Assembly (NCBI GenBank): GCA_947175535.1
Contig: CAMWNF010000002.1
Location: 1-62,061 of the forward strand
Origin: an uncultured Bacteroidales bacterium
Lineage (GTDB): Bacteria > Bacteroidota > Bacteroidia > Bacteroidales > Muribaculaceae
Direction of reading: 5' to 3'
Length of the DNA stretch: 62,061 nucleotides
The position numbers and the translations under genes were made by a program. The notes under the pieces were generated by a model, which was given only the letters and a program-made list of their open reading frames with translations, was not told the DNA's origin and made no database searches. Within the stretch, counting starts at the first letter, position 1; the number at the start of each line of letters is the position of its first letter. This document shows, one piece after another, positions 1-62,061 of the stretch.

Positions 1-2
1 GC

Positions 3-3000
3 CAAACCATCGACCTGTCGAATGTGCCATCCGGAGAATATGAACTATCATACGAACCAGTCGACACTACTCTTGCCGACGGAGCGGATGAAATCGCGAC
101 TCTTAAACTTTATAGCATCGACAAAAACACGATGCCCAACAGTTCTCCGATTTTCCTGCCGTCAGACAAATGTCTTACCGATGACAGCGGACATGGCGAA
201 TTGATTGTCGGCTTCCCCTTTGACGATACATATATATATAAGGTAACGTGCGACGATAAGTCTGCTCTTACCTTCGAAAATAAAAAATTCAGCAAGGGCT
301 TCCATAAGATTAAAATCGCGCTTGATAAAAATATCAATTATGCCGAAATCTGGCTCATTACCGTCCGCAACGGTAATTTTACACGTCAAACTATCCGTGT
401 TGCACGCCCTGACAAACGGGAACTGAACTTGGTTGGTTCGTCGATGCGCGACCGTCTTTCATCCGGCGCGACCGAACGCTGGACGCTTCGCCTGACCGAC
501 GCAGACAAAAATCCCATAGCGGGAGGTCTCATCGCAACGATGTTCAACTCAGCACTCAACGACATAGAGCGATATCGTATGTCATCCGAATTTGACACAT
601 ATATACCGATGCCGAATATGCGCATCTCCTATGCAAATAATTATTCGGTTCAAACTGTTTTATCACGACAGATCAAATACCTGAAAACTAAGGCATTGCT
701 TGAACCTACATTCAACCCTTCTATCGATCTACGCAATCTCTTTAGCTATCACAATATTATGGTCAGAGGTACGGTAGCAGGAATCGGGGTAGATAAGGCA
801 GAAGACCTCGCTTTGGATGAAGTCGTGACCGTCGGCTATGCCTCAACAAAAAAAGCGGCTATGGTTGGCAGTGTTTCGGTGACGGAAGCAGCGGCGGACT
901 TTAATGCCAGTGTAGAGGAAGAAGCTGAGGAAGATAGCGATGTCGCTGTCGAGCCTGAACGCAATGAGAACTTCCAATACCGCTCCGGAGAAGTGTTGCA
1001 AGCTTTCTGGATGCCGGAACTGACTTTCAACGACGAAGGCGAGGCTGAAATCAGCTTCACGGTGCCTGACGCGAACTCGACTTGGTCGTTCAATGCTTTC
1101 GCATGGACCAAAGACCTCCGCGCAGCGACTATGATACGCGAATTTGTGTCTGCCAAACCCGTTATGGTTCAACCCAACCTGCCTCGCTTCCTCCGTGTCG
1201 GCGACTGCGCCCGCTTGCTCGCCACAGTCTTTAACAACAGCGATTCGACAGCCGCAGTGACAAGCGTAATCGAAATCTTCGATATAGCTTCAGGCGAAGT
1301 AATCTCAACCGCAACGAGCGTCGACAATATCGCCTCGGCGGCTTCGGCAATCGTCGCAATCGACGTCGAAGCGCCTGACAATGCAGCCGCTATAGGCTAT
1401 CGCGTGCGCTCGACACTCGGTCGTTTCACCGACGGCGAACAGAATTTCATTCCTCTCATAGCTTCCTCTTCTGCAGTGATAGAAAGCGAACCTTTCTACC
1501 TCAATCCTGGCGAAGCTGACTACTCAACCACGCTTCCGCGAGGAAAGAACATGCAGGCAACACTCGAATATACAGCTAATCCGGCTTGGAACATAATCAA
1601 GGAACTGCCCGGTCTGGCGGCAAATAAGACCGTCACTTCGACGGCTGCCGCGCGTCAACTTTTCGCTGCTGCCACTGCTGCAGGTCTGCTCCGCTCATAT
1701 CCAGCGCTCGAAGAGGTGCTCAAGGCTTGGAGTGAAAATCCCGATTCCGAAGCTCTCACATCGCGTCTCGCCAAAAACGAAGAACTGAAAGCAGCCCTGC
1801 TCAACGCCACTCCCTGGGTACAGGCTGCAGCATCCGACACAGAACGCATGGCGCGTCTCGCCCTGCTTTTCGACCGCAAAGCTGTCGATGCGACAGTCCG
1901 TTCGTCAATCGACGCCTTGAAAAAATTCCATAAAGCCGACGGCGGTTGGTCTTGGGGCAGCTGGGGCGAAAAATCGTCGGTGTGGGCGACAAACGCAGTC
2001 CTTCAGGACCTCGGTCGTCTGAACTCTATCGGATATCTCCCTGCCGATAAAGAACTTAAAAACATGATTGCTGCCGCAATTTCATATTGCGAATCTCAAA
2101 TCCCGACAAAGGCAAAGACCGACGGTTCGTTCACGTTCATCGCCACACTTTTCCCTGACGCAAAAATAGGTTTGCGAGGCAAGCAGATTATCGTCGCGAC
2201 AGTGCAATCATATATCACCGGCTGGAAGTCATCACCGACATGGGAGAAATCTATCGAGGCACTGATCCTCGCCGCAAACGGTCACTCCGCCGTGGCAAAA
2301 ACAGTGATGGCTTCGCTTAGCGAATTCGCCGTACCGTCGCGCGTTCAGGGCACGTCTTTCCCATCAGTTACCAATGTCAACGACTACGCTGACCTGCTTT
2401 ATGCCTTCGCAAAGTTGTCGCCCGACTCAAAAATAATCGACGGAATGCGTCAGTGGCTCGTGCTGCGTCAACAGACGACCGAACAGCTCGGCAGCGTCGA
2501 TCCAACTCGCTTGATTGCAGCCTTTGTGGCTACAGGGTCGGCATGGCTCTCTGATACGTCAGCCCAAACGGATATAAGCGTCGGCGGCAAACCATTGGCT
2601 ATAGAAAAAGCCGAACTCGCTACGGGCAATTTCGTCACCGCCCTGCCCTCCGATGCCTCAGGAGCCGAACTCTCGATTTTGCGCGGACATGCCGACGTTC
2701 CCGCCTACGGAGCAGTTATGTCGCGCTTTAATGCGACTTCCAAAGACATCAAAGCCTCGTCATGCAATGATCTGTCAATTGAGAAACGCATTACCGCCCT
2801 GCGCGACGGACGCTGGCAATATGTCGATAACGTCCGACTCGGCGAACAGGTGAGAGTGCTTCTTACCATCAAGGTCAAACGAGACCTTGAGTATGTGACA
2901 GTAATTGACGAGCGTACGGCAGCTTTCGAACCGGTCGACCAGTTGCCCGGTTGGGTCTGGAACGGCGGAGCAGGTTTCTATCGCGAAAACCGCAATACAG

Positions 3001-3167
3001 ATACGAATCTGTTTATCGATTACCTCCCTAAAGGAACCTATCAGATAACCGTCGACATGACAGCATCCGTCGCCGGCTCGTTCACATCGGGAATCGCAAC
3101 CGTCCAAAGCCAGCTCGCCCCCGAAATCACCGCCCACTCCGCCGGCTCGGAAATTGTTTGTGAATAA
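3..3167 (+). CDS. Alpha-2-macroglobulin family protein, 5'-truncated by window edge
   Basis: The reading frame is open from base 3, so the start lies outside the window and the GTG at 24 is not a credible start. 1054 residues are visible. A stretch around residues 330-400 (AFWMPELTFNDEGEAEISF, then LPRFLRVGDCARLLATVFNN) is typical of the macroglobulin MG domains of bacterial A2M-like proteins, and a later helical part containing KADGGWSWGSWG resembles the alpha-alpha toroid. Known relatives are large periplasmic or surface proteins thought to trap proteases. The thioester motif (CxEQ) normally found near the start of the toroid is absent; the aligned stretch reads ELPGLAANKTVTSTAAARQL. Residues about 265-290 (LDEVVTVGYASTKKAAMVGS) look like the TonB-box/plug entry of SusC proteins. 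The family call is firm; the function is inferred. Confidence 0.85.
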   Translation, partial: QTIDLSNVPSGEYELSYEPVDTTLADGADEIATLKLYSIDKNTMPNSSPIFLPSDKCLTDDSGHGELIVGFPFDDTYIYKVTCDDKSALTFENKKFSKGFHKIKIALDKNINYAEIWLITVRNGNFTRQTIRVARPDKRELNLVGSSMRDRLSSGATERWTLRLTDADKNPIAGGLIATMFNSALNDIERYRMSSEFDTYIPMPNMRISYANNYSVQTVLSRQIKYLKTKALLEPTFNPSIDLRNLFSYHNIMVRGTVAGIGVDKAEDLALDEVVTVGYASTKKAAMVGSVSVTEAAADFNASVEEEAEEDSDVAVEPERNENFQYRSGEVLQAFWMPELTFNDEGEAEISFTVPDANSTWSFNAFAWTKDLRAATMIREFVSAKPVMVQPNLPRFLRVGDCARLLATVFNNSDSTAAVTSVIEIFDIASGEVISTATSVDNIASAASAIVAIDVEAPDNAAAIGYRVRSTLGRFTDGEQNFIPLIASSSAVIESEPFYLNPGEADYSTTLPRGKNMQATLEYTANPAWNIIKELPGLAANKTVTSTAAARQLFAAATAAGLLRSYPALEEVLKAWSENPDSEALTSRLAKNEELKAALLNATPWVQAAASDTERMARLALLFDRKAVDATVRSSIDALKKFHKADGGWSWGSWGEKSSVWATNAVLQDLGRLNSIGYLPADKELKNMIAAAISYCESQIPTKAKTDGSFTFIATLFPDAKIGLRGKQIIVATVQSYITGWKSSPTWEKSIEALILAANGHSAVAKTVMASLSEFAVPSRVQGTSFPSVTNVNDYADLLYAFAKLSPDSKIIDGMRQWLVLRQQTTEQLGSVDPTRLIAAFVATGSAWLSDTSAQTDISVGGKPLAIEKAELATGNFVTALPSDASGAELSILRGHADVPAYGAVMSRFNATSKDIKASSCNDLSIEKRITALRDGRWQYVDNVRLGEQVRVLLTIKVKRDLEYVTVIDERTAAFEPVDQLPGWVWNGGAGFYRENRNTDTNLFIDYLPKGTYQITVDMTASVAGSFTSGIATVQSQLAPEITAHSAGSEIVCE

Positions 3168-3421
3168 TATCTGAATACTAATCGCGTTGCAACCGGGGGA
3201 ATTGCCTTCGGTTGCAATGCGTTTTCATGTGGAGGGGAATCTCACTTTCGATTCTGATACGTGTTACAAACTTACACTTCGTTTTCACTAATTTTTTATA
3301 AAATTTTTACTAAAATATAAATAATATTCAAAAAAATATATTACTTTAGCATCGTAATCTTAAATCGCAACTACACTATTTACTTACCTACGTGGTAAAC
3401 TATTTAATAAAAATCAATCTA

Positions 3422-6400
3422 ATGAAAAAAACTGTTTTATCTAACTCACTGCCTAAGTTATGCTTGGCAATGGGGTTGATGCTTGGAACAGGCGCATGGA
3501 ACGCTTATGCGGCTCCGACGCCGACCGAGGCTCAGCAAGTGAGAAACGAAGCCGGTACGATGAGAGTCATCGGTACTGTGCTTGACGAAAACGGCGAACC
3601 GATTATCGGTGCATCCGTAAGAGTGAAAGGCACAGATATCAGTGTGCCGACCGACATTGATGGTAAATTCAATCTCGGCAGCCTACGCGGCGACCAGACT
3701 ATTGAAATTTCTTACGTCGGCTACATTTCTTATTCATTAACAATCAATCAGTTAGAAAGTAGGGGGGGTAAAATCTTCCTTGAACCAACAGCTGAGAACC
3801 TCAACGAAGTAATCGTTGTCGGTTACGGTACTCAGAAAAAAGTCAATCTTACCGGTGCTGTTCAGCAAGTAACAAGCAAAGAGCTTACCCAGCGCAGCGT
3901 CACCTCTGCTTCTCTCGCACTTCAAGGTCTCGTATCGGGTATGAACGTTACCCAGACTTCAGGTGCACCCGGCACATCAGCCGGTATTCAGATCCGCGGT
4001 GTCGGATCTATGAACTCTAACGGTTCACCCCTTGTCCTTGTCGACGGTGTTGAAAACGATATGAACGCTATCGACATGAACGCCATCGAATCAATTTCTG
4101 TCCTCAAGGACGCAGCTTCTGCTTCAATCTACGGTTCTAAGGCATCTAACGGCGTTATCCTCGTGACAACCAAACGCGGCGAAGAAAGTCGTGCTCAGGT
4201 TTCTTACAACGGATGGGTAGGTTTCCGCACTCCGACCGAACTTCCACGCCCTGCGAATGCTATCGAATACATGCAGCAGATGGACAAAGCCAACGTCAAC
4301 ATCGGCAACCAGCCGACCTTTACAGAACTTATCGCTACTTACGAAAACGAAGGAGTTGACAATATGGCTCGTTTCGATACAAACTGGCGTGACATGATTA
4401 TGAAGAGCTCTATGCTCACCACCAACCATGCAATCTCTATCACCGGTGGTAACAAAACAATCCGTCAGTACCTCAACGGTTCTTACAGCTACGAAGACGG
4501 TATCGTCGCCAACAACAACTACAACCGTTGGACAATCCGCTCTAACACTGATGCTACAATTACAAAATGGTTGCGCGCTAACGTCAATCTTTCCGTTCGT
4601 CGCACCAACCGTGAAGAACCCGCCTACGGCTCAACCGCTCTTATCGGTTATGCTCTCACCTTCTCACCGATTTACGGTGCTATAAACGCCGACGGCACTT
4701 GGAACGACGGTCAGTCTGGTATCAACCCTGTAGCTATGGCAGAAGCCGGTGGTAAAACTCACACCGACGGAACTGATGCGTTTGTCAAGGGTTCACTTAT
4801 AGCTAACCCCGTAGAAGGTCTTGAAATCCTTGCAAGCTATTCTTCTCGTCGTTACGAAAACAAATCTGCCAGCTTCACTCAGACTTATGAAACCTATTCA
4901 ATGGGACAACCTGTGCGCTCATATCCCGCTACAGGCAAATCACGTTCTGAAGGATGGGAACGGTCTATGTTCAATCAGTTCAACATTCAGGCATCTTTCG
5001 AAAAGACTTGGAATAAAGCACACTACTTCAAAGCTTTCGTAGGCTTCCAGACTGAAGAATCAAAATATAGCCAGATGGGGCTCAGCCGTTCCGGTTTCCC
5101 TTATGACGGATACGAACAGATGTCGCATGGTAACGGAACAATCAGTGGTTACGGCGGTCGTAACGAACTTGCTATGGTTTCATATATCGGACGTCTCAAC
5201 TATATTTACAACGAAAAATATATGTTGGAAGTTACAGGTCGTTACGACGGTTCTTCTCGCTTTACTAAAGAAAACCGCTGGGGTTTCTTCCCCTCTGTTT
5301 CAGCAGCATGGCGTATCTCTCAGGAAAACTTCTTCGAATCAGCCCGTGAGTATGTCAACAACCTGAAACTCCGTCTCTCTTACGGTACACTCGGAAACCA
5401 GAATATCGGTGGTAACTACCCCTACGCAGCCGTTCTTGCTTCAGGCATCAACTACTGGCCCGGTGGTGTATGGTATTCAGGTATCGGAGCGTCTGAGCTC
5501 TCTAACCGCGATATCTCTTGGGAAAAATCGAAACAGTTCAACGTAGGTCTCGACTTCGCGCTGCTCGGCGGTCGCATTGACGCAACTTTTGATTATTACG
5601 TTCGTAATATCGATTCTATGCTTCAGAGATTCCCCGCACCCTTCTACGTAGGTCTTTCTTCTCCTTGGAGTAACGCAGGATCTATGCGTAACAACGGTTG
5701 GGATCTCGCCATTACTTATCACGATAAGTTCAATCGCGTCAACTTCAGCGCAACAGCAATGATCTCTGACGTGAAGAATAAGATAACAGAACTATACGGC
5801 AACGAATACAAAGATCCCTCAGGCGGTACGCTCACTACAGTCGGCAGCCCCATATGGTCTTGGTATGGCTTCGTCGCTGACGGCTACTTCCAGAGTCAGG
5901 AAGAAATCGATAACTATCCCGTCTACAACGGTGACAAGAAAAACTACCGTCCTGGTTATATCAAGTATAAAGATATCAGTGGTCCCGAAGGTAAACCCGA
6001 CGGCGTTATCGATGATCACGACCGCAAGATTATCGGCGACCCACAGCAGCGTTACCTTTTCTCTCTTAACCTCACCGCCAACTGGAACAACTTCGACTTC
6101 ACAGCCTTCTTCCAGGGCGTAGGCAAACGCGATATCTATGCTACAGGCTACAATGTTCGTCCACTTATGGTTGGTCGTACGATTATGGAAAGCCAGTTCG
6201 ACACATGGAGCGAGGATAACCGCAATGCAAAATATCCTCTCCTTATTAAGGAAGACGTTGCCGGATCTAACCCCAACAATATCTGCTCATCATTCTGGAT
6301 TAAGAGCGGCGCATACTGCCGTCTGAAAAACCTTGTCGTAGGTTACTCTCTGCCTAAGAATATCCTCAGCGGCAGCGGTATATCTCATCTCCGCTTCTAT

Positions 6401-6523
6401 GTCAGCGGTCAAAACCTCTTCACTATCCAGAACGCATATCCCGGTTATGACCCCGAAGCAAGTCCCGCATCATACTATCCTCTGATGAGAGTTTACACAT
6501 TCGGAATTGACTTACGCTTCTAA
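3422..6523 (+). CDS. SusC/RagA-type TonB-dependent outer-membrane transporter
   Basis: 1033 residues. I start at ATG 3422 (MKKTVLSNSLPKLC...), which gives a standard signal peptide ending near AYA/APTP; an upstream in-frame GTG at 3392 would put ten residues before it. After the signal come a carboxypeptidase-D regulatory-like domain (about residues 45-120, VIGTVLDENGEPIIGASV), the SusC-type motif NEVIVVGYGTQKK near residue 128, a plug domain (IQIRGVGSMNSNGSPLVLVDG, VLKDAASASIYGSKASNGVI) and a 22-strand barrel region ending in aromatic ...GIDLRF. It forms an energised outer-membrane import channel capped by the SusD lipoprotein encoded 13 bp downstream. No glycoside hydrolase or regulator is adjacent, so the substrate cannot be named. 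Confidence 0.97.
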   Translation: MKKTVLSNSLPKLCLAMGLMLGTGAWNAYAAPTPTEAQQVRNEAGTMRVIGTVLDENGEPIIGASVRVKGTDISVPTDIDGKFNLGSLRGDQTIEISYVGYISYSLTINQLESRGGKIFLEPTAENLNEVIVVGYGTQKKVNLTGAVQQVTSKELTQRSVTSASLALQGLVSGMNVTQTSGAPGTSAGIQIRGVGSMNSNGSPLVLVDGVENDMNAIDMNAIESISVLKDAASASIYGSKASNGVILVTTKRGEESRAQVSYNGWVGFRTPTELPRPANAIEYMQQMDKANVNIGNQPTFTELIATYENEGVDNMARFDTNWRDMIMKSSMLTTNHAISITGGNKTIRQYLNGSYSYEDGIVANNNYNRWTIRSNTDATITKWLRANVNLSVRRTNREEPAYGSTALIGYALTFSPIYGAINADGTWNDGQSGINPVAMAEAGGKTHTDGTDAFVKGSLIANPVEGLEILASYSSRRYENKSASFTQTYETYSMGQPVRSYPATGKSRSEGWERSMFNQFNIQASFEKTWNKAHYFKAFVGFQTEESKYSQMGLSRSGFPYDGYEQMSHGNGTISGYGGRNELAMVSYIGRLNYIYNEKYMLEVTGRYDGSSRFTKENRWGFFPSVSAAWRISQENFFESAREYVNNLKLRLSYGTLGNQNIGGNYPYAAVLASGINYWPGGVWYSGIGASELSNRDISWEKSKQFNVGLDFALLGGRIDATFDYYVRNIDSMLQRFPAPFYVGLSSPWSNAGSMRNNGWDLAITYHDKFNRVNFSATAMISDVKNKITELYGNEYKDPSGGTLTTVGSPIWSWYGFVADGYFQSQEEIDNYPVYNGDKKNYRPGYIKYKDISGPEGKPDGVIDDHDRKIIGDPQQRYLFSLNLTANWNNFDFTAFFQGVGKRDIYATGYNVRPLMVGRTIMESQFDTWSEDNRNAKYPLLIKEDVAGSNPNNICSSFWIKSGAYCRLKNLVVGYSLPKNILSGSGISHLRFYVSGQNLFTIQNAYPGYDPEASPASYYPLMRVYTFGIDLRF

Positions 6524-6536
6524 TTAAGTAACAATC

Positions 6537-8399
6537 ATGAAAAAGAATAAAATATATTTAGCTGCCCTCGCCGTTCTCGGTCTGATGACAGCATCTTGCA
6601 GCGACTTCCTTGATCGCGCAGACACCAACGGATCTTACGTCAGCACAGGCTTCTTCCGTTCAGAACAGGCTTTATATGACGGTCTTATGGGTGTCTACAA
6701 CTCAATGTATATGGATGCCGTCAGCGGTTTCTATATGGTTCCAGGTGTTGTAATCTTCGACCACCTTACTCCGATGCTTCTCGAACGTAACGAGAATACT
6801 ACCATCGGTGCCGGCGGTACACTTAACCCAGACAACGCTACTGTTCAATATTTCTGGCAGCAGTGCTACATAGGCATTGCCCGTGCTAACGAAATCATTA
6901 ATGGTGCTGAGGACTATAAAGACGGATTCTCGGCAAAGTCAATGCAGTATCTTGCCGAAGTTCACGCTTTACGCGCATATTATTACTACATTCTGACCGG
7001 TCTCTATGGAGACGTGCCGTTCTTCACAGCTCCAGTTTCTCAGGATGAATATGACTCAGCATACCGTACTTCACGCGAAACCATCTTTGATTTCCTTATC
7101 GCTGACCTCAATGAAATGGCACCTTACATACCTTGGCAACGCACAGAGTCAGGTCGTATGAGCAGAGGTTTTGCTTATGGTATCATCAACCGTATCGGTC
7201 TCGCCGGTGGTGGTCTCAATATAGGAGGTAAAGGTACAACTTACTACGAAGCTGCAGCAGCTGCGGCTAAAAAAGTTATCGACGAAAGCGGTTACAGCCT
7301 TGCTGACAACTATGGCGATCTTTTCACCAAACCTGGTCAGGCAAAAGCCGACGTTTTCAACGAAATTTTCTATGAACTCCCATACAGTCTTACCGCAAAA
7401 CCGAAAAAAGGTCACACTCTCGGTTATGGTCAAACTTCACGTATTCAGGGGCAGACCAGCCGTCACTCAAGCTTGATGTTCTGTGACACCTATGAATGTA
7501 TCGACGGTCTACGTATCGACGAATCTCCGCTCTATGACAACGCTCATCCGTCAAAGAACCGCGACCCGCGCTTCGCTTACAACGTTGTAATGGAGGGCGA
7601 TCAGATGATTGTGAATGTTGGTGCTGACATCACTACTCAGGTCATCAGCTGCTACAAGCCTAAAACTCAATATTTCAGCCAAAACACCGGTCAATGGACC
7701 GAAGTTCCCAACCAAGATTTCGTTGGTGTTGTAAGTGCATCATGGGCAAGTTTCTGTAACGCAGGTGCCGGTACGCTCAACGCAAAATATGCGCTTGACA
7801 TATCAATGCCTATCGCTGAGCAGGATATTGATGTAGTAGTAATGCGTTATGCTGAAATTCTTCTCGGATATGCTGAAGCAAAAATCGAACTCGGTCAGCT
7901 CGACGAATCTGTTTATACTGCAATCAACACTGTTCGCCGTCGTGCCGGCATGCCGGAAGTTTCTGCCGACCGCAAGGGTAATCAGACCAAGATGCGTCAG
8001 CTCGTTCGTCGCGAACGCAAGGTTGAACTTATGATGGAAGGACTCCATCTCTTCGACATGCGGCGTTGGAAAACCGGTGCAATCGAAAACATGTATCCTT
8101 CATACAAACACCCGAAAATCCAGTATCAGTATGAAGCAGGTATCGCTTGGGCACTTCCTGCAGATGAAAATGGACATATTGAATCAGGCGTATCTCTCGG
8201 TCTCGCACCTACTGACATCCCTGTATTCAAAGCCGGTGAACAAGATGAAAACGATATCCCATGCTACGACGCTTACAAAGAAAAACTCGGCGTACGCGAC
8301 TTGAACCGTCGCTGGGAAGAACGCTTCCAGCTCTGGCCTATTCCCGCTCAGGAACGCGCCCGCGCTAAGAACCTGACCCAGAATGAAGGATACAATTAA
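6537..8399 (+). CDS. SusD/RagB-type outer-membrane lipoprotein
   Basis: 620 residues with a lipoprotein signal (MKKNKIYLAALAVLGLMTASC, lipobox TASC with Cys21). Helical SusD features follow: ALRAYYYYILTGLYGDVPF near residues 145-165 (TPR-like helix), the C-terminal RagB motifs VVVMRYAEILLGYAEAKIELGQ and VRRERKVELMMEGLHLFDMRRW, and a terminal ...RWEERFQLWPIPAQER segment. It lies 13 bp after the SusC gene and is surely co-transcribed. SusD proteins bind the substrate on the cell surface and form the lid of the SusC channel. The ligand is unknown. A strong terminator follows. Confidence 0.97.
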   Translation: MKKNKIYLAALAVLGLMTASCSDFLDRADTNGSYVSTGFFRSEQALYDGLMGVYNSMYMDAVSGFYMVPGVVIFDHLTPMLLERNENTTIGAGGTLNPDNATVQYFWQQCYIGIARANEIINGAEDYKDGFSAKSMQYLAEVHALRAYYYYILTGLYGDVPFFTAPVSQDEYDSAYRTSRETIFDFLIADLNEMAPYIPWQRTESGRMSRGFAYGIINRIGLAGGGLNIGGKGTTYYEAAAAAAKKVIDESGYSLADNYGDLFTKPGQAKADVFNEIFYELPYSLTAKPKKGHTLGYGQTSRIQGQTSRHSSLMFCDTYECIDGLRIDESPLYDNAHPSKNRDPRFAYNVVMEGDQMIVNVGADITTQVISCYKPKTQYFSQNTGQWTEVPNQDFVGVVSASWASFCNAGAGTLNAKYALDISMPIAEQDIDVVVMRYAEILLGYAEAKIELGQLDESVYTAINTVRRRAGMPEVSADRKGNQTKMRQLVRRERKVELMMEGLHLFDMRRWKTGAIENMYPSYKHPKIQYQYEAGIAWALPADENGHIESGVSLGLAPTDIPVFKAGEQDENDIPCYDAYKEKLGVRDLNRRWEERFQLWPIPAQERARAKNLTQNEGYN

Positions 8400-8422
8400 T
8401 CAATCCTTATAACAACCTCTCT

Positions 8423-8466
8423 CAACGGCGAGTCCACTCCGGACCCGCCGTTGTTGTATTTTTTCC
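8423..8466 (+). terminator. Intrinsic terminator after the orphan susCD pair
   Basis: Perfect arms CAACGGCG (8423-8430) and CGCCGTTG (8446-8453) enclose a second stem GTCC/GGAC, followed by TTGTATTTTTT. Confidence 0.85.
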
Positions 8467-8504
8467 TGTCTGACTTGTCGGACCGTGTCGGATAAGTCGG
8501 ACGA
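8467..8504. repeat. Two tandem units of a 19-bp GTCGGA-rich repeat
   Basis: Units 8467-8485 and 8486-8504, the first TGTCTGACTTGTCGGACCG. The same 19-bp period and core GTCGGA(C/T)TTGTCGGACGA recur at 19890-19965. The copy here sits between a terminator and the ruvA promoter. Confidence 0.7.
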
Positions 8505-8532
8505 TTAGTCCTCGATTCTTAATTATTTCCAT

Positions 8533-8540
8533 TATCTTTG
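8533..8540 (+). promoter_or_regulatory. -7 box of the ruvA promoter
   Basis: TATCTTTG is a perfect match to the Bacteroidetes -7 consensus TAnnTTTG, 23 bp before the ruvA ATG. No convincing TTTG -33 box is seen at the usual distance. Confidence 0.65.
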
Positions 8541-8563
8541 CAATAATAAACCGCTGAATTTTT

Positions 8564-9148
8564 ATGATAGAATATGTTAAGGGGCGCGTTGCCTCACTTA
8601 ATCCTGCCGCAGCCGTAATCGAGACTTCGGGCGGAGTGGCTTATATGCTGCAAATCAGTCTGCCAACTTTCTCGAAACTTGAAAATATGCCGGAGGCTAC
8701 TCTGCTCGTCCATGAAGCTATCAGAGAGGATGCCTGGACGCTCTACGGTTTTCTTGAGGAAAGCGAACGTGAGTTGTTCAGACTTCTTATCGGAGTTTCG
8801 GGTGTCGGAGCATCGACTGCACGGATGATTCTATCGGCACTGTCGGCTGATGAATTGTCGGCAGTGATAGCTTCTTCAGACGTGAAAAGGCTGAAAAGTG
8901 TGAAAGGCGTGGGCGCGAAAACAGCAGAACGTATAATAGTTGACCTTCGTGATAAAATAAAAGCCCCCGACGCTACGTTAATCATACAATCGCCTGCCAC
9001 TTCAGAGGCTTTCGACGAGGCACTTGCCGCCCTGACGATGCTCGGTTTCGCCGCAGCGCAGAGCCGCAAGGTTCTCAAGAAGCTTTTCGATGCCGAGCCG
9101 ACCCTAAAGGTCGAAGCAGCAATCCGCAAGGCTTTGCCGCTGATGTGA
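8564..9148 (+). CDS. ruvA: Holliday junction branch migration complex subunit RuvA
   Basis: 194 residues, normal for RuvA. The N-terminal OB fold (MIEYVKGRVASLNPAAAVIE, residues 1-62) is followed by two helix-hairpin-helix motifs (FRLLIGVSGVGASTARMILS and LKSVKGVGAKTAERIIVDL, about residues 70-130), then a flexible linker and the C-terminal domain III (EALAALTMLGFAAAQSRKVL) that contacts the RuvB motor. RuvA tetramers bind four-way DNA junctions and direct RuvB-driven branch migration. It is followed after 52 bp by sprA; ruvA beside the sprA/sov gene is also the arrangement in Porphyromonas gingivalis. Confidence 0.97.
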   Translation: MIEYVKGRVASLNPAAAVIETSGGVAYMLQISLPTFSKLENMPEATLLVHEAIREDAWTLYGFLEESERELFRLLIGVSGVGASTARMILSALSADELSAVIASSDVKRLKSVKGVGAKTAERIIVDLRDKIKAPDATLIIQSPATSEAFDEALAALTMLGFAAAQSRKVLKKLFDAEPTLKVEAAIRKALPLM

Positions 9149-9200
9149 TTGCCGGCGACCGTGTCAGCTGTCACCGACAAACGGCTGACCAAGGTCAACG

Positions 9201-12200
9201 ATGGAAAAAGTTAACGCACAGCGCCGACATAGACTTTTACTGAGAAAACTGCTGCCAGCGGCAACGGCATTGTTTGTCGCACTTGTGCCTTTTATGGCGC
9301 CCGGACAGCAGCAGGACAAACGCATGTCGCCACCGGCTCCGGCATCTTATCCGTCGTTAGTGCAGGAAGCGGATTCAATAATGCTGCCTATGGGTGCGTC
9401 ATTGACGGTGCCGCAGAGCTATGAAGACCTCATGTCTGATGAACTCGGCTATGACCTCACCACACCTTCAAACATCGTAACGACCGCGGATTATGACCCG
9501 GAATCGGGGAATTATATCGTGCGCACGCGCGTGGGCGAGTATGACATAGCGACACCGTTCATGCTCACTCCGACGCAGTACAACAACTGGCAGTTCCACA
9601 AGTCGATGCAGAAATATTTTCAGCAGCGCAATCTCGCCCAGGTGACTGAAAAGGAAAAACAACCGTTCAACATCCTCGATATGAACTTCGCGCTCGGACC
9701 GCTTGAGAAAATTTTCGGTCCCGGCGGTGTACAACTGAAAACGCAGGGTTCGGTGCAGGTGGCGATGGGCATCAAGAGCAACAAGACCGACAATCCTGCC
9801 CTACCGCTGTCTGCGCGCCGCAAAACTTATTTCGACTTTGACCAGAAAGTACAGGCAACCGTCAACGCTTCGGTCGGTGACCGCATGAAGTTCAACATGA
9901 CATACAACACTGACGCGACCTTCGATTTCGACTCCAAGAACCTCAAACTCGCCTACGAAGGCAAAGAGGATGATATCGTGAAAAGCATAGAAGCGGGTAA
10001 TGTGTCGCTGACTACGGGTTCATCTCTGATACGCGGAAGCACGGCTCTGTTCGGTATAAAATCAAAACTCCAGTTCGGCAAACTGACTGCAACCGCACTT
10101 GTATCTCAGCAGAATTCGGAATCAAAATCAGTCAGCACTCGTGGCGGTGTTCAGACAACAAAATTCTCGATTACAGCAGACCAATATGACCAGAACCGTC
10201 ACTTTTTCCTTGGACAATTTTTCCGCGAAAACTATGACCGTTTCGCGTCGAAACTGCCTTATGTATCTTCTGGAGTGAATATCACACGCATAGAAGTGTG
10301 GGTGACTAATAAAAACAGTAACTTCGCTCAATCGCGCAACTTCGTGGCGTTCATGGACCTCGGAGAAAGTACTAATCTTGCGTCTAACCACTGGATAGTC
10401 AACAACGCGCAGGCAAATCCGTCGAACGGGTCCAACAACCTCCTCGAAACGATAAAAAGCAGCTATCCAAATGCCCGAAACATCAATATGGTCACCCAGG
10501 CTCTCGAGCCGCTCTCGGCATTCGGCATCGAAGGCGGACGCGACTACGAAAAAGTCGAGAGCGCAAGACTGTTGAACTCTAACGAATACACTCTCAACAA
10601 GACTTTAGGCTATATCTCCATAAAAAGCGCGCTTAACTCCGACGAGGTGCTTGCCGTCGCCTATGAATATACTTATGGCGGTAAGGTCTATCAGGTCGGC
10701 GAATTCTCGAGTGACATAACCGCCACCGATCAGTCTCTTTACCTCAAAATGCTTAAAGGCACCACTTCCACACCTCAGCTTCCGGCATGGAAACTGATGA
10801 TGAAAAACATCTATTCGGTGGGCGGCAACCAGATACAGAAGAGCAATTTCAAGATGCAGGTGAAATATCTGAGTGACACCACAGGCACAGAAATCAACTA
10901 TCTCCCTGTTCCGGGTCTTAACAATCAGTCTCTGCTTCAGGTAATGGGTCTCGACCGCATAGATAACAACGAACAGTCGAACCCCGACGGATTTTTCGAT
11001 TTCATCGAAGGTTATACCGTTATCTCGCAGTCAGGTAAAATCATCTTCCCTGTTACTGAACCTTTCGGTCGTCACCTTGCGGCAAAAATCAACAATCCGG
11101 CTCTCGCCGAGCAATATGTCTATCAAGAACTTTACGACTCGACTCTGGTAGTCGCAAGACAGATAGCAAATAAAAATAAATTCGTCCTCACGGGTGAATA
11201 TCAGGCGTCGTCTGGTTCGCAAATCAGGCTTAACGCTATGAATGTGCCACGCGGATCGGTCATAGTGATGGCAGGTGGTGTACAGCTTATCGAGAACTCG
11301 GATTATACGGTCGATTATGCAATGGGTATAGTCACCATCACAAATCAGTCAATCATAGACTCCGGGCAAAGCATCAGTGTCACACTCGAAAATCAGTCGA
11401 TGTTCTCCACGCAACGGAAGACATTGCTCGGTCTTGACCTGCAATATCAGTTCAACAAACACTTCAATATCGGCGCAACCCTGCTCCACTTCTCTGAAAA
11501 AGCGCTTACTGAAAAGGTGAATATAGGCGACGAGGTCGTGAATAACTCCATGTTCGGCTTCAACCTAAGTTATAACAACGATTTCATGTGGCTGACAAAT
11601 CTTGTCAATAAAATCCCTACTGTCAACGCAGTGCAACCTTCACACCTCAGCCTTACGGCTGAGTATGCGCGACTGTTGCCACATGCACAGAAATCGGGTT
11701 CAAACCGCGGTTCGAGCTATGTCGATGACTTCGAGTCGACTCAGACAGGCATTGACTTGCGCTCGCCATACTCATGGTTCCTATCGTCCACACCATACGA
11801 ACCGGGATCTGACGCACTCTTCCCCGAAGCCGCTCTCAGCGACAACGTGGACTACGGTAAAAACCGCGCATTGCTCAACTGGTACTATATCGACCGCATG
11901 TTCACCCAGAAAAACTCGTCGCTCGCTCCGGGATATCTGAAAAGTGACCTCGCGCAGCTTTCTAATCCTTATGTCCGTGAGGTCACGTCACGCGAAATAT
12001 TCCCAGGTCGTCAGCTCAACTACGGCGAGTCACCCCTCATTCAGACACTCAATCTCTCGTTCTATCCGACCGAGCGCGGTCCCTACAACCTCGACGCCGA
12101 AAACATCGACGAACGTGGCAACCTGCTTAATCCGGAAAAACGCTGGGGTGGTATCATGCGACGTCTCGACAACACCAACTTCGAGCAGAGTAACATCGAA

Positions 12201-15200
12201 TATATCCAGTTCTGGATGATGAATCCATTCCTCGACCCTGAAAATCCGAATTACGAAGGCGGCGATTTCTACATAAATCTCGGAGAAATCTCGGAAGATA
12301 TCCTAAAAGACGGACTGAAGAGCTATGAAAACGGCATCCCTTACGACGGTAACGACCAGTTCCTGACCGAAACCAACTGGGGACGGGTATCGCGACAGAA
12401 CTCGCTTACTTATTCTTTTGACAACGCGTCGGGTTCGCGTCCGGTGCAGGACGTCGGTCTTGACGGTCTTCCTAACGATGATGAATTCATATTCCCGTCA
12501 TATCGCGATTATCTCGACCGTCTGCGCGCCAAACTTTCGCCGATGACAATAGCGGAAATGCAGGGCGATAAGTTCTCGCCGTTCAACGACCCGGCAGGTG
12601 ACAACTATCACTTTTATCGCGGATATGACTACGACGAGGAGCGCCTCGGAGTGTTGGCGCGCTATAAGCGATATAACGGAGTCGAGGGTAACTCGCTTTC
12701 ACCGGAAGACGCGTCGGACCCGCTCTATCAGTCATCCAAGAGCACACCTGATGTCGAAGACATAAATCAAGATAACACGCTTAACGAGTACGAACGCTAT
12801 TTCCAGTATAAGATTTCTATCCGACCGGAAGACCTTGTCGTGGGTAAGAATTATATTACAGACAAACAGGTCTCGATTGTTCCCACGGTCGATGGCAAAG
12901 ACCCGGAGGTCGAATGGTATCAGTTCAAGATACCTTTGGCTGATTTCGAACGTAAGGTCGGTTCAATCAATGACTTTTCAACCATTCGCTTCATAAGGAT
13001 GTTCATGACTGGCTTCAAGGCTGTTACACACCTGCGTTTCGCGACCCTCGAACTCGTCCGCGGCGAATGGCGTGGCTATGATTTTAACCTTAATTCCCGC
13101 GGTGAAGCTCCTGCAGAAGGTCAGCTCGACGTGTCGGTCGTAAATATCGAGGAAAACGCCGAACGTGAACCCGTCAATTACGTTCTGCCTCCGGGTGTTA
13201 CACGAATCACCGATCCCGGACAGAGTCAGATTGTGCAGCTCAACGAACAGTCGATGTCGTTGAAAGTTACAGACCTTAATGCAGGCGACGCTCGTGGCGT
13301 ATACCGTAACACGATGCTTGACCTCCGCAATTACAAACGTCTGCAAATGTGGGTTCACGCAGAAGCTCTTATCGATAATTACACCAATCTTCGGTCCGGC
13401 GAGATGTCACTGTTTGTCAGACTCGGTTCTGACGTCAAGAGCAACTATTACGAATATGAGGTGCCCCTCACGCTCACACCTCCCGGAAAATATAACACAT
13501 ATGAAAATTCCGAACGCGAAGCCGTGTGGCCGCAAAGCAACTATCTTAATTTCAACTTACAGAGCCTTGTTGACTTGAAGAAACAACGCAATGCAGCCAA
13601 ACGTAACGAAGAAAGCGGAGTTGGCTTCGCCACACTTTTTACAGGAAGAGACCCTGACAATGAACGTAACCGCATGGCAGTTATCGGTAATCCGTCGTTG
13701 AGCGACGTGAGAGTCGTGCTTATCGGCGTACGCAACAACTCGACATCCACAAAGGCTGGAACCGTATGGGTCAATGAGTTAAAAGTAACTGATTTCAACG
13801 AAGAAGGCGGTTGGGCTGCCAAAGCCAACGCAACACTCAATGTTTCTGATATAGCCACACTCAACTTCGGTGCGCATATCGAGACCTCGGGTTTCGGTAG
13901 CGTGGACCAATCTCTGAACGAACGTCGTCTCGACGATTACGAACAATATAATTTTGCCGTTCAGGGTGATGTCGGCAGACTATTGCCGGAAAAAGTTAAA
14001 CTTCGCGCGCCTGTCTATTATTCTATTTCGAAAGAAAAAACATCTCCTAAATACAATCCGCTCGATCAGGACGTATTGCTCAAAGATGCACTTGATGAAT
14101 GCGAGACCAAGCATGAACGCGACTCAATATCCAATTATGCCGTAGACCGTGCCACTGTCGAGAATTTCTCACTTTCAGGGCTGAAATTCGATGTCAAAAG
14201 TAAGAATCCAATGCCATGGGACCCGGCTAACTTCTCGATAAATTTCTCGTTCAACAAACAGTCAAAAATGGACCCCACGACTGAATATGAGAACACTAAT
14301 GACTATCGCGGCTCGCTCCAATACAGCTACTCACCTTATTTCAAGGCATTCAAACCGTTCAAAGGTCTAAAATCAAAATCCAAGAATGCCAAATTCTTGA
14401 AAGAGTGGGAACTGAACTGGTTGCCGACCACAATATCATTCATGACAAATATCTCGCGCTACTATTACGAACAGCAGACGCGTTCGGAAACTGACATGAT
14501 GTTCCAGCTGCCTGTATCGGTAAGCAAAAACTTCTTATGGGACCGCCAGTTATCTCTAAACTGGAATATCACCAAGACTTTATCTGTCACATTCAACTCC
14601 AATACGTCGGCTCGTATAGAGGAAACTGTAGGTGCAGTCAACCGAAAACTGTTCCCCGACAAATATAGGGAATGGAAAGACACCGTGTGGCAAAGTATAT
14701 TGTCGATGGGTACGCCGTGGGCTTACAATCAGACATTCACAGCGCAGTACCGCGCACCGTTCAGCAAGATACCGTTCCTCGATTTCCTTACCGGTTCGGT
14801 CAGCTACAACGCAACATACCGCTGGGACCGTGGTGCGACCATCGACGGCATCAGTGTCGGCAACAGCATCGCTAATCAGGGAGCATGGACGGCAGACGGA
14901 CGCCTTAACTTCGAGAATATCTACAATAAGGTGCCTATTCTTAAAGAAGTCAACAAGCGTTTCAACAACAATCGCCGGCAGACGACAACAAAAAACAAAC
15001 CTAAGCCAAAAAAATTCGAGCGTAGCTACGCACTCCTACCCGATTCAAACCTCGTCATAACGCACAATCTGCGTAATAAAAAGGTCAAATTGTCGGCAAC
15101 TGATACTGACGGGAAACCGACGCCGGTCAAAATGCGTGTGATTGACCAGAACAGCATAGAGATACTCACGCATGGAGATAAAAATCTCAAATTCACCGTT

Positions 15201-16664
15201 ACCGAAATCCTTGAAGAGAAGAAACCTGCGATACAGAATATAGGTGAATATGCGCTGAGAGTAATCATGTCGCCGCGCAATGTATCGTTGCGCTACCGAA
15301 ATACCCATAGCATGTCGCTTCCGCTTTTCAGACCTGATATCGGTAATATTTTCGGACAAAGTCAGTCATACGGTCCTATGTCGCCGGGTCTCGATTTCGC
15401 CTTCGGATTCTCCGGCGAGTCATATATCGACAAAGCTATGTCTCGCGGATGGCTTATTACAAATGACGGACAGACTTCACCTGCAATGTGGTCGCACACC
15501 AACGAATTGAACATAGAAACCAATTTTGAGATATTCAAAGGTTTCAAGATACAACTGACATTCAATCGAACCGACAATCGCACCCGTCAGGTTCAATTCA
15601 TGTATGAAGGAATGCCGACATCACTTTCCGGTTCTTATACAAAGACGCACTGCGCGTTTGCAAGTGCTCTTAAATCTTCCAAAGCCGACAAGGGCTACCA
15701 GTCTGAAGCATTCACCAACTTCCTCAACTATATTCCGACAGTGCGCGCCAGAGTCGAAGCTCAATATGCCGGACTCACCTACCCCGACGCCGGATTTATC
15801 GCAGGTACATCTCAGGCAGGGATGCCATTCGACCCTGAAATCGGCGGTATCAGCGAGACATCAAGCGATGTTCTTATCCCCGCGTTCGTCGCCGCCTACA
15901 GCGGCAGTAGTCCGTCGACGGTCACTCTCGACCCCTTCCCGTCATTCGCAACTGTTCTACCGAACTGGCGTATCACTTACGACGGTCTTATCAATCTCGG
16001 CAATATGCGTAAGATTTTCAAGACCTTCACTCTCAATCATGCATATCAATGCACTTATAGCGTAGGTTCGTATTCATCTTATCTCAACTGGATTGCGGCA
16101 GACGGAAGCAATCTCGGTTTCGCACTTGACGCATTGACCGGTCAGCCGATACCTTCATCTCCCTATAATATTTCATCTGTAGCGATAAACGAAAGTTTCG
16201 CTCCGCTCATAGGCGTGAACGCCACAATGCAGAATAATGTGAAATTTTCAGCCGAATATCGCGATAAACGAACACTTACTCTAAACTCGTCAGCGGGTCA
16301 GATAGTCGAAGCATCGACACGCGGCATGACATTCGGCGCAGGATATAAATTTGTCAATTTCAATACGGTTCTGAAAATGAAAGGCTCTCAGAAGGGTGTA
16401 AGTAACGACCTTGACCTTGAAGCGAACGTATCGATACAGAACAATCAAGCCCTTATCCGACGCATCGAAAGCAACTACACACAAGCGACGAGCGGAACAA
16501 AGACCGTAAACATCAACTTCACAGCGAAATACATTCTAAGCCGACGTGTGACACTCTCTGCATACTTCGATCATCAGGTCAATACACCCATTGTGACGAA
16601 CAGCGCATTCCCGACGACAAATACGTCTTACGGCATTTCGATGAACCTTTCGCTTGCACGTTAG
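9201..16664 (+). CDS. sprA: Type IX secretion system outer-membrane translocon SprA/Sov
   Basis: 2487 residues, about the size of Flavobacterium SprA and Porphyromonas Sov (roughly 2400-2500). A signal peptide (hydrophobic stretch LLPAATALFVALVPFMA) leads into the typical SprA N-terminus (NWQFHKSMQKYFQQRN, ILDMNFALGPLEKIFGPGG) and a very long transmembrane beta-barrel region ending in a C-terminal strand (YGISMNLSLAR). SprA forms the giant 36-strand barrel through which T9SS cargo crosses the outer membrane. No frameshift is seen over the whole 7.5 kb. The other core T9SS genes lie 35 kb further on in this window (porT-porN). A cation transporter starts 10 bp downstream and may share the transcript. 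Confidence 0.96.
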   Translation: MEKVNAQRRHRLLLRKLLPAATALFVALVPFMAPGQQQDKRMSPPAPASYPSLVQEADSIMLPMGASLTVPQSYEDLMSDELGYDLTTPSNIVTTADYDPESGNYIVRTRVGEYDIATPFMLTPTQYNNWQFHKSMQKYFQQRNLAQVTEKEKQPFNILDMNFALGPLEKIFGPGGVQLKTQGSVQVAMGIKSNKTDNPALPLSARRKTYFDFDQKVQATVNASVGDRMKFNMTYNTDATFDFDSKNLKLAYEGKEDDIVKSIEAGNVSLTTGSSLIRGSTALFGIKSKLQFGKLTATALVSQQNSESKSVSTRGGVQTTKFSITADQYDQNRHFFLGQFFRENYDRFASKLPYVSSGVNITRIEVWVTNKNSNFAQSRNFVAFMDLGESTNLASNHWIVNNAQANPSNGSNNLLETIKSSYPNARNINMVTQALEPLSAFGIEGGRDYEKVESARLLNSNEYTLNKTLGYISIKSALNSDEVLAVAYEYTYGGKVYQVGEFSSDITATDQSLYLKMLKGTTSTPQLPAWKLMMKNIYSVGGNQIQKSNFKMQVKYLSDTTGTEINYLPVPGLNNQSLLQVMGLDRIDNNEQSNPDGFFDFIEGYTVISQSGKIIFPVTEPFGRHLAAKINNPALAEQYVYQELYDSTLVVARQIANKNKFVLTGEYQASSGSQIRLNAMNVPRGSVIVMAGGVQLIENSDYTVDYAMGIVTITNQSIIDSGQSISVTLENQSMFSTQRKTLLGLDLQYQFNKHFNIGATLLHFSEKALTEKVNIGDEVVNNSMFGFNLSYNNDFMWLTNLVNKIPTVNAVQPSHLSLTAEYARLLPHAQKSGSNRGSSYVDDFESTQTGIDLRSPYSWFLSSTPYEPGSDALFPEAALSDNVDYGKNRALLNWYYIDRMFTQKNSSLAPGYLKSDLAQLSNPYVREVTSREIFPGRQLNYGESPLIQTLNLSFYPTERGPYNLDAENIDERGNLLNPEKRWGGIMRRLDNTNFEQSNIEYIQFWMMNPFLDPENPNYEGGDFYINLGEISEDILKDGLKSYENGIPYDGNDQFLTETNWGRVSRQNSLTYSFDNASGSRPVQDVGLDGLPNDDEFIFPSYRDYLDRLRAKLSPMTIAEMQGDKFSPFNDPAGDNYHFYRGYDYDEERLGVLARYKRYNGVEGNSLSPEDASDPLYQSSKSTPDVEDINQDNTLNEYERYFQYKISIRPEDLVVGKNYITDKQVSIVPTVDGKDPEVEWYQFKIPLADFERKVGSINDFSTIRFIRMFMTGFKAVTHLRFATLELVRGEWRGYDFNLNSRGEAPAEGQLDVSVVNIEENAEREPVNYVLPPGVTRITDPGQSQIVQLNEQSMSLKVTDLNAGDARGVYRNTMLDLRNYKRLQMWVHAEALIDNYTNLRSGEMSLFVRLGSDVKSNYYEYEVPLTLTPPGKYNTYENSEREAVWPQSNYLNFNLQSLVDLKKQRNAAKRNEESGVGFATLFTGRDPDNERNRMAVIGNPSLSDVRVVLIGVRNNSTSTKAGTVWVNELKVTDFNEEGGWAAKANATLNVSDIATLNFGAHIETSGFGSVDQSLNERRLDDYEQYNFAVQGDVGRLLPEKVKLRAPVYYSISKEKTSPKYNPLDQDVLLKDALDECETKHERDSISNYAVDRATVENFSLSGLKFDVKSKNPMPWDPANFSINFSFNKQSKMDPTTEYENTNDYRGSLQYSYSPYFKAFKPFKGLKSKSKNAKFLKEWELNWLPTTISFMTNISRYYYEQQTRSETDMMFQLPVSVSKNFLWDRQLSLNWNITKTLSVTFNSNTSARIEETVGAVNRKLFPDKYREWKDTVWQSILSMGTPWAYNQTFTAQYRAPFSKIPFLDFLTGSVSYNATYRWDRGATIDGISVGNSIANQGAWTADGRLNFENIYNKVPILKEVNKRFNNNRRQTTTKNKPKPKKFERSYALLPDSNLVITHNLRNKKVKLSATDTDGKPTPVKMRVIDQNSIEILTHGDKNLKFTVTEILEEKKPAIQNIGEYALRVIMSPRNVSLRYRNTHSMSLPLFRPDIGNIFGQSQSYGPMSPGLDFAFGFSGESYIDKAMSRGWLITNDGQTSPAMWSHTNELNIETNFEIFKGFKIQLTFNRTDNRTRQVQFMYEGMPTSLSGSYTKTHCAFASALKSSKADKGYQSEAFTNFLNYIPTVRARVEAQYAGLTYPDAGFIAGTSQAGMPFDPEIGGISETSSDVLIPAFVAAYSGSSPSTVTLDPFPSFATVLPNWRITYDGLINLGNMRKIFKTFTLNHAYQCTYSVGSYSSYLNWIAADGSNLGFALDALTGQPIPSSPYNISSVAINESFAPLIGVNATMQNNVKFSAEYRDKRTLTLNSSAGQIVEASTRGMTFGAGYKFVNFNTVLKMKGSQKGVSNDLDLEANVSIQNNQALIRRIESNYTQATSGTKTVNINFTAKYILSRRVTLSAYFDHQVNTPIVTNSAFPTTNTSYGISMNLSLAR

Positions 16665-16674
16665 TTTGTAAGGT

Positions 16675-17583
16675 ATGGACGCACGCGAAAAAGAATTATA
16701 TAAGGTAACGCTTATCGGCACGGCAGTAAATGCCGTATTGATAGTGCTGAAATTCATCGCCGGTTTTGTCGGACGAAGTTCGGCAATGGTTGCCGATGCT
16801 GTTCATTCGCTCAGCGACTTTGTGACGGATATAATAGTGCTGGTTTTCGTCAAAATCGCCGGAAAACCTCGAGACAAAAGCCATGACTACGGCCACGGCA
16901 AATTTGAGACGTTCGCCACAATGATTATAGGATTTATTCTTGTTTTGGCTGGTATAGGGCTGATGATTAACGGAATAAAGCTTGTAATTCACAGTATCAA
17001 AGGCAATCTCCTGCCGGAACCGACTATGCTCGCACTGTCTATAGCAGTCGTATCGATTGTCTCAAAGGAATGGCTCTACAGATATACGGTAAAGGTCGGA
17101 CAGAAGTTTAATTCCCAGGCTGTTATTGCCAACGCATGGCATCACAGAAGCGACGCTATTTCATCAATAGGCACATTAATAGGCATCTCTGGCGCGATGT
17201 TTCTCGGTGCGAAATGGCGAATACTCGATCCGATAGCAGCCATTGTGGTCAGCCTGTTTATCATCAAAAGCGGTTATGATATAATGAAACCCGCCATAGC
17301 CGAGCTTCTTGAGGCATCATTACCCGAGGATGAGGAACAAGAGATATTATCACTGGTCAAAGGTGTTCCGGGTATCGGTTATGTCCATAACCTGCGTACG
17401 CGAAGAATAGGCAACGATATAGCAGTAGATTTACATGCAAAAATGGACGGTCATCTATCATTAGCTACCGCTCATGAACTGGCTACGGAAGCAGAAAATG
17501 CAATAAAAAAACGTTTCGGAGAAAATTCAATCATCAACATCCACATGGAGCCGCTTCGTCTGCCTAATCCAACAGATAAATGA
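16675..17583 (+). CDS. Cation diffusion facilitator (CDF) family metal efflux transporter
   Basis: 302 residues with the CDF layout: six membrane helices in residues 1-205, then a cytoplasmic ferredoxin-like domain (LPEDEEQEILSLVKGVPGIGYVHNL onward). The metal-site helices are visible: HSLSDFVTD in TM2 (HxxxD) and ANAWHHRSDAISS in TM5 (HxxxD). CDF proteins exchange cytoplasmic Zn2+, Fe2+ or Mn2+ for protons. The first site has H/D rather than the D/D pair common in Mn exporters, which suits Zn or Fe, but the metal cannot be assigned from sequence alone. It follows sprA by 10 bp. Confidence 0.94.
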   Translation: MDAREKELYKVTLIGTAVNAVLIVLKFIAGFVGRSSAMVADAVHSLSDFVTDIIVLVFVKIAGKPRDKSHDYGHGKFETFATMIIGFILVLAGIGLMINGIKLVIHSIKGNLLPEPTMLALSIAVVSIVSKEWLYRYTVKVGQKFNSQAVIANAWHHRSDAISSIGTLIGISGAMFLGAKWRILDPIAAIVVSLFIIKSGYDIMKPAIAELLEASLPEDEEQEILSLVKGVPGIGYVHNLRTRRIGNDIAVDLHAKMDGHLSLATAHELATEAENAIKKRFGENSIINIHMEPLRLPNPTDK

Positions 17584-17636
17584 GAGAAAGGCAAGTAAGT
17601 ATTGGTAAGGTATTTAGGGCATGTCTTGAAAATAAA

Positions 17637-17668
17637 TTTGCGTAATTGAAAAAAAGATTCTAAATTTG
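17637..17668 (+). promoter_or_regulatory. Promoter of tRNA-Cys
   Basis: A TTTG -33 box (17637-17640), exactly 20 bp spacer, then a perfect -7 box TAAATTTG (17661-17668). The tRNA begins 22 bp downstream. Confidence 0.75.
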
Positions 17669-17689
17669 CACTCGCAATCACCACCAAAT

Positions 17690-17763
17690 GGTTCCTTGGC
17701 CGAGTGGTTAGGCACCGGTCTGCAAAACCGTTTACAGCAGTTCGATTCTGCTAGGAACCTCCA
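17690..17763 (+). tRNA. tRNA-Cys (GCA)
   Basis: Cloverleaf with acceptor GGTTCCT/AGGAACC, D arm GCCGAGTGGTTAGGC, anticodon loop CTGCAAA (anticodon GCA), T arm AGCAG-TTCGATT-CTGCT, discriminator T and an encoded CCA at 17761-17763. The outermost anticodon-stem pair is a C/T mismatch. Confidence 0.96.
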
Positions 17764-17790
17764 AAAAAGCCCGCAATCGCGGGCTTTTTT
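17763..17790 (+). terminator. Intrinsic terminator after tRNA-Cys
   Basis: Stem GCCCGC-AATC-GCGGGC (17769-17774/17779-17784) flanked by A6 and T6, so it can work in both directions. Confidence 0.9.
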
Positions 17791-17836
17791 ATTTTAATTG
17801 GTCAAATTGGACTCATCGGAGGACCAATCCTGTCTC

Positions 17837-17870
17837 GGCGGATGCTCCACGGAGCATCCCTACTAATTGG
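17837..17870 (-). repeat. REP-like GTAG-led hairpin
   Basis: Perfect 9-bp inverted repeat GGATGCTCC-AC-GGAGCATCC at 17840-17859. On the minus strand GTAG stands directly 5' of the hairpin, as in REP sequences recognised by REP-associated transposases. Flanks (GGC before, CTACTnnTTGG after, plus strand) match the element at 20002-20035 although the stems differ completely. Confidence 0.6.
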
Positions 17871-17882
17871 GTAAATGGAAGC

Positions 17883-18644
17883 TCAGTCTATTTGGAGATC
17901 GGAGGAGAGGATTTCGAAATCTGAGCCGTCGAAGCGTGTTAGCAGATATGTGTCTTCGAGAGTTAATCGCATACCGGAGATTTTGTCATCGGCAGATTCA
18001 AAAGTCCAGTTGACCCGCTTGACATCAGTGAAAGTAAATGTAACTTCAGTATTGTCTCCATTTTGCACGGATGCCGTTACTTTATGGGTGGCGCGATCAA
18101 AATTCACAGCTGAAATATGACCGCCTTTCAGATTTTCAGCGGTAGCTTTGAGGATTTCGCCTCTCGTCACGCGCAGTGCAGCAACCGGGTCAATACCTCC
18201 TTCATATCGAACCATATCAGCCGAATATGTCATTGCTTCGTCGAAAGCACGCATAACATAATCGGTTTCGTTTTCATGGAGCAGTTTTGGATAAGGCGAC
18301 GGTTTGAACTCAGTGTGATAGTATAGACTGCCTCGCTGGAGTGGTTTGAATGGCACGGGCGCACTCTGCAGTACGCGAAGACGCATCCAAGGAATTCTTG
18401 AAGAAGTCTTTTGCCATTTACGCAGGTCATTTCTCGGGTCGACTTCACTGAAATCCAAATCAAGTGCTTCAATCTCAAGTTTTCCTATCATCTGGAGAAC
18501 CGGACTCGACGCATAGAAAAACACAAGATCACCGACTTCAAACTTGAAACGTCCGAAAGTCGGCCAGTCGAGAGTCTCGCCAGGCACAAGCGCCTCACTC
18601 ATTTTGAAATGGGAGGGTTTCGTTGTAAATACCCATTTTCTCAT
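17883..18644 (-). CDS. EVE-domain protein with an unrecognised C-terminal half
   Basis: 253 residues. The N-terminal 120 residues match the EVE (PUA-like) fold: MRKWVFTTKPSHFKMSEAL, TFGRFKFEVGDLVFFYAS and IGKLEIEALDLDF reproduce its W..T.P opening and GD.vffY strand. EVE domains bind modified bases in DNA or RNA and often accompany modification-dependent restriction or RNA-modification functions. The rest (about 130-253: EAMTYSADMVRYEGGIDPV, LKGGHISAVNFDRATHKV, VKRVNWTFESADDKI) is not recognised; it looks like a mixed alpha/beta domain. No nuclease or methylase is adjacent. The gene is single, between tRNA-Cys and the winged-helix operon. The EVE call is fairly sure; the role is unknown. Confidence 0.75.
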   Translation of the reverse strand: MRKWVFTTKPSHFKMSEALVPGETLDWPTFGRFKFEVGDLVFFYASSPVLQMIGKLEIEALDLDFSEVDPRNDLRKWQKTSSRIPWMRLRVLQSAPVPFKPLQRGSLYYHTEFKPSPYPKLLHENETDYVMRAFDEAMTYSADMVRYEGGIDPVAALRVTRGEILKATAENLKGGHISAVNFDRATHKVTASVQNGDNTEVTFTFTDVKRVNWTFESADDKISGMRLTLEDTYLLTRFDGSDFEILSSDLQID

Positions 18645-18722
18645 TCTAATAAGATAACGATTTACAGTCAGTAAGAGTTTATATTATTTATTCAAGAATT
18701 ATGACACGCTATTACCCGCTTC

Positions 18723-18750
18723 AGGGCGAAGTCGAAAGCGACCTCGCCCT
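18723..18750 (-). terminator. Hairpin downstream of the winged-helix operon
   Basis: Stem AGGGCGA/TCGCCCT enclosing GTCG-AAAG-CGAC. It lies 20 bp beyond the stop of the leftward operon. No T-run follows on the minus strand, so terminator function is only plausible. Confidence 0.45.
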
Positions 18751-18770
18751 AATGAAAGTTCTACTGCCGG

Positions 18771-19049
18771 TCAGCCGATATAATCGCGGAGAGCGTCTAC
18801 ATAGTCTTCAAAGGCTTTGCGACCGCGAGGGGTGATGCGACAGACTGTGCGTGTCTTTTTACCTACAAAACCTTTCTCTACCGTAATGTAATCGGCAGCG
18901 GAGAGTTTATCGAGCTGAACACTGAGATTTCCAGCTGTAGATTCGGTTTTTTCTTTGAGAAAAACAAAATCTGCCTCCTCAACATTCATAAGAACTGACA
19001 TGACTGCCAGACGCAACTGAGAGTGCAACAAAGGATTGAGTTCTCTCAT
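18771..19049 (-). CDS. Small winged-helix transcriptional regulator
   Basis: 92 residues covering a single winged-helix DNA-binding domain: LRLAVMSVLMNVEEADFVFL (helix 1-2), TESTAGNLSVQLDKLSAADYI (recognition helix, ArsR/MarR-like) and the wing VGKKTRTVCRITPRGRKAFEDYV. It fits the family of short winged-helix regulators often encoded with a membrane protein. Its ATG overlaps the stop of the upstream membrane gene by 4 bp (19046-19049), so the two are translationally coupled. The operon promoter carries two copies of one palindrome, which makes autoregulation likely. The signal it senses is unknown. Confidence 0.85.
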   Translation of the reverse strand: MRELNPLLHSQLRLAVMSVLMNVEEADFVFLKEKTESTAGNLSVQLDKLSAADYITVEKGFVGKKTRTVCRITPRGRKAFEDYVDALRDYIG

Positions 19050-19672
19050 GCGTTGTTAGATGCTTTAATGTTAATAATATGACCGGGAATAATCATCATC
19101 ACTATAAAGGCGAGGATAAACAGAGGCATAAACCATGATGCTCCAAGAGGAATCCCACCGGTGACGCAACACAGTGTAAAAAGTCCTATTACAAGAGCTA
19201 TCGCCCCACCCCACTGCATACTCATCTCCTTTAGCACTATACCATTGACCATTTCTGCTGCCGGCGTAACAATCAGGCAGTAGATCAACATAGCAATCCA
19301 ACAGTCGACGCGCAACACATAGGTAAAAAATAGACAGAAGACGGTGAGAAGCAGGAAACTCAGGCCGACAGTAGTCCATAATCGGGAAATTATGCGGTCT
19401 GAATAACTAACTACGCCTGATTTGTGTTTGTTTTTAGCCATCAGCGGAGTGGCTATACCTCCGACGAGCGGTATCAGAAACCAACACCAGTTGCATGCGT
19501 TATTGTGAGTCAGCCACAAGAGACCCCATACCAATAAAGAGACGGCTACAGTAAGATAACCCCACATTAAAAGTATGTTACCGTCGCCTAAGGAATAGCG
19601 CTCTTTTGTACGCTCAATCATCTTTGTGATGATTTCGAGACTTTCTTTTTCGGTCATTTGTTTTTCAATCAT
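19046..19672 (-). CDS. Multi-pass membrane protein paired with the winged-helix regulator
   Basis: 208 residues from ATG 19672 (MIEKQMTEKESLEIITKMIERTKERY); a longer frame from 19795 is rejected because it would start upstream of the transcription start. The first 30 residues are a charged amphipathic helix, followed by about six hydrophobic segments (LLMWGYLTVAVSLLVWGLLWL, WCWFLIPLVGGIATPLM, TTVGLSFLLLTVFCLFFTYVL and others). I do not recognise a transport or enzyme family; it resembles the uncharacterised membrane proteins commonly co-encoded with small winged-helix regulators in Bacteroidetes, possibly as a sensor or anti-regulator (inference). Confidence 0.75.
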   Translation of the reverse strand: MIEKQMTEKESLEIITKMIERTKERYSLGDGNILLMWGYLTVAVSLLVWGLLWLTHNNACNWCWFLIPLVGGIATPLMAKNKHKSGVVSYSDRIISRLWTTVGLSFLLLTVFCLFFTYVLRVDCWIAMLIYCLIVTPAAEMVNGIVLKEMSMQWGGAIALVIGLFTLCCVTGGIPLGASWFMPLFILAFIVMMIIPGHIINIKASNNA

Positions 19673-19686
19673 AACTTGAAAATTAA

Positions 19687-19705
19687 TTGGTTTATAATAT
19701 AAACT
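19687..19705 (-). promoter_or_regulatory. Palindromic operator copy 1 (in the leader)
   Basis: TTGGTTTATAATATAAACT on the plus strand, near-palindromic core GTTTATAATATAAAC (19690-19704). It lies 14 bp upstream of the membrane-protein ATG and is an inverted copy of 19777-19795. Confidence 0.65.
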
Positions 19706-19762
19706 ACTTTTAGAAAAGAAAAGGAGCAAACTCGCGCGATGCCGCTCCGTTATCAATTTCGA

Positions 19763-19798
19763 CGCAAAGATAAAGCAGTTTATATTATAAACCAAATT
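19763..19798 (-). promoter_or_regulatory. Promoter of the winged-helix operon with operator copy 2 in its spacer
   Basis: On the minus strand: TTTG (19794-19797), a 20-bp spacer, then a perfect -7 box TATCTTTG (19766-19773 region, read leftward). The spacer holds the second palindrome (19777-19795, 19 of 19 bases identical to copy 1 in inverted orientation), so a bound repressor would block the promoter. Confidence 0.65.
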
Positions 19799-19871
19799 TT
19801 TGAGGAATTATTTTTGGGGTGCTCGCGCAGAGGCGCGGAGGACGCGGAGAGAAAGGGGCTGAGATTGGCGA

Positions 19872-19965
19872 GGCGGACTTGTTGGAGAGGGTCAGATTTG
19901 TCAGACATGGTCGGACTTGTCGGACGAGGTCGGATTTGTCGGACGAGGTCGGATTTGTCGGACGA
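19872..19965. repeat. Tandem 19-bp GTCGGA repeat array
   Basis: Four 19-bp units at 19890-19908, 19909-19927, 19928-19946 and 19947-19965; the last two are identical (GGTCGGATTTGTCGGACGA). A degenerate fifth unit lies at 19872-19889. It is part of the 332-bp gene-free stretch 19796-20127, which otherwise holds only hairpins; the small frames crossing it are repeat artefacts. Confidence 0.85.
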
Positions 19966-20001
19966 GGGTTAGGACTCTGAGGGCTCTGAGGCTTAGTTTT
20001 T

Positions 20002-20035
20002 GGCGGTCGCGAGAGCTCGCGACCCTACTCTTTGG
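20002..20035 (-). repeat. REP-like GTAG-led hairpin
   Basis: Stem GGTCGCGAG-AG-CTCGCGACC (20005-20024), perfect over 9 bp. The minus strand has GTAG directly 5' of the hairpin. Flanks match 17837-17870. The right flank is partly repeated at about 20045-20061. Confidence 0.6.
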
Positions 20036-20063
20036 TGGGGGGCTTACCCTACTCTTTATGGAA

Positions 20064-20096
20064 AATCCCCGCTCGCTTTTTGGCGAGGCGGGGATT
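20064..20096 (-). terminator. Probable terminator of the fructan operon
   Basis: Minus-strand hairpin AATCCCCGC..TCGC/GCGA GCGGGGATT with one bulged base and a weak T-run (GATTTTCC). It lies 31 bp beyond the fructokinase stop. Confidence 0.55.
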
Positions 20097-20127
20097 GGGA
20101 TTTGGTTATGTGGGAGGATTGTTTTTA

Positions 20128-21009
20128 TCAGGCGTTTGTCAGTTCTTCGGGAAGAATTGGCATCGCGCCTTTTTTGGTGCAGACATATGCTGATGTCTGC
20201 ACTGCGAGATTATGAGCTTCTGCAACGGTTTTGCCTTTGAGAATGCTTGCTATAAATGCTGCGGTGAATGAGTCGCCGGCTCCAACGGTGTCGGCAACCT
20301 CAACTTTGGGTGTCGGTTGGAAAGATACACTGCCGGGGGTGAAAACGTAGCTGCCGTTTATACCGCAAGTCAAGATAAGCATCTTGAGATTATATTTTCC
20401 AAGAAGAATCCAGCATTTATCCTGTAAATCGATACCGGGATAACCGAACATACGGCTGACGGTCACGAGTTCTTCATCGTTAATCTTGAGGATGTTGCAA
20501 CGCTCCATCGAGTCACAGAGGATTTCTTTGTTATAAAATCCCTGACGAAGATTGACATCAAACACTACGAGTGTGTCGTCGGTCTGAGGCATTGCGTCGA
20601 GGAAACGGTTGATTGTATTACGAGACACAATGTTACGTTGGGCAAGCGAACCGAAGCAAACGGCTTTTGTGCGTTCGGCTATCTGTTCGAGGTGAGCGGT
20701 GTAAGGGATATTGTCCCAAGCGACGTTTTCCTTAATATCATACTGAGGTATGCCTGCCTGATCGATCTCGACCTGAACTGTTCCCGTCGGATAAGGTACG
20801 GTTGCAATGTGATGGTTGAGACCCTTTGAAGTGAAGTTCTCAATAATTTCGTGACCAAGTGCGTCATCACCTACGGCACTGACTACACAGCTGGGCAGGC
20901 CGAACTGCGAAACATGATAAGCGAAATTGGCAGGAGCGCCACCGATTTTTTTACCTTCGGGAAGAACGTCCCAGAGGGCCTCGCCCATTCCTACTACTAT
21001 ATCTTTCAT
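20128..21009 (-). CDS. PfkB-family fructokinase
   Basis: 293 residues, normal for bacterial fructokinases of the ribokinase/PfkB family. Visible are the N-terminal strand GMGEALWDVLPEGKKIGGAPANFAYH (GG substrate-binding turn), the mid-protein DVNLRQGFYN and LKINDEEL motifs, and the C-terminal PfkB signature DTVGAGDSFTAAF with the catalytic Asp of GAGD. It phosphorylates imported fructose to fructose-6-phosphate with ATP. It is the last gene of a leftward operon (GH32, permease, kinase), 35 bp after the permease. This position and the GH32 partner favour fructose over other PfkB substrates. Confidence 0.93.
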   Translation of the reverse strand: MKDIVVGMGEALWDVLPEGKKIGGAPANFAYHVSQFGLPSCVVSAVGDDALGHEIIENFTSKGLNHHIATVPYPTGTVQVEIDQAGIPQYDIKENVAWDNIPYTAHLEQIAERTKAVCFGSLAQRNIVSRNTINRFLDAMPQTDDTLVVFDVNLRQGFYNKEILCDSMERCNILKINDEELVTVSRMFGYPGIDLQDKCWILLGKYNLKMLILTCGINGSYVFTPGSVSFQPTPKVEVADTVGAGDSFTAAFIASILKGKTVAEAHNLAVQTSAYVCTKKGAMPILPEELTNA

Positions 21010-21044
21010 TGTCTAATATTTATTTTAGATTCGAGGTTAATTTA

Positions 21045-22229
21045 TTATGCTTTTTTAATTTTGAGTGTATAGGCGAGAAGATAGACTACGCCTACGGTCA
21101 TAACAGCTACCGCACCGAACTGACCGCCTGAGAGGTCGCTGGCAAAACCCATCGCGAGCGGGAATATAGTGCCGCCGAACAAGCCCATAATCATAAGGCC
21201 TGACACTTCGTTCTTTTCGTCTGGCGAATAGTTGAGAGCCTGTGCGAAGATGATAGAGAAGATATTAGAGTTGCCGAATCCAATCAGTGCGATGCCGATA
21301 TAAATCATGTGGATTGAATTTGAGACAAACAGTAGTATCATTGCTGCAAGCATCATAAACACGCTGACTGCGAAGAACGAGCGAGCTGATGCCTTGCGAA
21401 GGATAAATGCTCCGAGCAAACAACCGGCAGTACGGAAAATAAAGTAAAGACTTGTAGCGAACCCGGCTTCCTCAAGAGGTAAAGACAAACGCTCCATGAT
21501 GATTTTGGGTGCTGTCGTGTTAGTACCGACATCAATGCCGACATGGCACATGATGCCGATGAAGCATAGAAGTACGAAGGGGCGGCCGAGCAGCTTGATA
21601 CATTCGCCGAAACCCGACGCACGGTCAGGACGTTCTTCCTGAATAGGTGTAGCCGCAAGCATCGAAATCGACAGAACGCTGACAAGAGCATATATCGGGA
21701 AGAGTACGCGCCATCCGAGACCGAAGGTAACGGCAGCTGAAGTAGCACCCCACGCTGCAAGTATCGGAGCGAGGAACGAAGCGATAGCCTTCACGAACTG
21801 ACCGAATGTCAATGTCGATGCAAGATGGTCAGGTGCGATGAGGTTGCTGACGAGAGGATTTAGAGAGGTCTGCATAAGGGCGTTACCGATGCCGAGAAGC
21901 GAGAACGCTATTAGCATGACATAGTAACCTTCGCCGAACATCGGAATTACAAGCGATGCCGCAGTCACTACAAGACTTATTAGAACAGTCTTTTTACGAC
22001 CGATGCGGTTCATCAACATGCCTGTCGGCACGGAGAAAATCAAAAACCAGAAGAATACGAGCGAAGGGAAAAGATTTGCCTGCGAGTCTGTAAGACCGAG
22101 ATCTTTCTGAACATAATTTGAAGCTGTGCCGACAAGGTCAACAAAACCCATCGCAAAGAAGCACAGCATTACAGGGACGAACTGCAACAGAGTGCTTTTA
22201 CGAGCCACTGAAGCTGAAGAATTATCCAT
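21045..22229 (-). CDS. MFS sugar permease, FucP/GluP type (probable fructose importer)
   Basis: 394 residues, 12 predicted membrane helices. Motifs include FFAMGFVDLVGTASNYVQKDLGLT near the N-terminus, the MFS loop MNRIGRKKTVLIS and GIGNALMQTSLNPLVSNL, which fits sugar:H+ symporters of the FucP branch. The inner-membrane location lets it take the fructose released in the periplasm into the cytoplasm for the kinase encoded 35 bp downstream. It starts 7 bp after the GH32 stop. Fructose as substrate is inferred from context; glucose or fucose relatives have similar sequences. Confidence 0.9.
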   Translation of the reverse strand: MDNSSASVARKSTLLQFVPVMLCFFAMGFVDLVGTASNYVQKDLGLTDSQANLFPSLVFFWFLIFSVPTGMLMNRIGRKKTVLISLVVTAASLVIPMFGEGYYVMLIAFSLLGIGNALMQTSLNPLVSNLIAPDHLASTLTFGQFVKAIASFLAPILAAWGATSAAVTFGLGWRVLFPIYALVSVLSISMLAATPIQEERPDRASGFGECIKLLGRPFVLLCFIGIMCHVGIDVGTNTTAPKIIMERLSLPLEEAGFATSLYFIFRTAGCLLGAFILRKASARSFFAVSVFMMLAAMILLFVSNSIHMIYIGIALIGFGNSNIFSIIFAQALNYSPDEKNEVSGLMIMGLFGGTIFPLAMGFASDLSGGQFGAVAVMTVGVVYLLAYTLKIKKA

Positions 22230-22236
22230 TTTTCAA

Positions 22237-24075
22237 TTATTTTTTAAGGTTAATCGTAAATATTTCAAGATCTTTCACCTGACCGTTACCGCCTTGCGAA
22301 CGCACGGTAAGAGTGTTATAGGGATCGGTCGGAAACACGAGATTTGTCATGACGAATGAACCTTCACCGTCAAATATCTCAATGCTCGAACGATCGATGA
22401 AAATGCGGAGCTGCTGCACGGATGAGTCGCGCAAAGTAGGAGCCCAAACTACAGCAGGGAAATCCTGACTGAAGTCAGTCACACCGCTCTCGGTGCGGTC
22501 GAATGTGAATGTCTGCGAAGCAGGATCAAACGCCATATCAACATGCTCTCCACGGGCGTTTGACAGCGACAGCGTCATTTGAGCTGCGTTGCGGGCATCA
22601 AGAGTGAGAAGGATTTCGCACACTCCGTCGTTTTCAGTGGGTAAATTGTATTTTTTACCTGACGCGCCGATATTCTGAGATTTAACTGAAAGCACTCTTT
22701 TACCGCGAAGGTTAATAGTTTCGGGCGAGGGAACTGTTTTGAGCCAGTATTCACCGTCGTTGCCTTTAGTAAGCGTGAGATCGCGTGGAAGAGTATTTGC
22801 ACTGCGGAACTGCATGGTCGGAACTTCTGCCGCATACTGCCAGTTGCTCATCCAGCCGATAACAGTGCGACGGTTGTCAGGGGCATCGCTGAAACTTACT
22901 GTAGCATAATGGTCTTTGCCATGATCCATCCATTTGACGGGGACAGTACCGTCTGCAAGAGTATCGACTGTAAATTTCTTCCCGTCAAAATCGCCGACAA
23001 AATATTGAGTGGCACTACCGCCGAACACTCCGCCGGGATTTAGATTACAAATAAGTACCCATTTCTTTTCATCTGTACCTTCTACCGGTAACTCAAACAA
23101 ATCGGGACATTCCCATACTCCATCCTGTGCACCAAGTCCCTTGCCGAACGCACTCTGAAGAGTCCAGTTTTTAAGGTCGGGAGAAGTGAAAATCAGCATT
23201 TCATGGTCGAGTGCATGAGCCAGAAGCATGACCCATTGCTGAGTCGGAGCATGCCAGAACATATTGGGGTCACGGGCTTCTGAATCGAGCGTTACGACCG
23301 GACTTCCGGAATAAAAGTGAAGTGTCTCACCATTGTCGTCGCTCCACACAAGGCTCTGTTGCTGAGTAGCATCAGCTGATGTATATAGACCTATGATTGC
23401 GTCCTTTCCGAACCCTGCAGTACCGTCTTTATCAACGACACAACTACCTGAGAAAACCATACCCAAGCCGTTAGGTTCAAGAGCTTCGGGTTCAGGAGTC
23501 CAATTAATCAAGTCTGTAGAGGTAGAATGTCCCCATGAAAGGTTCTGCCATTTAGAACCGTAAGGGTTATGCTGAAAATATAAATGCCAGACACCATCTT
23601 TATAGAACATGCCGTTGGGATCATTCATCCAGCCGTAGAGGGGTGTATGGTGATAGAGGGGACGGTATTTTTCACGATTGGTGGTGTCGAATGTATCACT
23701 GAGTTGTATTTTACGCCAGCATGCATCCTCACTTGCCTCCCGAACGGTTGTCCGATCCTGCGAAGTTGCAACGTCAAGTAATATAGGGTTACCATTATAA
23801 GGCGTCAAATCTAACGGAACGTAATAGTCAACTTTATTACGCGCAAGGCGGGCGTTGATTGTCTTGTCAATTTTTCCATTGAGTAAAACATTAATGCGGG
23901 CATCATCGACCTTTTCCTCTATAGGAAGAAGAAGATAACGGGCATTGCCGGTGACTCTGACAAGAGTATTGTTTGTGCCGAGATGATTTATCTCTATACC
24001 ATCGTTTGCTTTCATGGATGGAAGTCCGATTAAACAGGCAAACAGAATTGCCGAAAGTTTCTTGAAGTATTTCAT
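22237..24075 (-). CDS. Glycoside hydrolase family 32 fructanase (levanase/inulinase/sucrase type)
   Basis: 612 residues from ATG 24075 (MKYFKKLSAILFACLIGLPS); the longer frame from 24111 is excluded because it begins inside the -7 box. Export signal present; LFAC is a possible but weak lipobox, so periplasmic or lipid-anchored location is open. About 110 residues of unrecognised beta-rich sequence precede the catalytic domain. The GH32 triad motifs are intact: WMNDPNG (nucleophile Asp), EARDPNMFW (stabiliser) and ECPDLFEL (acid/base Glu). A C-terminal beta-sandwich follows (IFIDRSSIEIFDGEG). It cleaves beta-fructosyl linkages; levan versus inulin specificity cannot be read from sequence. Confidence 0.95.
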   Translation of the reverse strand: MKYFKKLSAILFACLIGLPSMKANDGIEINHLGTNNTLVRVTGNARYLLLPIEEKVDDARINVLLNGKIDKTINARLARNKVDYYVPLDLTPYNGNPILLDVATSQDRTTVREASEDACWRKIQLSDTFDTTNREKYRPLYHHTPLYGWMNDPNGMFYKDGVWHLYFQHNPYGSKWQNLSWGHSTSTDLINWTPEPEALEPNGLGMVFSGSCVVDKDGTAGFGKDAIIGLYTSADATQQQSLVWSDDNGETLHFYSGSPVVTLDSEARDPNMFWHAPTQQWVMLLAHALDHEMLIFTSPDLKNWTLQSAFGKGLGAQDGVWECPDLFELPVEGTDEKKWVLICNLNPGGVFGGSATQYFVGDFDGKKFTVDTLADGTVPVKWMDHGKDHYATVSFSDAPDNRRTVIGWMSNWQYAAEVPTMQFRSANTLPRDLTLTKGNDGEYWLKTVPSPETINLRGKRVLSVKSQNIGASGKKYNLPTENDGVCEILLTLDARNAAQMTLSLSNARGEHVDMAFDPASQTFTFDRTESGVTDFSQDFPAVVWAPTLRDSSVQQLRIFIDRSSIEIFDGEGSFVMTNLVFPTDPYNTLTVRSQGGNGQVKDLEIFTINLKK

Positions 24076-24108
24076 GTCTGAAGATTTGAGTATACGATTT
24101 TGATAACG

Positions 24109-24116
24109 CAAAACTA
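24109..24116 (-). promoter_or_regulatory. -7 box of the GH32/permease/fructokinase operon
   Basis: TAGTTTTG on the minus strand, a perfect TAnnTTTG, 33 bp before the chosen GH32 start. Confidence 0.7.
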
Positions 24117-24138
24117 CATTAAATAAGCGTAAATCATA

Positions 24139-24151
24139 TATAAGATATGTT
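24139..24151 (-). promoter_or_regulatory. Candidate operator of the fructan HTCS regulator
   Basis: Minus strand AACATATCTTATA; its AACATATCT core ends 26 bp before the -7 box. The same motif (12/13) at the same distance precedes the susC-like gene at 27168. Confidence 0.6.
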
Positions 24152-24222
24152 TCATGGTCTATAAAATTTGTTGTACCGATTAATTTTTAATACATTACAC
24201 AACATCTTTCACATAAAAACAT

Positions 24223-24230
24223 TATTTTTG
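24223..24230 (+). promoter_or_regulatory. -7 box of the HTCS gene
   Basis: TATTTTTG, perfect consensus, 29 bp before the ATG of the hybrid regulator. No clear -33 box. Confidence 0.6.
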
Positions 24231-24259
24231 TATCTCAAAAGAAAAAGCGTTACCTTAAT

Positions 24260-27037
24260 ATGAATCTAAGACCAAGAATAAAACTATTCCTGACCTTAAC
24301 CTTCTTTGTCGTTTCAACCGGTCTGAGCGGGTGTAAAGAAAAACCGACCTACCGTATCGGCGTGTCGCAATGCAGCGATGATGACTGGCGTGCGAAGATG
24401 AATGATGAAATTCTTCGCGAGATGATGTTTCACGATGATGCAGTCGTGGAAATCCGCTCTGCAGATGACAGCAATGAAAAGCAAATCGCCGACATAAAAT
24501 ATTTCGCAGACAATAAATTTGATATAATTATTGCCGCGCCTAATGAAGCGGACGCGCTCACGCCGATAATCGCCGAAGTTTACAACTCCGGTATTCCCGT
24601 ACTGCTTTTCGACCGAAGCGTACACGGAGACCAGTTCACAGCATTTCAAGGAGCAGACAACCGCGAAATCGGAAGGTCCGCCGCTGAAATCGCACGTAAT
24701 CTTGTTGAAAATGGCGACAAAATAAACATCCTTGAAATCCGAGGATTAGCAGGTTCAACACCTGCGGAAGAAAGAGCTGAAGGCTTTGCTGAAATTGTGT
24801 CCTGCCACAACGACATGGAGATAGTGTCATCAGCTTACGGCAACTGGAATGGACCGGATGCGGCGGTCGCAGTCGATTCATTGCTAAACAAATATCCACA
24901 CATTAATATAATATATGCCCACAACGACCGAATGGCTATCGCGGCAGCAGAGACAGCCCATAATCACGGTCTCGACAATATTAAAATAATAGGCATTGAT
25001 GCCGCACCGGAGATTGGTATACGAGCTGTAGCCGATTCCGTAATCGATGTGTCATTCCTCTATCCCACCGACGGTTATGGTCTTATACGTAAAGCCATGG
25101 CGATTCTAAAAGGTGAGCCATATGAGCGCTTCACATATCTTGACGCAAATGTCCCTGTCGATTTGTCAAACGCTGCAATTCTATTACGTCAGAACGATGA
25201 GATGAAAGAAGAAACGGCCAAAATCGTCACACTGAAATCTCAGGTCGACGAATATTGGCATAAACATTCAGCTCAGACAATGCTGTTATACGCCGCCATA
25301 GCATTTACTCTCATTCTCTTCGGTCTGGCGTTTGCTTTACTTCGCGCATACTGGCAACGCCGACAAAGTCAGGAAAAACTTGCAGCGCAAAACAAAGAAC
25401 TTGAGGAACAGCGCGACAGAGTGATAGCTCTCAATGAGCAACTGCGCGAAGTCACGCAGTCAAAACTGATGTTCTTCACTAATGTGTCGCACGATCTCCG
25501 CACGCCTCTGACACTCATTTCAGGTCCTATTGAACAACTTACAGAAGCTCAAAACCTTACGCCTGATCAAAACGCGATGGCACGTCTTGCCAAGAAAAAT
25601 GTCAAAGTCCTTATGAGGCTCATTAATCAGATTCTTGATTTCAGAAAATATGAGAACGGCAAACTTGACCTTTCGCTAAGTGAAGTAGATTTGGCGAGTA
25701 TGTTGCGCGAATGGTGCGACTCGTTCAAAATTATAGCAAGGACACGCGACATAAAATTCACGACGTCGATAGCAGATGACGCAAATCTAACCGCAGCAGT
25801 TGATGTCGACAAAATCGAGCGTGTTATGTTCAATCTGATTTCGAATGCCTTCAAATATACTCGTCCTAACGGAAGTATCTCGGTCACAGCCGCCCGCACC
25901 GGTGATATGATTGAAATATCTGTCACAGATACCGGTAAAGGTATCAGCGCAGAAGATTTGTCACATATTTTCGAACGTTTTTTCCAGGTCGACAAGATTC
26001 ATCCCAATGGTTCAGGCATAGGACTTGCTCTTGCAAAATCATTTATAGAACTCCACTCGGGTTCTCTTACCGCTATCAGCGAACCGGGTAAAGGCTCGAC
26101 ATTCACGGTTAAACTCCCAGTGAAACACATTGAAGGTGATGTCGTAAGCACCGGTTCTAAAATAACTGCAGAAGATGTGAACCTCGAACTGGGAGAAGTG
26201 ACTCCGACCATATCTCCTGATGATGTTGACAAAACTTGCGTGCTTGTCATTGACGACAACGCCGACATCCGGGCAATGATAGCGACTATCCTAAAGGATG
26301 ATTATGAGGCAATTCCCGCAGAAGACGGTCGACAAGGTCTGAAAATGGCGGCTAAATATGTGCCTGACCTTATTATCTGCGATGTCATGATGCCCATCAT
26401 GGACGGACTTGAATGCTGCCGCGAACTTAAAGCCGAGCAATCGACCTGCCATATTCCGGTGCTTATGCTGACGGCATGTTCGATGGATGAGCAACGTGTA
26501 CAAGGATATGAATGCGGAGCTGACGGTTATATGTCTAAACCTTTTAACCGCGATGTGCTGCTTGCGCGCTGCCGTTCACTTATTGACAACCGACGCAGAG
26601 TCAAATCAGTATGGCACTCCTCAGGTCAAGGCAAAGCGATAAAGGCCGAGACCGAAAAAGCAGCGGCAGTGCGTCAAGCTGATGGTATTGGTCCCCTCGA
26701 CAGTGAATTCTATGCACGCTTCAGCCGTCTTGTTGAGGAAAATATGTCGGACCCCGAACTGAGCGTTGACAGTCTGGCGGGAAAACTCGGATTAGGACGT
26801 ACACAGTTCTACCGTAAAATCAAAGCACTTACCAACTATTCTCCGGTAGAATTACTCCGCAATATCCGACTTGCGAAGGCGCGACACCTCATCACCACCA
26901 CCGAAAAGTCAGTAGCGGAAATCTCCTATGAAGTAGGCTTCTCTACTCCGGCATATTTCGGGAAATGCTACAAAGACCGATACGGCGAAACCCCTACCGA
27001 AATCAGAGACCGCCTGAACGGACAGAATAATTCCTAA
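24260..27037 (+). CDS. Hybrid two-component system sensor/regulator with periplasmic sugar-binding domain (fructan HTCS)
   Basis: 925 residues in one chain: N-terminal export signal with a lipobox-like LSGC (Cys25); a type I periplasmic sugar-binding domain (about 30-320, YRIGVSQCSDDDW, GIPVLLFDRS, GIDAAPEIGIRAV); one membrane helix (about 338-360); histidine kinase with NVSHDLRTPLTLIS (phospho-His near 410) and ATPase boxes NLISNAFKYT and GSGIGLALAK; receiver domain with ICDVMMPIMDG (phospho-Asp near 706); AraC-type HTH at the end (LGRTQFYRKIKAL, AEISYEVGFSTPAYFGKCYKDRYGETP). Bacteroides thetaiotaomicron BT1754, which has this architecture, binds fructose directly and activates its fructan locus; the same role is inferred here. 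It sits between the two divergent operons it should control. Confidence 0.95.
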   Translation: MNLRPRIKLFLTLTFFVVSTGLSGCKEKPTYRIGVSQCSDDDWRAKMNDEILREMMFHDDAVVEIRSADDSNEKQIADIKYFADNKFDIIIAAPNEADALTPIIAEVYNSGIPVLLFDRSVHGDQFTAFQGADNREIGRSAAEIARNLVENGDKINILEIRGLAGSTPAEERAEGFAEIVSCHNDMEIVSSAYGNWNGPDAAVAVDSLLNKYPHINIIYAHNDRMAIAAAETAHNHGLDNIKIIGIDAAPEIGIRAVADSVIDVSFLYPTDGYGLIRKAMAILKGEPYERFTYLDANVPVDLSNAAILLRQNDEMKEETAKIVTLKSQVDEYWHKHSAQTMLLYAAIAFTLILFGLAFALLRAYWQRRQSQEKLAAQNKELEEQRDRVIALNEQLREVTQSKLMFFTNVSHDLRTPLTLISGPIEQLTEAQNLTPDQNAMARLAKKNVKVLMRLINQILDFRKYENGKLDLSLSEVDLASMLREWCDSFKIIARTRDIKFTTSIADDANLTAAVDVDKIERVMFNLISNAFKYTRPNGSISVTAARTGDMIEISVTDTGKGISAEDLSHIFERFFQVDKIHPNGSGIGLALAKSFIELHSGSLTAISEPGKGSTFTVKLPVKHIEGDVVSTGSKITAEDVNLELGEVTPTISPDDVDKTCVLVIDDNADIRAMIATILKDDYEAIPAEDGRQGLKMAAKYVPDLIICDVMMPIMDGLECCRELKAEQSTCHIPVLMLTACSMDEQRVQGYECGADGYMSKPFNRDVLLARCRSLIDNRRRVKSVWHSSGQGKAIKAETEKAAAVRQADGIGPLDSEFYARFSRLVEENMSDPELSVDSLAGKLGLGRTQFYRKIKALTNYSPVELLRNIRLAKARHLITTTEKSVAEISYEVGFSTPAYFGKCYKDRYGETPTEIRDRLNGQNNS

Positions 27038-27040
27038 AAA

Positions 27041-27097
27041 TGTTGCGAATAGTATCAAAAATCGTTCGAACGACGATTTTTGATACACGCCGCAACA
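27041..27097. repeat. Long two-part hairpin between the HTCS gene and the susC operon
   Basis: Inner perfect 14-bp arms GTATCAAAAATCGT/ACGATTTTTGATAC (27052-27065/27073-27086, loop of 7) and outer arms TGTTGCG/CGCAACA (27041-27047/27091-27097). It begins 3 bp after the HTCS stop. It could be a terminator without a T-run or a protein-binding palindrome. Confidence 0.7.
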
Positions 27098-27136
27098 TAT
27101 CTAATACTATTGTCTTTCAACCGCTATATAATTTTG
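27094..27136 (+). promoter_or_regulatory. Regulated promoter of the fructan susCD operon
   Basis: Candidate operator AACATATCTAATA (27094-27106), then the -7 box TAATTTTG (27129-27136), 26 bp after the AACATATCT core. No -33 TTTG is present, which suits an activator-dependent promoter. Transcription should start near 27142-27144, which decides the start of the next gene. Confidence 0.65.
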
Positions 27137-27167
27137 CGGCATGAATGACAACCAAAACACTATAATC

Positions 27168-30100
27168 ATGAAAAGAACAATTCTCATCGCCTTTCTACTG
27201 CTCACAGCAGCGATAGGGCTTCATGCGCAGAACATCACTGTGCACGGAACAGTTCTCTCCAAAAACGACGACGAGCCGCTGATTGGTGCAAGTGTCGTTT
27301 CAGAGTTAGGAACAGCAACAGGAGTCGCAACCGACATTGACGGTAATTTCACAATTTCCGTCCCAGAAGGTTCAATCCTCAGTATTTCTTACATCGGCTA
27401 CAAACCCGTCACCGTTTCAGCCCAGCCTGAGATGACGATTTACCTCGAAGAGGACTCTGAAGTACTCGACGAAGTTGTGGTCGTAGGTTATCAGACAATG
27501 AAAAAAGCCGACCTTACCGGTTCGATTTCCGTTGTCTCAGCCAAAAACTTCGAAACATCGGCTGATACAGACCCGATGCGTGCCCTTCAGGGTAAAGTGC
27601 CGGGCATGACAGTGAGTGCCAACGGTTCGCCGAGCGGTACAGGTTCTGTCCGCATCCGTGGTATCGGTTCATTCCATGCTTCGCAAGACCCTCTTTTCGT
27701 AATCGACGGTGTACCGACAACTGCGACTCTCAATTCTCTTAACATGAATGACATCGAGAGCATGCAGGTATTGAAAGACGCCGCATCGGCATCTATCTAC
27801 GGTTCACGCGCTGCCAACGGTGTGATTATCATCACGACCAAAAAAGGTAAAGAAAACCAGGATAAAAAAGTCAACGTAAGCTTCACTGCCACTCTGACAG
27901 CTCAGTTCTATTCAGGACAGTCGAAAATGAAACTTCTCGACACTCCCGGATATGCCACAGCAATGGCGCAGGCTGCCCTCAACGACGGCATCGACCCTGT
28001 AGGCTACGCGTCAAGCTACGGCTTAAACCTTAATGCTGCCACCGGTTATCCCATTTCTGCTTATGATTATCGCACCGGTCAATACAATCATTACACCGTA
28101 AATGGTGAGTACGACGGCTACATCAACAGAAAACAGACAATGCTGATGTCAAACACCGACTGGCTCGATGCAATCTCTCGCACAGGTTTCTCACAGAGCT
28201 ATGATGCTTCGGTATCGACAGCTACTGAAAAGAGCTCGGTTCTTTTCTCTCTCGGTTACAAAAAGAATGAAGGTATCCTCAAATACACTAATTTTGAAAA
28301 TATTTCAGCACGTATCAACTCTTCGTTCAATATTTCGAAAGTTGTCAGCGTCGGTGAAAATTTCACCCTTACTTACACAGACCAGGTCGATTGCCAGCCG
28401 CTTGAAAATGCGCTCAAGATGCCTTCGTCAGTACCCGTATTCGAAAAAGACGGTATCACCTATGCCGGTCCTGTAGGAAGTATGTCGGACCGTCAGAACC
28501 CCTTGCGCGAACTTGCGTTCAACCGCGACAATGCACTCAACGTCTGGCGTCTGTTCGGCAACGCATACATCGACATCAAACCTGTAACAGGTCTTTTGCT
28601 CCGTTCAAACTTCGGTCTTGACTATGACGCCGCCTTTATCCACTCATATAATTATACATTCCACAGCGACATCGTCAACAATGATACCAACTCCACAACT
28701 CTTTCTCAGGCAAACGACTCGAAGTGGACATGGTCTAACACTGCCAACTATCAGTTCAACATTAAGGATGAACATGATTTCACTATCCTCGCCGGTATGG
28801 AAATGTTCCGTCAGAGCCGCATCGACTTCGCAGCCTACAACCAGAACTACGATATCGAAACTCCCGATTATATGTATCCTGACGCATCGTCAGGCGTTGA
28901 ACGCGCTTCTGGTAACAAATCAGCTTACGCTCTCGTATCATTCTTCGGTAAGATTGACTATAGCTGGAGAAATCTTCTCCTTGCATCGTTCACAATCCGT
29001 CACGACGGTTCTTCACGCTTCGGCAGCAATAACCGTTACGGTACATTCCCCGCTGCAACTCTCGGCTACCGCATTTCAGAAAATATCAAGAAAAAATGGC
29101 TCGATGACCTGAAACTCCGTCTCTCATGGGGAAAAACCGGTAACCAGGCTATTTCCAATACAGCACGCTACGCACTCTATAAAGCAGACTACGGTAATGA
29201 CCGTATATCCTCAACAGCATACGACCTTCTTCTGCAACAGAGCGGTATCTTCCCCTCAGGTTATTTTGCAGAACAGACAGCCAACCCCAACCTTAAATGG
29301 GAAACTACAATCCAGTATAATGTCGGTGTGGACTTCGGCATGTTCGGCAACCGCTTGACCGGTGCAGTCGACGCTTATATCAAGGATGTAAAAGACATGC
29401 TTATCAATCCTGCATATCTCGGTTCAATGGGTGAAGGCGGTGCTTCATGGCTCAACGGTCCTTCTCTCCGAAACTGGGGTATGGAATTCCAGGTTGGCTG
29501 GCGCGACCAGCTCGCCTGCGGTCTCGGCTACCGTGCATCTCTCAATCTTGACTTCTTCCGCAATAAAGTCACTTACCTTCCCGAAACCACTACCGGTTCT
29601 TACGTTCACACTCCGACCGAAAACCTCGTGCAGTCAAAGAAACCTTACGGTTCAATCGTAGGCTATGTATTCGACGGACTCTTCCAGAATCAGGATGAGG
29701 TTCTCGCATCCGGTCAGGATAACGCCCGCCTCGGCGGTATGAGATATGCCGACCTCAATGGCGACGGGCGTATCACTCCCGATGACCAGACATGGATTTT
29801 CAGCCCTGTCCCCGACCTCTCATTCGGTCTCAACGTCGAACTCACCTATAAAGATTTCGACTTCCAGATGTTCTGGCAAGGCGTTCTCGGTCAGGATGTC
29901 TACAATGACCAGAAATTCCAGAACGACTTCTGGGCTGTAACTGACGCAGGTAGCAACAAGGGCGTACGTGTGCTCGACGGATGGCTTCCCGAGGTCAACC
30001 AGTCATCAACAATTCCTATGCTGTCGACAAGCAACCGCAGCGAAGAACAACGCACATCTTCTTACTTCGTTGAAAACGGTTCATACGCTAAACTTCGTAC

Positions 30101-30293
30101 TCTTCAGTTCGGCTACAACCTGCCTCACAAAGTACTCTCGAAACTTCACATGTCAAGAGCTCGCGTCTACCTCTCAGGTCAGAATCTCGTGACTATCAAG
30201 AGCAGCAGCCTGACATGTACAGATCCTGAAAACCCACGTTGGGCATATCCTATCCCGACTTCAGTTTCATTCGGTTTACAACTTGATTTCTAA
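27168..30293 (+). CDS. SusC-type TonB-dependent transporter of the fructan locus
   Basis: 1041 residues. I choose ATG 27168 (MKRTILIAFLLLTAAIGLHA/QN) rather than the ATG at 27141, because the latter falls at the expected transcription start and would spoil the signal peptide. Order: signal peptide; carboxypeptidase-D regulatory-like domain (ITVHGTVLSKNDDEPLIGASV); DEVVVVGYQTMKKADLTGS entry to the plug; plug with VRIRGIGSFHASQDPLFVIDG and VLKDAASASIYGSRAANGVI; 22-strand barrel ending SVSFGLQLDF. Together with the SusD encoded 21 bp downstream it imports fructan oligosaccharides across the outer membrane (substrate inferred from the neighbouring GH32, HTCS and fructokinase; compare BT1763). Confidence 0.96.
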   Translation: MKRTILIAFLLLTAAIGLHAQNITVHGTVLSKNDDEPLIGASVVSELGTATGVATDIDGNFTISVPEGSILSISYIGYKPVTVSAQPEMTIYLEEDSEVLDEVVVVGYQTMKKADLTGSISVVSAKNFETSADTDPMRALQGKVPGMTVSANGSPSGTGSVRIRGIGSFHASQDPLFVIDGVPTTATLNSLNMNDIESMQVLKDAASASIYGSRAANGVIIITTKKGKENQDKKVNVSFTATLTAQFYSGQSKMKLLDTPGYATAMAQAALNDGIDPVGYASSYGLNLNAATGYPISAYDYRTGQYNHYTVNGEYDGYINRKQTMLMSNTDWLDAISRTGFSQSYDASVSTATEKSSVLFSLGYKKNEGILKYTNFENISARINSSFNISKVVSVGENFTLTYTDQVDCQPLENALKMPSSVPVFEKDGITYAGPVGSMSDRQNPLRELAFNRDNALNVWRLFGNAYIDIKPVTGLLLRSNFGLDYDAAFIHSYNYTFHSDIVNNDTNSTTLSQANDSKWTWSNTANYQFNIKDEHDFTILAGMEMFRQSRIDFAAYNQNYDIETPDYMYPDASSGVERASGNKSAYALVSFFGKIDYSWRNLLLASFTIRHDGSSRFGSNNRYGTFPAATLGYRISENIKKKWLDDLKLRLSWGKTGNQAISNTARYALYKADYGNDRISSTAYDLLLQQSGIFPSGYFAEQTANPNLKWETTIQYNVGVDFGMFGNRLTGAVDAYIKDVKDMLINPAYLGSMGEGGASWLNGPSLRNWGMEFQVGWRDQLACGLGYRASLNLDFFRNKVTYLPETTTGSYVHTPTENLVQSKKPYGSIVGYVFDGLFQNQDEVLASGQDNARLGGMRYADLNGDGRITPDDQTWIFSPVPDLSFGLNVELTYKDFDFQMFWQGVLGQDVYNDQKFQNDFWAVTDAGSNKGVRVLDGWLPEVNQSSTIPMLSTSNRSEEQRTSSYFVENGSYAKLRTLQFGYNLPHKVLSKLHMSRARVYLSGQNLVTIKSSSLTCTDPENPRWAYPIPTSVSFGLQLDF

Positions 30294-30314
30294 TACTTAA
30301 TTATTTACCAAATC

Positions 30315-32051
30315 ATGAAATCTCTTAAATTATATATACTCTCGTTCATTGCCCTCGGACTGGCATCTTGTAACGACTTTATCGATGTGCCTCCAACAGG
30401 CGTAGTCGACGGAGATCTGGCTTTCTCTCAACCTGAGAAAATGGTCAATGCAGCTTATGCCTCACTCGGCGGATGCTGGTTTGATTGTCCCCTCAACCTT
30501 TGGCCTTATGGCGACCTTTCATCTGACGACTGTCTCAAAGGAGGCAGCGGTGAGACCGACACCGGTTACCATCCTATGGAAATCTGGTCAAGCCTCACAT
30601 CAACTCCGGGCGAACTTGACGCGCTCTGGTATCGCCTATATTGCAACATCTCGCGCTGCAACCGCGCTCTTGTAGCTCTGCAAGAATCTGGAGTTTCAGC
30701 TCTTGGTGAAGCTACGGCCAAACAGCGCATAGGCGAAGTACATTTCCTTCGCGGTCATAATTACTTCAAACTCCTGACTCTGTTCCGTCAGATTCCTTGG
30801 GTTGACGAGGAAGTTTTCAAAGCAAGCTCACAGGAACAGACTCGCAACGATGAGTTCACATACGAGCAGCTTTTCCAGAAGGTTATCAACGAATTTGAAC
30901 TCGCATATAACGCCCTTCCTATGGAAGTCGAAGACGGCGGAGGTCGTGCAAACAAAGTCGCAGCAGCTGCATATCTTGCAAAATGCTATCTGACTATCGC
31001 ATGGGGTGACGGATATGAAGCAACCGACGGTGTCAACTTCATCAATAACGAGTACATGAAAAAAGTTGAAGAATACACTAAGGTTGTCATGAACTCGCAA
31101 TATGACTATCTCCCCGACTTTGGTGATATCTTCCTTCCTGAATACAAAAACAGTTCCGAATCAGTGTTCGCAGTTCAGACTTCACAGTACACCGAAGATA
31201 ACACCCAATTCGGTCGCGCCAACTGGTCAAATGTTCTCAACGGTTGCTGGGGCATGTGGTCTTGCGGATGGGACTTCCACAAACCTTCTCAGGACCTCGT
31301 CAACGCCTACAAGACTAAAAACGGTCTTCCTCTGTTCGACGATTATGATAAAACCGATGACTATCCTGTCAATGGTGTAGCTTCTGCTCAGAAATGGGAC
31401 CCGCGTTTGTTCCACACTGTCGGTATGCCTTCATTCCCCTATAAATATGAGGCTGAATACATGATGACAACCGATAATTCACGTACGCCCAAAACTTATG
31501 GCTATTACACTTCTCTCAAAGAAGTTCCTCAGCGCAGCGGCGGCGAAACATTTGAAGGGTCATGGCAGGCTTTCGCGATGAATGACTATGTATTCCGCTA
31601 TACAGATGTTATGCTTATGCGTGCTGAAGCACTCATCGAACTCGGTCAGCTCGAGGATGCACGCAACATTATCAACGACATCCGTCGCCGTGCCGCCAAT
31701 TCGATTGAAAAGCATATCGAGTATGCAAAAGATTTCTGCGAAATAGCCGAATATCCTGCTTCTGACTTCGACAGCAAAGAAAAAGCACGTACACGTCTCC
31801 GCTGGGAACGCCGCCTCGAAATGGCAATGGAAAGCAGCCGTTACTTCGACCTCCGTCGCTGGGGTATAGCATCAACCGTTCTCAATGCCTACTTCGCAAA
31901 AGAAAAGAATGCTAAATATGGCGATACATCCTACGGCAAATATTATCAGGACGCTCATTACACAGCCGGAAAGAACGAATTCTATCCCATACCTTACAAC
32001 CAGATGTATTACGTTCCTGGTCTCTACGTTCAAAACAAGAACTATAATTAA
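30315..32051 (+). CDS. SusD-type fructan-binding outer-membrane lipoprotein
   Basis: 578 residues with lipoprotein signal MKSLKLYILSFIALGLASC (lipobox LASC, Cys19). SusD hallmarks are LYCNISRCNRALVALQES and VHFLRGHNYFKLLTLFRQIPW in the N-terminal TPR-like part and YVFRYTDVMLMRAEALIELGQ, RLRWERRLEMAMESSRYFDLRRW and FYPIPYNQM in the RagB part. It forms the substrate-capturing lid of the SusC channel. It corresponds in order to BT1762 of the B. thetaiotaomicron levan locus. Confidence 0.96.
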   Translation: MKSLKLYILSFIALGLASCNDFIDVPPTGVVDGDLAFSQPEKMVNAAYASLGGCWFDCPLNLWPYGDLSSDDCLKGGSGETDTGYHPMEIWSSLTSTPGELDALWYRLYCNISRCNRALVALQESGVSALGEATAKQRIGEVHFLRGHNYFKLLTLFRQIPWVDEEVFKASSQEQTRNDEFTYEQLFQKVINEFELAYNALPMEVEDGGGRANKVAAAAYLAKCYLTIAWGDGYEATDGVNFINNEYMKKVEEYTKVVMNSQYDYLPDFGDIFLPEYKNSSESVFAVQTSQYTEDNTQFGRANWSNVLNGCWGMWSCGWDFHKPSQDLVNAYKTKNGLPLFDDYDKTDDYPVNGVASAQKWDPRLFHTVGMPSFPYKYEAEYMMTTDNSRTPKTYGYYTSLKEVPQRSGGETFEGSWQAFAMNDYVFRYTDVMLMRAEALIELGQLEDARNIINDIRRRAANSIEKHIEYAKDFCEIAEYPASDFDSKEKARTRLRWERRLEMAMESSRYFDLRRWGIASTVLNAYFAKEKNAKYGDTSYGKYYQDAHYTAGKNEFYPIPYNQMYYVPGLYVQNKNYN

Positions 32052-32079
32052 TTCTTAAAAAACTAATCCACAAAAAACA

Positions 32080-33588
32080 ATGAAAGCTTTAAAATATATA
32101 GCAATGTCAATGTTCTGCACGCTCGCTCTCGGAGCGTGCCAGGACAAAGACTATGAGATTGTAGCTCCGATTTTGACTCCCGTCGATCCTGCTTCAATCA
32201 CAGGTCAGCTCTCCGGCGACGATTATATCTGGTCTTGGACACAGACTCCAGGTACAGAGATGGAGGTAACTCTCTATAACGGTACTACTTTCACAGGTGC
32301 TGAAACCGTATCGGGAACATCGTATACCCACCGCAACATCGACACCAATGTTGAATATACCTACGTTTTCAAACTTTCTGACGGTAAAAATGTGTCGAAA
32401 GGCGTCATCAAACGTTACACTCGTCCGGGTGCATCTAAGATGTCGGGCATATCAATGGCTCAGATTGAGAAAGACGGAGGATATGATGCTTCTGTTGAAT
32501 GGGAACTTAATCCTTCGGCTGAAAAAGTTTATCTTGTGGCAAACTCAGGCAGCCGTACAATCAACGAAACTCTCGCAGGGAACGCTGTCAGCTATACAAT
32601 CCCCAATGTAACCTTCGGCGAAGAATGGACCATCACCCTTACTGCCGAAAACGCGCAGGGAAAATCTCTTCCTGCGACTGCGTCACTCAAAATCGGTAAG
32701 ACTGCTATCGGTTTCCTAAGCATCTACCCCACTCCCGAAGCTCTTGTAGCAGACGGCGATGATGACGAAGCTTCTGCATGGCTCTGGCTCCACGAAGAAT
32801 ACCCCACAGCAAAATATATCTATTTCGGTGACATCGCTTCTGCTACCGACCTCGAACCCTACCGTGTCCTCTTCTGGTTGCGTGATATCGAACTTGATGA
32901 ACCCGACGAAGCAAAAATATTCACAATGCCTGATGTTGTTGAAACAGCTGTTCCGGCAATCAAAGAATGGTACACCGCTGGAGGTAACCTGCTCTTATGG
33001 AGTCATGCCACAGTATTTGTCGGCACACTGGGTCGTATCGAAATGGATATGATTAAGGGTAATGATAGAACAATCGGTGCCGGTAAAGGTAACTACAATG
33101 GCGACACTTGGAACATGGCAGTGTCTCTGAACCCTGGCGGAGCATTCACTAAGGATCACTCAACCCATCCTATCTATCGCGGTCTCGAAGTTGTTTCCAA
33201 CGACCGTTGCAAGATGATATCTTTCAAAGGAGCAGGCTGGACTGAAGACCACAACTGTTTGTTCTTCAACATACCCGCCGCGCTGACCGGTCTCGGTAAC
33301 CAGGATGAAGCATGCTACAACTCACTCACACAAGTTTATGGCATCTATCCTCTCGGCACATGGGACTCTCAGATTGACTTCATTTCCCAGCTCAATGTTT
33401 GGGAAGCACAGCAGGGTAACACTGACTTCAAAGGCACTATCCTCTGCATCGGAAACGGCGGTTGTGAATTCTCGCTCAAAAACGAAGACGGTACGCCCGA
33501 CAAGAGCGCACGCCCGAAAAACAATCCTTATCAGGACAATGTGCTGAAACTTGCCAAGAATTCTCTTGAATATCTCAAGACAAGATAA
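32080..33588 (+). CDS. SusE-position surface glycan-binding lipoprotein (DUF4960-like)
   Basis: 502 residues. Lipoprotein signal with lipobox LGAC (Cys20) and acidic residues after Cys (QDKDYE), a pattern compatible with surface export. Two Ig/FN3-like repeats follow (IWSWTQTPGTEMEVTLYNG, about 45-115; VEWELNPSAEKVYLVAN, about 125-205), then a C-terminal domain of about 280 residues (FLSIYPTPEALVADGDDDEASAW, GGNLLLWSHATVFVGTLGR, VSNDRCKMISFKGAGWTEDHN) that I match to DUF4960, as in the levan-binding protein BT1761. It is third in the susC-susD-sgbp operon, 28 bp after SusD, and should bind fructan at the surface. Levan preference is an inference from that resemblance. Confidence 0.85.
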   Translation: MKALKYIAMSMFCTLALGACQDKDYEIVAPILTPVDPASITGQLSGDDYIWSWTQTPGTEMEVTLYNGTTFTGAETVSGTSYTHRNIDTNVEYTYVFKLSDGKNVSKGVIKRYTRPGASKMSGISMAQIEKDGGYDASVEWELNPSAEKVYLVANSGSRTINETLAGNAVSYTIPNVTFGEEWTITLTAENAQGKSLPATASLKIGKTAIGFLSIYPTPEALVADGDDDEASAWLWLHEEYPTAKYIYFGDIASATDLEPYRVLFWLRDIELDEPDEAKIFTMPDVVETAVPAIKEWYTAGGNLLLWSHATVFVGTLGRIEMDMIKGNDRTIGAGKGNYNGDTWNMAVSLNPGGAFTKDHSTHPIYRGLEVVSNDRCKMISFKGAGWTEDHNCLFFNIPAALTGLGNQDEACYNSLTQVYGIYPLGTWDSQIDFISQLNVWEAQQGNTDFKGTILCIGNGGCEFSLKNEDGTPDKSARPKNNPYQDNVLKLAKNSLEYLKTR

Positions 33589-33653
33589 TAGCAATATGGT
33601 TTCAAAAATAAGATTTAGGTAGATTTTTAGGTTAAAAAACGATTCATGTCAGG

Positions 33654-33692
33654 ATGGACGGCGATTGCGATAATCGCCGTCCATTTATTTTA
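33654..33692 (+). terminator. Intrinsic terminator of the fructan susCD operon
   Basis: Perfect 13-bp stem ATGGACGGCGATT/AATCGCCGTCCAT (33654-33666/33672-33684) with loop GCGAT, followed by TTATTTTATAT. Confidence 0.9.
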
Positions 33693-33699
33693 TATCGGT

Positions 33700-33736
33700 A
33701 AAAAAAAAGCGCTTACAATGGTTTGATTGTAAGCAC
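33700..33736 (-). terminator. Terminator of tRNA-Leu
   Basis: Minus-strand stem GCTTACAAT/ATTGTAAGC (33711-33719/33726-33734) followed by T8. Between the susCD operon and rubrerythrin (33589-33964) only this terminator, the tRNA, its promoter and the previous terminator are seen. Confidence 0.85.
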
Positions 33737-33749
33737 CTTTAACTTTATG

Positions 33750-33831
33750 TGCGCATGAAGGGACTCGAACCCATACGTCGCGAGACACTAGATCCTAAGT
33801 CTAGCGCGGCTACCAATTACGCCACATGCGC
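33750..33831 (-). tRNA. tRNA-Leu (UAG)
   Basis: 82 nt. Acceptor GCGCATG/CATGCGC, anticodon stem-loop CTAGA-CTTAGGA-TCTAG (anticodon UAG), a long variable arm as in class II tRNAs, T loop TTCGAGT. CCA is not encoded. Confidence 0.95.
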
Positions 33832-33842
33832 GATTTGCACTG

Positions 33843-33874
33843 CAAAGATAGTATCTTTCCACGAAATCTACAAA
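33843..33874 (-). promoter_or_regulatory. Promoter of tRNA-Leu
   Basis: Minus strand TTTG (33871-33874), exactly 20-bp spacer, -7 box TATCTTTG (33843-33850), 11 bp before the tRNA. Confidence 0.8.
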
Positions 33875-33964
33875 TTAAAAAATTTTGATGCCTGAACTTT
33901 TCAACAAACAGGGTGTTTTAACTATATAACGTTAACCATTATCAACAAATAAAAAATTAAATTT

Positions 33965-34546
33965 ATGGAAACCAAAAGCATAAAAGGAACTCGTACAGAA
34001 CATAATCTTTTAGCATCATTCGCCGGTGAAAGCCAAGCTCGTTCGCGTTACACCCTCTTCGCAGAAAAAGCACTTGAAGAAGGCTATGAACAGATTGCAG
34101 CTATCTTCATGGAAACAGCCGAACAGGAACTCAGCCACGCACGTCAGTTCTTCGCACTCCTCGAAGGCGGCACAGTGACAATTTCAGCCGGTTATCCCGC
34201 AGGTGTTGTAGGCGACACAAAGACTAATCTTGCAGAAGCTGCCGCAGGTGAACGAGAAGAATGGAGCGACCTCTACGAGAACTTTGCAAAAGTAGCTCAG
34301 GAAGAAGGTTTCCCTCATATCGCCAACCTCTATAAACTTATCGCAAAAGTAGAAGTGATGCACGAACAGCGTTACATGAAACTGCTCGAACGTCTTGAAA
34401 GCGGAACAGAATTTGAAGAAGCAGAACCCGTTGAATGGATGTGCCGCAAGTGTGGTTTCACAATCACAGCCAAAGCAGCTCCCAAACGTTGCCCGGTCTG
34501 CGGCATGGATCAAGGTTGGTTCCAGCGTAAAGCAAATAATTATTAA
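33965..34546 (+). CDS. rbr: Rubrerythrin
   Basis: 193 residues, normal length. The N-terminal ferritin-like di-iron domain shows ESQARSRY, AEQELSHARQF and AKVEVMHEQRY (ExxH pairs). The C-terminal rubredoxin domain has MCRKCGF and KRCPVCG, the two CxxC pairs that bind one iron. Rubrerythrin reduces hydrogen peroxide to water and protects anaerobes from oxygen stress in the cytoplasm. It is a single gene with its own terminator; the 90-bp leader is AT-rich and I see no perfect -7 box. Confidence 0.97.
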   Translation: METKSIKGTRTEHNLLASFAGESQARSRYTLFAEKALEEGYEQIAAIFMETAEQELSHARQFFALLEGGTVTISAGYPAGVVGDTKTNLAEAAAGEREEWSDLYENFAKVAQEEGFPHIANLYKLIAKVEVMHEQRYMKLLERLESGTEFEEAEPVEWMCRKCGFTITAKAAPKRCPVCGMDQGWFQRKANNY

Positions 34547-34559
34547 AACATATAACTCT

Positions 34560-34605
34560 ATAATAAAAGCAGCTTCAATCAATTGATTGAAGCTGCTTTT
34601 ATTAT
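34560..34605. terminator. Bidirectional terminator between rubrerythrin and HU genes
   Basis: A perfect 46-bp palindrome centred between 34582 and 34583, with A-rich left and T-rich right ends and stem GCAGCTTCAATCAA. It serves both converging genes. Confidence 0.9.
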
Positions 34606-34619
34606 GCGTGAAACTATGA

Positions 34620-34892
34620 TTATTTCACTTTATCGTTGAGTTCAGCACCTGCTTTGAACTTCACAACCTTGCGGGCTGCGATTTTGATTGTTTCTTTTGT
34701 ACGGGGATTGATACCGGTGCGTGCGCCTTTTTCAGTAACTCCGAATGTACCGAAACCGATAAGAGCAACTTTGTCACCTTCAGCGAGAGCTTCAGAGATA
34801 GAAGCGATAGTTGCATCGAGGGCTGCTTTAGCCTGAACTTTTGTGAGGTTCGCTTTTTCTGCAATAGCGTTTACGAGTTCTGTCTTATTCAT
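34620..34892 (-). CDS. HU-family DNA-binding protein
   Basis: 90 residues from ATG 34892 (MNKTELVNAIAEKANLT); an ATG two codons upstream is also possible. All HU features are present: the helical N-terminal dimerisation part (KVQAKAALDATIASISEAL), the beta-saddle VALIGFGTFGVTEKGARTGINPRT and the DNA-clasping arm with KETIKIAARKVVKFKAG. HU dimers bend and compact DNA without sequence specificity. It is a single gene with a canonical promoter. Confidence 0.96.
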   Translation of the reverse strand: MNKTELVNAIAEKANLTKVQAKAALDATIASISEALAEGDKVALIGFGTFGVTEKGARTGINPRTKETIKIAARKVVKFKAGAELNDKVK

Positions 34893-34930
34893 AATCAATT
34901 AGTTTTTAGGTTGTTTTTAATATTTTGCCA

Positions 34931-34960
34931 CAAATATAAGGTTTTATACTGAAAAAACAA
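34931..34960 (-). promoter_or_regulatory. Promoter of the HU gene
   Basis: Minus strand TTG (34958-34960), 19-bp spacer, -7 box TATATTTG (34931-34938), 38 bp before the ATG at 34892. Confidence 0.7.
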
Positions 34961-35042
34961 CACTTTTTTCAAAAAAAATGCAAATTTCAGCGAAAATAAG
35001 TCCAATTTACCCTTTCGCGCTCACTTTTTGTCATATTATTAG

Positions 35043-35050
35043 TAACTTTG
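35043..35050 (+). promoter_or_regulatory. -7 box of the rhomboid operon
   Basis: TAACTTTG, perfect consensus, 61 bp before the first rhomboid ATG. No TTTG at the usual -33 distance. Confidence 0.55.
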
Positions 35051-35111
35051 CAGTCTCAAAACAAAATGACCCATCCGAGATTTTTTACCCATTAAAATGG
35101 TATAATAAATA

Positions 35112-35861
35112 ATGAATCCTTCGTCGATAATCAACCGAATTCCACCGGTAACCAAGAATCTTCTGGCAATAAACATATTGATATGGGCTGTAATGGCTCT
35201 TTTCCCCGGAGTTGCCAGAGCACTTGACTCCAGACTTGCACTCTACTACATCGAGTCTCAGGCATTCATGCCCTTTCAGTTGCTTACCTATATGTTTCTG
35301 CATTCAGGCTTTACACATCTGTTTTTCAACATGTTTGCTTTATGGATGTTCGGTTCGGTCATCGAAAGGGCGCTTGGCTCAAAACGATTTCTGCTTTATT
35401 ATATATCCTGTGGTTTTGGAGCTGCCTTGGTTCAGGAAGGTGTTTTTGCGATAATGGTATCCAAATATCATCACATCTTCACTCCACAGGAATTTGATTT
35501 GATTGTCAATCGTGGATTACAACTGATTCAGACCGGATACAATTATTCTGACCCGTCGGCAGGCGCGTTAAATGCACTTGTCAACGGACAAGTTGTAGGA
35601 GCATCGGGAGCTATCTACGGAATACTCCTCGCGTTCGGCATGCTCTTTCCCAATCAACCTATATATCTGATGTTTATTCCTGTGCCGATAAAGGCAAAAT
35701 GGATGGTGTTAGGCTATGGTGTACTTGAACTTTTTATGGGTATAAGCGGAACGGCATCCAATGTCGCCCACTGGGCTCACCTCGGAGGTATGCTCATCGG
35801 TGTGTTCATGATTTTATATTGGAAAAAGCGCGGAGATTTCAACAACCGCTGGTACTTCTGA
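35112..35861 (+). CDS. Rhomboid family intramembrane serine protease
   Basis: 249 residues, six or more membrane helices. The catalytic dyad is intact: VVGASGAIYG (Ser of GASG, TM4) and NVAHWAHLGGML (His, TM6). The oxyanion-site motif HSGFTHLFFNMFALW (HxxxN) in TM2 is also present. A loop of about 45 residues (VSKYHHIFTPQEFDL...) between TM3 and TM4 is longer than in E. coli GlpG. Rhomboids cut membrane-anchored substrates within the bilayer. It is followed after 1 bp by a second rhomboid-like gene. Confidence 0.94.
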   Translation: MNPSSIINRIPPVTKNLLAINILIWAVMALFPGVARALDSRLALYYIESQAFMPFQLLTYMFLHSGFTHLFFNMFALWMFGSVIERALGSKRFLLYYISCGFGAALVQEGVFAIMVSKYHHIFTPQEFDLIVNRGLQLIQTGYNYSDPSAGALNALVNGQVVGASGAIYGILLAFGMLFPNQPIYLMFIPVPIKAKWMVLGYGVLELFMGISGTASNVAHWAHLGGMLIGVFMILYWKKRGDFNNRWYF

Positions 35862-35862
35862 T

Positions 35863-36588
35863 TTGACATACAGCTTTCGACATATATTCCGTAGTGCTCC
35901 GGTAATTCTAATTACCGTCAATATAGTCGTATTCATAATAATTGCCGTAGTTAGTCTGGGAGGAGGTAACATTTTGTCATGGCTCGGATTGCAGTCATCT
36001 TTTTGCGCTCTCCTGAACCATCCCTGGACTCCGCTCACTTATGCATTTTCACAGGCAAATCTACTTCAGCTGATATTCAACATGCTATGGCTATATTGTT
36101 TCGGAATGTTGTTTATGATATGCGGAACCGCCCGTCAACTGATAGCCTTATATATATTAGGAGCGTTATCTGGTGCGGTAACATATATGTCCGTGGCAAC
36201 CTTTTTCGATATATCTTCACCGTGGCTGCTGATTGGTTCATCGGCTGCAGTCATATCAATAGCTGTAGCTGTAGCTGTGATGATGCCCGATTTCGAAATA
36301 AACCTTCCCCTTTTCGGTCCAACGAAAATAAAATGGATTGTCGGGTTTGTTGTGGTTATTTTCTTCCTCGGACTGAGTACACCTAACGCAGGAGGAAATC
36401 TCGCTCATATCGGCGGCGTTGTGGCAGGAGTAGCAGGAGCACTTATAATTCTGTCGAAAAAACGACGTGACACTTCAAACGCCACCGATTATGACCGACT
36501 TGCCGACAAAATCAGACGTTCCGGTTTTGAAACTCTTTCAGCAAAGGAAAGACGTCGTTTCTTCGAACTATCAAACATGCGAAAATGA
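35863..36588 (+). CDS. Second, divergent rhomboid-like membrane protein
   Basis: 241 residues. The start is TTG at 35863, 1 bp after the first rhomboid's stop; no ATG is available before the first membrane helix (APVILITVNIVVFIIIAVV). The dyad residues appear kept but the motifs are altered: LIGSSAAVISI in place of GASGAIYG, and NLAHIGGVVAG for the His helix. The TM2 His of HxxxN is replaced by Gln (LLQLIFNMLW). A cytoplasmic tail of about 50 residues (KKRRDTSNATDYDRL...) ends in basic and acidic residues. It may be a weakly active protease or a non-catalytic partner of the first rhomboid. Confidence 0.8.
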   Translation: MTYSFRHIFRSAPVILITVNIVVFIIIAVVSLGGGNILSWLGLQSSFCALLNHPWTPLTYAFSQANLLQLIFNMLWLYCFGMLFMICGTARQLIALYILGALSGAVTYMSVATFFDISSPWLLIGSSAAVISIAVAVAVMMPDFEINLPLFGPTKIKWIVGFVVVIFFLGLSTPNAGGNLAHIGGVVAGVAGALIILSKKRRDTSNATDYDRLADKIRRSGFETLSAKERRRFFELSNMRK

Positions 36589-37724
36589 AAAAAGCGGAAA
36601 TAAAATCTACAAAAAGCAACCACTCAATCTGGTATAAGATTTTAAGCGCTATTTTTATAATCGCAAATATCGGTGTATGCGGAGGTCTTATAGTCTCTGG
36701 CTATGCGGGTTCTATCAATCCAACCACTCATCCTACTGCTCCGGCTCTCGCGATGACTTTTCCGATATGGTTGCTTGCAGCCCTGATATGCCTTATCATC
36801 ACCGCTTTAGTGCGTTGGAAAATAGCAATCTTCGGTTTTCTTGGGATTCTTATCGCTCTTCCACCCATACTCGAATATTCGCCTTCCCATATTCCGCGGC
36901 GTGTTGCTGAAGATGCCGATACGTTCACTTTTATGAGTTATAATGTGTTCGGACTAAAAAGTCAGGACGGCGAATATCCGGGAGATGTCAATCCTACTAT
37001 CGGGTATATTCTTAATCAGGACCCTGATATCGTGTGCCTTCAGGAACTCGGCTCACTGCATTCCGATAAAAATCTTCATCTCACCCCAGCCCAGCTCGAT
37101 TCCCTTCACAGTTTATATCCCTATGTTTTCGTTGGAGGACATGCACAAGCAATTTTTTCGAAATTTCCCATCCAACCGATACAAACCGGATTCAAATATT
37201 CAGGAGAAGCAGGGTCGGCGGACATGGCATGCTTCCGCACCGAAATCAAAGGGCAGACAATAACTATTTTTAATGTTCATCTCCAGTCATTCGACCTCTT
37301 GAGCAGCGATAGGGAAATGTTCTCCAAACTTAAACGGTTACAAGGCTCCGAAGATGAGATTGCACGTATGAAGAACCATCTCGTCAATAAAATACGCGAG
37401 GCGGGACCGCAACGGGTTAACGATACAGAAGAACTCATCCGTTATATAAAAAAATTCGGTGGTCCGAACGTCATCGTTTGCGGTGATTTCAACGATATTC
37501 CGGGCAGTTACCCGCTAAGAATGCTTTCCGACGAGCATCTGAAGGAGGTATATCCGGAGGTCGGCTTCGGTCCTATGGTGACTTACAATGCCGGGGGATT
37601 CTATTTCCGTATCGACCATATATTATATCGCGGGAACCTGCGTCCGGTAAAAATGAACCGCGGTAGTATCCGCTCGTCAGACCATTATCCGATTACAGCT
37701 ACATTTGAGATAATCAACCGTTAA
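36585..37724 (+). CDS. Membrane-anchored endonuclease/exonuclease/phosphatase (EEP) fold hydrolase
   Basis: 379 residues; its ATG overlaps the preceding stop by 4 bp. Three membrane helices occupy residues about 18-108, then an EEP domain: FMSYNVFGL (metal-binding Asn), VCLQELGS (Glu), IFNVHLQSF, VIVCGDFNDIPGS (Asp/Asn) and SSDHYPITATF (final Asp-His). All catalytic positions are present. EEP enzymes cut phosphoesters in nucleic acids, inositides or sphingolipids; the substrate cannot be told. The hydrolase domain probably faces the periplasm, judged from the short positively charged N-terminus, which is uncertain. Confidence 0.88.
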   Translation: MKKAEIKSTKSNHSIWYKILSAIFIIANIGVCGGLIVSGYAGSINPTTHPTAPALAMTFPIWLLAALICLIITALVRWKIAIFGFLGILIALPPILEYSPSHIPRRVAEDADTFTFMSYNVFGLKSQDGEYPGDVNPTIGYILNQDPDIVCLQELGSLHSDKNLHLTPAQLDSLHSLYPYVFVGGHAQAIFSKFPIQPIQTGFKYSGEAGSADMACFRTEIKGQTITIFNVHLQSFDLLSSDREMFSKLKRLQGSEDEIARMKNHLVNKIREAGPQRVNDTEELIRYIKKFGGPNVIVCGDFNDIPGSYPLRMLSDEHLKEVYPEVGFGPMVTYNAGGFYFRIDHILYRGNLRPVKMNRGSIRSSDHYPITATFEIINR

Positions 37725-37749
37725 TTACAACTATAATTCCATCACAATC

Positions 37750-38529
37750 ATGCCCGTAAAAAATCCGACCGACGTTATCAACATCGCACTTGACAACGGA
37801 CGTAACAAAACCTCCCTACGAACTCAACGGCTCATAATACTTAGCATTCTTGCCGGAGCATACATCGCTCTCGGAGGAGCATTATCTCTGATTGCCGGCT
37901 ACGGCTTTCCCGGTTCGCCGGTTGCACTGCAAAAAATAATCAGCGGCTGTGTGTTCCCTATAGGACTTATCCTCATAGTAATACTCGGCGGGGAGCTTTT
38001 CACGGGCAACAACGCAATGCTCATTCCCGCATTCATGAATCGTGACTATGGTTTAGGAGCGGTCTTGCGTAATTGGACAATCGTTTATTTCGGCAACTTC
38101 ATCGGTGCTCTTGCGTTCGCATGGCTTATGGTATATCTCTCAGGTCTGACTTCCGGCGAACCATATCACTCCGCAATCATCAAAGTGGCGGAAACAAAAG
38201 TTTCATTGTCTTGGCTCACGGTATTTCTTCGTGGTATAGGAGCCAACTGGTGTGTATGCCTTGCCGTATGGCTTGCAATGTCTGGCAGACGACTTGCCGA
38301 AAAAATGCTCGCATGCTGGCTACCGGTGATGGCTTTCGTGGTACTCGGCTATGAGCACTGTATCGCCAATATGTTTTTTATACCTCTCGGTATGATGGAA
38401 GGCGCAGACGTCAGCATTGGTGCATTTCTCATTGCTAATCTTGTTCCGGCGACTATCGGAAATATTGTCGGGGGAGCAATATTCGTCGGCATGCCTCATG
38501 CAATGCTGCACCTAAAGCGTCAGAAGTGA
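37750..38529 (+). CDS. Formate/nitrite transporter (FNT) family channel
   Basis: 259 residues with six membrane helices. FNT signatures are GGELFTGNN (omega-loop region after TM2), GIGANWCVCLAVWLA (TM5) and GYEHCIANMFFIPLG with the central His of the pore. FNT pentamers conduct formate, nitrite, hydrosulfide or related small anions across the inner membrane. Formate is the likely one in a fermenting anaerobe (inference). It lies 25 bp after the EEP gene and may be part of the rhomboid operon; a terminator follows. Confidence 0.93.
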   Translation: MPVKNPTDVINIALDNGRNKTSLRTQRLIILSILAGAYIALGGALSLIAGYGFPGSPVALQKIISGCVFPIGLILIVILGGELFTGNNAMLIPAFMNRDYGLGAVLRNWTIVYFGNFIGALAFAWLMVYLSGLTSGEPYHSAIIKVAETKVSLSWLTVFLRGIGANWCVCLAVWLAMSGRRLAEKMLACWLPVMAFVVLGYEHCIANMFFIPLGMMEGADVSIGAFLIANLVPATIGNIVGGAIFVGMPHAMLHLKRQK

Positions 38530-38530
38530 T

Positions 38531-38569
38531 AAAAAAATCCGTGAGGGCTTTACTCTCACGGATTTGTAA
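38531..38569. terminator. Bidirectional terminator after the FNT gene
   Basis: Stem AAATCCGTGAG/CTCACGGATTT (38535-38545/38555-38565) with A7 on the left; the stem serves both converging genes. Confidence 0.85.
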
Positions 38570-38585
38570 TATAATTTTATGTAAA

Positions 38586-39221
38586 TCAGAAGTTATATCC
38601 AATCGTAATGCTTAATGTATTGCGACGCATGCGGTCTTTTCCGTCATGATTATTAAAGGTAGCCATTGCCGACATGCCGACGCCGCCACTGATTGCAAGA
38701 TAATATTTATCTGCATAAGTAGCTGATATTCCGAAGCCCCACTGTGCATCAAAATGGTGCCAACCATATTCAAACATACTCGGCGAAGTTATCGTCATAG
38801 GTAAATCCGTATCTGCCTGAAGATGAGCTTTCGTGCTGCAATTGATATTGAACCATGGTCCTGTAAACGCTGCAAGTTCGAAGTTATCGAAAAGACCGAC
38901 ACGATATCCGATATTCACCGGTATTCTGATACCGAAATTACGAACCGAACCGTCATAGATTGCATTATTGTCTTCAAACGGTTTAATCCCCATTGTATTA
39001 TAAAACAAACCGACACCCGGCTCGATAAATAAGTTTTTTCCGAGAGGCATGTTATACACGCCCATAACCGTCAGACCTGAACCGTTATTGATACCATCAT
39101 TACAACCCGCCGGATGTGTCACGTCAAACGACGTCCTAATTCCGAAAAAAGCCGGTCTCTGCGCCTGCATAACCACTGGTGCAAGCATCACTGCAACCGC
39201 GAAAATTATCTTCTTAAACAT
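38586..39221 (-). CDS. Small outer-membrane beta-barrel protein
   Basis: 211 residues. Signal peptide MFKKIIFAVAVMLAPVVMQA/QR, then alternating amphipathic strands rich in Gly and aromatic residues (FIEPGVGLFYNTMGI, IRIPVNIGYRVGLFDNFELAAFTGPWFNI, YYLAISGGVGMSAMATF) and a C-terminal TLSITIGYNF ending in Phe, the outer-membrane barrel signature. The pattern fits the 8-strand 'outer membrane protein beta-barrel' family. No specific function can be named. Single gene. Confidence 0.85.
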   Translation of the reverse strand: MFKKIIFAVAVMLAPVVMQAQRPAFFGIRTSFDVTHPAGCNDGINNGSGLTVMGVYNMPLGKNLFIEPGVGLFYNTMGIKPFEDNNAIYDGSVRNFGIRIPVNIGYRVGLFDNFELAAFTGPWFNINCSTKAHLQADTDLPMTITSPSMFEYGWHHFDAQWGFGISATYADKYYLAISGGVGMSAMATFNNHDGKDRMRRNTLSITIGYNF

Positions 39222-39317
39222 AGTGTAGCATTTTATAAAGAGTGAAACATATATACCTATTCAACAAGCCAAACTCCGTTTTGCTCACACAACTGCCACA
39301 TTTATATCAAAAATGAT

Positions 39318-39325
39318 TATCTTTG
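39318..39325 (+). promoter_or_regulatory. -7 box of the phosphoethanolamine transferase gene
   Basis: TATCTTTG overlaps the apparent frame start at 39323, so translation must begin further downstream. Confidence 0.65.
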
Positions 39326-39355
39326 TATCTGCGAATACATTATTGCATGTGCTAT

Positions 39356-41044
39356 ATGCTGAAAAAACTCACTGATATATTGACATCATTTCCGCATGTA
39401 AGGCTTTGGTATCTTATACTCTTCATCCTGTCAGTCGCCTGCTTAATCGATGTGCCGGGTGCACCGGTCTTCGGGATGTCGAAGTTCACGCAAATTGTTT
39501 TTACGGTTTCTGTCTCAGCTTTCAAGGCATCACTTCTGATAATTTTCGCAGCTTGGCTCTGGAGGTATTGTAAAGCCAGCATCTTGCTTATTATCCTGCT
39601 GGTTCTGTATATTATTGTCGCAATAACCAACGTCGGCGCATTTGCCTTCTACGGTTTCGGCATGTCAAGAAAACTCATTTCACTTATCGCACAGACAAAT
39701 CCATCCGAAGCATCGGAATTTATACCTGACATCATTTCTCACTTAGGTTTGCTGCTTTCATCATTATGGACATGGATAGCGGTGATTATTGCCATCCTGG
39801 CAGGCGTGTTATTTTGCAAATTGCCTCGGATTGTTGTTATACTGATAACCAGCGCACTTAGTCTTACCGGATTAGGCATGTACACATGGCTGTTTTTCAG
39901 CTTCGATACCGCTAAGACGTCTATAGCCATGTCACTCCGAATACCGAAATACTTCATGGACCAACGAAGATGGAATTTAGAGATGCAGCAGCGCATTGAC
40001 AATAAAAAGCCTCTGCCCCACCCTGAGTCAGTTAAATCTGAACATGCAGCGGCAAATGTAGTTGTCATCATAGGAGAATCATCCAATCGCCCCAATCTGT
40101 CCCTTTATGGTTTCCCACTTCAGACATCACCATATATGGACTCTATAGCTGACAGCCTTATTGTTTTCACCGATGCGATTGCATCATCATTGCTCACAAG
40201 CGCGAATGTCGAACGCATTATATCGTTCAAAGCCGATGACCTCGTGGAAGGAGACTGGTATAACTACCCTTCACTCATTGATTTGTTCAAAGCCGCAGGT
40301 TACAAGACCTATTGGCTTTCAAATCAGGAACGGGCGGGAGTATGGAGCAACGCCGTCGGAGCACTCGCCTCAGGAGTCGACGTGATGTCATTTGTTGGTA
40401 TGGAATACTGTGACGATACGTTACTTGCCGAACGAACTTTCGACGATGTTCTTTTGCCGCCATTCAAAAAAGCACTTTCAGATGACGCGGATTACCGGAT
40501 GATTTTCCTTCATCTTCTCGGTTCACATACAATATATCACAAACGCTTTCCCCCGGAACGCGCAAGATATTCAGTAAATGATATTTACTCTGCCCCGCTT
40601 AACCGTCCATGGTTAAATGATGACGGAGCCCAATTACTCGCCGATTACTCCAATTCGCTTGTCTTTACAGATTCCATCTGGCATGAGACATTCAGAGAGA
40701 TAGCTGACAATCCCTCACCGTCAATACTTATCTACCTTTCTGACCACGGAGAAAAAGTATGTGAAGGTGATAATCTCCGCGGCCGCGACAGCCACTCGGT
40801 TGAAATTCCGTTCATCATATATGCTAACAAAGCCTACAGAGAAGCTAATCCTGGGATAATGGAGCAATTAGCTGCAGCTAAAGACCGACCCTTTTCGTCG
40901 GCGGCTCTTGTCCATATGCTCATGACTCTCACCGGAACAGATTATGAACTTTACAACGGAGCTGACGACCCGTTATCAGATTCTTTTGTAGCCCGGACTC
41001 GAATGGTCGACGAGGCTCCGTGGATTCATGATTATAAATACTGA
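39356..41044 (+). CDS. Phosphoethanolamine transferase of the EptA/sulfatase-fold type
   Basis: 562 residues from ATG 39356 (MLKKLTDILTS); ATG 39347 is also possible. Five membrane helices in the first 200 residues, then a periplasmic alkaline-phosphatase-fold domain with VVVIIGESSNRPNLSLYGF (metal Glu), TSANVERIISF (candidate nucleophile Thr), MIFLHLLGSHTIYHKRFP and LIYLSDHGEKVCE (metal Asp/His). Enzymes of this family move phosphoethanolamine from phosphatidylethanolamine to lipid A or other envelope glycans, reducing binding of cationic peptides. The acceptor is not determinable here. Confidence 0.9.
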   Translation: MLKKLTDILTSFPHVRLWYLILFILSVACLIDVPGAPVFGMSKFTQIVFTVSVSAFKASLLIIFAAWLWRYCKASILLIILLVLYIIVAITNVGAFAFYGFGMSRKLISLIAQTNPSEASEFIPDIISHLGLLLSSLWTWIAVIIAILAGVLFCKLPRIVVILITSALSLTGLGMYTWLFFSFDTAKTSIAMSLRIPKYFMDQRRWNLEMQQRIDNKKPLPHPESVKSEHAAANVVVIIGESSNRPNLSLYGFPLQTSPYMDSIADSLIVFTDAIASSLLTSANVERIISFKADDLVEGDWYNYPSLIDLFKAAGYKTYWLSNQERAGVWSNAVGALASGVDVMSFVGMEYCDDTLLAERTFDDVLLPPFKKALSDDADYRMIFLHLLGSHTIYHKRFPPERARYSVNDIYSAPLNRPWLNDDGAQLLADYSNSLVFTDSIWHETFREIADNPSPSILIYLSDHGEKVCEGDNLRGRDSHSVEIPFIIYANKAYREANPGIMEQLAAAKDRPFSSAALVHMLMTLTGTDYELYNGADDPLSDSFVARTRMVDEAPWIHDYKY

Positions 41045-41074
41045 ATCAGTCTACGTCCAATTCGCAGCTACGTT

Positions 41075-41105
41075 TTTGATATAAAAAAGAATGTTACTAA
41101 ATTTG
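41075..41105 (+). promoter_or_regulatory. Promoter of the thiE-like/kdsB operon
   Basis: TTTG (41075-41078), 19-bp spacer, -7 box TAAATTTG (41098-41105). The ATG at 41113 is only 7 bp downstream, so the mRNA is probably leaderless or nearly so. Confidence 0.8.
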
Positions 41106-41112
41106 CACTATC

Positions 41113-41703
41113 ATGCTACAGTTTATCGCACAGACAAACGACCGTTATTCGGTTGAAGAGACAATACAAATGGCTATCGAAGGCGGATGCCGATGGATAC
41201 AGCTTCATTTGCCGGACATGACCGACGAAGATATCAAGTCAATCGCGCCTGATATAATAGCACTATGTAAAGATGCCGCAGCCTTTCTTATGATAGAAGA
41301 CCGCCCAGAGTTAGCAAAAGAACTTGGGTTACATGGCGTTCATGTAAAGGATATTACCGACCGCTCGGCTGCAAAAATCAGAGAAGAACTCGGTCCGGAA
41401 GCAGTAATCGGGGTTGATGTGGCAAGCGCGGCAGCCGTGATGGCTTTGCGGACGGCTGATATAGATTACGTCACTCTACCCGCTGACATGCGTATAGGTG
41501 AAATCACAGAAATTGTTTCTACAGTTCGCGATGCAGGCATAGAGACCCCAATTGTTGCGACAGGAGACATAACTCCAGAAGATGCATTGGTTTATATGGC
41601 TGCCGGTGTATCGGGAATTGCTACTGGAAAACCGCTTATCGAAGCGAAAGACCCGGTCAAGGAAATCGAGCTTATGCTTGACATTCTCAGCGGTAAAAAG
41701 TAG
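41113..41703 (+). CDS. ThiE-like protein (thiamine-phosphate synthase fold)
   Basis: 196 residues forming a compact TIM barrel: LQFIAQTNDRYSVEETIQMA, GGCRWIQLHLPDMTDED, FLMIEDRPELAKELGLHGVHV, AVIGVDVASAAAVMAL, YVTLPADMRIGEI, IVATGDITPEDALVYMAAGVSGIA. This order of strands matches thiamine-phosphate synthase, where the ...HLPDM (usually RxK), IEDR (usually NDR) and GI/ATG segments bind pyrophosphate and thiazole. Several usual residues are changed (RxK reads HLPDM, ND reads IED), so it may not be a true ThiE. It heads an operon of envelope genes without other thiamine genes. The fold is sure; the enzyme activity is not. Confidence 0.8.
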   Translation: MLQFIAQTNDRYSVEETIQMAIEGGCRWIQLHLPDMTDEDIKSIAPDIIALCKDAAAFLMIEDRPELAKELGLHGVHVKDITDRSAAKIREELGPEAVIGVDVASAAAVMALRTADIDYVTLPADMRIGEITEIVSTVRDAGIETPIVATGDITPEDALVYMAAGVSGIATGKPLIEAKDPVKEIELMLDILSGKK

Positions 41704-41716
41704 GTATTATACTGAA

Positions 41717-42754
41717 ATGGCTGGAGAACTGTCGAAAACATTATGGAAAATGCTGCTCCCGATAGCCATCGGACTCGGAGTGGTCATATGGTTGTTTCAT
41801 GATGAATTCAATCCTGCTGTATTCTCCCACTTCACATTCTCGTGGCGTACGGTAATCGCCATAGTAGCCGCCCTTTTATTTGTCGTAGGACGTGATTTCG
41901 GTCTTTCGTGGCGTTTCCACACAATCGCAGAAGGCGATCTTTCATGGGGTCGCGCGGTAAAAGTCGATTTGATGTGTGCATTCACCTCTGCAATAACACC
42001 GTCGGTTGTCGGTGGAAGTGCACTGGCGGTCTTTTATCTGAATAGAGAGGGGATAAATGTCGGCAGAGCTACGACTCTGACGCTCACCACTCTGTTTCTC
42101 GACGAGCTTTTTTTTGTAATTTTCTGCCCTATTCTTATATTGCTAATTCCTGATGCCGCTCTCTTCGGCACGGCTAACGCCGGAACTTTAATCGATGGTA
42201 TCAGAGTAGTCTTCTGGGTAGTCTATGCGGGAATTGTCATCTGGACAGCCATATTGTTTACAGGAATAATAGCCCGACCCCAAGCAGTAGCAACGCTGAT
42301 GCATAAGATTTTCTCTCTGCGTCCGTTGCGCCGCTGGCAAAAATCGATTGACCGGACAACGGACAATATGCTCGAAACGTCTTCGCTGGTAAAGAACGCG
42401 TCAAAGAAATGGTGGCTGAAAGTATTCGGGGCGACAGTAGTGTCATGGTTCTCGCGTTATCTTGTCGTAAACGCCTTATTCTGGGGTTTTGTGCCGGCAG
42501 CGTCGGGCCTGCTCGTTTTCGGCAGACAATTTGTGGTCTGGGTTGTCCTTATGGTAAGTCCGACTCCCGGGGGAAGTGGAATCAGCGAATGGCTTTTCAC
42601 AAATTATTACGGAGATTTAATAGGAGACGTAAGCATAGCCCTCATTCTTGCTCTCTTATGGCGCATATTAAGCTACTACATCTATCTTATCGCAGGTTGC
42701 TGTCTTCTTCCTACATATTTTTCAAAACGAAAAAAATCCGTTGCAACACCATGA
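41717..42754 (+). CDS. Flippase-like integral membrane protein (LPG synthase TM / UPF0104 type)
   Basis: 345 residues from ATG 41717 (MAGELSKTLWKMLLPIAIGLG); the frame extends upstream into the thiE-like gene but only by overlap. About eight membrane helices; motifs VKVDLMCAFTSAITPSVVGGSALAVFYL and SPTPGGSGISEWLF are the two Gly/Pro-rich signatures of the AglD/MprF-flippase-like family (PF03706). Members move lipids or lipid-linked sugars between leaflets. The operon with kdsB suggests a role in LPS-related lipid transport (inference). It starts 13 bp after the thiE-like gene. Confidence 0.85.
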   Translation: MAGELSKTLWKMLLPIAIGLGVVIWLFHDEFNPAVFSHFTFSWRTVIAIVAALLFVVGRDFGLSWRFHTIAEGDLSWGRAVKVDLMCAFTSAITPSVVGGSALAVFYLNREGINVGRATTLTLTTLFLDELFFVIFCPILILLIPDAALFGTANAGTLIDGIRVVFWVVYAGIVIWTAILFTGIIARPQAVATLMHKIFSLRPLRRWQKSIDRTTDNMLETSSLVKNASKKWWLKVFGATVVSWFSRYLVVNALFWGFVPAASGLLVFGRQFVVWVVLMVSPTPGGSGISEWLFTNYYGDLIGDVSIALILALLWRILSYYIYLIAGCCLLPTYFSKRKKSVATP

Positions 42755-44121
42755 AAATGTCAGTTAAAGCCATTTTGAGCACATTGGTATTTATTATTGC
42801 TTCTACGTTAAACAATTATGCCGTCTCAAAAGTAATAGTTCTTCCTCTGGAAGACGAAATAGATGCTCGCGCATGGCAACATACCCGAAGGGCATGCGAT
42901 AAGGCAATTGAAGATAATGCCGAACTCTTCGTGATAAGAATGAACACATACGGAGGTGCTCTCGACGCAGCGGATTCAATCCGTACATCTTTGTTGCGTA
43001 TGCCGGTTCCCACTGTAGCATATATAGACCATAACGCCGCGTCTGCCGGAGCTTTGATAGCTCTCGCATGCGACAGCATTTTCATGACTCCCGGCTCAAG
43101 CATAGGAGCTGCCACAGTGGTTGACGGTCAGGGTCAGCCTATGCCGGACAAATATCAGGCATACATGAGTTCAATCATGCGCAGCACAGCCGAACATCAT
43201 GGTAAATGGATTGCACCGGGCGATACACTTCTTTCGTGGAGACGTGACCCCGCTATCGCCGCTTCGATGGTCAATCCTGATTCGGTAACGGCTTTTTCAT
43301 CATCCGAAGCTGTCGAAGCAGGATTTTCCGATGGAACAGTATCTTCGCTCAACGAAATGTTCAGCCGGCTGAACATAGATGAACCGGATACCGAAACATT
43401 TGAGCCTACGATGACTGACGATATAATAGGCTTCCTCAGTAACGCTGGCGTACGTGCTTTACTCGTCATGCTGATAATCGGTGGAATATATATGGAAATG
43501 CATACTCCGGGACTCGGATTTGCCGCAGCGGTGGCTCTTGTGGCGGCATGTCTTTATTTCCTTCCGATGTTGATTTCCGGCACATTGCCTGCATGGATAG
43601 TTATAACCCTCGTTATCGGCATCGTGCTTATTGCATTGGAAGTCTTTGTCATACCGGGATTTGGCGTATGCGGCATTGCCGGAATAGCCGCAGTAGTGAT
43701 AGCCCTCGGTGCTGCCATAGTGCCGACAGACAGTTCAGCAAACGGTCTTACTCTTTCAGCAATTGCAAGACCTATTGTAACCGTCGGAATAGGAATAGGA
43801 GCAGCTGTAGCCCTCGTCGCATGGCTGACCTCACGCCACGGACCGAAATTTTTCCGACGTCATTCCGAACTGATGCTTACTCAAGATATAAAGAAAGGCT
43901 ACATTGGTGTCGATATGGGTCCTGCAAAATTTGTCGGACATAAGGCAACGGCAATGACCGACATGCGCCCTGCAGGAAAAATACTTCTTGACGGTGAAGT
44001 GTATGACGCCGTATCGACAGGGGCGTTTATAGATGCCGGTAGTCATGTAAGAATATTGCGCTATGAAAATGCGCAGTTATATGTAGAACCGACCCGCTTA
44101 GAACCCGAAACAGAAAAATGA
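42751..44121 (+). CDS. NfeD/ClpP-class membrane protease
   Basis: 456 residues from ATG 42751, overlapping the previous stop by 4 bp. Signal peptide MKMSVKAILSTLVFIIASTLNNYA. A ClpP/crotonase-fold serine protease domain follows (FVIRMNTYGGALDAADSIRTS, AYIDHNAASAGALIALACDSIFM with Ser of ASAG, GAATVV), then four membrane helices (about 240-365) and a C-terminal OB-fold NfeD domain (GHKATAMTDMRPAGKILLDGEVYDAVSTGAFIDAGSHVRI). NfeD proteases cut stomatin-like membrane proteins and affect membrane quality control. No stomatin gene is adjacent. Confidence 0.92.
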   Translation: MKMSVKAILSTLVFIIASTLNNYAVSKVIVLPLEDEIDARAWQHTRRACDKAIEDNAELFVIRMNTYGGALDAADSIRTSLLRMPVPTVAYIDHNAASAGALIALACDSIFMTPGSSIGAATVVDGQGQPMPDKYQAYMSSIMRSTAEHHGKWIAPGDTLLSWRRDPAIAASMVNPDSVTAFSSSEAVEAGFSDGTVSSLNEMFSRLNIDEPDTETFEPTMTDDIIGFLSNAGVRALLVMLIIGGIYMEMHTPGLGFAAAVALVAACLYFLPMLISGTLPAWIVITLVIGIVLIALEVFVIPGFGVCGIAGIAAVVIALGAAIVPTDSSANGLTLSAIARPIVTVGIGIGAAVALVAWLTSRHGPKFFRRHSELMLTQDIKKGYIGVDMGPAKFVGHKATAMTDMRPAGKILLDGEVYDAVSTGAFIDAGSHVRILRYENAQLYVEPTRLEPETEK

Positions 44122-44888
44122 AATTCATAGGTATTATCCCTGCCCGATATGCTTCAAGCCGATTTCCGGGCAAACCTCTTGCCATGATTGGCGACCGCAC
44201 GATGATAGAACGTGTCTATCGTCAGGCATCGAAAGAGCTGGACGATGTAGTCGTAGCGACCGATGACAAACGCATTTATGACGCAGTCCTCGCATTCGGA
44301 GGTAAAGCCGTCATGACCTCAGAAAGTCATCGCAGCGGAACAGATCGTTGCCGTGAGGCTTATGCAAATGTTGGGTCGGATGCAGATGTTATCATAAACA
44401 TTCAGGGTGACGAACCCTTCATAGCCCCAGAACAAATTGCCGCGCTTAAATCATGCTTCGCAGATTCTTCTGTCGAGATTGCGACACTCGCCCGACGCTT
44501 TGACCCGCAACGTGGCTTCGACGCATTATTCGACCCGAATACACCTAAAGTCATAATGGATAATGACAGCAATGCGATATACTTCTCGCGTGCCATAATT
44601 CCATATGTGCGTAACTATCCGTGGCAGGAATGGCTTAACCATGCCGTATATCACACTCACGTCGGTCTTTACGCCTACCGCGCTTCTACACTCGACAAAA
44701 TAACCGCCCTGCCCCAGTCGTCACTTGAGATTGCCGAATCTCTCGAACAACTCAGATGGATTCAGAACGGTTATAAAATCAGGGTAGCTATCACAGACCG
44801 TCCGACAATAGGAATTGATACGCCTGACGATCTCAAAGCTGCTGTCGAATATCTGAAAACTTTGGACCCAGAATCAGAAAATGCTTGA
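44118..44888 (+). CDS. kdsB: 3-deoxy-manno-octulosonate cytidylyltransferase (CMP-KDO synthetase)
   Basis: 256 residues, normal for KdsB. Nucleotide-binding N-terminus GIIPARYASSRFPGKPLAMI, SHRSGTDRCREA, the metal-binding NIQGDEPFI and HVGLYAYR are all diagnostic. It activates KDO as CMP-KDO in the cytoplasm for the lipid A inner core. Its ATG overlaps the NfeD stop by 4 bp (ATGA), and it overlaps the next gene by 8 bp, so it is translationally coupled in the operon starting at 41113. Confidence 0.97.
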   Translation: MKFIGIIPARYASSRFPGKPLAMIGDRTMIERVYRQASKELDDVVVATDDKRIYDAVLAFGGKAVMTSESHRSGTDRCREAYANVGSDADVIINIQGDEPFIAPEQIAALKSCFADSSVEIATLARRFDPQRGFDALFDPNTPKVIMDNDSNAIYFSRAIIPYVRNYPWQEWLNHAVYHTHVGLYAYRASTLDKITALPQSSLEIAESLEQLRWIQNGYKIRVAITDRPTIGIDTPDDLKAAVEYLKTLDPESENA

Positions 44889-46158
44889 CAGAACAAAAGC
44901 ACCGGAAGTAAGGCCATTCGGGCAACTCGTTCTTCCTGACGAAGAGCTTGTGACTCTGTCCAACGGACTGGTTCTGCACACTCTTTTCGGAGGAGACCAG
45001 GATGTCATCCGCCTCGACATTATAGCTGAAGGCGGTCCTTCCGATTGTACCAATCCTTGCATTGCCACCTTTGCAGCTGAACTTTTGCGGGAAGGCAATA
45101 AATCTTCGGATAGTGAGACAATAGCCGATATCATCGACTTCAACGGTGCATGGCTCAACAGTTCTGCTTCCGGTCACTATACCACACTACAGCTTTCTTC
45201 CCTGACATCCAAACTTGACATTCTCGCCCCGTTGGTGACAGAATGTTTCACCTCGCCGACATTCCCGGAGAAAGCATTCGGAATAATTAAAGCCAAAGGT
45301 GTGGCGCGGCAAAAACTTAACTTAAGCCGTGTCAGCTTTCTTGCCAATGCCGATAACCGACGCATGATGGCAGGATACAATCATCCCGAAAGCCATGTAC
45401 CGTCAATTGATGAGATAGAAAGCATCAGCGAAGAGAGTTTGATTGATTTTCACAAACAGATTTGTGATGCAGGTCATACTCACGCTTACCTGTGCGGTCG
45501 CTTCTCGCCCTGTCATGTCGAACGGCTATGCCGTTTACTGGAGCAAATTCCTCTGACATCATCATCTTCTCCCATTAAAATAATTCCGTTTGCTCCGCAA
45601 GCTCCCGGTTGCTCGACAATCAAAAAAGCAGGTTCTCTGCAGAGTGCCGTCGTAATGTCACTACCGGCAATTTCACGTTCCCACCCTGATTATAATGCCC
45701 TGCGCATGGCTGTAACAGCACTTGGCGGATATTTCGGAAGCCGTCTGATGATGAATATTCGTGAGGACAAGGGCTATACCTATGGTATATCCGCCGCCCT
45801 GCTTGGAGCCCGCGAAGGCGGTTATATCTCGATATCGGCTCAGTGTGACAACCGTTATACCCGGGCATTAATCGACGAGGTGCGGTCAGAGCTACGCCGC
45901 ATGGCAGATGAACCTCTGTCGCAAGAAGAATTGCGAAAACTCAAATTCAACGTAGCTTCTGACCTCGCATCGACACTCGACTCACCGATGACTGTAATGG
46001 ATTATTACGAACTGCGGCGCTCGGTAGGAATACCCGACGATTATTTCTACGCCCGCAAGACTACCGTCGACACCCTCACTCCTGAGCGTGTATGTGATTT
46101 GGCGCGCAAATATCTCGACCCGGAACAGCTCCGCATAAGCATAGCGGGAGATATCTGA
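44881..46158 (+). CDS. M16 peptidase homologue without zinc ligands
   Basis: 425 residues, the size of a single two-domain M16 half (LuxS/MPP-like). The C-terminal half shows ALGGYFGSRLMMNIREDKGYTYGISA, the conserved R/Y motif of M16 peptidases. In the N-terminal half the zinc motif HxxEH is missing: the aligned segment CIATFAAELLREGN has no His at either position. No signal peptide is seen, so it is probably cytoplasmic. It may be a non-catalytic partner of another M16 subunit, as in PqqF- or MPP-alpha-like pairs, but no active partner gene lies next to it. It overlaps kdsB by 8 bp. Confidence 0.85.
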   Translation: MLDRTKAPEVRPFGQLVLPDEELVTLSNGLVLHTLFGGDQDVIRLDIIAEGGPSDCTNPCIATFAAELLREGNKSSDSETIADIIDFNGAWLNSSASGHYTTLQLSSLTSKLDILAPLVTECFTSPTFPEKAFGIIKAKGVARQKLNLSRVSFLANADNRRMMAGYNHPESHVPSIDEIESISEESLIDFHKQICDAGHTHAYLCGRFSPCHVERLCRLLEQIPLTSSSSPIKIIPFAPQAPGCSTIKKAGSLQSAVVMSLPAISRSHPDYNALRMAVTALGGYFGSRLMMNIREDKGYTYGISAALLGAREGGYISISAQCDNRYTRALIDEVRSELRRMADEPLSQEELRKLKFNVASDLASTLDSPMTVMDYYELRRSVGIPDDYFYARKTTVDTLTPERVCDLARKYLDPEQLRISIAGDI

Positions 46159-46161
46159 CCG

Positions 46162-47472
46162 ATGATAAGTCTCCGCCGACAGATATTGGCAATCGCGCTG
46201 CCTGCCATTATATCCAACATCACCACTCCGCTGTTGGCGATGATTGATGTCGCGATTGTCGGTCACATAGGTTCGGCTGTTTATATAGCTGCAATCGCCC
46301 TTGGCTCAAGCATGTTCAATATGCTGTACTGGCTTTTCGGTTTCCTCCGTATGGGTTCGAGCGGTATAACCGCGCAGGCTTTCGGCGCCGGAGACATCCG
46401 CTCGACATCCGTCTTACTTTATAGGGCTCTATTGGTAGGACTCGTTGTAGGACTAATAATCTTATCTCTCGGTCATCCCGTTGCAGACATCATGCTGCGT
46501 TTCATGGATGCTGACGCATCGACTCTTCCCCTAGCCCGCAGTTATTTCCTCATTGCAATAGCAGGAGCTCCGGCAACACTCGGCTCATTCGCGCTCTCAG
46601 GATGGTTTCTCGGCATGCAGAACTCACATGCACCCATGTGGATGGCATTAGTCACCAACATTGTCAATATCGCCACAAGCCTGACGCTCGTCTTCGTGCT
46701 TTCCATGGATATCGAAGGTGTAGCAATCGGTTCTGCAACTGCCCAATGGACCGGTTTCATATTTGGATTGATTTGGGCTATAACCACATACCGCCCCATA
46801 TTTCCCGGAGTCGCCGAATTGCTGAGACTTACTGAACTGCGCCGATTCTTTTCAATCAACGCAGATATTTTTCTACGCACTTTATGTCTGGTAGCCGTGA
46901 CAGTATGGTTCACCCGGGCAGGTTCAATACAGGGCGCCGACATTCTCGCAGCCAATGCGCTTCTGCTTCAATTGTTCATGTTCTTCTCATATTTCATGGA
47001 TGGTTTCGCCTTTGCCGGAGAAGCACTTGCAGGGAAGTATGAAGGTAGCCGCAATCGCACCGCACTCAACAGTCTGATTGGCGCACTTATCCGTATAGGT
47101 GCGGTTCTTGCCGTCACATTTTCCGTTATATATTGGTTATTTGGCGGCAATATTCTCTCAATGCTTACCGATGACATCAACGTTCTCACGGTCTGCGCAC
47201 ATTACCGTTGGTGGGCAGTTGTTGTGCCTGTTGCGGGAACTATGGCGTTTATCTGGGACGGTATTCTGATAGGTCTTACCCGAACCCGCGTGATGCTCGC
47301 ATCCATGACTATGGCGTCAGCATTGTTTTTCGCAGTCTACTTTCTTAGTCGCAACTCAATGTCAAACCACGGTCTTTGGCTCGCTTTCATTATCTATCTC
47401 GCCGCTCGCGGAATTATAGAACACATTATTTATAAGAAAAGCGACCGCCCGTCTCAGAGCAGTCGCTTATAA
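46162..47472 (+). CDS. MATE-family multidrug/toxin exporter, DinF-like
   Basis: 436 residues, 12 membrane helices in two halves. MATE hallmarks are LPAIISNITTPLLAMIDVAIVGHIG (TM1) and FLRMGSSGITAQAFGAGD, with the second half starting near RRFFSINADIFLRTLCLV and containing FMDGFAFAGEALAGKYEG. These match the DinF branch. It exports cationic drugs or metabolites using H+ or Na+. It follows the M16-like gene by 3 bp and ends the operon. Confidence 0.93.
   Translation: MISLRRQILAIALPAIISNITTPLLAMIDVAIVGHIGSAVYIAAIALGSSMFNMLYWLFGFLRMGSSGITAQAFGAGDIRSTSVLLYRALLVGLVVGLIILSLGHPVADIMLRFMDADASTLPLARSYFLIAIAGAPATLGSFALSGWFLGMQNSHAPMWMALVTNIVNIATSLTLVFVLSMDIEGVAIGSATAQWTGFIFGLIWAITTYRPIFPGVAELLRLTELRRFFSINADIFLRTLCLVAVTVWFTRAGSIQGADILAANALLLQLFMFFSYFMDGFAFAGEALAGKYEGSRNRTALNSLIGALIRIGAVLAVTFSVIYWLFGGNILSMLTDDINVLTVCAHYRWWAVVVPVAGTMAFIWDGILIGLTRTRVMLASMTMASALFFAVYFLSRNSMSNHGLWLAFIIYLAARGIIEHIIYKKSDRPSQSSRL
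47439..47468. terminator. Hairpin at the convergent end of the MATE and TapB-like genes
   Basis: AAGCGAC (47439-47445) pairs with GTCGCTT (47462-47468), overlapping the last codons of the exporter gene. Weak T-runs on both sides. Confidence 0.5.
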
Positions 47473-47490
47473 GGAGATTTCGTTTTACGT

Positions 47491-48234
47491 TTATTTTATA
47501 CTTATAAGGACGTCTTCACTTGTGGGATTGCCTTTCTTATCTGTTTCAACACTTTTCACCAAGCCAACGCCTTTCGCATACCAGTCGGTGATAAAGCGTT
47601 TATCCACACCTTCACCGCCATTGATAACCATTGTATAGCTGACTTTGAGACAGTCAAACGTTCCGGCAGGGACTGTGACAGTCTCTGAACCGAGGAATTT
47701 ACCGTCCCAGAGATTTGCTCTCATGGTGTTCATTCCTGCAGAGAGACGAAGATTCGATTTCGGGAGCTTGGTGTCAGGAGCTGCTTTGGGGTCCAGATCA
47801 AACTCCAGAGAACCTTTCGACGATAGACTGTTGGAAAGCTCGGCGAGATCCATTTCACTTACCGGCTGACCTGCTGCTGCGGCACCCTGACTAATCATCG
47901 AGACAACAAATTCCTTGAAGTCTGCAGCAGACATCACGATTACTTTTGTAATATCTGTGGCAGGGTCATAGACATAGCCACGGTAAGTAGTGACTTCGAG
48001 CAGTGGATTCGAAGAATCGGTCTGAACGTCCTGTTCGCGGGCTGTTATTACACCGTCGGCTGCGGTTTCGACTGAAATCATAGTCGATTTGGTCGCACGT
48101 TCAGCTTCATCTTTGTTATCCAAAAGATTTGTCTTGTAATTGAGCTGCTGACCCTGCACTGTAGAGAAATACTGGGCATTGGAAGTTGTTACGCCAAGCA
48201 TGGCGACAAGAGCTATCAATAATACTTTCTTCAT
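47491..48234 (-). CDS. Periplasmic protein, TapB/DUF3108-like
   Basis: 247 residues. Signal peptide MKKVLLIALVAMLGVTTSNA/QY. The body resembles the DUF3108/TapB lipocalin-like family: QGQQLNYKTNLLDNK at the start and the C-terminal VPAGTFDCLKVSYTMVI ... TDWYAKGVGLVKSVETDKKGN, a pattern shared by those proteins. The cellular role of this family in Bacteroidetes is unknown. Single gene; its stop faces the MATE gene. Confidence 0.7.
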   Translation of the reverse strand: MKKVLLIALVAMLGVTTSNAQYFSTVQGQQLNYKTNLLDNKDEAERATKSTMISVETAADGVITAREQDVQTDSSNPLLEVTTYRGYVYDPATDITKVIVMSAADFKEFVVSMISQGAAAAGQPVSEMDLAELSNSLSSKGSLEFDLDPKAAPDTKLPKSNLRLSAGMNTMRANLWDGKFLGSETVTVPAGTFDCLKVSYTMVINGGEGVDKRFITDWYAKGVGLVKSVETDKKGNPTSEDVLISIK

Positions 48235-48340
48235 AATTGCAAATATGTTCGTTTAACGATTAGACGGATATTATAGCGCAAAGTTACATAATTCCATAAG
48301 AAAATGTCACTTTTTTGAGGGGTGTTTCAGTATTGCATAT

Positions 48341-48348
48341 TATTTTTG
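48341..48348 (+). promoter_or_regulatory. -7 box of the acetylesterase gene
   Basis: TATTTTTG, perfect consensus, 21 bp before ATG 48370. The nearest TTTG upstream is 23 bp away, slightly long. Confidence 0.55.
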
Positions 48349-48369
48349 CATGTAAAACAATACAGCTCC

Positions 48370-49842
48370 ATGAAAAAAACACTTATTTTGGCACTGCTAT
48401 GCCTATCCTCTCCCGCAAATTCTGATGCGCGCATCCAGCTACCTTCACTGATTTCTGACAACATGGTCGTCCAACAGCAGAGTGATATCAGACTATGGGG
48501 TAAAGCCTCTCCGGGGAGTGAAATCTCTGTCAGTCCATCGTGGAGCAGTGTTCCCTTTAAAACTTTTGTTGATAACGAAGGACGTTGGGAACTTTTTGTG
48601 CCTACTCCGGCAGCCTCAAAAACACCCTACTCTATCACTTTCTCTGATAAAGACGGAAGCTCTACGGTAAGCAATGTGTTGGCAGGAGAAGTATGGTTTT
48701 GTTCCGGTCAATCAAACATGGAGATGCCGATGCGCGGCTATCGTCATCAGCCGGTCGATGGAGGTCTTGACGTAATAATCTGTGCACGCGACACAACTCC
48801 TATAAGAATGTTCACTGTCGACAAAGCAGTAAGTTCGGAACCACTTGACTCCTGCTCGGGACATTGGGCATTGAATACATCGGACGAAGTAGCCGAATGC
48901 AGTGCGACTGCCTATTTCTTTGCTGAAGAACTACGCAAAGTATTAGGCGACGATATACCCGTAGGGCTGATTATCTCCGTATGGGGCGGCACAACTGTTC
49001 AGCCCTGGATGTCACCATCGGCTGCTACGTCTGCCGGACTCGATCTCAGCCGTCTGAACGAACCTGTCGACAGGACAACACCCGACGTTCTTAACATCCC
49101 CTCAACATTATATAACGCCATGGTATCGCCGGTATTACCCTTCACTGTCAAAGGCATGCTTTGGTATCAAGGGGAAAGCAATTGCTCAGATCCCGGACTT
49201 TACGCGCAACTTATGCCTGAATTCGTTAAGTGTATGCGCGCCGGTTTCGGACGCGATGACTTACCGTTTTATTACGTGCAAATCGCACCCCATGACGGTT
49301 ACGGCGATTTATCAGACAATGTCGCGCCCTTACGTCTCGCACAGTCGCATCTTATGCAACAGCTCCCTTACTGCGGAATGGTTGTGACCCTTGATATCGG
49401 AAATCGCTACTGCATCCATCCCACTGACAAGCGCACAGTTGGTAAACGGTTGGCATATTGGGCTCTTGCGAAAGACTATGGCAAAAACGACTTCGCCTTT
49501 TCCGGTCCGATATTTGACCGCATGGAATGGGACGGTAAACGAGCTCTACTCTTTTTCAGTAATACAGGTGGCGGCGTAAGCCCTCTTGAACAGGAACTTA
49601 ATGGTTTTGAAGCCGCAGGAGAAGATGGCATCTATCATCCCGCCCGCGCAATCGTCGAATGTGAGACCGGCACATTAAGCGTCTACTGTGATGAAATCGA
49701 CGAAATCAAAAAAGTAAGATACGCCCACTCCTCCTGCCCCACTGCTACCCTTTTCGATAACTACCAACTTCCCGCCGCCCCGTTCACAACTTGTCTGCTC
49801 GACTATCAATCTTCACAAATAAATATTTCTGAAAATGAGTAA
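48370..49842 (+). CDS. Sialate O-acetylesterase family SGNH hydrolase
   Basis: 490 residues from ATG 48370 (MKKTLILALLCLSSPANSDA/R), which gives a signal peptide; the longer frame from 48322 begins before the -7 box. Blocks of the family are visible: LISDNMVVQQQSDIRLWGKA, VWFCSGQSNMEMPM (catalytic Ser of GQSN), MLWYQGESNC and NRYCIHPTDKRTVGKRLA (Asp/His region). It removes O-acetyl esters from sialic acids or other glycans in the periplasm. No sialidase is adjacent. Its 3' end is overlapped by 8 bp by an inserted transposase gene. Confidence 0.93.
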   Translation: MKKTLILALLCLSSPANSDARIQLPSLISDNMVVQQQSDIRLWGKASPGSEISVSPSWSSVPFKTFVDNEGRWELFVPTPAASKTPYSITFSDKDGSSTVSNVLAGEVWFCSGQSNMEMPMRGYRHQPVDGGLDVIICARDTTPIRMFTVDKAVSSEPLDSCSGHWALNTSDEVAECSATAYFFAEELRKVLGDDIPVGLIISVWGGTTVQPWMSPSAATSAGLDLSRLNEPVDRTTPDVLNIPSTLYNAMVSPVLPFTVKGMLWYQGESNCSDPGLYAQLMPEFVKCMRAGFGRDDLPFYYVQIAPHDGYGDLSDNVAPLRLAQSHLMQQLPYCGMVVTLDIGNRYCIHPTDKRTVGKRLAYWALAKDYGKNDFAFSGPIFDRMEWDGKRALLFFSNTGGGVSPLEQELNGFEAAGEDGIYHPARAIVECETGTLSVYCDEIDEIKKVRYAHSSCPTATLFDNYQLPAAPFTTCLLDYQSSQINISENE

Positions 49843-50279
49843 AGTATCATCCATCTACCATATCGTTTTCAATACCAAATATCGAAAACCGACCATTCCC
49901 ATTGATAAACGTCGTCAGTTATACGCATATATTTTTGGTATTGTTAAAAATAACCGATGCAGACTTCTTAGAATAAATGGGACAGACAATCATATTCACA
50001 TGCTGGTCAATCTGTCTCCAACCATTGCACTATCTGACTTTGTCGCAACAATTAAGCGTTCGAGTAGTATCTGGTTGAAAGAGCATCCCCGATTATAAAG
50101 GTTTTGATAGCTGGGGACGCGAATATTTTGCAGCATCTGTTTCACAATCAGATGCTGATAAAGTTATCGTATATATTAAAACGCAGGAAGAACATCATTT
50201 AGGTCATTCTTTTGAAGATGAATTAAAAGATGAAATCACCTCGAACGGATTGACTTGGGATGAATATTGTTTAACCTGA
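49835..50279 (+). pseudogene. IS200/REP-type Y1 (HUH) transposase, frameshifted
   Basis: The first 87 residues end at TAA 50096-50098 and contain IYHIVFNTKYRKP and the HUH motif NGTDNHIHMLVN. The rest continues in another frame from about 50088: GFDSWGREYFAASVSQSDAD, VIVYIKTQEEHHLGH and ...LTWDEYCLT, stop at 50277-50279. One extra base in the CCCC run at 50087-50090 explains the break. The catalytic Tyr of VIVYIKTQ is thus lost from the first product. Restored length would be about 147 residues, normal for these single-stranded-DNA transposases. The gene overlaps the esterase end and is followed directly by a cluster of palindromes. Confidence 0.88.
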
Positions 50280-50283
50280 TATA

Positions 50284-50589
50284 TCCACCTCTTCAAGGTG
50301 GAATATTATGTCTGGACTATACCTCTCACGCAGGCTTGGTCTCCGACCAATCTCTGCATGAGTATAATTAAATTTCTCGCATACTGCGAGAAAGCTGCGT
50401 CTAATAATCAGTACATCTTAATTACCAACATATTACCCATTTATAGGAAGAGATTTGTATGGTATCTTGCGAGTAATAGCTTCTTCCTCGCTGATGGCGA
50501 GGAATTTGAATAACCTCATGCAGAGATTGGTCGGAGACCAAGCCTGCGTGAGGAAAACGATAAAAACTATGCGCTTACCTCGTAGAGGT
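50284..50589. repeat. Symmetric cluster of six palindromes beside the transposase
   Basis: Outer hairpin TCCACCT/AGGTGGA (50284-50302); a 38-bp element (50325-50362); inner hairpin TTTCTCGCA/TGCGAGAAA (50373-50393); inner hairpin TTCCTCGC/GCGAGGAA (50484-50504); an exact inverted copy of the 38-bp element (50515-50552); outer hairpin ACCTC-GTA-GAGGT (50577-50589). All three pairs are centred on 50438-50439. Each 38-mer is itself an imperfect hairpin. The gap 50280-50588 has no convincing gene. Confidence 0.85.
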
Positions 50590-51146
50590 TACATTACAGT
50601 ATTATTAATGCAATCAGACGCATTTAGACAGAGCATAAGACATAGGTGAGCAACATCAGATGCACACCGCCCACTTATATTCACTCCATTAACCGTCAAA
50701 CTATCACTATTTTCAATCAAGGGCAACTTCGGATTATTATCTACTACTATAAGCCGCTTGAGTTCTTCAACATTCGCAGTCTCAGGCATTTTCCCGTCAG
50801 TCACCACAAGTCCATCCAATCCGCCCCACACCTTAGCTATGTCATCAAAAATACAACCGGAAAACGATGCAGGATAGAAACGAGCTCCCGATTTTTGGGC
50901 CAATTCTCTACCGTTTTTTTCATCTTCCGAAAAAAACGCCACCTTACATCCCGCAGCGCGAAGACGACAAATTATAGCTGTAGCGTAATCATACGAGCCG
51001 TCCGTAACAAAAATACGCAACGGTTCTATTCTGAAACTTACTGTCCCGAGACGATCGCCGCTCGGAGTTAACCGCCGCGCATTCGATTTTGCAATTCCGC
51101 CCCGACGGTGCTCTTCCATCTTTTTCTCAAGATAATTGTCAGCCAT
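50589..51146 (-). CDS. SDR-like Rossmann-fold protein lacking the catalytic motif
   Basis: 185 residues from ATG 51146 (MADNYLEKKMEEHRRGGIAKSNAR); the frame from 51176 starts upstream of the promoter box. The N-terminal 35 residues are charged. A Rossmann start follows (IEPLRIFVTDGSYDYATAIICRL, AGCKVAFFSEDEKNGRELAQ, KVWGGLDGLVVTDGK), similar to short-chain dehydrogenases, but the glycine-rich TGxxxGIG loop is altered and no YxxxK pair is seen in the short remainder. Its last codons adjoin the palindrome cluster, so the C-terminus may have been changed by that insertion (inference). Confidence 0.6.
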   Translation of the reverse strand: MADNYLEKKMEEHRRGGIAKSNARRLTPSGDRLGTVSFRIEPLRIFVTDGSYDYATAIICRLRAAGCKVAFFSEDEKNGRELAQKSGARFYPASFSGCIFDDIAKVWGGLDGLVVTDGKMPETANVEELKRLIVVDNNPKLPLIENSDSLTVNGVNISGRCASDVAHLCLMLCLNASDCINNTVM

Positions 51147-51164
51147 ATAATCTTCATTTTGGTG

Positions 51165-51172
51165 CAAAAATA
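51165..51172 (-). promoter_or_regulatory. -7 box of the SDR-like gene
   Basis: Minus strand TATTTTTG, perfect consensus, 18 bp before ATG 51146. Confidence 0.6.
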
Positions 51173-51206
51173 ACAATAAATCACGTTGTGCGGCGTTTAT
51201 TAGCTG

Positions 51207-51926
51207 ATGAATATATCAAAAATCATAGTAAACTTAGTGTTATGTTTGGTGTCAGCAGTTTCGCTGAACGCCCGTGATTTCAACGATAAAATCATGAATA
51301 GACCTTACGCAGACATGCGTAGGTGGCATCTCGGTTTTTCGATTGGAGCTCACGCCGAAGATATCCGTTTCAGCCACAACGGTCTTATCACCGAACAAGG
51401 TGAAGAATGGCGCATAGAGCAACCCGACTATCAGCCGGGCTTCTGTGTCAATGGTCTTCTTGCACTGAGGCTCAACGATTATTTCTCACTCCGTTTTTCT
51501 CCGGGCATGTACTTCGGTAGCCGTGACATCCGCATGGTCAATCTCACAGACGGAGCGACCGAACGACAGAACATAAAATCGACGTTCGTCGTTCTTCCTG
51601 TCGACCTTAAATATGCCGCTCTCCGTTACCGTAATTGTCGCCCATACGTGGTGACAGGAGTCATGCCGGCATTTGACGTCGCAAAAAAACGCAGTGACTT
51701 CATAAAGACAAAGGCGACCGACTGCTATCTGTCATTCGGTTTCGGCTGTGACTTTTATCTTCCGTATTTCAAGCTTATTCCGGAAATAAAATTCTGTCTC
51801 GGTCTTGGCGACGTGCTTTGTCATGACCGACCGGACCTCGAAGATGACCCGATGAAACTGAAATTCACCCAGTCGGTAAAAAAAGCCGTATCAAAAATGA
51901 TTGTACTGACATTCTACTTCGAATAG
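51207..51926 (+). CDS. porT: Type IX secretion accessory outer-membrane protein PorT
   Basis: 239 residues. Signal peptide MNISKIIVNLVLCLVSAVSLNA/R followed by KIMNRPYADMRRWHLGFSIGAHAED, a characteristic PorT/SprT N-terminus, and eight amphipathic strands of a small barrel (FVVLPVDLKYAALRYRNCRPYVVTGV, CYLSFGFGCDFYLPYFKLIPEIKF) ending in LTFYFE. PorT is needed for T9SS secretion in Porphyromonas and Flavobacterium, probably in the outer membrane near the attachment or shuttle machinery. It leads the por cluster; porP starts 4 bp later. Confidence 0.9.
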   Translation: MNISKIIVNLVLCLVSAVSLNARDFNDKIMNRPYADMRRWHLGFSIGAHAEDIRFSHNGLITEQGEEWRIEQPDYQPGFCVNGLLALRLNDYFSLRFSPGMYFGSRDIRMVNLTDGATERQNIKSTFVVLPVDLKYAALRYRNCRPYVVTGVMPAFDVAKKRSDFIKTKATDCYLSFGFGCDFYLPYFKLIPEIKFCLGLGDVLCHDRPDLEDDPMKLKFTQSVKKAVSKMIVLTFYFE

Positions 51927-51930
51927 AGCC

Positions 51931-52920
51931 ATGAACCGTTTCATCATCCGTCTTTCACTGCTTATCGCCGTCTTGTTAGCATCGTTTCACACTGCTGCCC
52001 AGACTGATGTGCAGTTCTCGCAATATTACGAAGTACCCTCTTATTTCAATCCTTCGGCTATAGGACTTACTGATTTCCTTCGTATCCGCGGAGGCATGCG
52101 CATGCAATGGGTAGGCATCGATAACGCTCCGCGCGATTTCGTTGCGACAGCTGACATGCCTTTGAAAATACTCGGTAAACGTTTTGCTGTCGGAGTGATG
52201 TTCGATACTGATAAAGCCGGTCTTTACAGTTCTCTGAACGCAGGTGCCCAAATTGGTTACACCCGCAAGATGTTCGGCGGCAACCTCTCCGCCGGTGTCC
52301 AGATAGGTTTTTTCGACCAAGGCTTCAAAGGCTCGAAAGTCTATATTCCCGACGATGATGATTATCATGACAGTAATGACGACGGCATACCTAACCGCGA
52401 TATCCACGGCACAGCACTCGACCTTGCATTCGGCATCTGGTACTCACACCGTTACTTCTCCGCCGGAATTTCAGCCACACATCTCACATCTCCAACTGTG
52501 ACAATGAACGCCGAGTCTGCGTCAGGCGGTCAGACGACCGAACGTGAATTTCAGTTTCAGGCACGCCGAACATTATATTTTACAGCACAAAGCAATATTC
52601 CCATAAATAATACGTTATTTGAAATAGTTCCCTCGGTGCTGGTCAAGAGTGACTTCAGTTTTACCACAGGCGAAGCGACAGTACGCTGCCGCTACGACAA
52701 ATTTCTGACTTTCGGTCTCGGATATCGCTGGCGCGATGCAGTTATCGCTACGGTAGCAGCCGAATTCAAGAACATTTTCATCGGCTACAGCTATGACTAC
52801 GCCACTTCGGCGATTGCCAAAGCATCAAGTGGCAGCCACGAAGTTTTCGCAGGCTATCGAATGAAAATCGACTTGTCAGACAAGAACCGTCACCGACATA
52901 AGAACATACGCATAATGTAA
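51931..52920 (+). CDS. porP: Type IX secretion outer-membrane protein PorP/SprF family
   Basis: 329 residues. Signal peptide to TAAQ, then TDVQFSQYYEVPSYFNPSAIGLT, the hallmark of the PorP/SprF family (QFSQYY...NPA), and a barrel (RFAVGVMFDTDKAGLYSSLNAGAQIGYTRKM, YDKFLTFGLGYRWRDAVIATV). PorP-type proteins sit in the outer membrane and link secretion cargo or the PorK/N ring to it. An acidic loop DDDDYHDSNDDG may bind calcium. Followed by porK after 54 bp. Confidence 0.93.
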   Translation: MNRFIIRLSLLIAVLLASFHTAAQTDVQFSQYYEVPSYFNPSAIGLTDFLRIRGGMRMQWVGIDNAPRDFVATADMPLKILGKRFAVGVMFDTDKAGLYSSLNAGAQIGYTRKMFGGNLSAGVQIGFFDQGFKGSKVYIPDDDDYHDSNDDGIPNRDIHGTALDLAFGIWYSHRYFSAGISATHLTSPTVTMNAESASGGQTTEREFQFQARRTLYFTAQSNIPINNTLFEIVPSVLVKSDFSFTTGEATVRCRYDKFLTFGLGYRWRDAVIATVAAEFKNIFIGYSYDYATSAIAKASSGSHEVFAGYRMKIDLSDKNRHRHKNIRIM

Positions 52921-52974
52921 AATCTCACTCCTTAATAACAACATAAACAGATCAATCACTACCGACTCATCTAT

Positions 52975-54429
52975 ATGAAGACTAAAACCAATATTTTATT
53001 CGTAGGCTGTCTGACCGCCTTACTCCTTGCATCTTGCGCCACAGGTTCGCGCAGTGCCGGAGGTGGTGAAGTCACCGGTGTATCCGCATCTTCTTGGGCT
53101 GAGCCCACCCCTTACGGCATGGTGCTGATTAACCGTGGTTCTATAGAAATGGGACCGCAGAAAGCAGACAGCGTCTGGAATCTTGCAGCTGACTCACGAG
53201 GCATTTCGGTCGACGGTTTCTGGATGGACGAGACTGAAATCACCAACAGCAAATACAAGCAGTTTGTCTTCTGGGTGCGCGACTCTATCATCCGCGAACG
53301 CCTTGCCGACCCTGCATTCGGCGGCAATGAGGACTTCAAGATTGAGGAAGACCGTGAAGGCAACCCCGTCACACCTCACCTGAACTGGAACAAGCCTATA
53401 CCCTGGCGTAATCCCAACGAAGACGAACTCCGAGCTATCGAGAGCGTATATCGTACAAATCCCATAACCGGCGCACGTGAACTTGATGCCGAGCAGCTCA
53501 ACTACCGTTACGAAGTATATAACCAGACTGAGGCTGTCAAACGCAAAAACCGCCTTGATGCGCGTCGTCGAGAATATAACACCGACCGTCCTGTGCCGAC
53601 TGAAGTACCTGTTATTTCAAAAGACACTGCATATATCAATGACGATGGTGAAATAATCCGCGAGACCATCACGCGCGGTCTTACGGGTGACTATGACTTT
53701 GTCAACACATATATAGTAAACATCTACCCTGACACCACAGCTTGGGTCAATGACTTCGAAAATGCTTACAACGAGCCTTATGTTCGTCTCTATTTCTCCC
53801 ATGGCGGCTATAACGAATATCCCGTTGTCGGTGTTAGCTGGGAGCAGGCAAACGCTTTCGCCAACTGGCGCACAGATTTCTTGCGTCGTTCACTCGGACG
53901 CGAAGGAGTCTATGTCGAACCTTACCGCCTGCCGACAGAGGCTGAGTGGGAATATGCAGCACGTGCCGGTGTCTCCGACAATATGTATCCTTGGGACGGC
54001 GACCTCGCCCTAAGCGATGACCGTGGCTGCTTCTACGCCAACTTCAAGCCCAACGAGGGCAACTATGTTAAGGACGGTCACGTCATCACCTCGCGAGTCG
54101 GAACATATGCGCCCAACGACTTCGGACTATATGATATGGCTGGTAACGTCAGCGAATGGACATCGACCGCCTACACCGAAAGCGTCGGCAAGCTGACGTC
54201 AGACCTCAATCCCGAGTACCGCTACGATGCAGCCAAGGAAGACCCTTACAAGATGAAACGCAAGATTATACGTGGAGGCTCATGGAAAGACGTAGCTCAT
54301 AATATCCGTTCCGATCTTCGCATGTGGGAATATCAGAATGAACAGCGCAGCTACATCGGTTTCCGCTGCGTACGCACTCAGATAGGCTTTGCAAAAGGCA
54401 CAAAATCAAATCAGAAAAATTCTAAATAA
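52975..54429 (+). CDS. porK: Type IX secretion lipoprotein PorK/GldK
   Basis: 484 residues. Lipoprotein signal ending LLLASC (Cys21). The rest is a formylglycine-generating-enzyme/sulfatase-modifying-factor fold reused as a structural part: YGMVLINRGSIEMG, GFWMDETEITNSKYKQF, VVGVSWEQANAFANWR, RLPTEAEWEYAARAG, GLYDMAGNVSEWTS, IIRGGSWKDVAHNIR and SYIGFRCVRT. An insert of about 120 residues (IPWRNPNEDELRAIES...) is usual for GldK. PorK and PorN form the periplasmic ring of the system. The next gene starts 30 bp downstream. Confidence 0.96.
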   Translation: MKTKTNILFVGCLTALLLASCATGSRSAGGGEVTGVSASSWAEPTPYGMVLINRGSIEMGPQKADSVWNLAADSRGISVDGFWMDETEITNSKYKQFVFWVRDSIIRERLADPAFGGNEDFKIEEDREGNPVTPHLNWNKPIPWRNPNEDELRAIESVYRTNPITGARELDAEQLNYRYEVYNQTEAVKRKNRLDARRREYNTDRPVPTEVPVISKDTAYINDDGEIIRETITRGLTGDYDFVNTYIVNIYPDTTAWVNDFENAYNEPYVRLYFSHGGYNEYPVVGVSWEQANAFANWRTDFLRRSLGREGVYVEPYRLPTEAEWEYAARAGVSDNMYPWDGDLALSDDRGCFYANFKPNEGNYVKDGHVITSRVGTYAPNDFGLYDMAGNVSEWTSTAYTESVGKLTSDLNPEYRYDAAKEDPYKMKRKIIRGGSWKDVAHNIRSDLRMWEYQNEQRSYIGFRCVRTQIGFAKGTKSNQKNSK

Positions 54430-54459
54430 CAAGCATCTCTCCTTATTTATTAAAACGAA

Positions 54460-55449
54460 ATGGAAAAAGTTAAGGCATACCGTAACGCAGTCAGCCAGTT
54501 CATATCATCCGAACGCGGACAGCGATTCTTCAACTTCGCCTATAGTATAGGTGCCGCCATCGTCATCTGGGGTGCCTTGTTCAAGATACTTCACCTCCCC
54601 GGAGGCAACATGCTTCTGTCCATCGGTATGGGCACCGAGGTATTAATGTTCGTTCTTACCGCATTCGACCGTCCGCCGAAAGACTACAAATGGGAAGAAG
54701 TGTTTCCCGTTCTTGACTCACACAGCGAGGAAGACCGTCCGGACTTCGAGGGCGGTGGGGGAGGCTCTTCGATAGTCATAGGTTCGCCCGTATCATCTGG
54801 GGCTGCATCCGGAACGGCAATTCCGGCGGTCACTCCTTCACAGGCTCGTCACGCGGCAAGAATCCCCGACAACATCGACCTCAGCGAAGACGACACACGC
54901 TCGCTAAGCGAAAGCATCGCCAAGATGGCTGCCGCTTCCGACCAACTCGCACGCATGGCTGAACTTACTTCCGCCACTCAGAATTATCTCGACCAGATGG
55001 CATCCATAGCCGCCGAGATGCAGCATCTCCGCGAAACAACCGCCGCGCTCAACAGTGTCTCTGATGTCCTTCTCGAAAGCTACCGTGCTATCACAGAGAA
55101 CTCCGAGAATATCACCCGTAGCTCAAAGGGCTATGTCGACCAGATGCAGGACCTAAACCGCAATATCAACGGTCTGAATACTATCTACGAAATCCAGCTC
55201 AAAAGCGTGTCGTCGCAGCTTGACTCCATCGACCGCGTCAACCGGGGCATTAAAGACATTCGCGACATGTACGAAAAGAGTGCCGGTCAAAGCGCACGCT
55301 ACTATGACGAGACTGAAAAGATGACCCGCTACATGCAGCAACTCAATTCGGTTTACGAAAAGATGATTACGGCGATGACCGTCAATATGTATCGTCCCAT
55401 GCCCGGCATGAACGATGCTCAGGCTCCTGCCGGAAACTCAAACGTTTAA
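54460..55449 (+). CDS. porL: Type IX secretion motor protein PorL/GldL
   Basis: 329 residues. Two N-terminal membrane helices: FNFAYSIGAAIVIWGALFKIL (about 24-44) and NMLLSIGMGTEVLMFVLTAF (about 50-69). Glu60 in the second helix is the position of the proton-path glutamate known from GldL; Lys43 and His45 between the helices are also kept. A Gly/Ser-rich linker (about 93-125) leads to a long cytoplasmic coiled coil (about 150-310). Five GldL surround two GldM and use the proton gradient to drive rotation. Confidence 0.95.
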   Translation: MEKVKAYRNAVSQFISSERGQRFFNFAYSIGAAIVIWGALFKILHLPGGNMLLSIGMGTEVLMFVLTAFDRPPKDYKWEEVFPVLDSHSEEDRPDFEGGGGGSSIVIGSPVSSGAASGTAIPAVTPSQARHAARIPDNIDLSEDDTRSLSESIAKMAAASDQLARMAELTSATQNYLDQMASIAAEMQHLRETTAALNSVSDVLLESYRAITENSENITRSSKGYVDQMQDLNRNINGLNTIYEIQLKSVSSQLDSIDRVNRGIKDIRDMYEKSAGQSARYYDETEKMTRYMQQLNSVYEKMITAMTVNMYRPMPGMNDAQAPAGNSNV

Positions 55450-55478
55450 CTCTCAACCATCTCTATATAAACTCTTAA

Positions 55479-57044
55479 ATGGGAGCAAATAACAATCGCC
55501 TGTCGCCTCGCCAGAAGATGATAAACCTTATGTATATCGTCCTCACGGCCATGCTTGCGCTTAACGTTTCGAGTGATGTGCTCGATGGTTTCACGCAGGT
55601 TCATGACGGGCTTAACCGCTCGAACACCAACGTCGGACGACGTAATGACGACATATTCCGCCGTCTTGAGGACTTCACGGAACAAAATCCCGACAAAGGT
55701 CAGACATGGCTCGACAAGGCGACCGACGTGCGTCGTGTCACAGACGGTCTGTATTCTCAGATTGACTCACTAAAACTCGCTATCGTTCAGAAAGCCGACG
55801 GCAAAAACGGCGACCCGGACAACATCATCAACCGCGATGATCTCGAGGCAGCCGCAGTCGTGATGCTTGCGCCCGGAAACAATCTCGGCAGCGGTCTGCG
55901 CGAAGCGATTGACTACTACCGCTCGTTTATAACATCGCTTGTCACTGACTCCGTCAAGGCATCGGGTATCAATGCCGCCCTGTCGACTGCGCCGGTCGAA
56001 CGTAAAGGCACTTTGACCGCCCAATCATGGGAAGAAGCCAAATTCGACCAACAACCTGTAGTTGCAGCTATAACAATTCTCTCCAAACTCCAGAACGATG
56101 TCCTCTTCGCCGAAGGCGAAGCTCTCAACGCACTGCTCGCCGGTGTCGACGCAGGCGATGTCCGCGTCAACGAACTCAACGCCTTCGTCATGCCACAGTC
56201 ACGACTGGTCATGCGCGGTGGCAAATACTCTGCTAATATCCTCCTTGCTGCTGTGGATACAACAGCGCGACCTAAGGTCTATGTCAATGGTCATCCTCTC
56301 GACAACGACCAAGGTCTCTATGAACTCAATGCCTCTTCAACCGGCACATTCGACTATAACGGTTATCTTGAGGTGGCTCACGGCGACGGTACATCGACAC
56401 GTCATGACTTCACCTCATCTTACACCGTCATCGAACCCATGGCTACCGTATCAGCTACGATGATGAATGTTCTATACGCCGGTATTGATAACCCGATAAG
56501 TATCTCCGTGCCCGGTGTGCCGATGAACGGCATTTCGGCTACAATGACAAACGGCACACTCTCAAGAAGCGGCGACCGCTGGATAGCCCGACCGACCAAC
56601 GTAGGCAAAGACGCCACCATAACAGTCACCGCCAACATTGACGGACATTCCACCAACGTCGCCAACATGACATTCCGTGTCCGTAAACTGCCGGATCCGA
56701 CGCCATACATCGCCTTCACCGATCAGAAAGGCAACACTGACCACTATCGTGGTGGCAAACCCTTTGCAAAAACGCTTCTACTTCAGGCACCCGGCATCGA
56801 GGCTGCAATCGACGACGGTCTGCTCGACACCAAATTCAAGGTGCTAAGCTTCGAGACCATCTTCTTCGACTCGATGGGCAACGCCATTCCCGAAGTCAGC
56901 GACGGAGCCTCGTTCTCAGCTCGCCAGAAACAATCGTTCCAGCGACTTTCGCGTGGAAAACGCTTCTATATATCTCGCATCAAAGCTGTCGGTCCCGACG
57001 GCATCACCCGCGACCTCTCACCGATGGAAGTAATAGTCAACTAA
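55479..57044 (+). CDS. porM: Type IX secretion motor protein PorM/GldM
   Basis: 521 residues. The short cytoplasmic start MGANNNRLSPRQKMINLMYI contains the Arg (Arg11) matching the conserved Arg of GldM, followed by one membrane helix (about 15-34, NLMYIVLTAMLALNVSSDVL). The large periplasmic part holds four domains ending in the C-terminal ring-binding region (FLDTKF..., RFYISRIKAVGPDGITRDLSPMEVIVN). GldM dimers carry motor rotation across the periplasm to the PorK/N ring. It starts 29 bp after porL; porN follows after 32 bp. Confidence 0.95.
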   Translation: MGANNNRLSPRQKMINLMYIVLTAMLALNVSSDVLDGFTQVHDGLNRSNTNVGRRNDDIFRRLEDFTEQNPDKGQTWLDKATDVRRVTDGLYSQIDSLKLAIVQKADGKNGDPDNIINRDDLEAAAVVMLAPGNNLGSGLREAIDYYRSFITSLVTDSVKASGINAALSTAPVERKGTLTAQSWEEAKFDQQPVVAAITILSKLQNDVLFAEGEALNALLAGVDAGDVRVNELNAFVMPQSRLVMRGGKYSANILLAAVDTTARPKVYVNGHPLDNDQGLYELNASSTGTFDYNGYLEVAHGDGTSTRHDFTSSYTVIEPMATVSATMMNVLYAGIDNPISISVPGVPMNGISATMTNGTLSRSGDRWIARPTNVGKDATITVTANIDGHSTNVANMTFRVRKLPDPTPYIAFTDQKGNTDHYRGGKPFAKTLLLQAPGIEAAIDDGLLDTKFKVLSFETIFFDSMGNAIPEVSDGASFSARQKQSFQRLSRGKRFYISRIKAVGPDGITRDLSPMEVIVN

Positions 57045-57076
57045 TTCCAAACACCGCCAATACAAGCAACTACGAT

Positions 57077-58204
57077 ATGAAATCAATCAGCCAATATGTC
57101 ACCGCAGCCGCTCTGCTTCTTTGCTCCGTCCTGCCGTCATTCGCTCAGACCGACGACAACCAGAGCGTAGTGCGCCGTCGTAATTCTAACGAACGCACGA
57201 AAGACAATGCTCCCGCAGGTCCTGTCGTAACCGACCGCATGCAAGCGTTCTACGAAGACGACGGACAGTCCGTTTCCGACGCCGACCGCCAGTGGATGCG
57301 AGTGATCTACCGCCAGCTTGATCTCAACAACGACAAGAACGCTCCGCTTTACTACCCCGACGAACCCGTCGACGGTCAGGAAAACCTTTTCCGCATCATA
57401 ATGCGCCTGCTTGCCAACAATCAGCTTGCCGCATACGAATACCTCGACGGACGCGAAGTCTTCACCGACCAATATCGTGTCAAGGTACGCGACATTCTCG
57501 ACCGCTTCCACATCCTCTACACCGATGCCAAAAGCTCGTCTGAGAAAAATCCCCGCTTCGTCATCGAGGAAAGCGACGTTCCTGCCAACGAAGTCCTCTC
57601 CTACTACATCATCGAGCGTTGGGAGTATGACACCCGTAATAACCGCCTTCGTCCGCGCATAGAGGCGATATGCCCCGTTCTCCACCGCTCGGGCGACTTC
57701 GGCGGCGAAGCCATTCGTTATCCCATGTTCTGGGTTAAGTTCTCTGACATACGCCCATGGCTTGCACAGCAGCAGATTTTCACATCTGATGACAATAATC
57801 TGCCCTCGAGCAATTACGATGACTTCTTTAATCTCACCATGTACGATGGAGAGATTTATAAAACCCGTAACCTCAAAAACAAATCGATGCTTCAGCTTTA
57901 TCCTGACGACGATGCACGCAAGCATGCTCAGGACAGCATTCAGCAGTCGCTCGATAACTTTGAGAAAAAACTTTGGGTGCCCTCGCGTGAAGAAGTGATT
58001 GCCGCGCGCGAAGCCCGTGAGAGAGCCGAACGAGGCGACACTACTTCCGTAGCAGAAAAGACCAAGACCGCTGACAAAGCTGTCCGTTCATCGAAACGCT
58101 CGACCAAACGCAGCTCTGCTGCAAAAAAAGTCAAGGAGCCAAAGCAGCAGAAAGCCAAACCCGCTTCTAACGCCACCCGCTCTGTCCGCAACCGCCGCCG
58201 CTAA
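57077..58204 (+). CDS. porN: Type IX secretion ring protein PorN/GldN with a basic tail
   Basis: 375 residues. Signal peptide MKSISQYVTAAALLLCSVLPSFA/Q. The GldN body has WMRVIYRQLDLNNDKNAPLYYPDEPVDGQENLFRIIMRLL (split by me for length: the key words are YRQLDL and NAPLYYP), ADNQL-type helices, YYIIERWEYDTRNNRLRPRIEAICPV and MFWVKFSDIRPWLA. The last 45 or so residues are very basic (SSKRSTKRSSAAKKV, KQQKAKPASNATRSVRNRRR), low in complexity and unlike the folded body. PorN completes the ring with PorK and binds PorM. It ends the operon. Confidence 0.94.
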   Translation: MKSISQYVTAAALLLCSVLPSFAQTDDNQSVVRRRNSNERTKDNAPAGPVVTDRMQAFYEDDGQSVSDADRQWMRVIYRQLDLNNDKNAPLYYPDEPVDGQENLFRIIMRLLANNQLAAYEYLDGREVFTDQYRVKVRDILDRFHILYTDAKSSSEKNPRFVIEESDVPANEVLSYYIIERWEYDTRNNRLRPRIEAICPVLHRSGDFGGEAIRYPMFWVKFSDIRPWLAQQQIFTSDDNNLPSSNYDDFFNLTMYDGEIYKTRNLKNKSMLQLYPDDDARKHAQDSIQQSLDNFEKKLWVPSREEVIAAREARERAERGDTTSVAEKTKTADKAVRSSKRSTKRSSAAKKVKEPKQQKAKPASNATRSVRNRRR

Positions 58205-58223
58205 AAAATTCCCAAAAAATATC

Positions 58224-58270
58224 CGACCGGTCCGACAACTCCCCCACACGTCCGACCGGTCGTTTTTTTT
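58224..58270 (+). terminator. Intrinsic terminator of the por operon
   Basis: Arms CGACCGGTC (58224-58232) and GACCGGTCG (58254-58262), 21-nt loop, then T8. The arms and loop reuse the GTCCGAC word of the 19-bp repeats in inverse orientation. Confidence 0.8.
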
Positions 58271-59951
58271 ATCGCTTCTTTCCTAACTCTCTCAAAAAAG
58301 CCTCAAGCGAGTCATCTTTCGTCAGCCCGAACTTGAGCCTAAGCCTCAACCGCGCTTGTCGCAGACTACTCGCCTTAACATTCATCAGCGAAGCGATTTC
58401 CTGATTATTCAGACCTAACATTATATACGAACATAACCTCACCTGATTATCCGACAGATCAGGAGCGACAGCCCGAAGGCTTGCATCAAAATCAGGATTT
58501 ATGTTTGTAAACGCCTTCTCAAAACTTTGCAGACTCTGCCTGTCTGCCGCGTGAAGGCGCAAAGTGGTGTCGAGTTGCGCGATTTCACGTGCCGTTATCG
58601 CATCCTCTCTGCTCAGACGCGAGATTTCATCTTCTACATAATCGAGCACCCTGTCACTCTGCTGACGCGACAGAGCCATCGCCATCATTTCGCGCTCACG
58701 TTGCTCTGCTAAACATGTGGCTTCCAAAACTTTTTGTTGGTGGCGCCGCCGAAGTCTGAAACCCGTTATCACTAATACTATTAATAATAGCACCGACGCT
58801 ATTATAGTCACATAAAGACGTCTTCTCAAATCGCGATTCGCTTCCTCTGATTCGAGTTCGACTTGGCGTTTTGCGTTGATATATTCCGTATATATCTTGT
58901 TTTGAGGATTTTGATCGACAGCAATCGAATCATTTATGGCATCATAGCTTTTCATTGCAGCCATTGCCTTTCGCCCATCTCCAATCGAGTCATAATATTG
59001 AGCATAGATCTGATAGATGCACGCTTTTATATCATCGTCTGACAATTTATCAATATCCGGCAGACCAAATCTCAAATAATTTGAAGCTGCATCAATCTTT
59101 CCTTCATTCAGATAGTATTCTCCTATCAATGACTCATATAGTATTGTCAGGGTCTTTGATTCTATGCCCTCCCGCTCCTTATTTTTCTGAATCTCATATC
59201 CATTAAACAATGAAGCGCTGTCTCCGAAAAAGTAATAATGATTACGCAGCAATATCTCATATAAATCTTTGTTCGAGGTTATCGTCGTGTCTGCAAACAT
59301 TTCCTCGAACACTGCGTCAGCCTCCTCTTTTCTGCCTGAGTTGCAGAGTAGCGTCGCCTTGTTGATTCTCAGATTGCTCACACGTTCTTCAAGTCCTAAA
59401 ACATTAAAAAGTGAGTCCGCCATATTAAGATAATAAAGAGCCAGTTCCGGAACTTGCGTGAAAACTAAATTACCACTGAGCACCATAGCTGTATTTCCTT
59501 TCTGCGAATTATCTCCGACCGATGCAAAATATTTAAGTTGCTCAAGTAACTTTTTGAATGTTTCGTAAGTTTTGAACTCTCCATAGGTCATTCTCAATCC
59601 GTCTATGCGCTCCTTTGTATATTTTTCCGTCGTCAGGCTGTCAGCTTTGATTAACAATGCTCTGGCTTCTGCTGGCTGCCAACTCATATAATGATAATAT
59701 GCTTTCCAGTAATGGCTACGTGCTTCCATCTCATCAGTGTTCGATAGCGAATCCAACTCCATCGATACTTTCAAAATCGAGTCCGGAGATATGCTCGTGT
59801 ACATATACTTTTCAGCAACTCGAGTTAATGAGTCAAACTTCGGATCAATTTTACTCCAGCCATACGGGCTAAGACGGTCTCCCTCATGACGACAACTTTG
59901 TGACAAAACTACCGAGACCAAAATTGCTACTACTGCTACGATATTTTTCAT
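58269..59951 (-). CDS. TPR / transmembrane / HTH regulator
   Basis: 560 residues. N-terminus MKNIVAVVAILVSVVLSQSC resembles a lipoprotein signal (SQSC, Cys20). About 350 residues of TPR-like helices follow (EARSHYWKAYYHYMSWQPAEA, IYQIYAQYYDSIGDGRKAMAA), then one membrane helix (RRLYVTIIASVLLLIVLVITGF, about 379-400), a coiled coil (about 405-460) and a C-terminal LuxR-type helix-turn-helix (DLSDNQVRLCSYIMLGLNNQEIASLMNV, about 510-540). Such proteins sense signals outside and regulate transcription from the membrane. It is divergent from the DUF3575-type gene and likely controls it. Its ATG is only 4 bp from the -7 box. Confidence 0.85.
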   Translation of the reverse strand: MKNIVAVVAILVSVVLSQSCRHEGDRLSPYGWSKIDPKFDSLTRVAEKYMYTSISPDSILKVSMELDSLSNTDEMEARSHYWKAYYHYMSWQPAEARALLIKADSLTTEKYTKERIDGLRMTYGEFKTYETFKKLLEQLKYFASVGDNSQKGNTAMVLSGNLVFTQVPELALYYLNMADSLFNVLGLEERVSNLRINKATLLCNSGRKEEADAVFEEMFADTTITSNKDLYEILLRNHYYFFGDSASLFNGYEIQKNKEREGIESKTLTILYESLIGEYYLNEGKIDAASNYLRFGLPDIDKLSDDDIKACIYQIYAQYYDSIGDGRKAMAAMKSYDAINDSIAVDQNPQNKIYTEYINAKRQVELESEEANRDLRRRLYVTIIASVLLLIVLVITGFRLRRRHQQKVLEATCLAEQREREMMAMALSRQQSDRVLDYVEDEISRLSREDAITAREIAQLDTTLRLHAADRQSLQSFEKAFTNINPDFDASLRAVAPDLSDNQVRLCSYIMLGLNNQEIASLMNVKASSLRQARLRLRLKFGLTKDDSLEAFLRELGKKR

Positions 59952-59955
59952 ACCA

Positions 59956-59963
59956 CAAAATTA
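59956..59963 (-). promoter_or_regulatory. -7 box of the TPR/HTH regulator gene
   Basis: Minus strand TAATTTTG, perfect consensus. Only 4 bp lie between it and the ATG at 59951, which implies a leaderless mRNA. Confidence 0.65.
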
Positions 59964-60023
59964 CGACATAATCACAAAATATCCTCAACCTAACTCTCAA
60001 TACAGCAACAATTAAGCCGATGT

Positions 60024-60057
60024 GACATTTTGTGACGCGCCGGAGACATTTTGTGAC
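60024..60057 (+). promoter_or_regulatory. Direct-repeat operator upstream of the DUF3575-type gene
   Basis: Two exact copies of GACATTTTGTGAC (60024-60036 and 60045-60057), 21 bp apart start to start (two helical turns), ending 33 bp before the -7 box at 60091. Confidence 0.7.
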
Positions 60058-60090
60058 TGTCTAAAATCGTCGCCTATAACCCCCACTTAA

Positions 60091-60098
60091 TAAATTTG
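60091..60098 (+). promoter_or_regulatory. -7 box of the DUF3575-type operon
   Basis: TAAATTTG, perfect consensus, 11 bp before the ATG at 60110, leaving a leader of only a few bases. Confidence 0.7.
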
Positions 60099-60109
60099 CA
60101 TCCGATTTT

Positions 60110-61380
60110 ATGATTCATTACTTAAACCCAAAATTTCGTTTGAGAAACCGGAGCGACATATTTCGTTTTTTAGTGACCGTCATTTTAACGGTTAGCGCTT
60201 TCTGTTCCGCTAATGCTGCAGTCGTTGTCGACACTCTGACCGTGAATATTTATTTCCGTCAGGGTAGCGCCGTTTTCGATACTCAATTATCCGGTAATTT
60301 ACAATCATTAGGTAAAATGGGGTCGATCATTAATTCAGACAGCATTTTTTCAATAAACATAAAATCTTCCGCTTCTCCCGAAGGTAATACATTATTTAAT
60401 AAGCAGCTTTCAGTTGACCGTACATCGACCGCGCTGCGTCTTCTTGATTCTTTAGGCATATATTCCTCGAAGATAACCACTAAGTCAATCGGCACTGACT
60501 GGACTCGACTCGCTGATATTCTCGATCAATATGATTCTCCGGTGTTTGCCCGAAAAGCTGCGTCAATTATTCGCGACACTCCTGAATGGATTATCGAAAA
60601 CGGAGTCGTAACTGACAGTCGAAAATTGCGGCTCCGCAAATTACGAGACGGCGAAGCTTGGGACTTCATGCTTGACAATATTTTTCCTTCTCTGCGTGTG
60701 TCAAACATAACTTTAACATATCGTCATTCATCAAAGCTGGTAATAGAAAGTCTTGAATCATATCTTACACTTCCTGTCTCATGTCACGTGACGGATAGTG
60801 GCGATATTATCCCGCATGAAACTTTGTCTGTTCGACGAAATTCACGTCATTGTTATTTAGCTTTGCGCACCAATCTGCTTTACGATGCAGCGGCCGTTCC
60901 CAATCTCGGCCTGATACTGCCACTTGCCAAAGGATGGTCCGTTTCAGCCGACGCTTATTATGCCGATTGGACTAACAGCGCAGATAAACGACATTGGCGC
61001 ATACAAGGCGCCGAACTCGCTGTCAGAAAACAGCTTATGCCCCCCCCTCAAACGCTTGGTTCTTAGAAACTTACACACAACTATTTAGATATAGCATCTG
61101 TCTCGGCTCAAAAGGCACCCTCAGTTCACATTCCGGAGCTACTTTCTTTGACAAACCGTCCTTCGGCGTCGGCATTGCCGCCGGATATTCTCTCCGCATC
61201 TCCGACTGCATTAATCTTGACTTTTCGCTCGGCGTTGGCTACATTAGCGGTCAATATCAGACATACAAAAACATTGATAGCCACAAACTCTGGCAATCAA
61301 CCCGTACCCACCACTATTTCGGCCCGTCTAAACTTGCCGTCTCACTCGTTTGGCTTCTCAAGAAAGGAGGCAAGCGATGA
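60110..61380 (+). pseudogene. OmpA/DUF3575-like outer-membrane protein split at a C8 tract (pseudogene or phase-variable)
   Basis: The first frame runs from 60110 to TAG 61064-61066. Signal peptide ends near SANA/A; an OmpA-like start (TLTVNIYFRQGSAVFDTQ, SSASPEGNTLFNKQLSVDRT) is followed by a barrel beginning ALRTNLLYDAAAVPNLG. At the eight C residues 61040-61047 the frame is lost. With nine Cs it would read on through SNAWFLETYTQLFRYSICLG, FGVGIAAGYSLRISDCINLDF and HYFGPSKLAVSLVWLLKKGGKR to stop 61380, a 423-residue protein with a complete DUF3575 barrel. This type of gene accompanies fimbrillin operons. It is a real frameshift, a phase switch or an assembly error. Confidence 0.85.
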
Positions 61381-62061
61381 GAAGAATATTTAATGTAGCT
61401 ATACCCGCTATCACAGCTATTGTAACTATATCAGCTATAATCCCTCTCACCGCCTGCGCACCTCAGCCCGAACTATGCTTCGACCATAACCACGACCGCA
61501 TCCCCGTAGAGGTCGTTTTTGACTGGTCTGGATGCCCAGAAGCTAATCCGCAGACCATGAGCCTCTACCTTTTCCCAAAGGACATAGACGGCTACCGCCG
61601 ATACGAATTCAACGGTCGCGAGGGAGGCAAAATTCTCGTTGCGGCCGCCGCTTACACCGCCATTGCCGTAAATTCTGATAACAATACTGTGAAAATCAAC
61701 AATTCGGGCAGAGTTGAAGATTTTGAAATAGCTTTGCGTGACGCATACGAGCAGCAGGGCCTTTCGTCAAAGACTGATCGCACTCTTTGCTTTGCCCCTG
61801 ATTCTCTATGGATTTCATATATCGACGAGATAACCATAGAGGATAACAAACTTGTTGTTCCGATGGAGGAAGCTGTATGCCGCTACTCCGTAGAGATTAA
61901 GCATCTGAAAAACAGTCACCTTGTTAGTTCGATTGACGGAGCACTTTCCGGTATGCACGGCAAACTGTCTTTCGGCAATCGTGAAAACAATTTCGAGCCC
62001 ACAGAAATAATGTTTTCTTTCGAAAGGCAAAACGGCTCTGAATTTTATTGCGAATTTTTCA
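61377..62061 (+). CDS. DUF5119-like lipoprotein, 3'-truncated by window edge
   Basis: 228 residues visible, no stop before the edge. ATG 61377 overlaps the stop of the DUF3575-type gene by 4 bp. Lipoprotein signal MRRIFNVAIPAITAIVTISA... with lipobox LTAC (Cys27). The start of the mature part, ELCFDHNHDRIPVEVVFDW followed by PQTMSLYLFPKD, RRYEFNGREGGKILVAAAAY and VNSDNN, matches DUF5119 proteins, which are commonly encoded in Bacteroidetes fimbria-type operons next to DUF3575 and Mfa-like genes. Translational coupling suggests its expression depends on the frame state of the upstream gene. Confidence 0.8.
   Translation, partial: MRRIFNVAIPAITAIVTISAIIPLTACAPQPELCFDHNHDRIPVEVVFDWSGCPEANPQTMSLYLFPKDIDGYRRYEFNGREGGKILVAAAAYTAIAVNSDNNTVKINNSGRVEDFEIALRDAYEQQGLSSKTDRTLCFAPDSLWISYIDEITIEDNKLVVPMEEAVCRYSVEIKHLKNSHLVSSIDGALSGMHGKLSFGNRENNFEPTEIMFSFERQNGSEFYCEFF

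Follow-up and report, generated by a model that had tools for sequence, protein, structure and literature searches.

A mirror pair of three-hairpin, REP-like units beside a subclass 1.2 Y1 transposase gene: probably a decayed REPtron-like locus in Bacteroidales

REPtrons, BIMEs and REPINs are built around class 2 TnpA-REP transposases (RAYT), e.g. the subclass 2.2 enzyme of E. coli. The Y1 HUH gene is flanked by strand-specific hairpin repeats, often in inverted pairs; copies are dispersed over the genome and a conserved foot lies 5' of the hairpin. The E. coli TnpA-REP acts on single-stranded REP, not on its complement, and requires the GTAG foot (PMC8266576). In TIRtrons the Y1 gene (TIRYT) is flanked by inverted repeats (Di Nocera et al. 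2013, PMC3733652), and the 26 listed examples were assigned to subclasses 2.1, 2.2 and 2.5 (PMC6006769). TnpA-Y1 subclass 1.2 of Bacteroidetes was described as low in copy number and without IS properties (Quentin et al. 2018, PMC6006769). Table 1 of that paper enters 'no' under REP for subclass 1.2, and its automatic REP search was built on GTAG or GTGG. A literature search that covered few subscription journals and no preprints, and included passages of PMC6006769, PMC3733652 and PMC8266576, gave no account of REP-like units in this subclass.

The locus described here lies in a window of 62,061 nucleotides, i.e. the whole stretch of DNA that was analysed, from an uncultured Muribaculaceae bacterium (draft genome G000). 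A symmetric hairpin array begins 4 nt past the stop codon of a transposase gene, tnpA. Judged from the sequence, this array is, with good probability, a REPIN/BIME-like mirror pair of REP-type units of the adjacent IS200-lineage transposase of subclass 1.2, i.e. a REPtron-like locus and probably a decayed relic.

Three mirror-image pairs of palindromes had been proposed in the initial annotation and were located where it had put them, around a centre at 50438.5. The exact 38-bp inverted repeat was verified as well, the arm 50325-50362 being fully complementary to the arm 50515-50552. The inner hairpins (50373-50393 and 50484-50504) do differ at six positions and the claimed compensation holds for one stem pair (T/A to C/G); the remaining four changes sit within the loop or adjoin it. 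The outer hairpins are the least similar mirror pair of the array. When the arms were lengthened to 70 nt they were 86% complementary, and none of the 10 mismatches lay in the 38-bp core (p = 1.6e-4 by position). Identical cores between diverged flanks suggest either that one arm has been converted by the other or that selection acts on the core. Single-stranded DNA folding of the array gave z-scores of -13.9 (+ strand) and -15.7 (- strand), and 0/100 shuffles were equally stable on either strand, which excludes a chance origin. The array consists of two inverted units, left on the - strand and right on the + strand, as in REPINs and BIMEs. The proposal of two head-to-head copies of one unit, resembling a BIME-type REP pair, holds in the window and by recurrence elsewhere, with a unit size of about 110 bp here against the roughly 130 bp given. 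The features are listed below, where HP1 and HP2 denote the short hairpins on either side of the long hairpin of a unit and R2 is a covariance model introduced further on.

49835-50098, + strand: first part of tnpA, a Y1 (HUH) transposase of TnpA-Y1 subclass 1.2 by motif; PF01797 68.6 bits, NF033573 (IS200) 61.8 bits (cut-off 55), HUH motif NHIH
50091-50279, + strand: continuation of tnpA in a different frame, with the Y motif YIKTQEEHH and the stop codon; Y---Q--HH is the subclass 1.2 signature (PMC6006769)
50282-50395, - strand: left composite unit with a decayed foot, in the order HP1, linker, long hairpin, HP2 on the - strand; R2 match 50283-50391, 22.1 bits, E = 8.5e-4; fold z = -7.6
50284-50302: HP2 of the left unit, TCCACCT-CTTCA-AGGTGGA, TTC on the + and GAA on the - strand, with a wobble-closed loop
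50325-50362: long hairpin of the left unit, the exact 38-bp inverted repeat of 50515-50552
50373-50393: HP1 of the left unit, with a GTA loop on the - strand
50482-50591, + strand: right composite unit; R2 match 50486-50593, 45.4 bits, E = 2.5e-9; fold z = -7.0
50484-50504: HP1 of the right unit, with the degenerate loop TGATG
50511-50515, + strand: TAACC, the conserved foot 5' of the long hairpin of the right unit, by alignment and column conservation
50514-50553: long hairpin of the right unit, with a CC...GG foot and an apical GGA loop
50577-50589: HP2 of the right unit, ACCTC-GTA-GAGGT

The right unit thus retains TAACC...GG; the left one is without that foot but has kept the hairpin core.

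The neighbouring gene had been taken for an HUH transposase, which the Y1 family match (PF01797) confirmed. Its reading frame is broken near 50086-50098 and resumes in another frame up to the stop codon at 50277-50279. The Y motif fits Y---Q--HH, which is present in 103/106 related open reading frames; the remaining three (L040, L156, L167) are cut short or altered there. An intact relative, P0002 from locus L090, scored 78.1 bits with the IS200 model NF033573 (cut-off 55) versus 25.3 bits with the RAYT model NF047646, REP_Tyr_transpos (cut-off 80). By these scores P0002 is not of the class 2 or RAYT type found in REPtrons. All eight PDB sequence matches of P0002 were transposases, with ISHp608 among the best, and two distant matches were obtained in viral contigs. 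The N-terminal 84 residues of the window protein, used as query, found relatives in 80/146 genomes, the own one included. The draft G000 contains three Y1 genes, of which the two others match the window query at 48% and 32%.

The neighbourhoods of related genes were collected as 80 stretches (two from the own genome) and 24 named loci. Eleven flanks read out from them revealed a composite unit with a recurring order, mostly about 85-120 nt overall: HP1 as a GNA hairpin, a linker of about 10 nt with TAACC at its end, the long hairpin, a spacer of about 20 nt and HP2, again a GNA hairpin. Inverted repeats covering at least 60 of 600 bases were present in 20/89 upstream and 20/90 downstream flanks around 105 genes, totals which omit flanks cut short by contig ends, versus 3/480 mostly coding control blocks. 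Among three-base loops the GNA type made up 186/260 in the flanks versus 16/94 in the controls, with closing pairs C-G (113), T-A (69) and G-C (4). Because the GNA loops are mostly confined to one strand, each palindrome has a polarity. GNA triloops are unusually stable DNA mini-hairpins. The GAA triloop has been termed 'ultra-stable' (PMC11101458).

A strict, model-free scan for the composite in 700-bp flanks returned 66 composites beside 33/105 genes versus one in 426 control blocks, again mostly coding, and none in five local shuffles. The single control composite belongs to L098, a locus which itself has arrays beside its gene. A second locus with the same order of hairpins, asked for at the outset, therefore exists. 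The 97-residue fragment L124 was excluded from the inverted-repeat, GNA-loop, closing-pair, GNA-polarity and strict-scan counts; near-identical loci (L041-L044; L053/L059; L036/L038) were retained in the inverted-repeat, GNA-hairpin and strict-scan counts. The degenerate loops of the window array cause the strict scan to miss it. Some members lie on contigs whose titles name Planctomycetaceae and Phycisphaerales (L039, L049, L055) or Spirochaetaceae (L045). The 14 adjacent pairs of strict-scan units, with '>' and '<' giving unit direction, were arranged '<>' (6), '><' (4), '>>' (3) and '<<' (1), and mirror pairs '<>' like that of the window occur downstream at L114 (gap 59) and upstream at L130 (gap 67). 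Overlapping head-to-tail rows of R2 units were observed at G298:C6:72341-72597 and G198:C30:19084-19366; tandem arrays with shared hairpins seem to exist as well.

Covariation supports the pairings. In an alignment of 24 units, the two window halves and 22 others, 16/16 pairs of the three helices showed double changes (RNAalifold) and the covariation score was 0.738 versus 0.274 in shuffles (0/500); the 22 were picked from 67 for containing hairpins, so covariation is partly built in, whereas the window rows were not so picked. From this set, which includes one more own-genome unit (L115), the covariance model R1 was trained, and R1 counts are accordingly partly circular. For R2 the 150 top-scoring R1 matches were used, and rows from the window or the own genome were kept out; a small leak remains in that R1 produced the alignment on which R2 was trained. 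Within these 150 matches (109 clusters) the foot of the long hairpin is TA(A/G)CC (T 0.72, A 0.99, A 0.73 or G 0.25, C 0.99, C 0.94) and its 3' foot GG (G 0.92, G 0.96), and in each of the two GNA loops the G and the A are conserved (G 0.93, A 0.96; G 0.84, A 0.95); the figures come from the fitted R1 alignment that also trained R2 and include R1 training units. GT[AG]G, the 5' hairpin foot of REPtrons, is thus replaced by TA(A/G)CC. The cleaner tests are the strict scan and R2 on the window. Run with filters off over the 62 kb, R2 gave two matches with E below 1, which are the two units of the array (2.5e-9 and 8.5e-4; the next match had E = 1.7), and no unit upstream of tnpA.

How closely are the units tied to the transposase gene? 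R1 gave 147 matches at E up to 0.01 over 97/104 loci, the run leaving out L038, L040, L043, L044, L059 and the own-genome L115 and L166. Of these, 138/147 were within 1 kb of a subclass 1.2 gene, with L057, where no gene was called, scored as farther. The density was 0.81 per kb near versus 0.023 per kb far from the gene. In non-ORF DNA, a check separate from the mostly coding controls above, it was 2.0 versus 0.18 per kb, i.e. 11-fold higher near tnpA (binomial p about 3e-22, R1 counts). At least one unit lay within 1 kb of 60/97 genes; the other 37/97, some near contig ends, had no R1 match in that range.

The units are also oriented. The nearest R1 unit within 300 bp aims at the gene, upstream '>' in 38/45 and downstream '<' in 44/48 cases, and 29/34 genes having units on both sides show '><'. 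The nearest GNA hairpins within 300 bp behaved alike (61/72 upstream, 63/73 downstream; '><' in 49/57 where both were present). Like the window array, 32/44 downstream '<' units begin within 20 nt of the stop codon.

The initial annotation had left open whether copies stand beside Y1 genes or alone, and both were seen. When pieces of nine arrays were searched against their own nine genomes, chosen for clear arrays, each gave 7-36 matches, gene-adjacent ones included, many of them on other contigs. R2 units were found in 86/146 relatives and 63/247 phylum-wide genomes, the own genome being in both counts. These counts are lower bounds: the own-genome search missed the two units of the window, and searches of more than 40 genomes used stricter filters. 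G014, for example, had 36 matches with array pieces, yet no R2 match in the survey of relatives. In the own genome R2 found two units flanking tnpA on contig 42 and seven further units (E up to 2.2e-5) on contigs 77, 128 (an inverted pair), 141, 64, 25 and 28. On these six contigs no Y1 gene was detected by PF01797, nor near the six loci by tblastn with the window protein. By alignment, none of the seven units is of the same sequence family as the window array. A third unit family of G000 (L206-L213; contigs 77, 128, 141, 64, 25, 28) has mostly GTA loops and the long hairpin CCACATGC...GCTTGTGG. For 19 fetched units the context was clearly intergenic in 7/19 by naive ORF overlap, a measure affected by the spurious open frames which hairpin arrays create.

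The window array itself gave, in a DNA similarity search as a whole, only self matches in its own genome and none in the other 145 relatives. DNA identity is the wrong tool for this array because stem sequences vary from species to species. When the half-unit was searched in the own genome with E up to 10, two extra matches of 14 and 17 bases appeared, both at chance level. Thus, flanking hairpin repeats with copies elsewhere, as in REPtrons, are present for the unit class, and the sequence family of the window array is single-copy in its own genome, without dispersed copies.

At the level of genomes tnpA and units are associated: 57 genomes have both, 23 tnpA only, 29 units only and 37 neither (odds ratio 3.2, p = 0.0012), a moderate association. 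Twelve out of twelve tnpA-negative relatives with at least five units (5 to 29 units; G008, G056, G063 and G065 among them) gave no Y1 match. The presence of units in tnpA-negative genomes implies that units outlive the enzyme, that the drafts miss the enzyme or that units serve another role.

The site could be compared in relatives. At L062, in a genome of the same genus, an esterase gene and a gene for a 195-aa protein abut convergently, without tnpA or array, and an outer-membrane gene follows as in the window. The segment concerned is

49804-50590, + strand: sequence absent from the L062 site, comprising tnpA and array; the extent is approximate, set by eye, its ends being accurate to within tens of bases

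The simplest reading is a gain in the window of about 0.8 kb carrying tnpA and array jointly, rather than a loss in L062; as the neighbours abut in L062, transposase and array probably arrived together. At the same junction L063 (2228-2932; same-genus genome G010) has about 1 kb in which Pfam recognised one ORF as a HicA-family toxin and gave no match for a second ORF of 131 aa, so that one junction carries two different cargoes and is empty in L062. The 195-aa protein (window 50592-51176, - strand) has no Pfam match and is matched at least partly in 40/49 same-genus genomes, the own included.

A joint arrival would also be expected of an insertion sequence bounded by the units: tnpA and two inward-facing units, one per side, would move as one IS200/IS605-like element, and the dispersed units would be its solo remnants. 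The predominant '><' arrangement and the protein score above the IS200 cut-off agree with this. However, the own genome has only three Y1 genes, few and divergent, unlike an active insertion sequence, and no near-identical multicopy element with both ends was found in this draft. The window locus is without an upstream unit, many units lie on contigs away from tnpA, and the low copy number and missing IS properties reported for subclass 1.2 (PMC6006769) also argue against it. We consider this explanation unlikely.

Less likely still is that the array acts in RNA, as a bidirectional terminator or as mRNA-stabilising hairpins between convergent genes, its mobility being incidental. The array does sit between convergent genes, and units are still present where no Y1 gene was detected in the genome. 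Three terminator-like sites were predicted in 49700-50900 versus 0.9 expected, two of which are the array hairpins 50284-50302 (+) and 50373-50393 (-); yet their T-rich tails are weak. The hairpins are strand-polar, have GNA triloops and are oriented relative to tnpA, and inverted-repeat-rich flanks are equally common upstream and downstream, all of which speaks against a role in RNA. At the gathering threshold no Rfam family matched the array. MIR1435, the sole match at a permissive threshold, reached 32.6 bits versus 94 required and was rejected as its identity. The earlier suggestion of a structured RNA thus found little support, with a lone Rfam match far below cut-off, though two array hairpins are weakly terminator-like. 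That the hairpins are host structures linked to the transposase by accident, both favouring intergenic sites, would suit the unit-bearing genomes without Y1 match, yet is highly improbable in view of the 11-fold density near tnpA, the fixed orientation and the short distance to the stop codon.

We therefore favour the reading as a mirror pair of REP-type units of the adjacent transposase. The window copy is probably inactive in view of the frame break in tnpA, the decay of the left foot and the failure to find a further copy of its family in the genome; a single-copy family gives no sign that this array ever moved. In analogy to E. coli, the HUH enzyme would bind a unit on exposed single-stranded DNA, e.g. 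the lagging strand. The subclass 1.2 TnpA may read the GNA-strand hairpins and the TAA-CC foot as TnpA-REP reads GTAG and hairpin, and would cleave and rejoin beside the unit. Possibly the mirror pair folds via its 38-bp arms into one long hairpin, the putative mobile, non-autonomous form.

Such a system would give a context to a little-studied transposase subclass left by its describers without REPs or IS properties, and a candidate recognition code consisting of GNA loops, TAA-CC foot and fixed polarity. It suggests that single-strand transposases were domesticated into repeat-spreading systems on both main Y1 branches. A repeat class common in Bacteroidales would escape a search for GT[AG]G-tagged hairpins. 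In a wider view, to which we give about even chances, REP-type systems originated a second time from the IS200 side: subclass 1.2 would have its own REP class, polar, three-hairpin, with extra-stable GNA mini-hairpins and a TAA-CC foot, spread in Bacteroidota and a few other phyla, and units persisting after loss of the enzyme may have been adopted by the host.

How does this compare with the known systems? The enzyme agrees with subclass 1.2 in its Y---Q--HH motif, similar length, occurrence in Bacteroidetes and low copy number; unlike the entry in Table 1 of PMC6006769, REP-like units flank many members here (60/97 genes within 1 kb). The IS608 and ISDra2 elements of the IS200/IS605 family likewise have hairpins at both ends of the gene, and the protein of a relative matches ISHp608; in contrast, no multicopy element was found here, and the composite units occur as mirror arrays with dispersed copies. 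TIRtrons resemble the locus in their flanking inverted repeats, part of which are double palindromes that have copies in the genome, and differ by the motif GGGGWSAS common to many (PMC3733652). Bacteroidetes also have the REPtrons of subclass 2.6, noted for 'atypical secondary structures'. These have hairpins without GT[AG]G and copies elsewhere in the genome, yet their Y motif is YIH[QN]NP and their median length 179 aa (PMC6006769), so this is not the family described here. The class 2 REPtrons share the flanking, strand-specific and often inverted hairpin repeats, the dispersed copies and a conserved 5' foot. They differ by a Y--xNP type of enzyme as against the IS200 lineage with Y---Q--HH, by GT[AG]G as against TAA-CC, and by one REP hairpin as against three hairpins with GNA triloops. 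Thus, the system looks like and probably works like a REPtron, yet deviates in two REPtron traits, the class 2 enzyme and the GT[AG]G foot. This points to the units being an undescribed variant of REP repeat-and-transposase systems.
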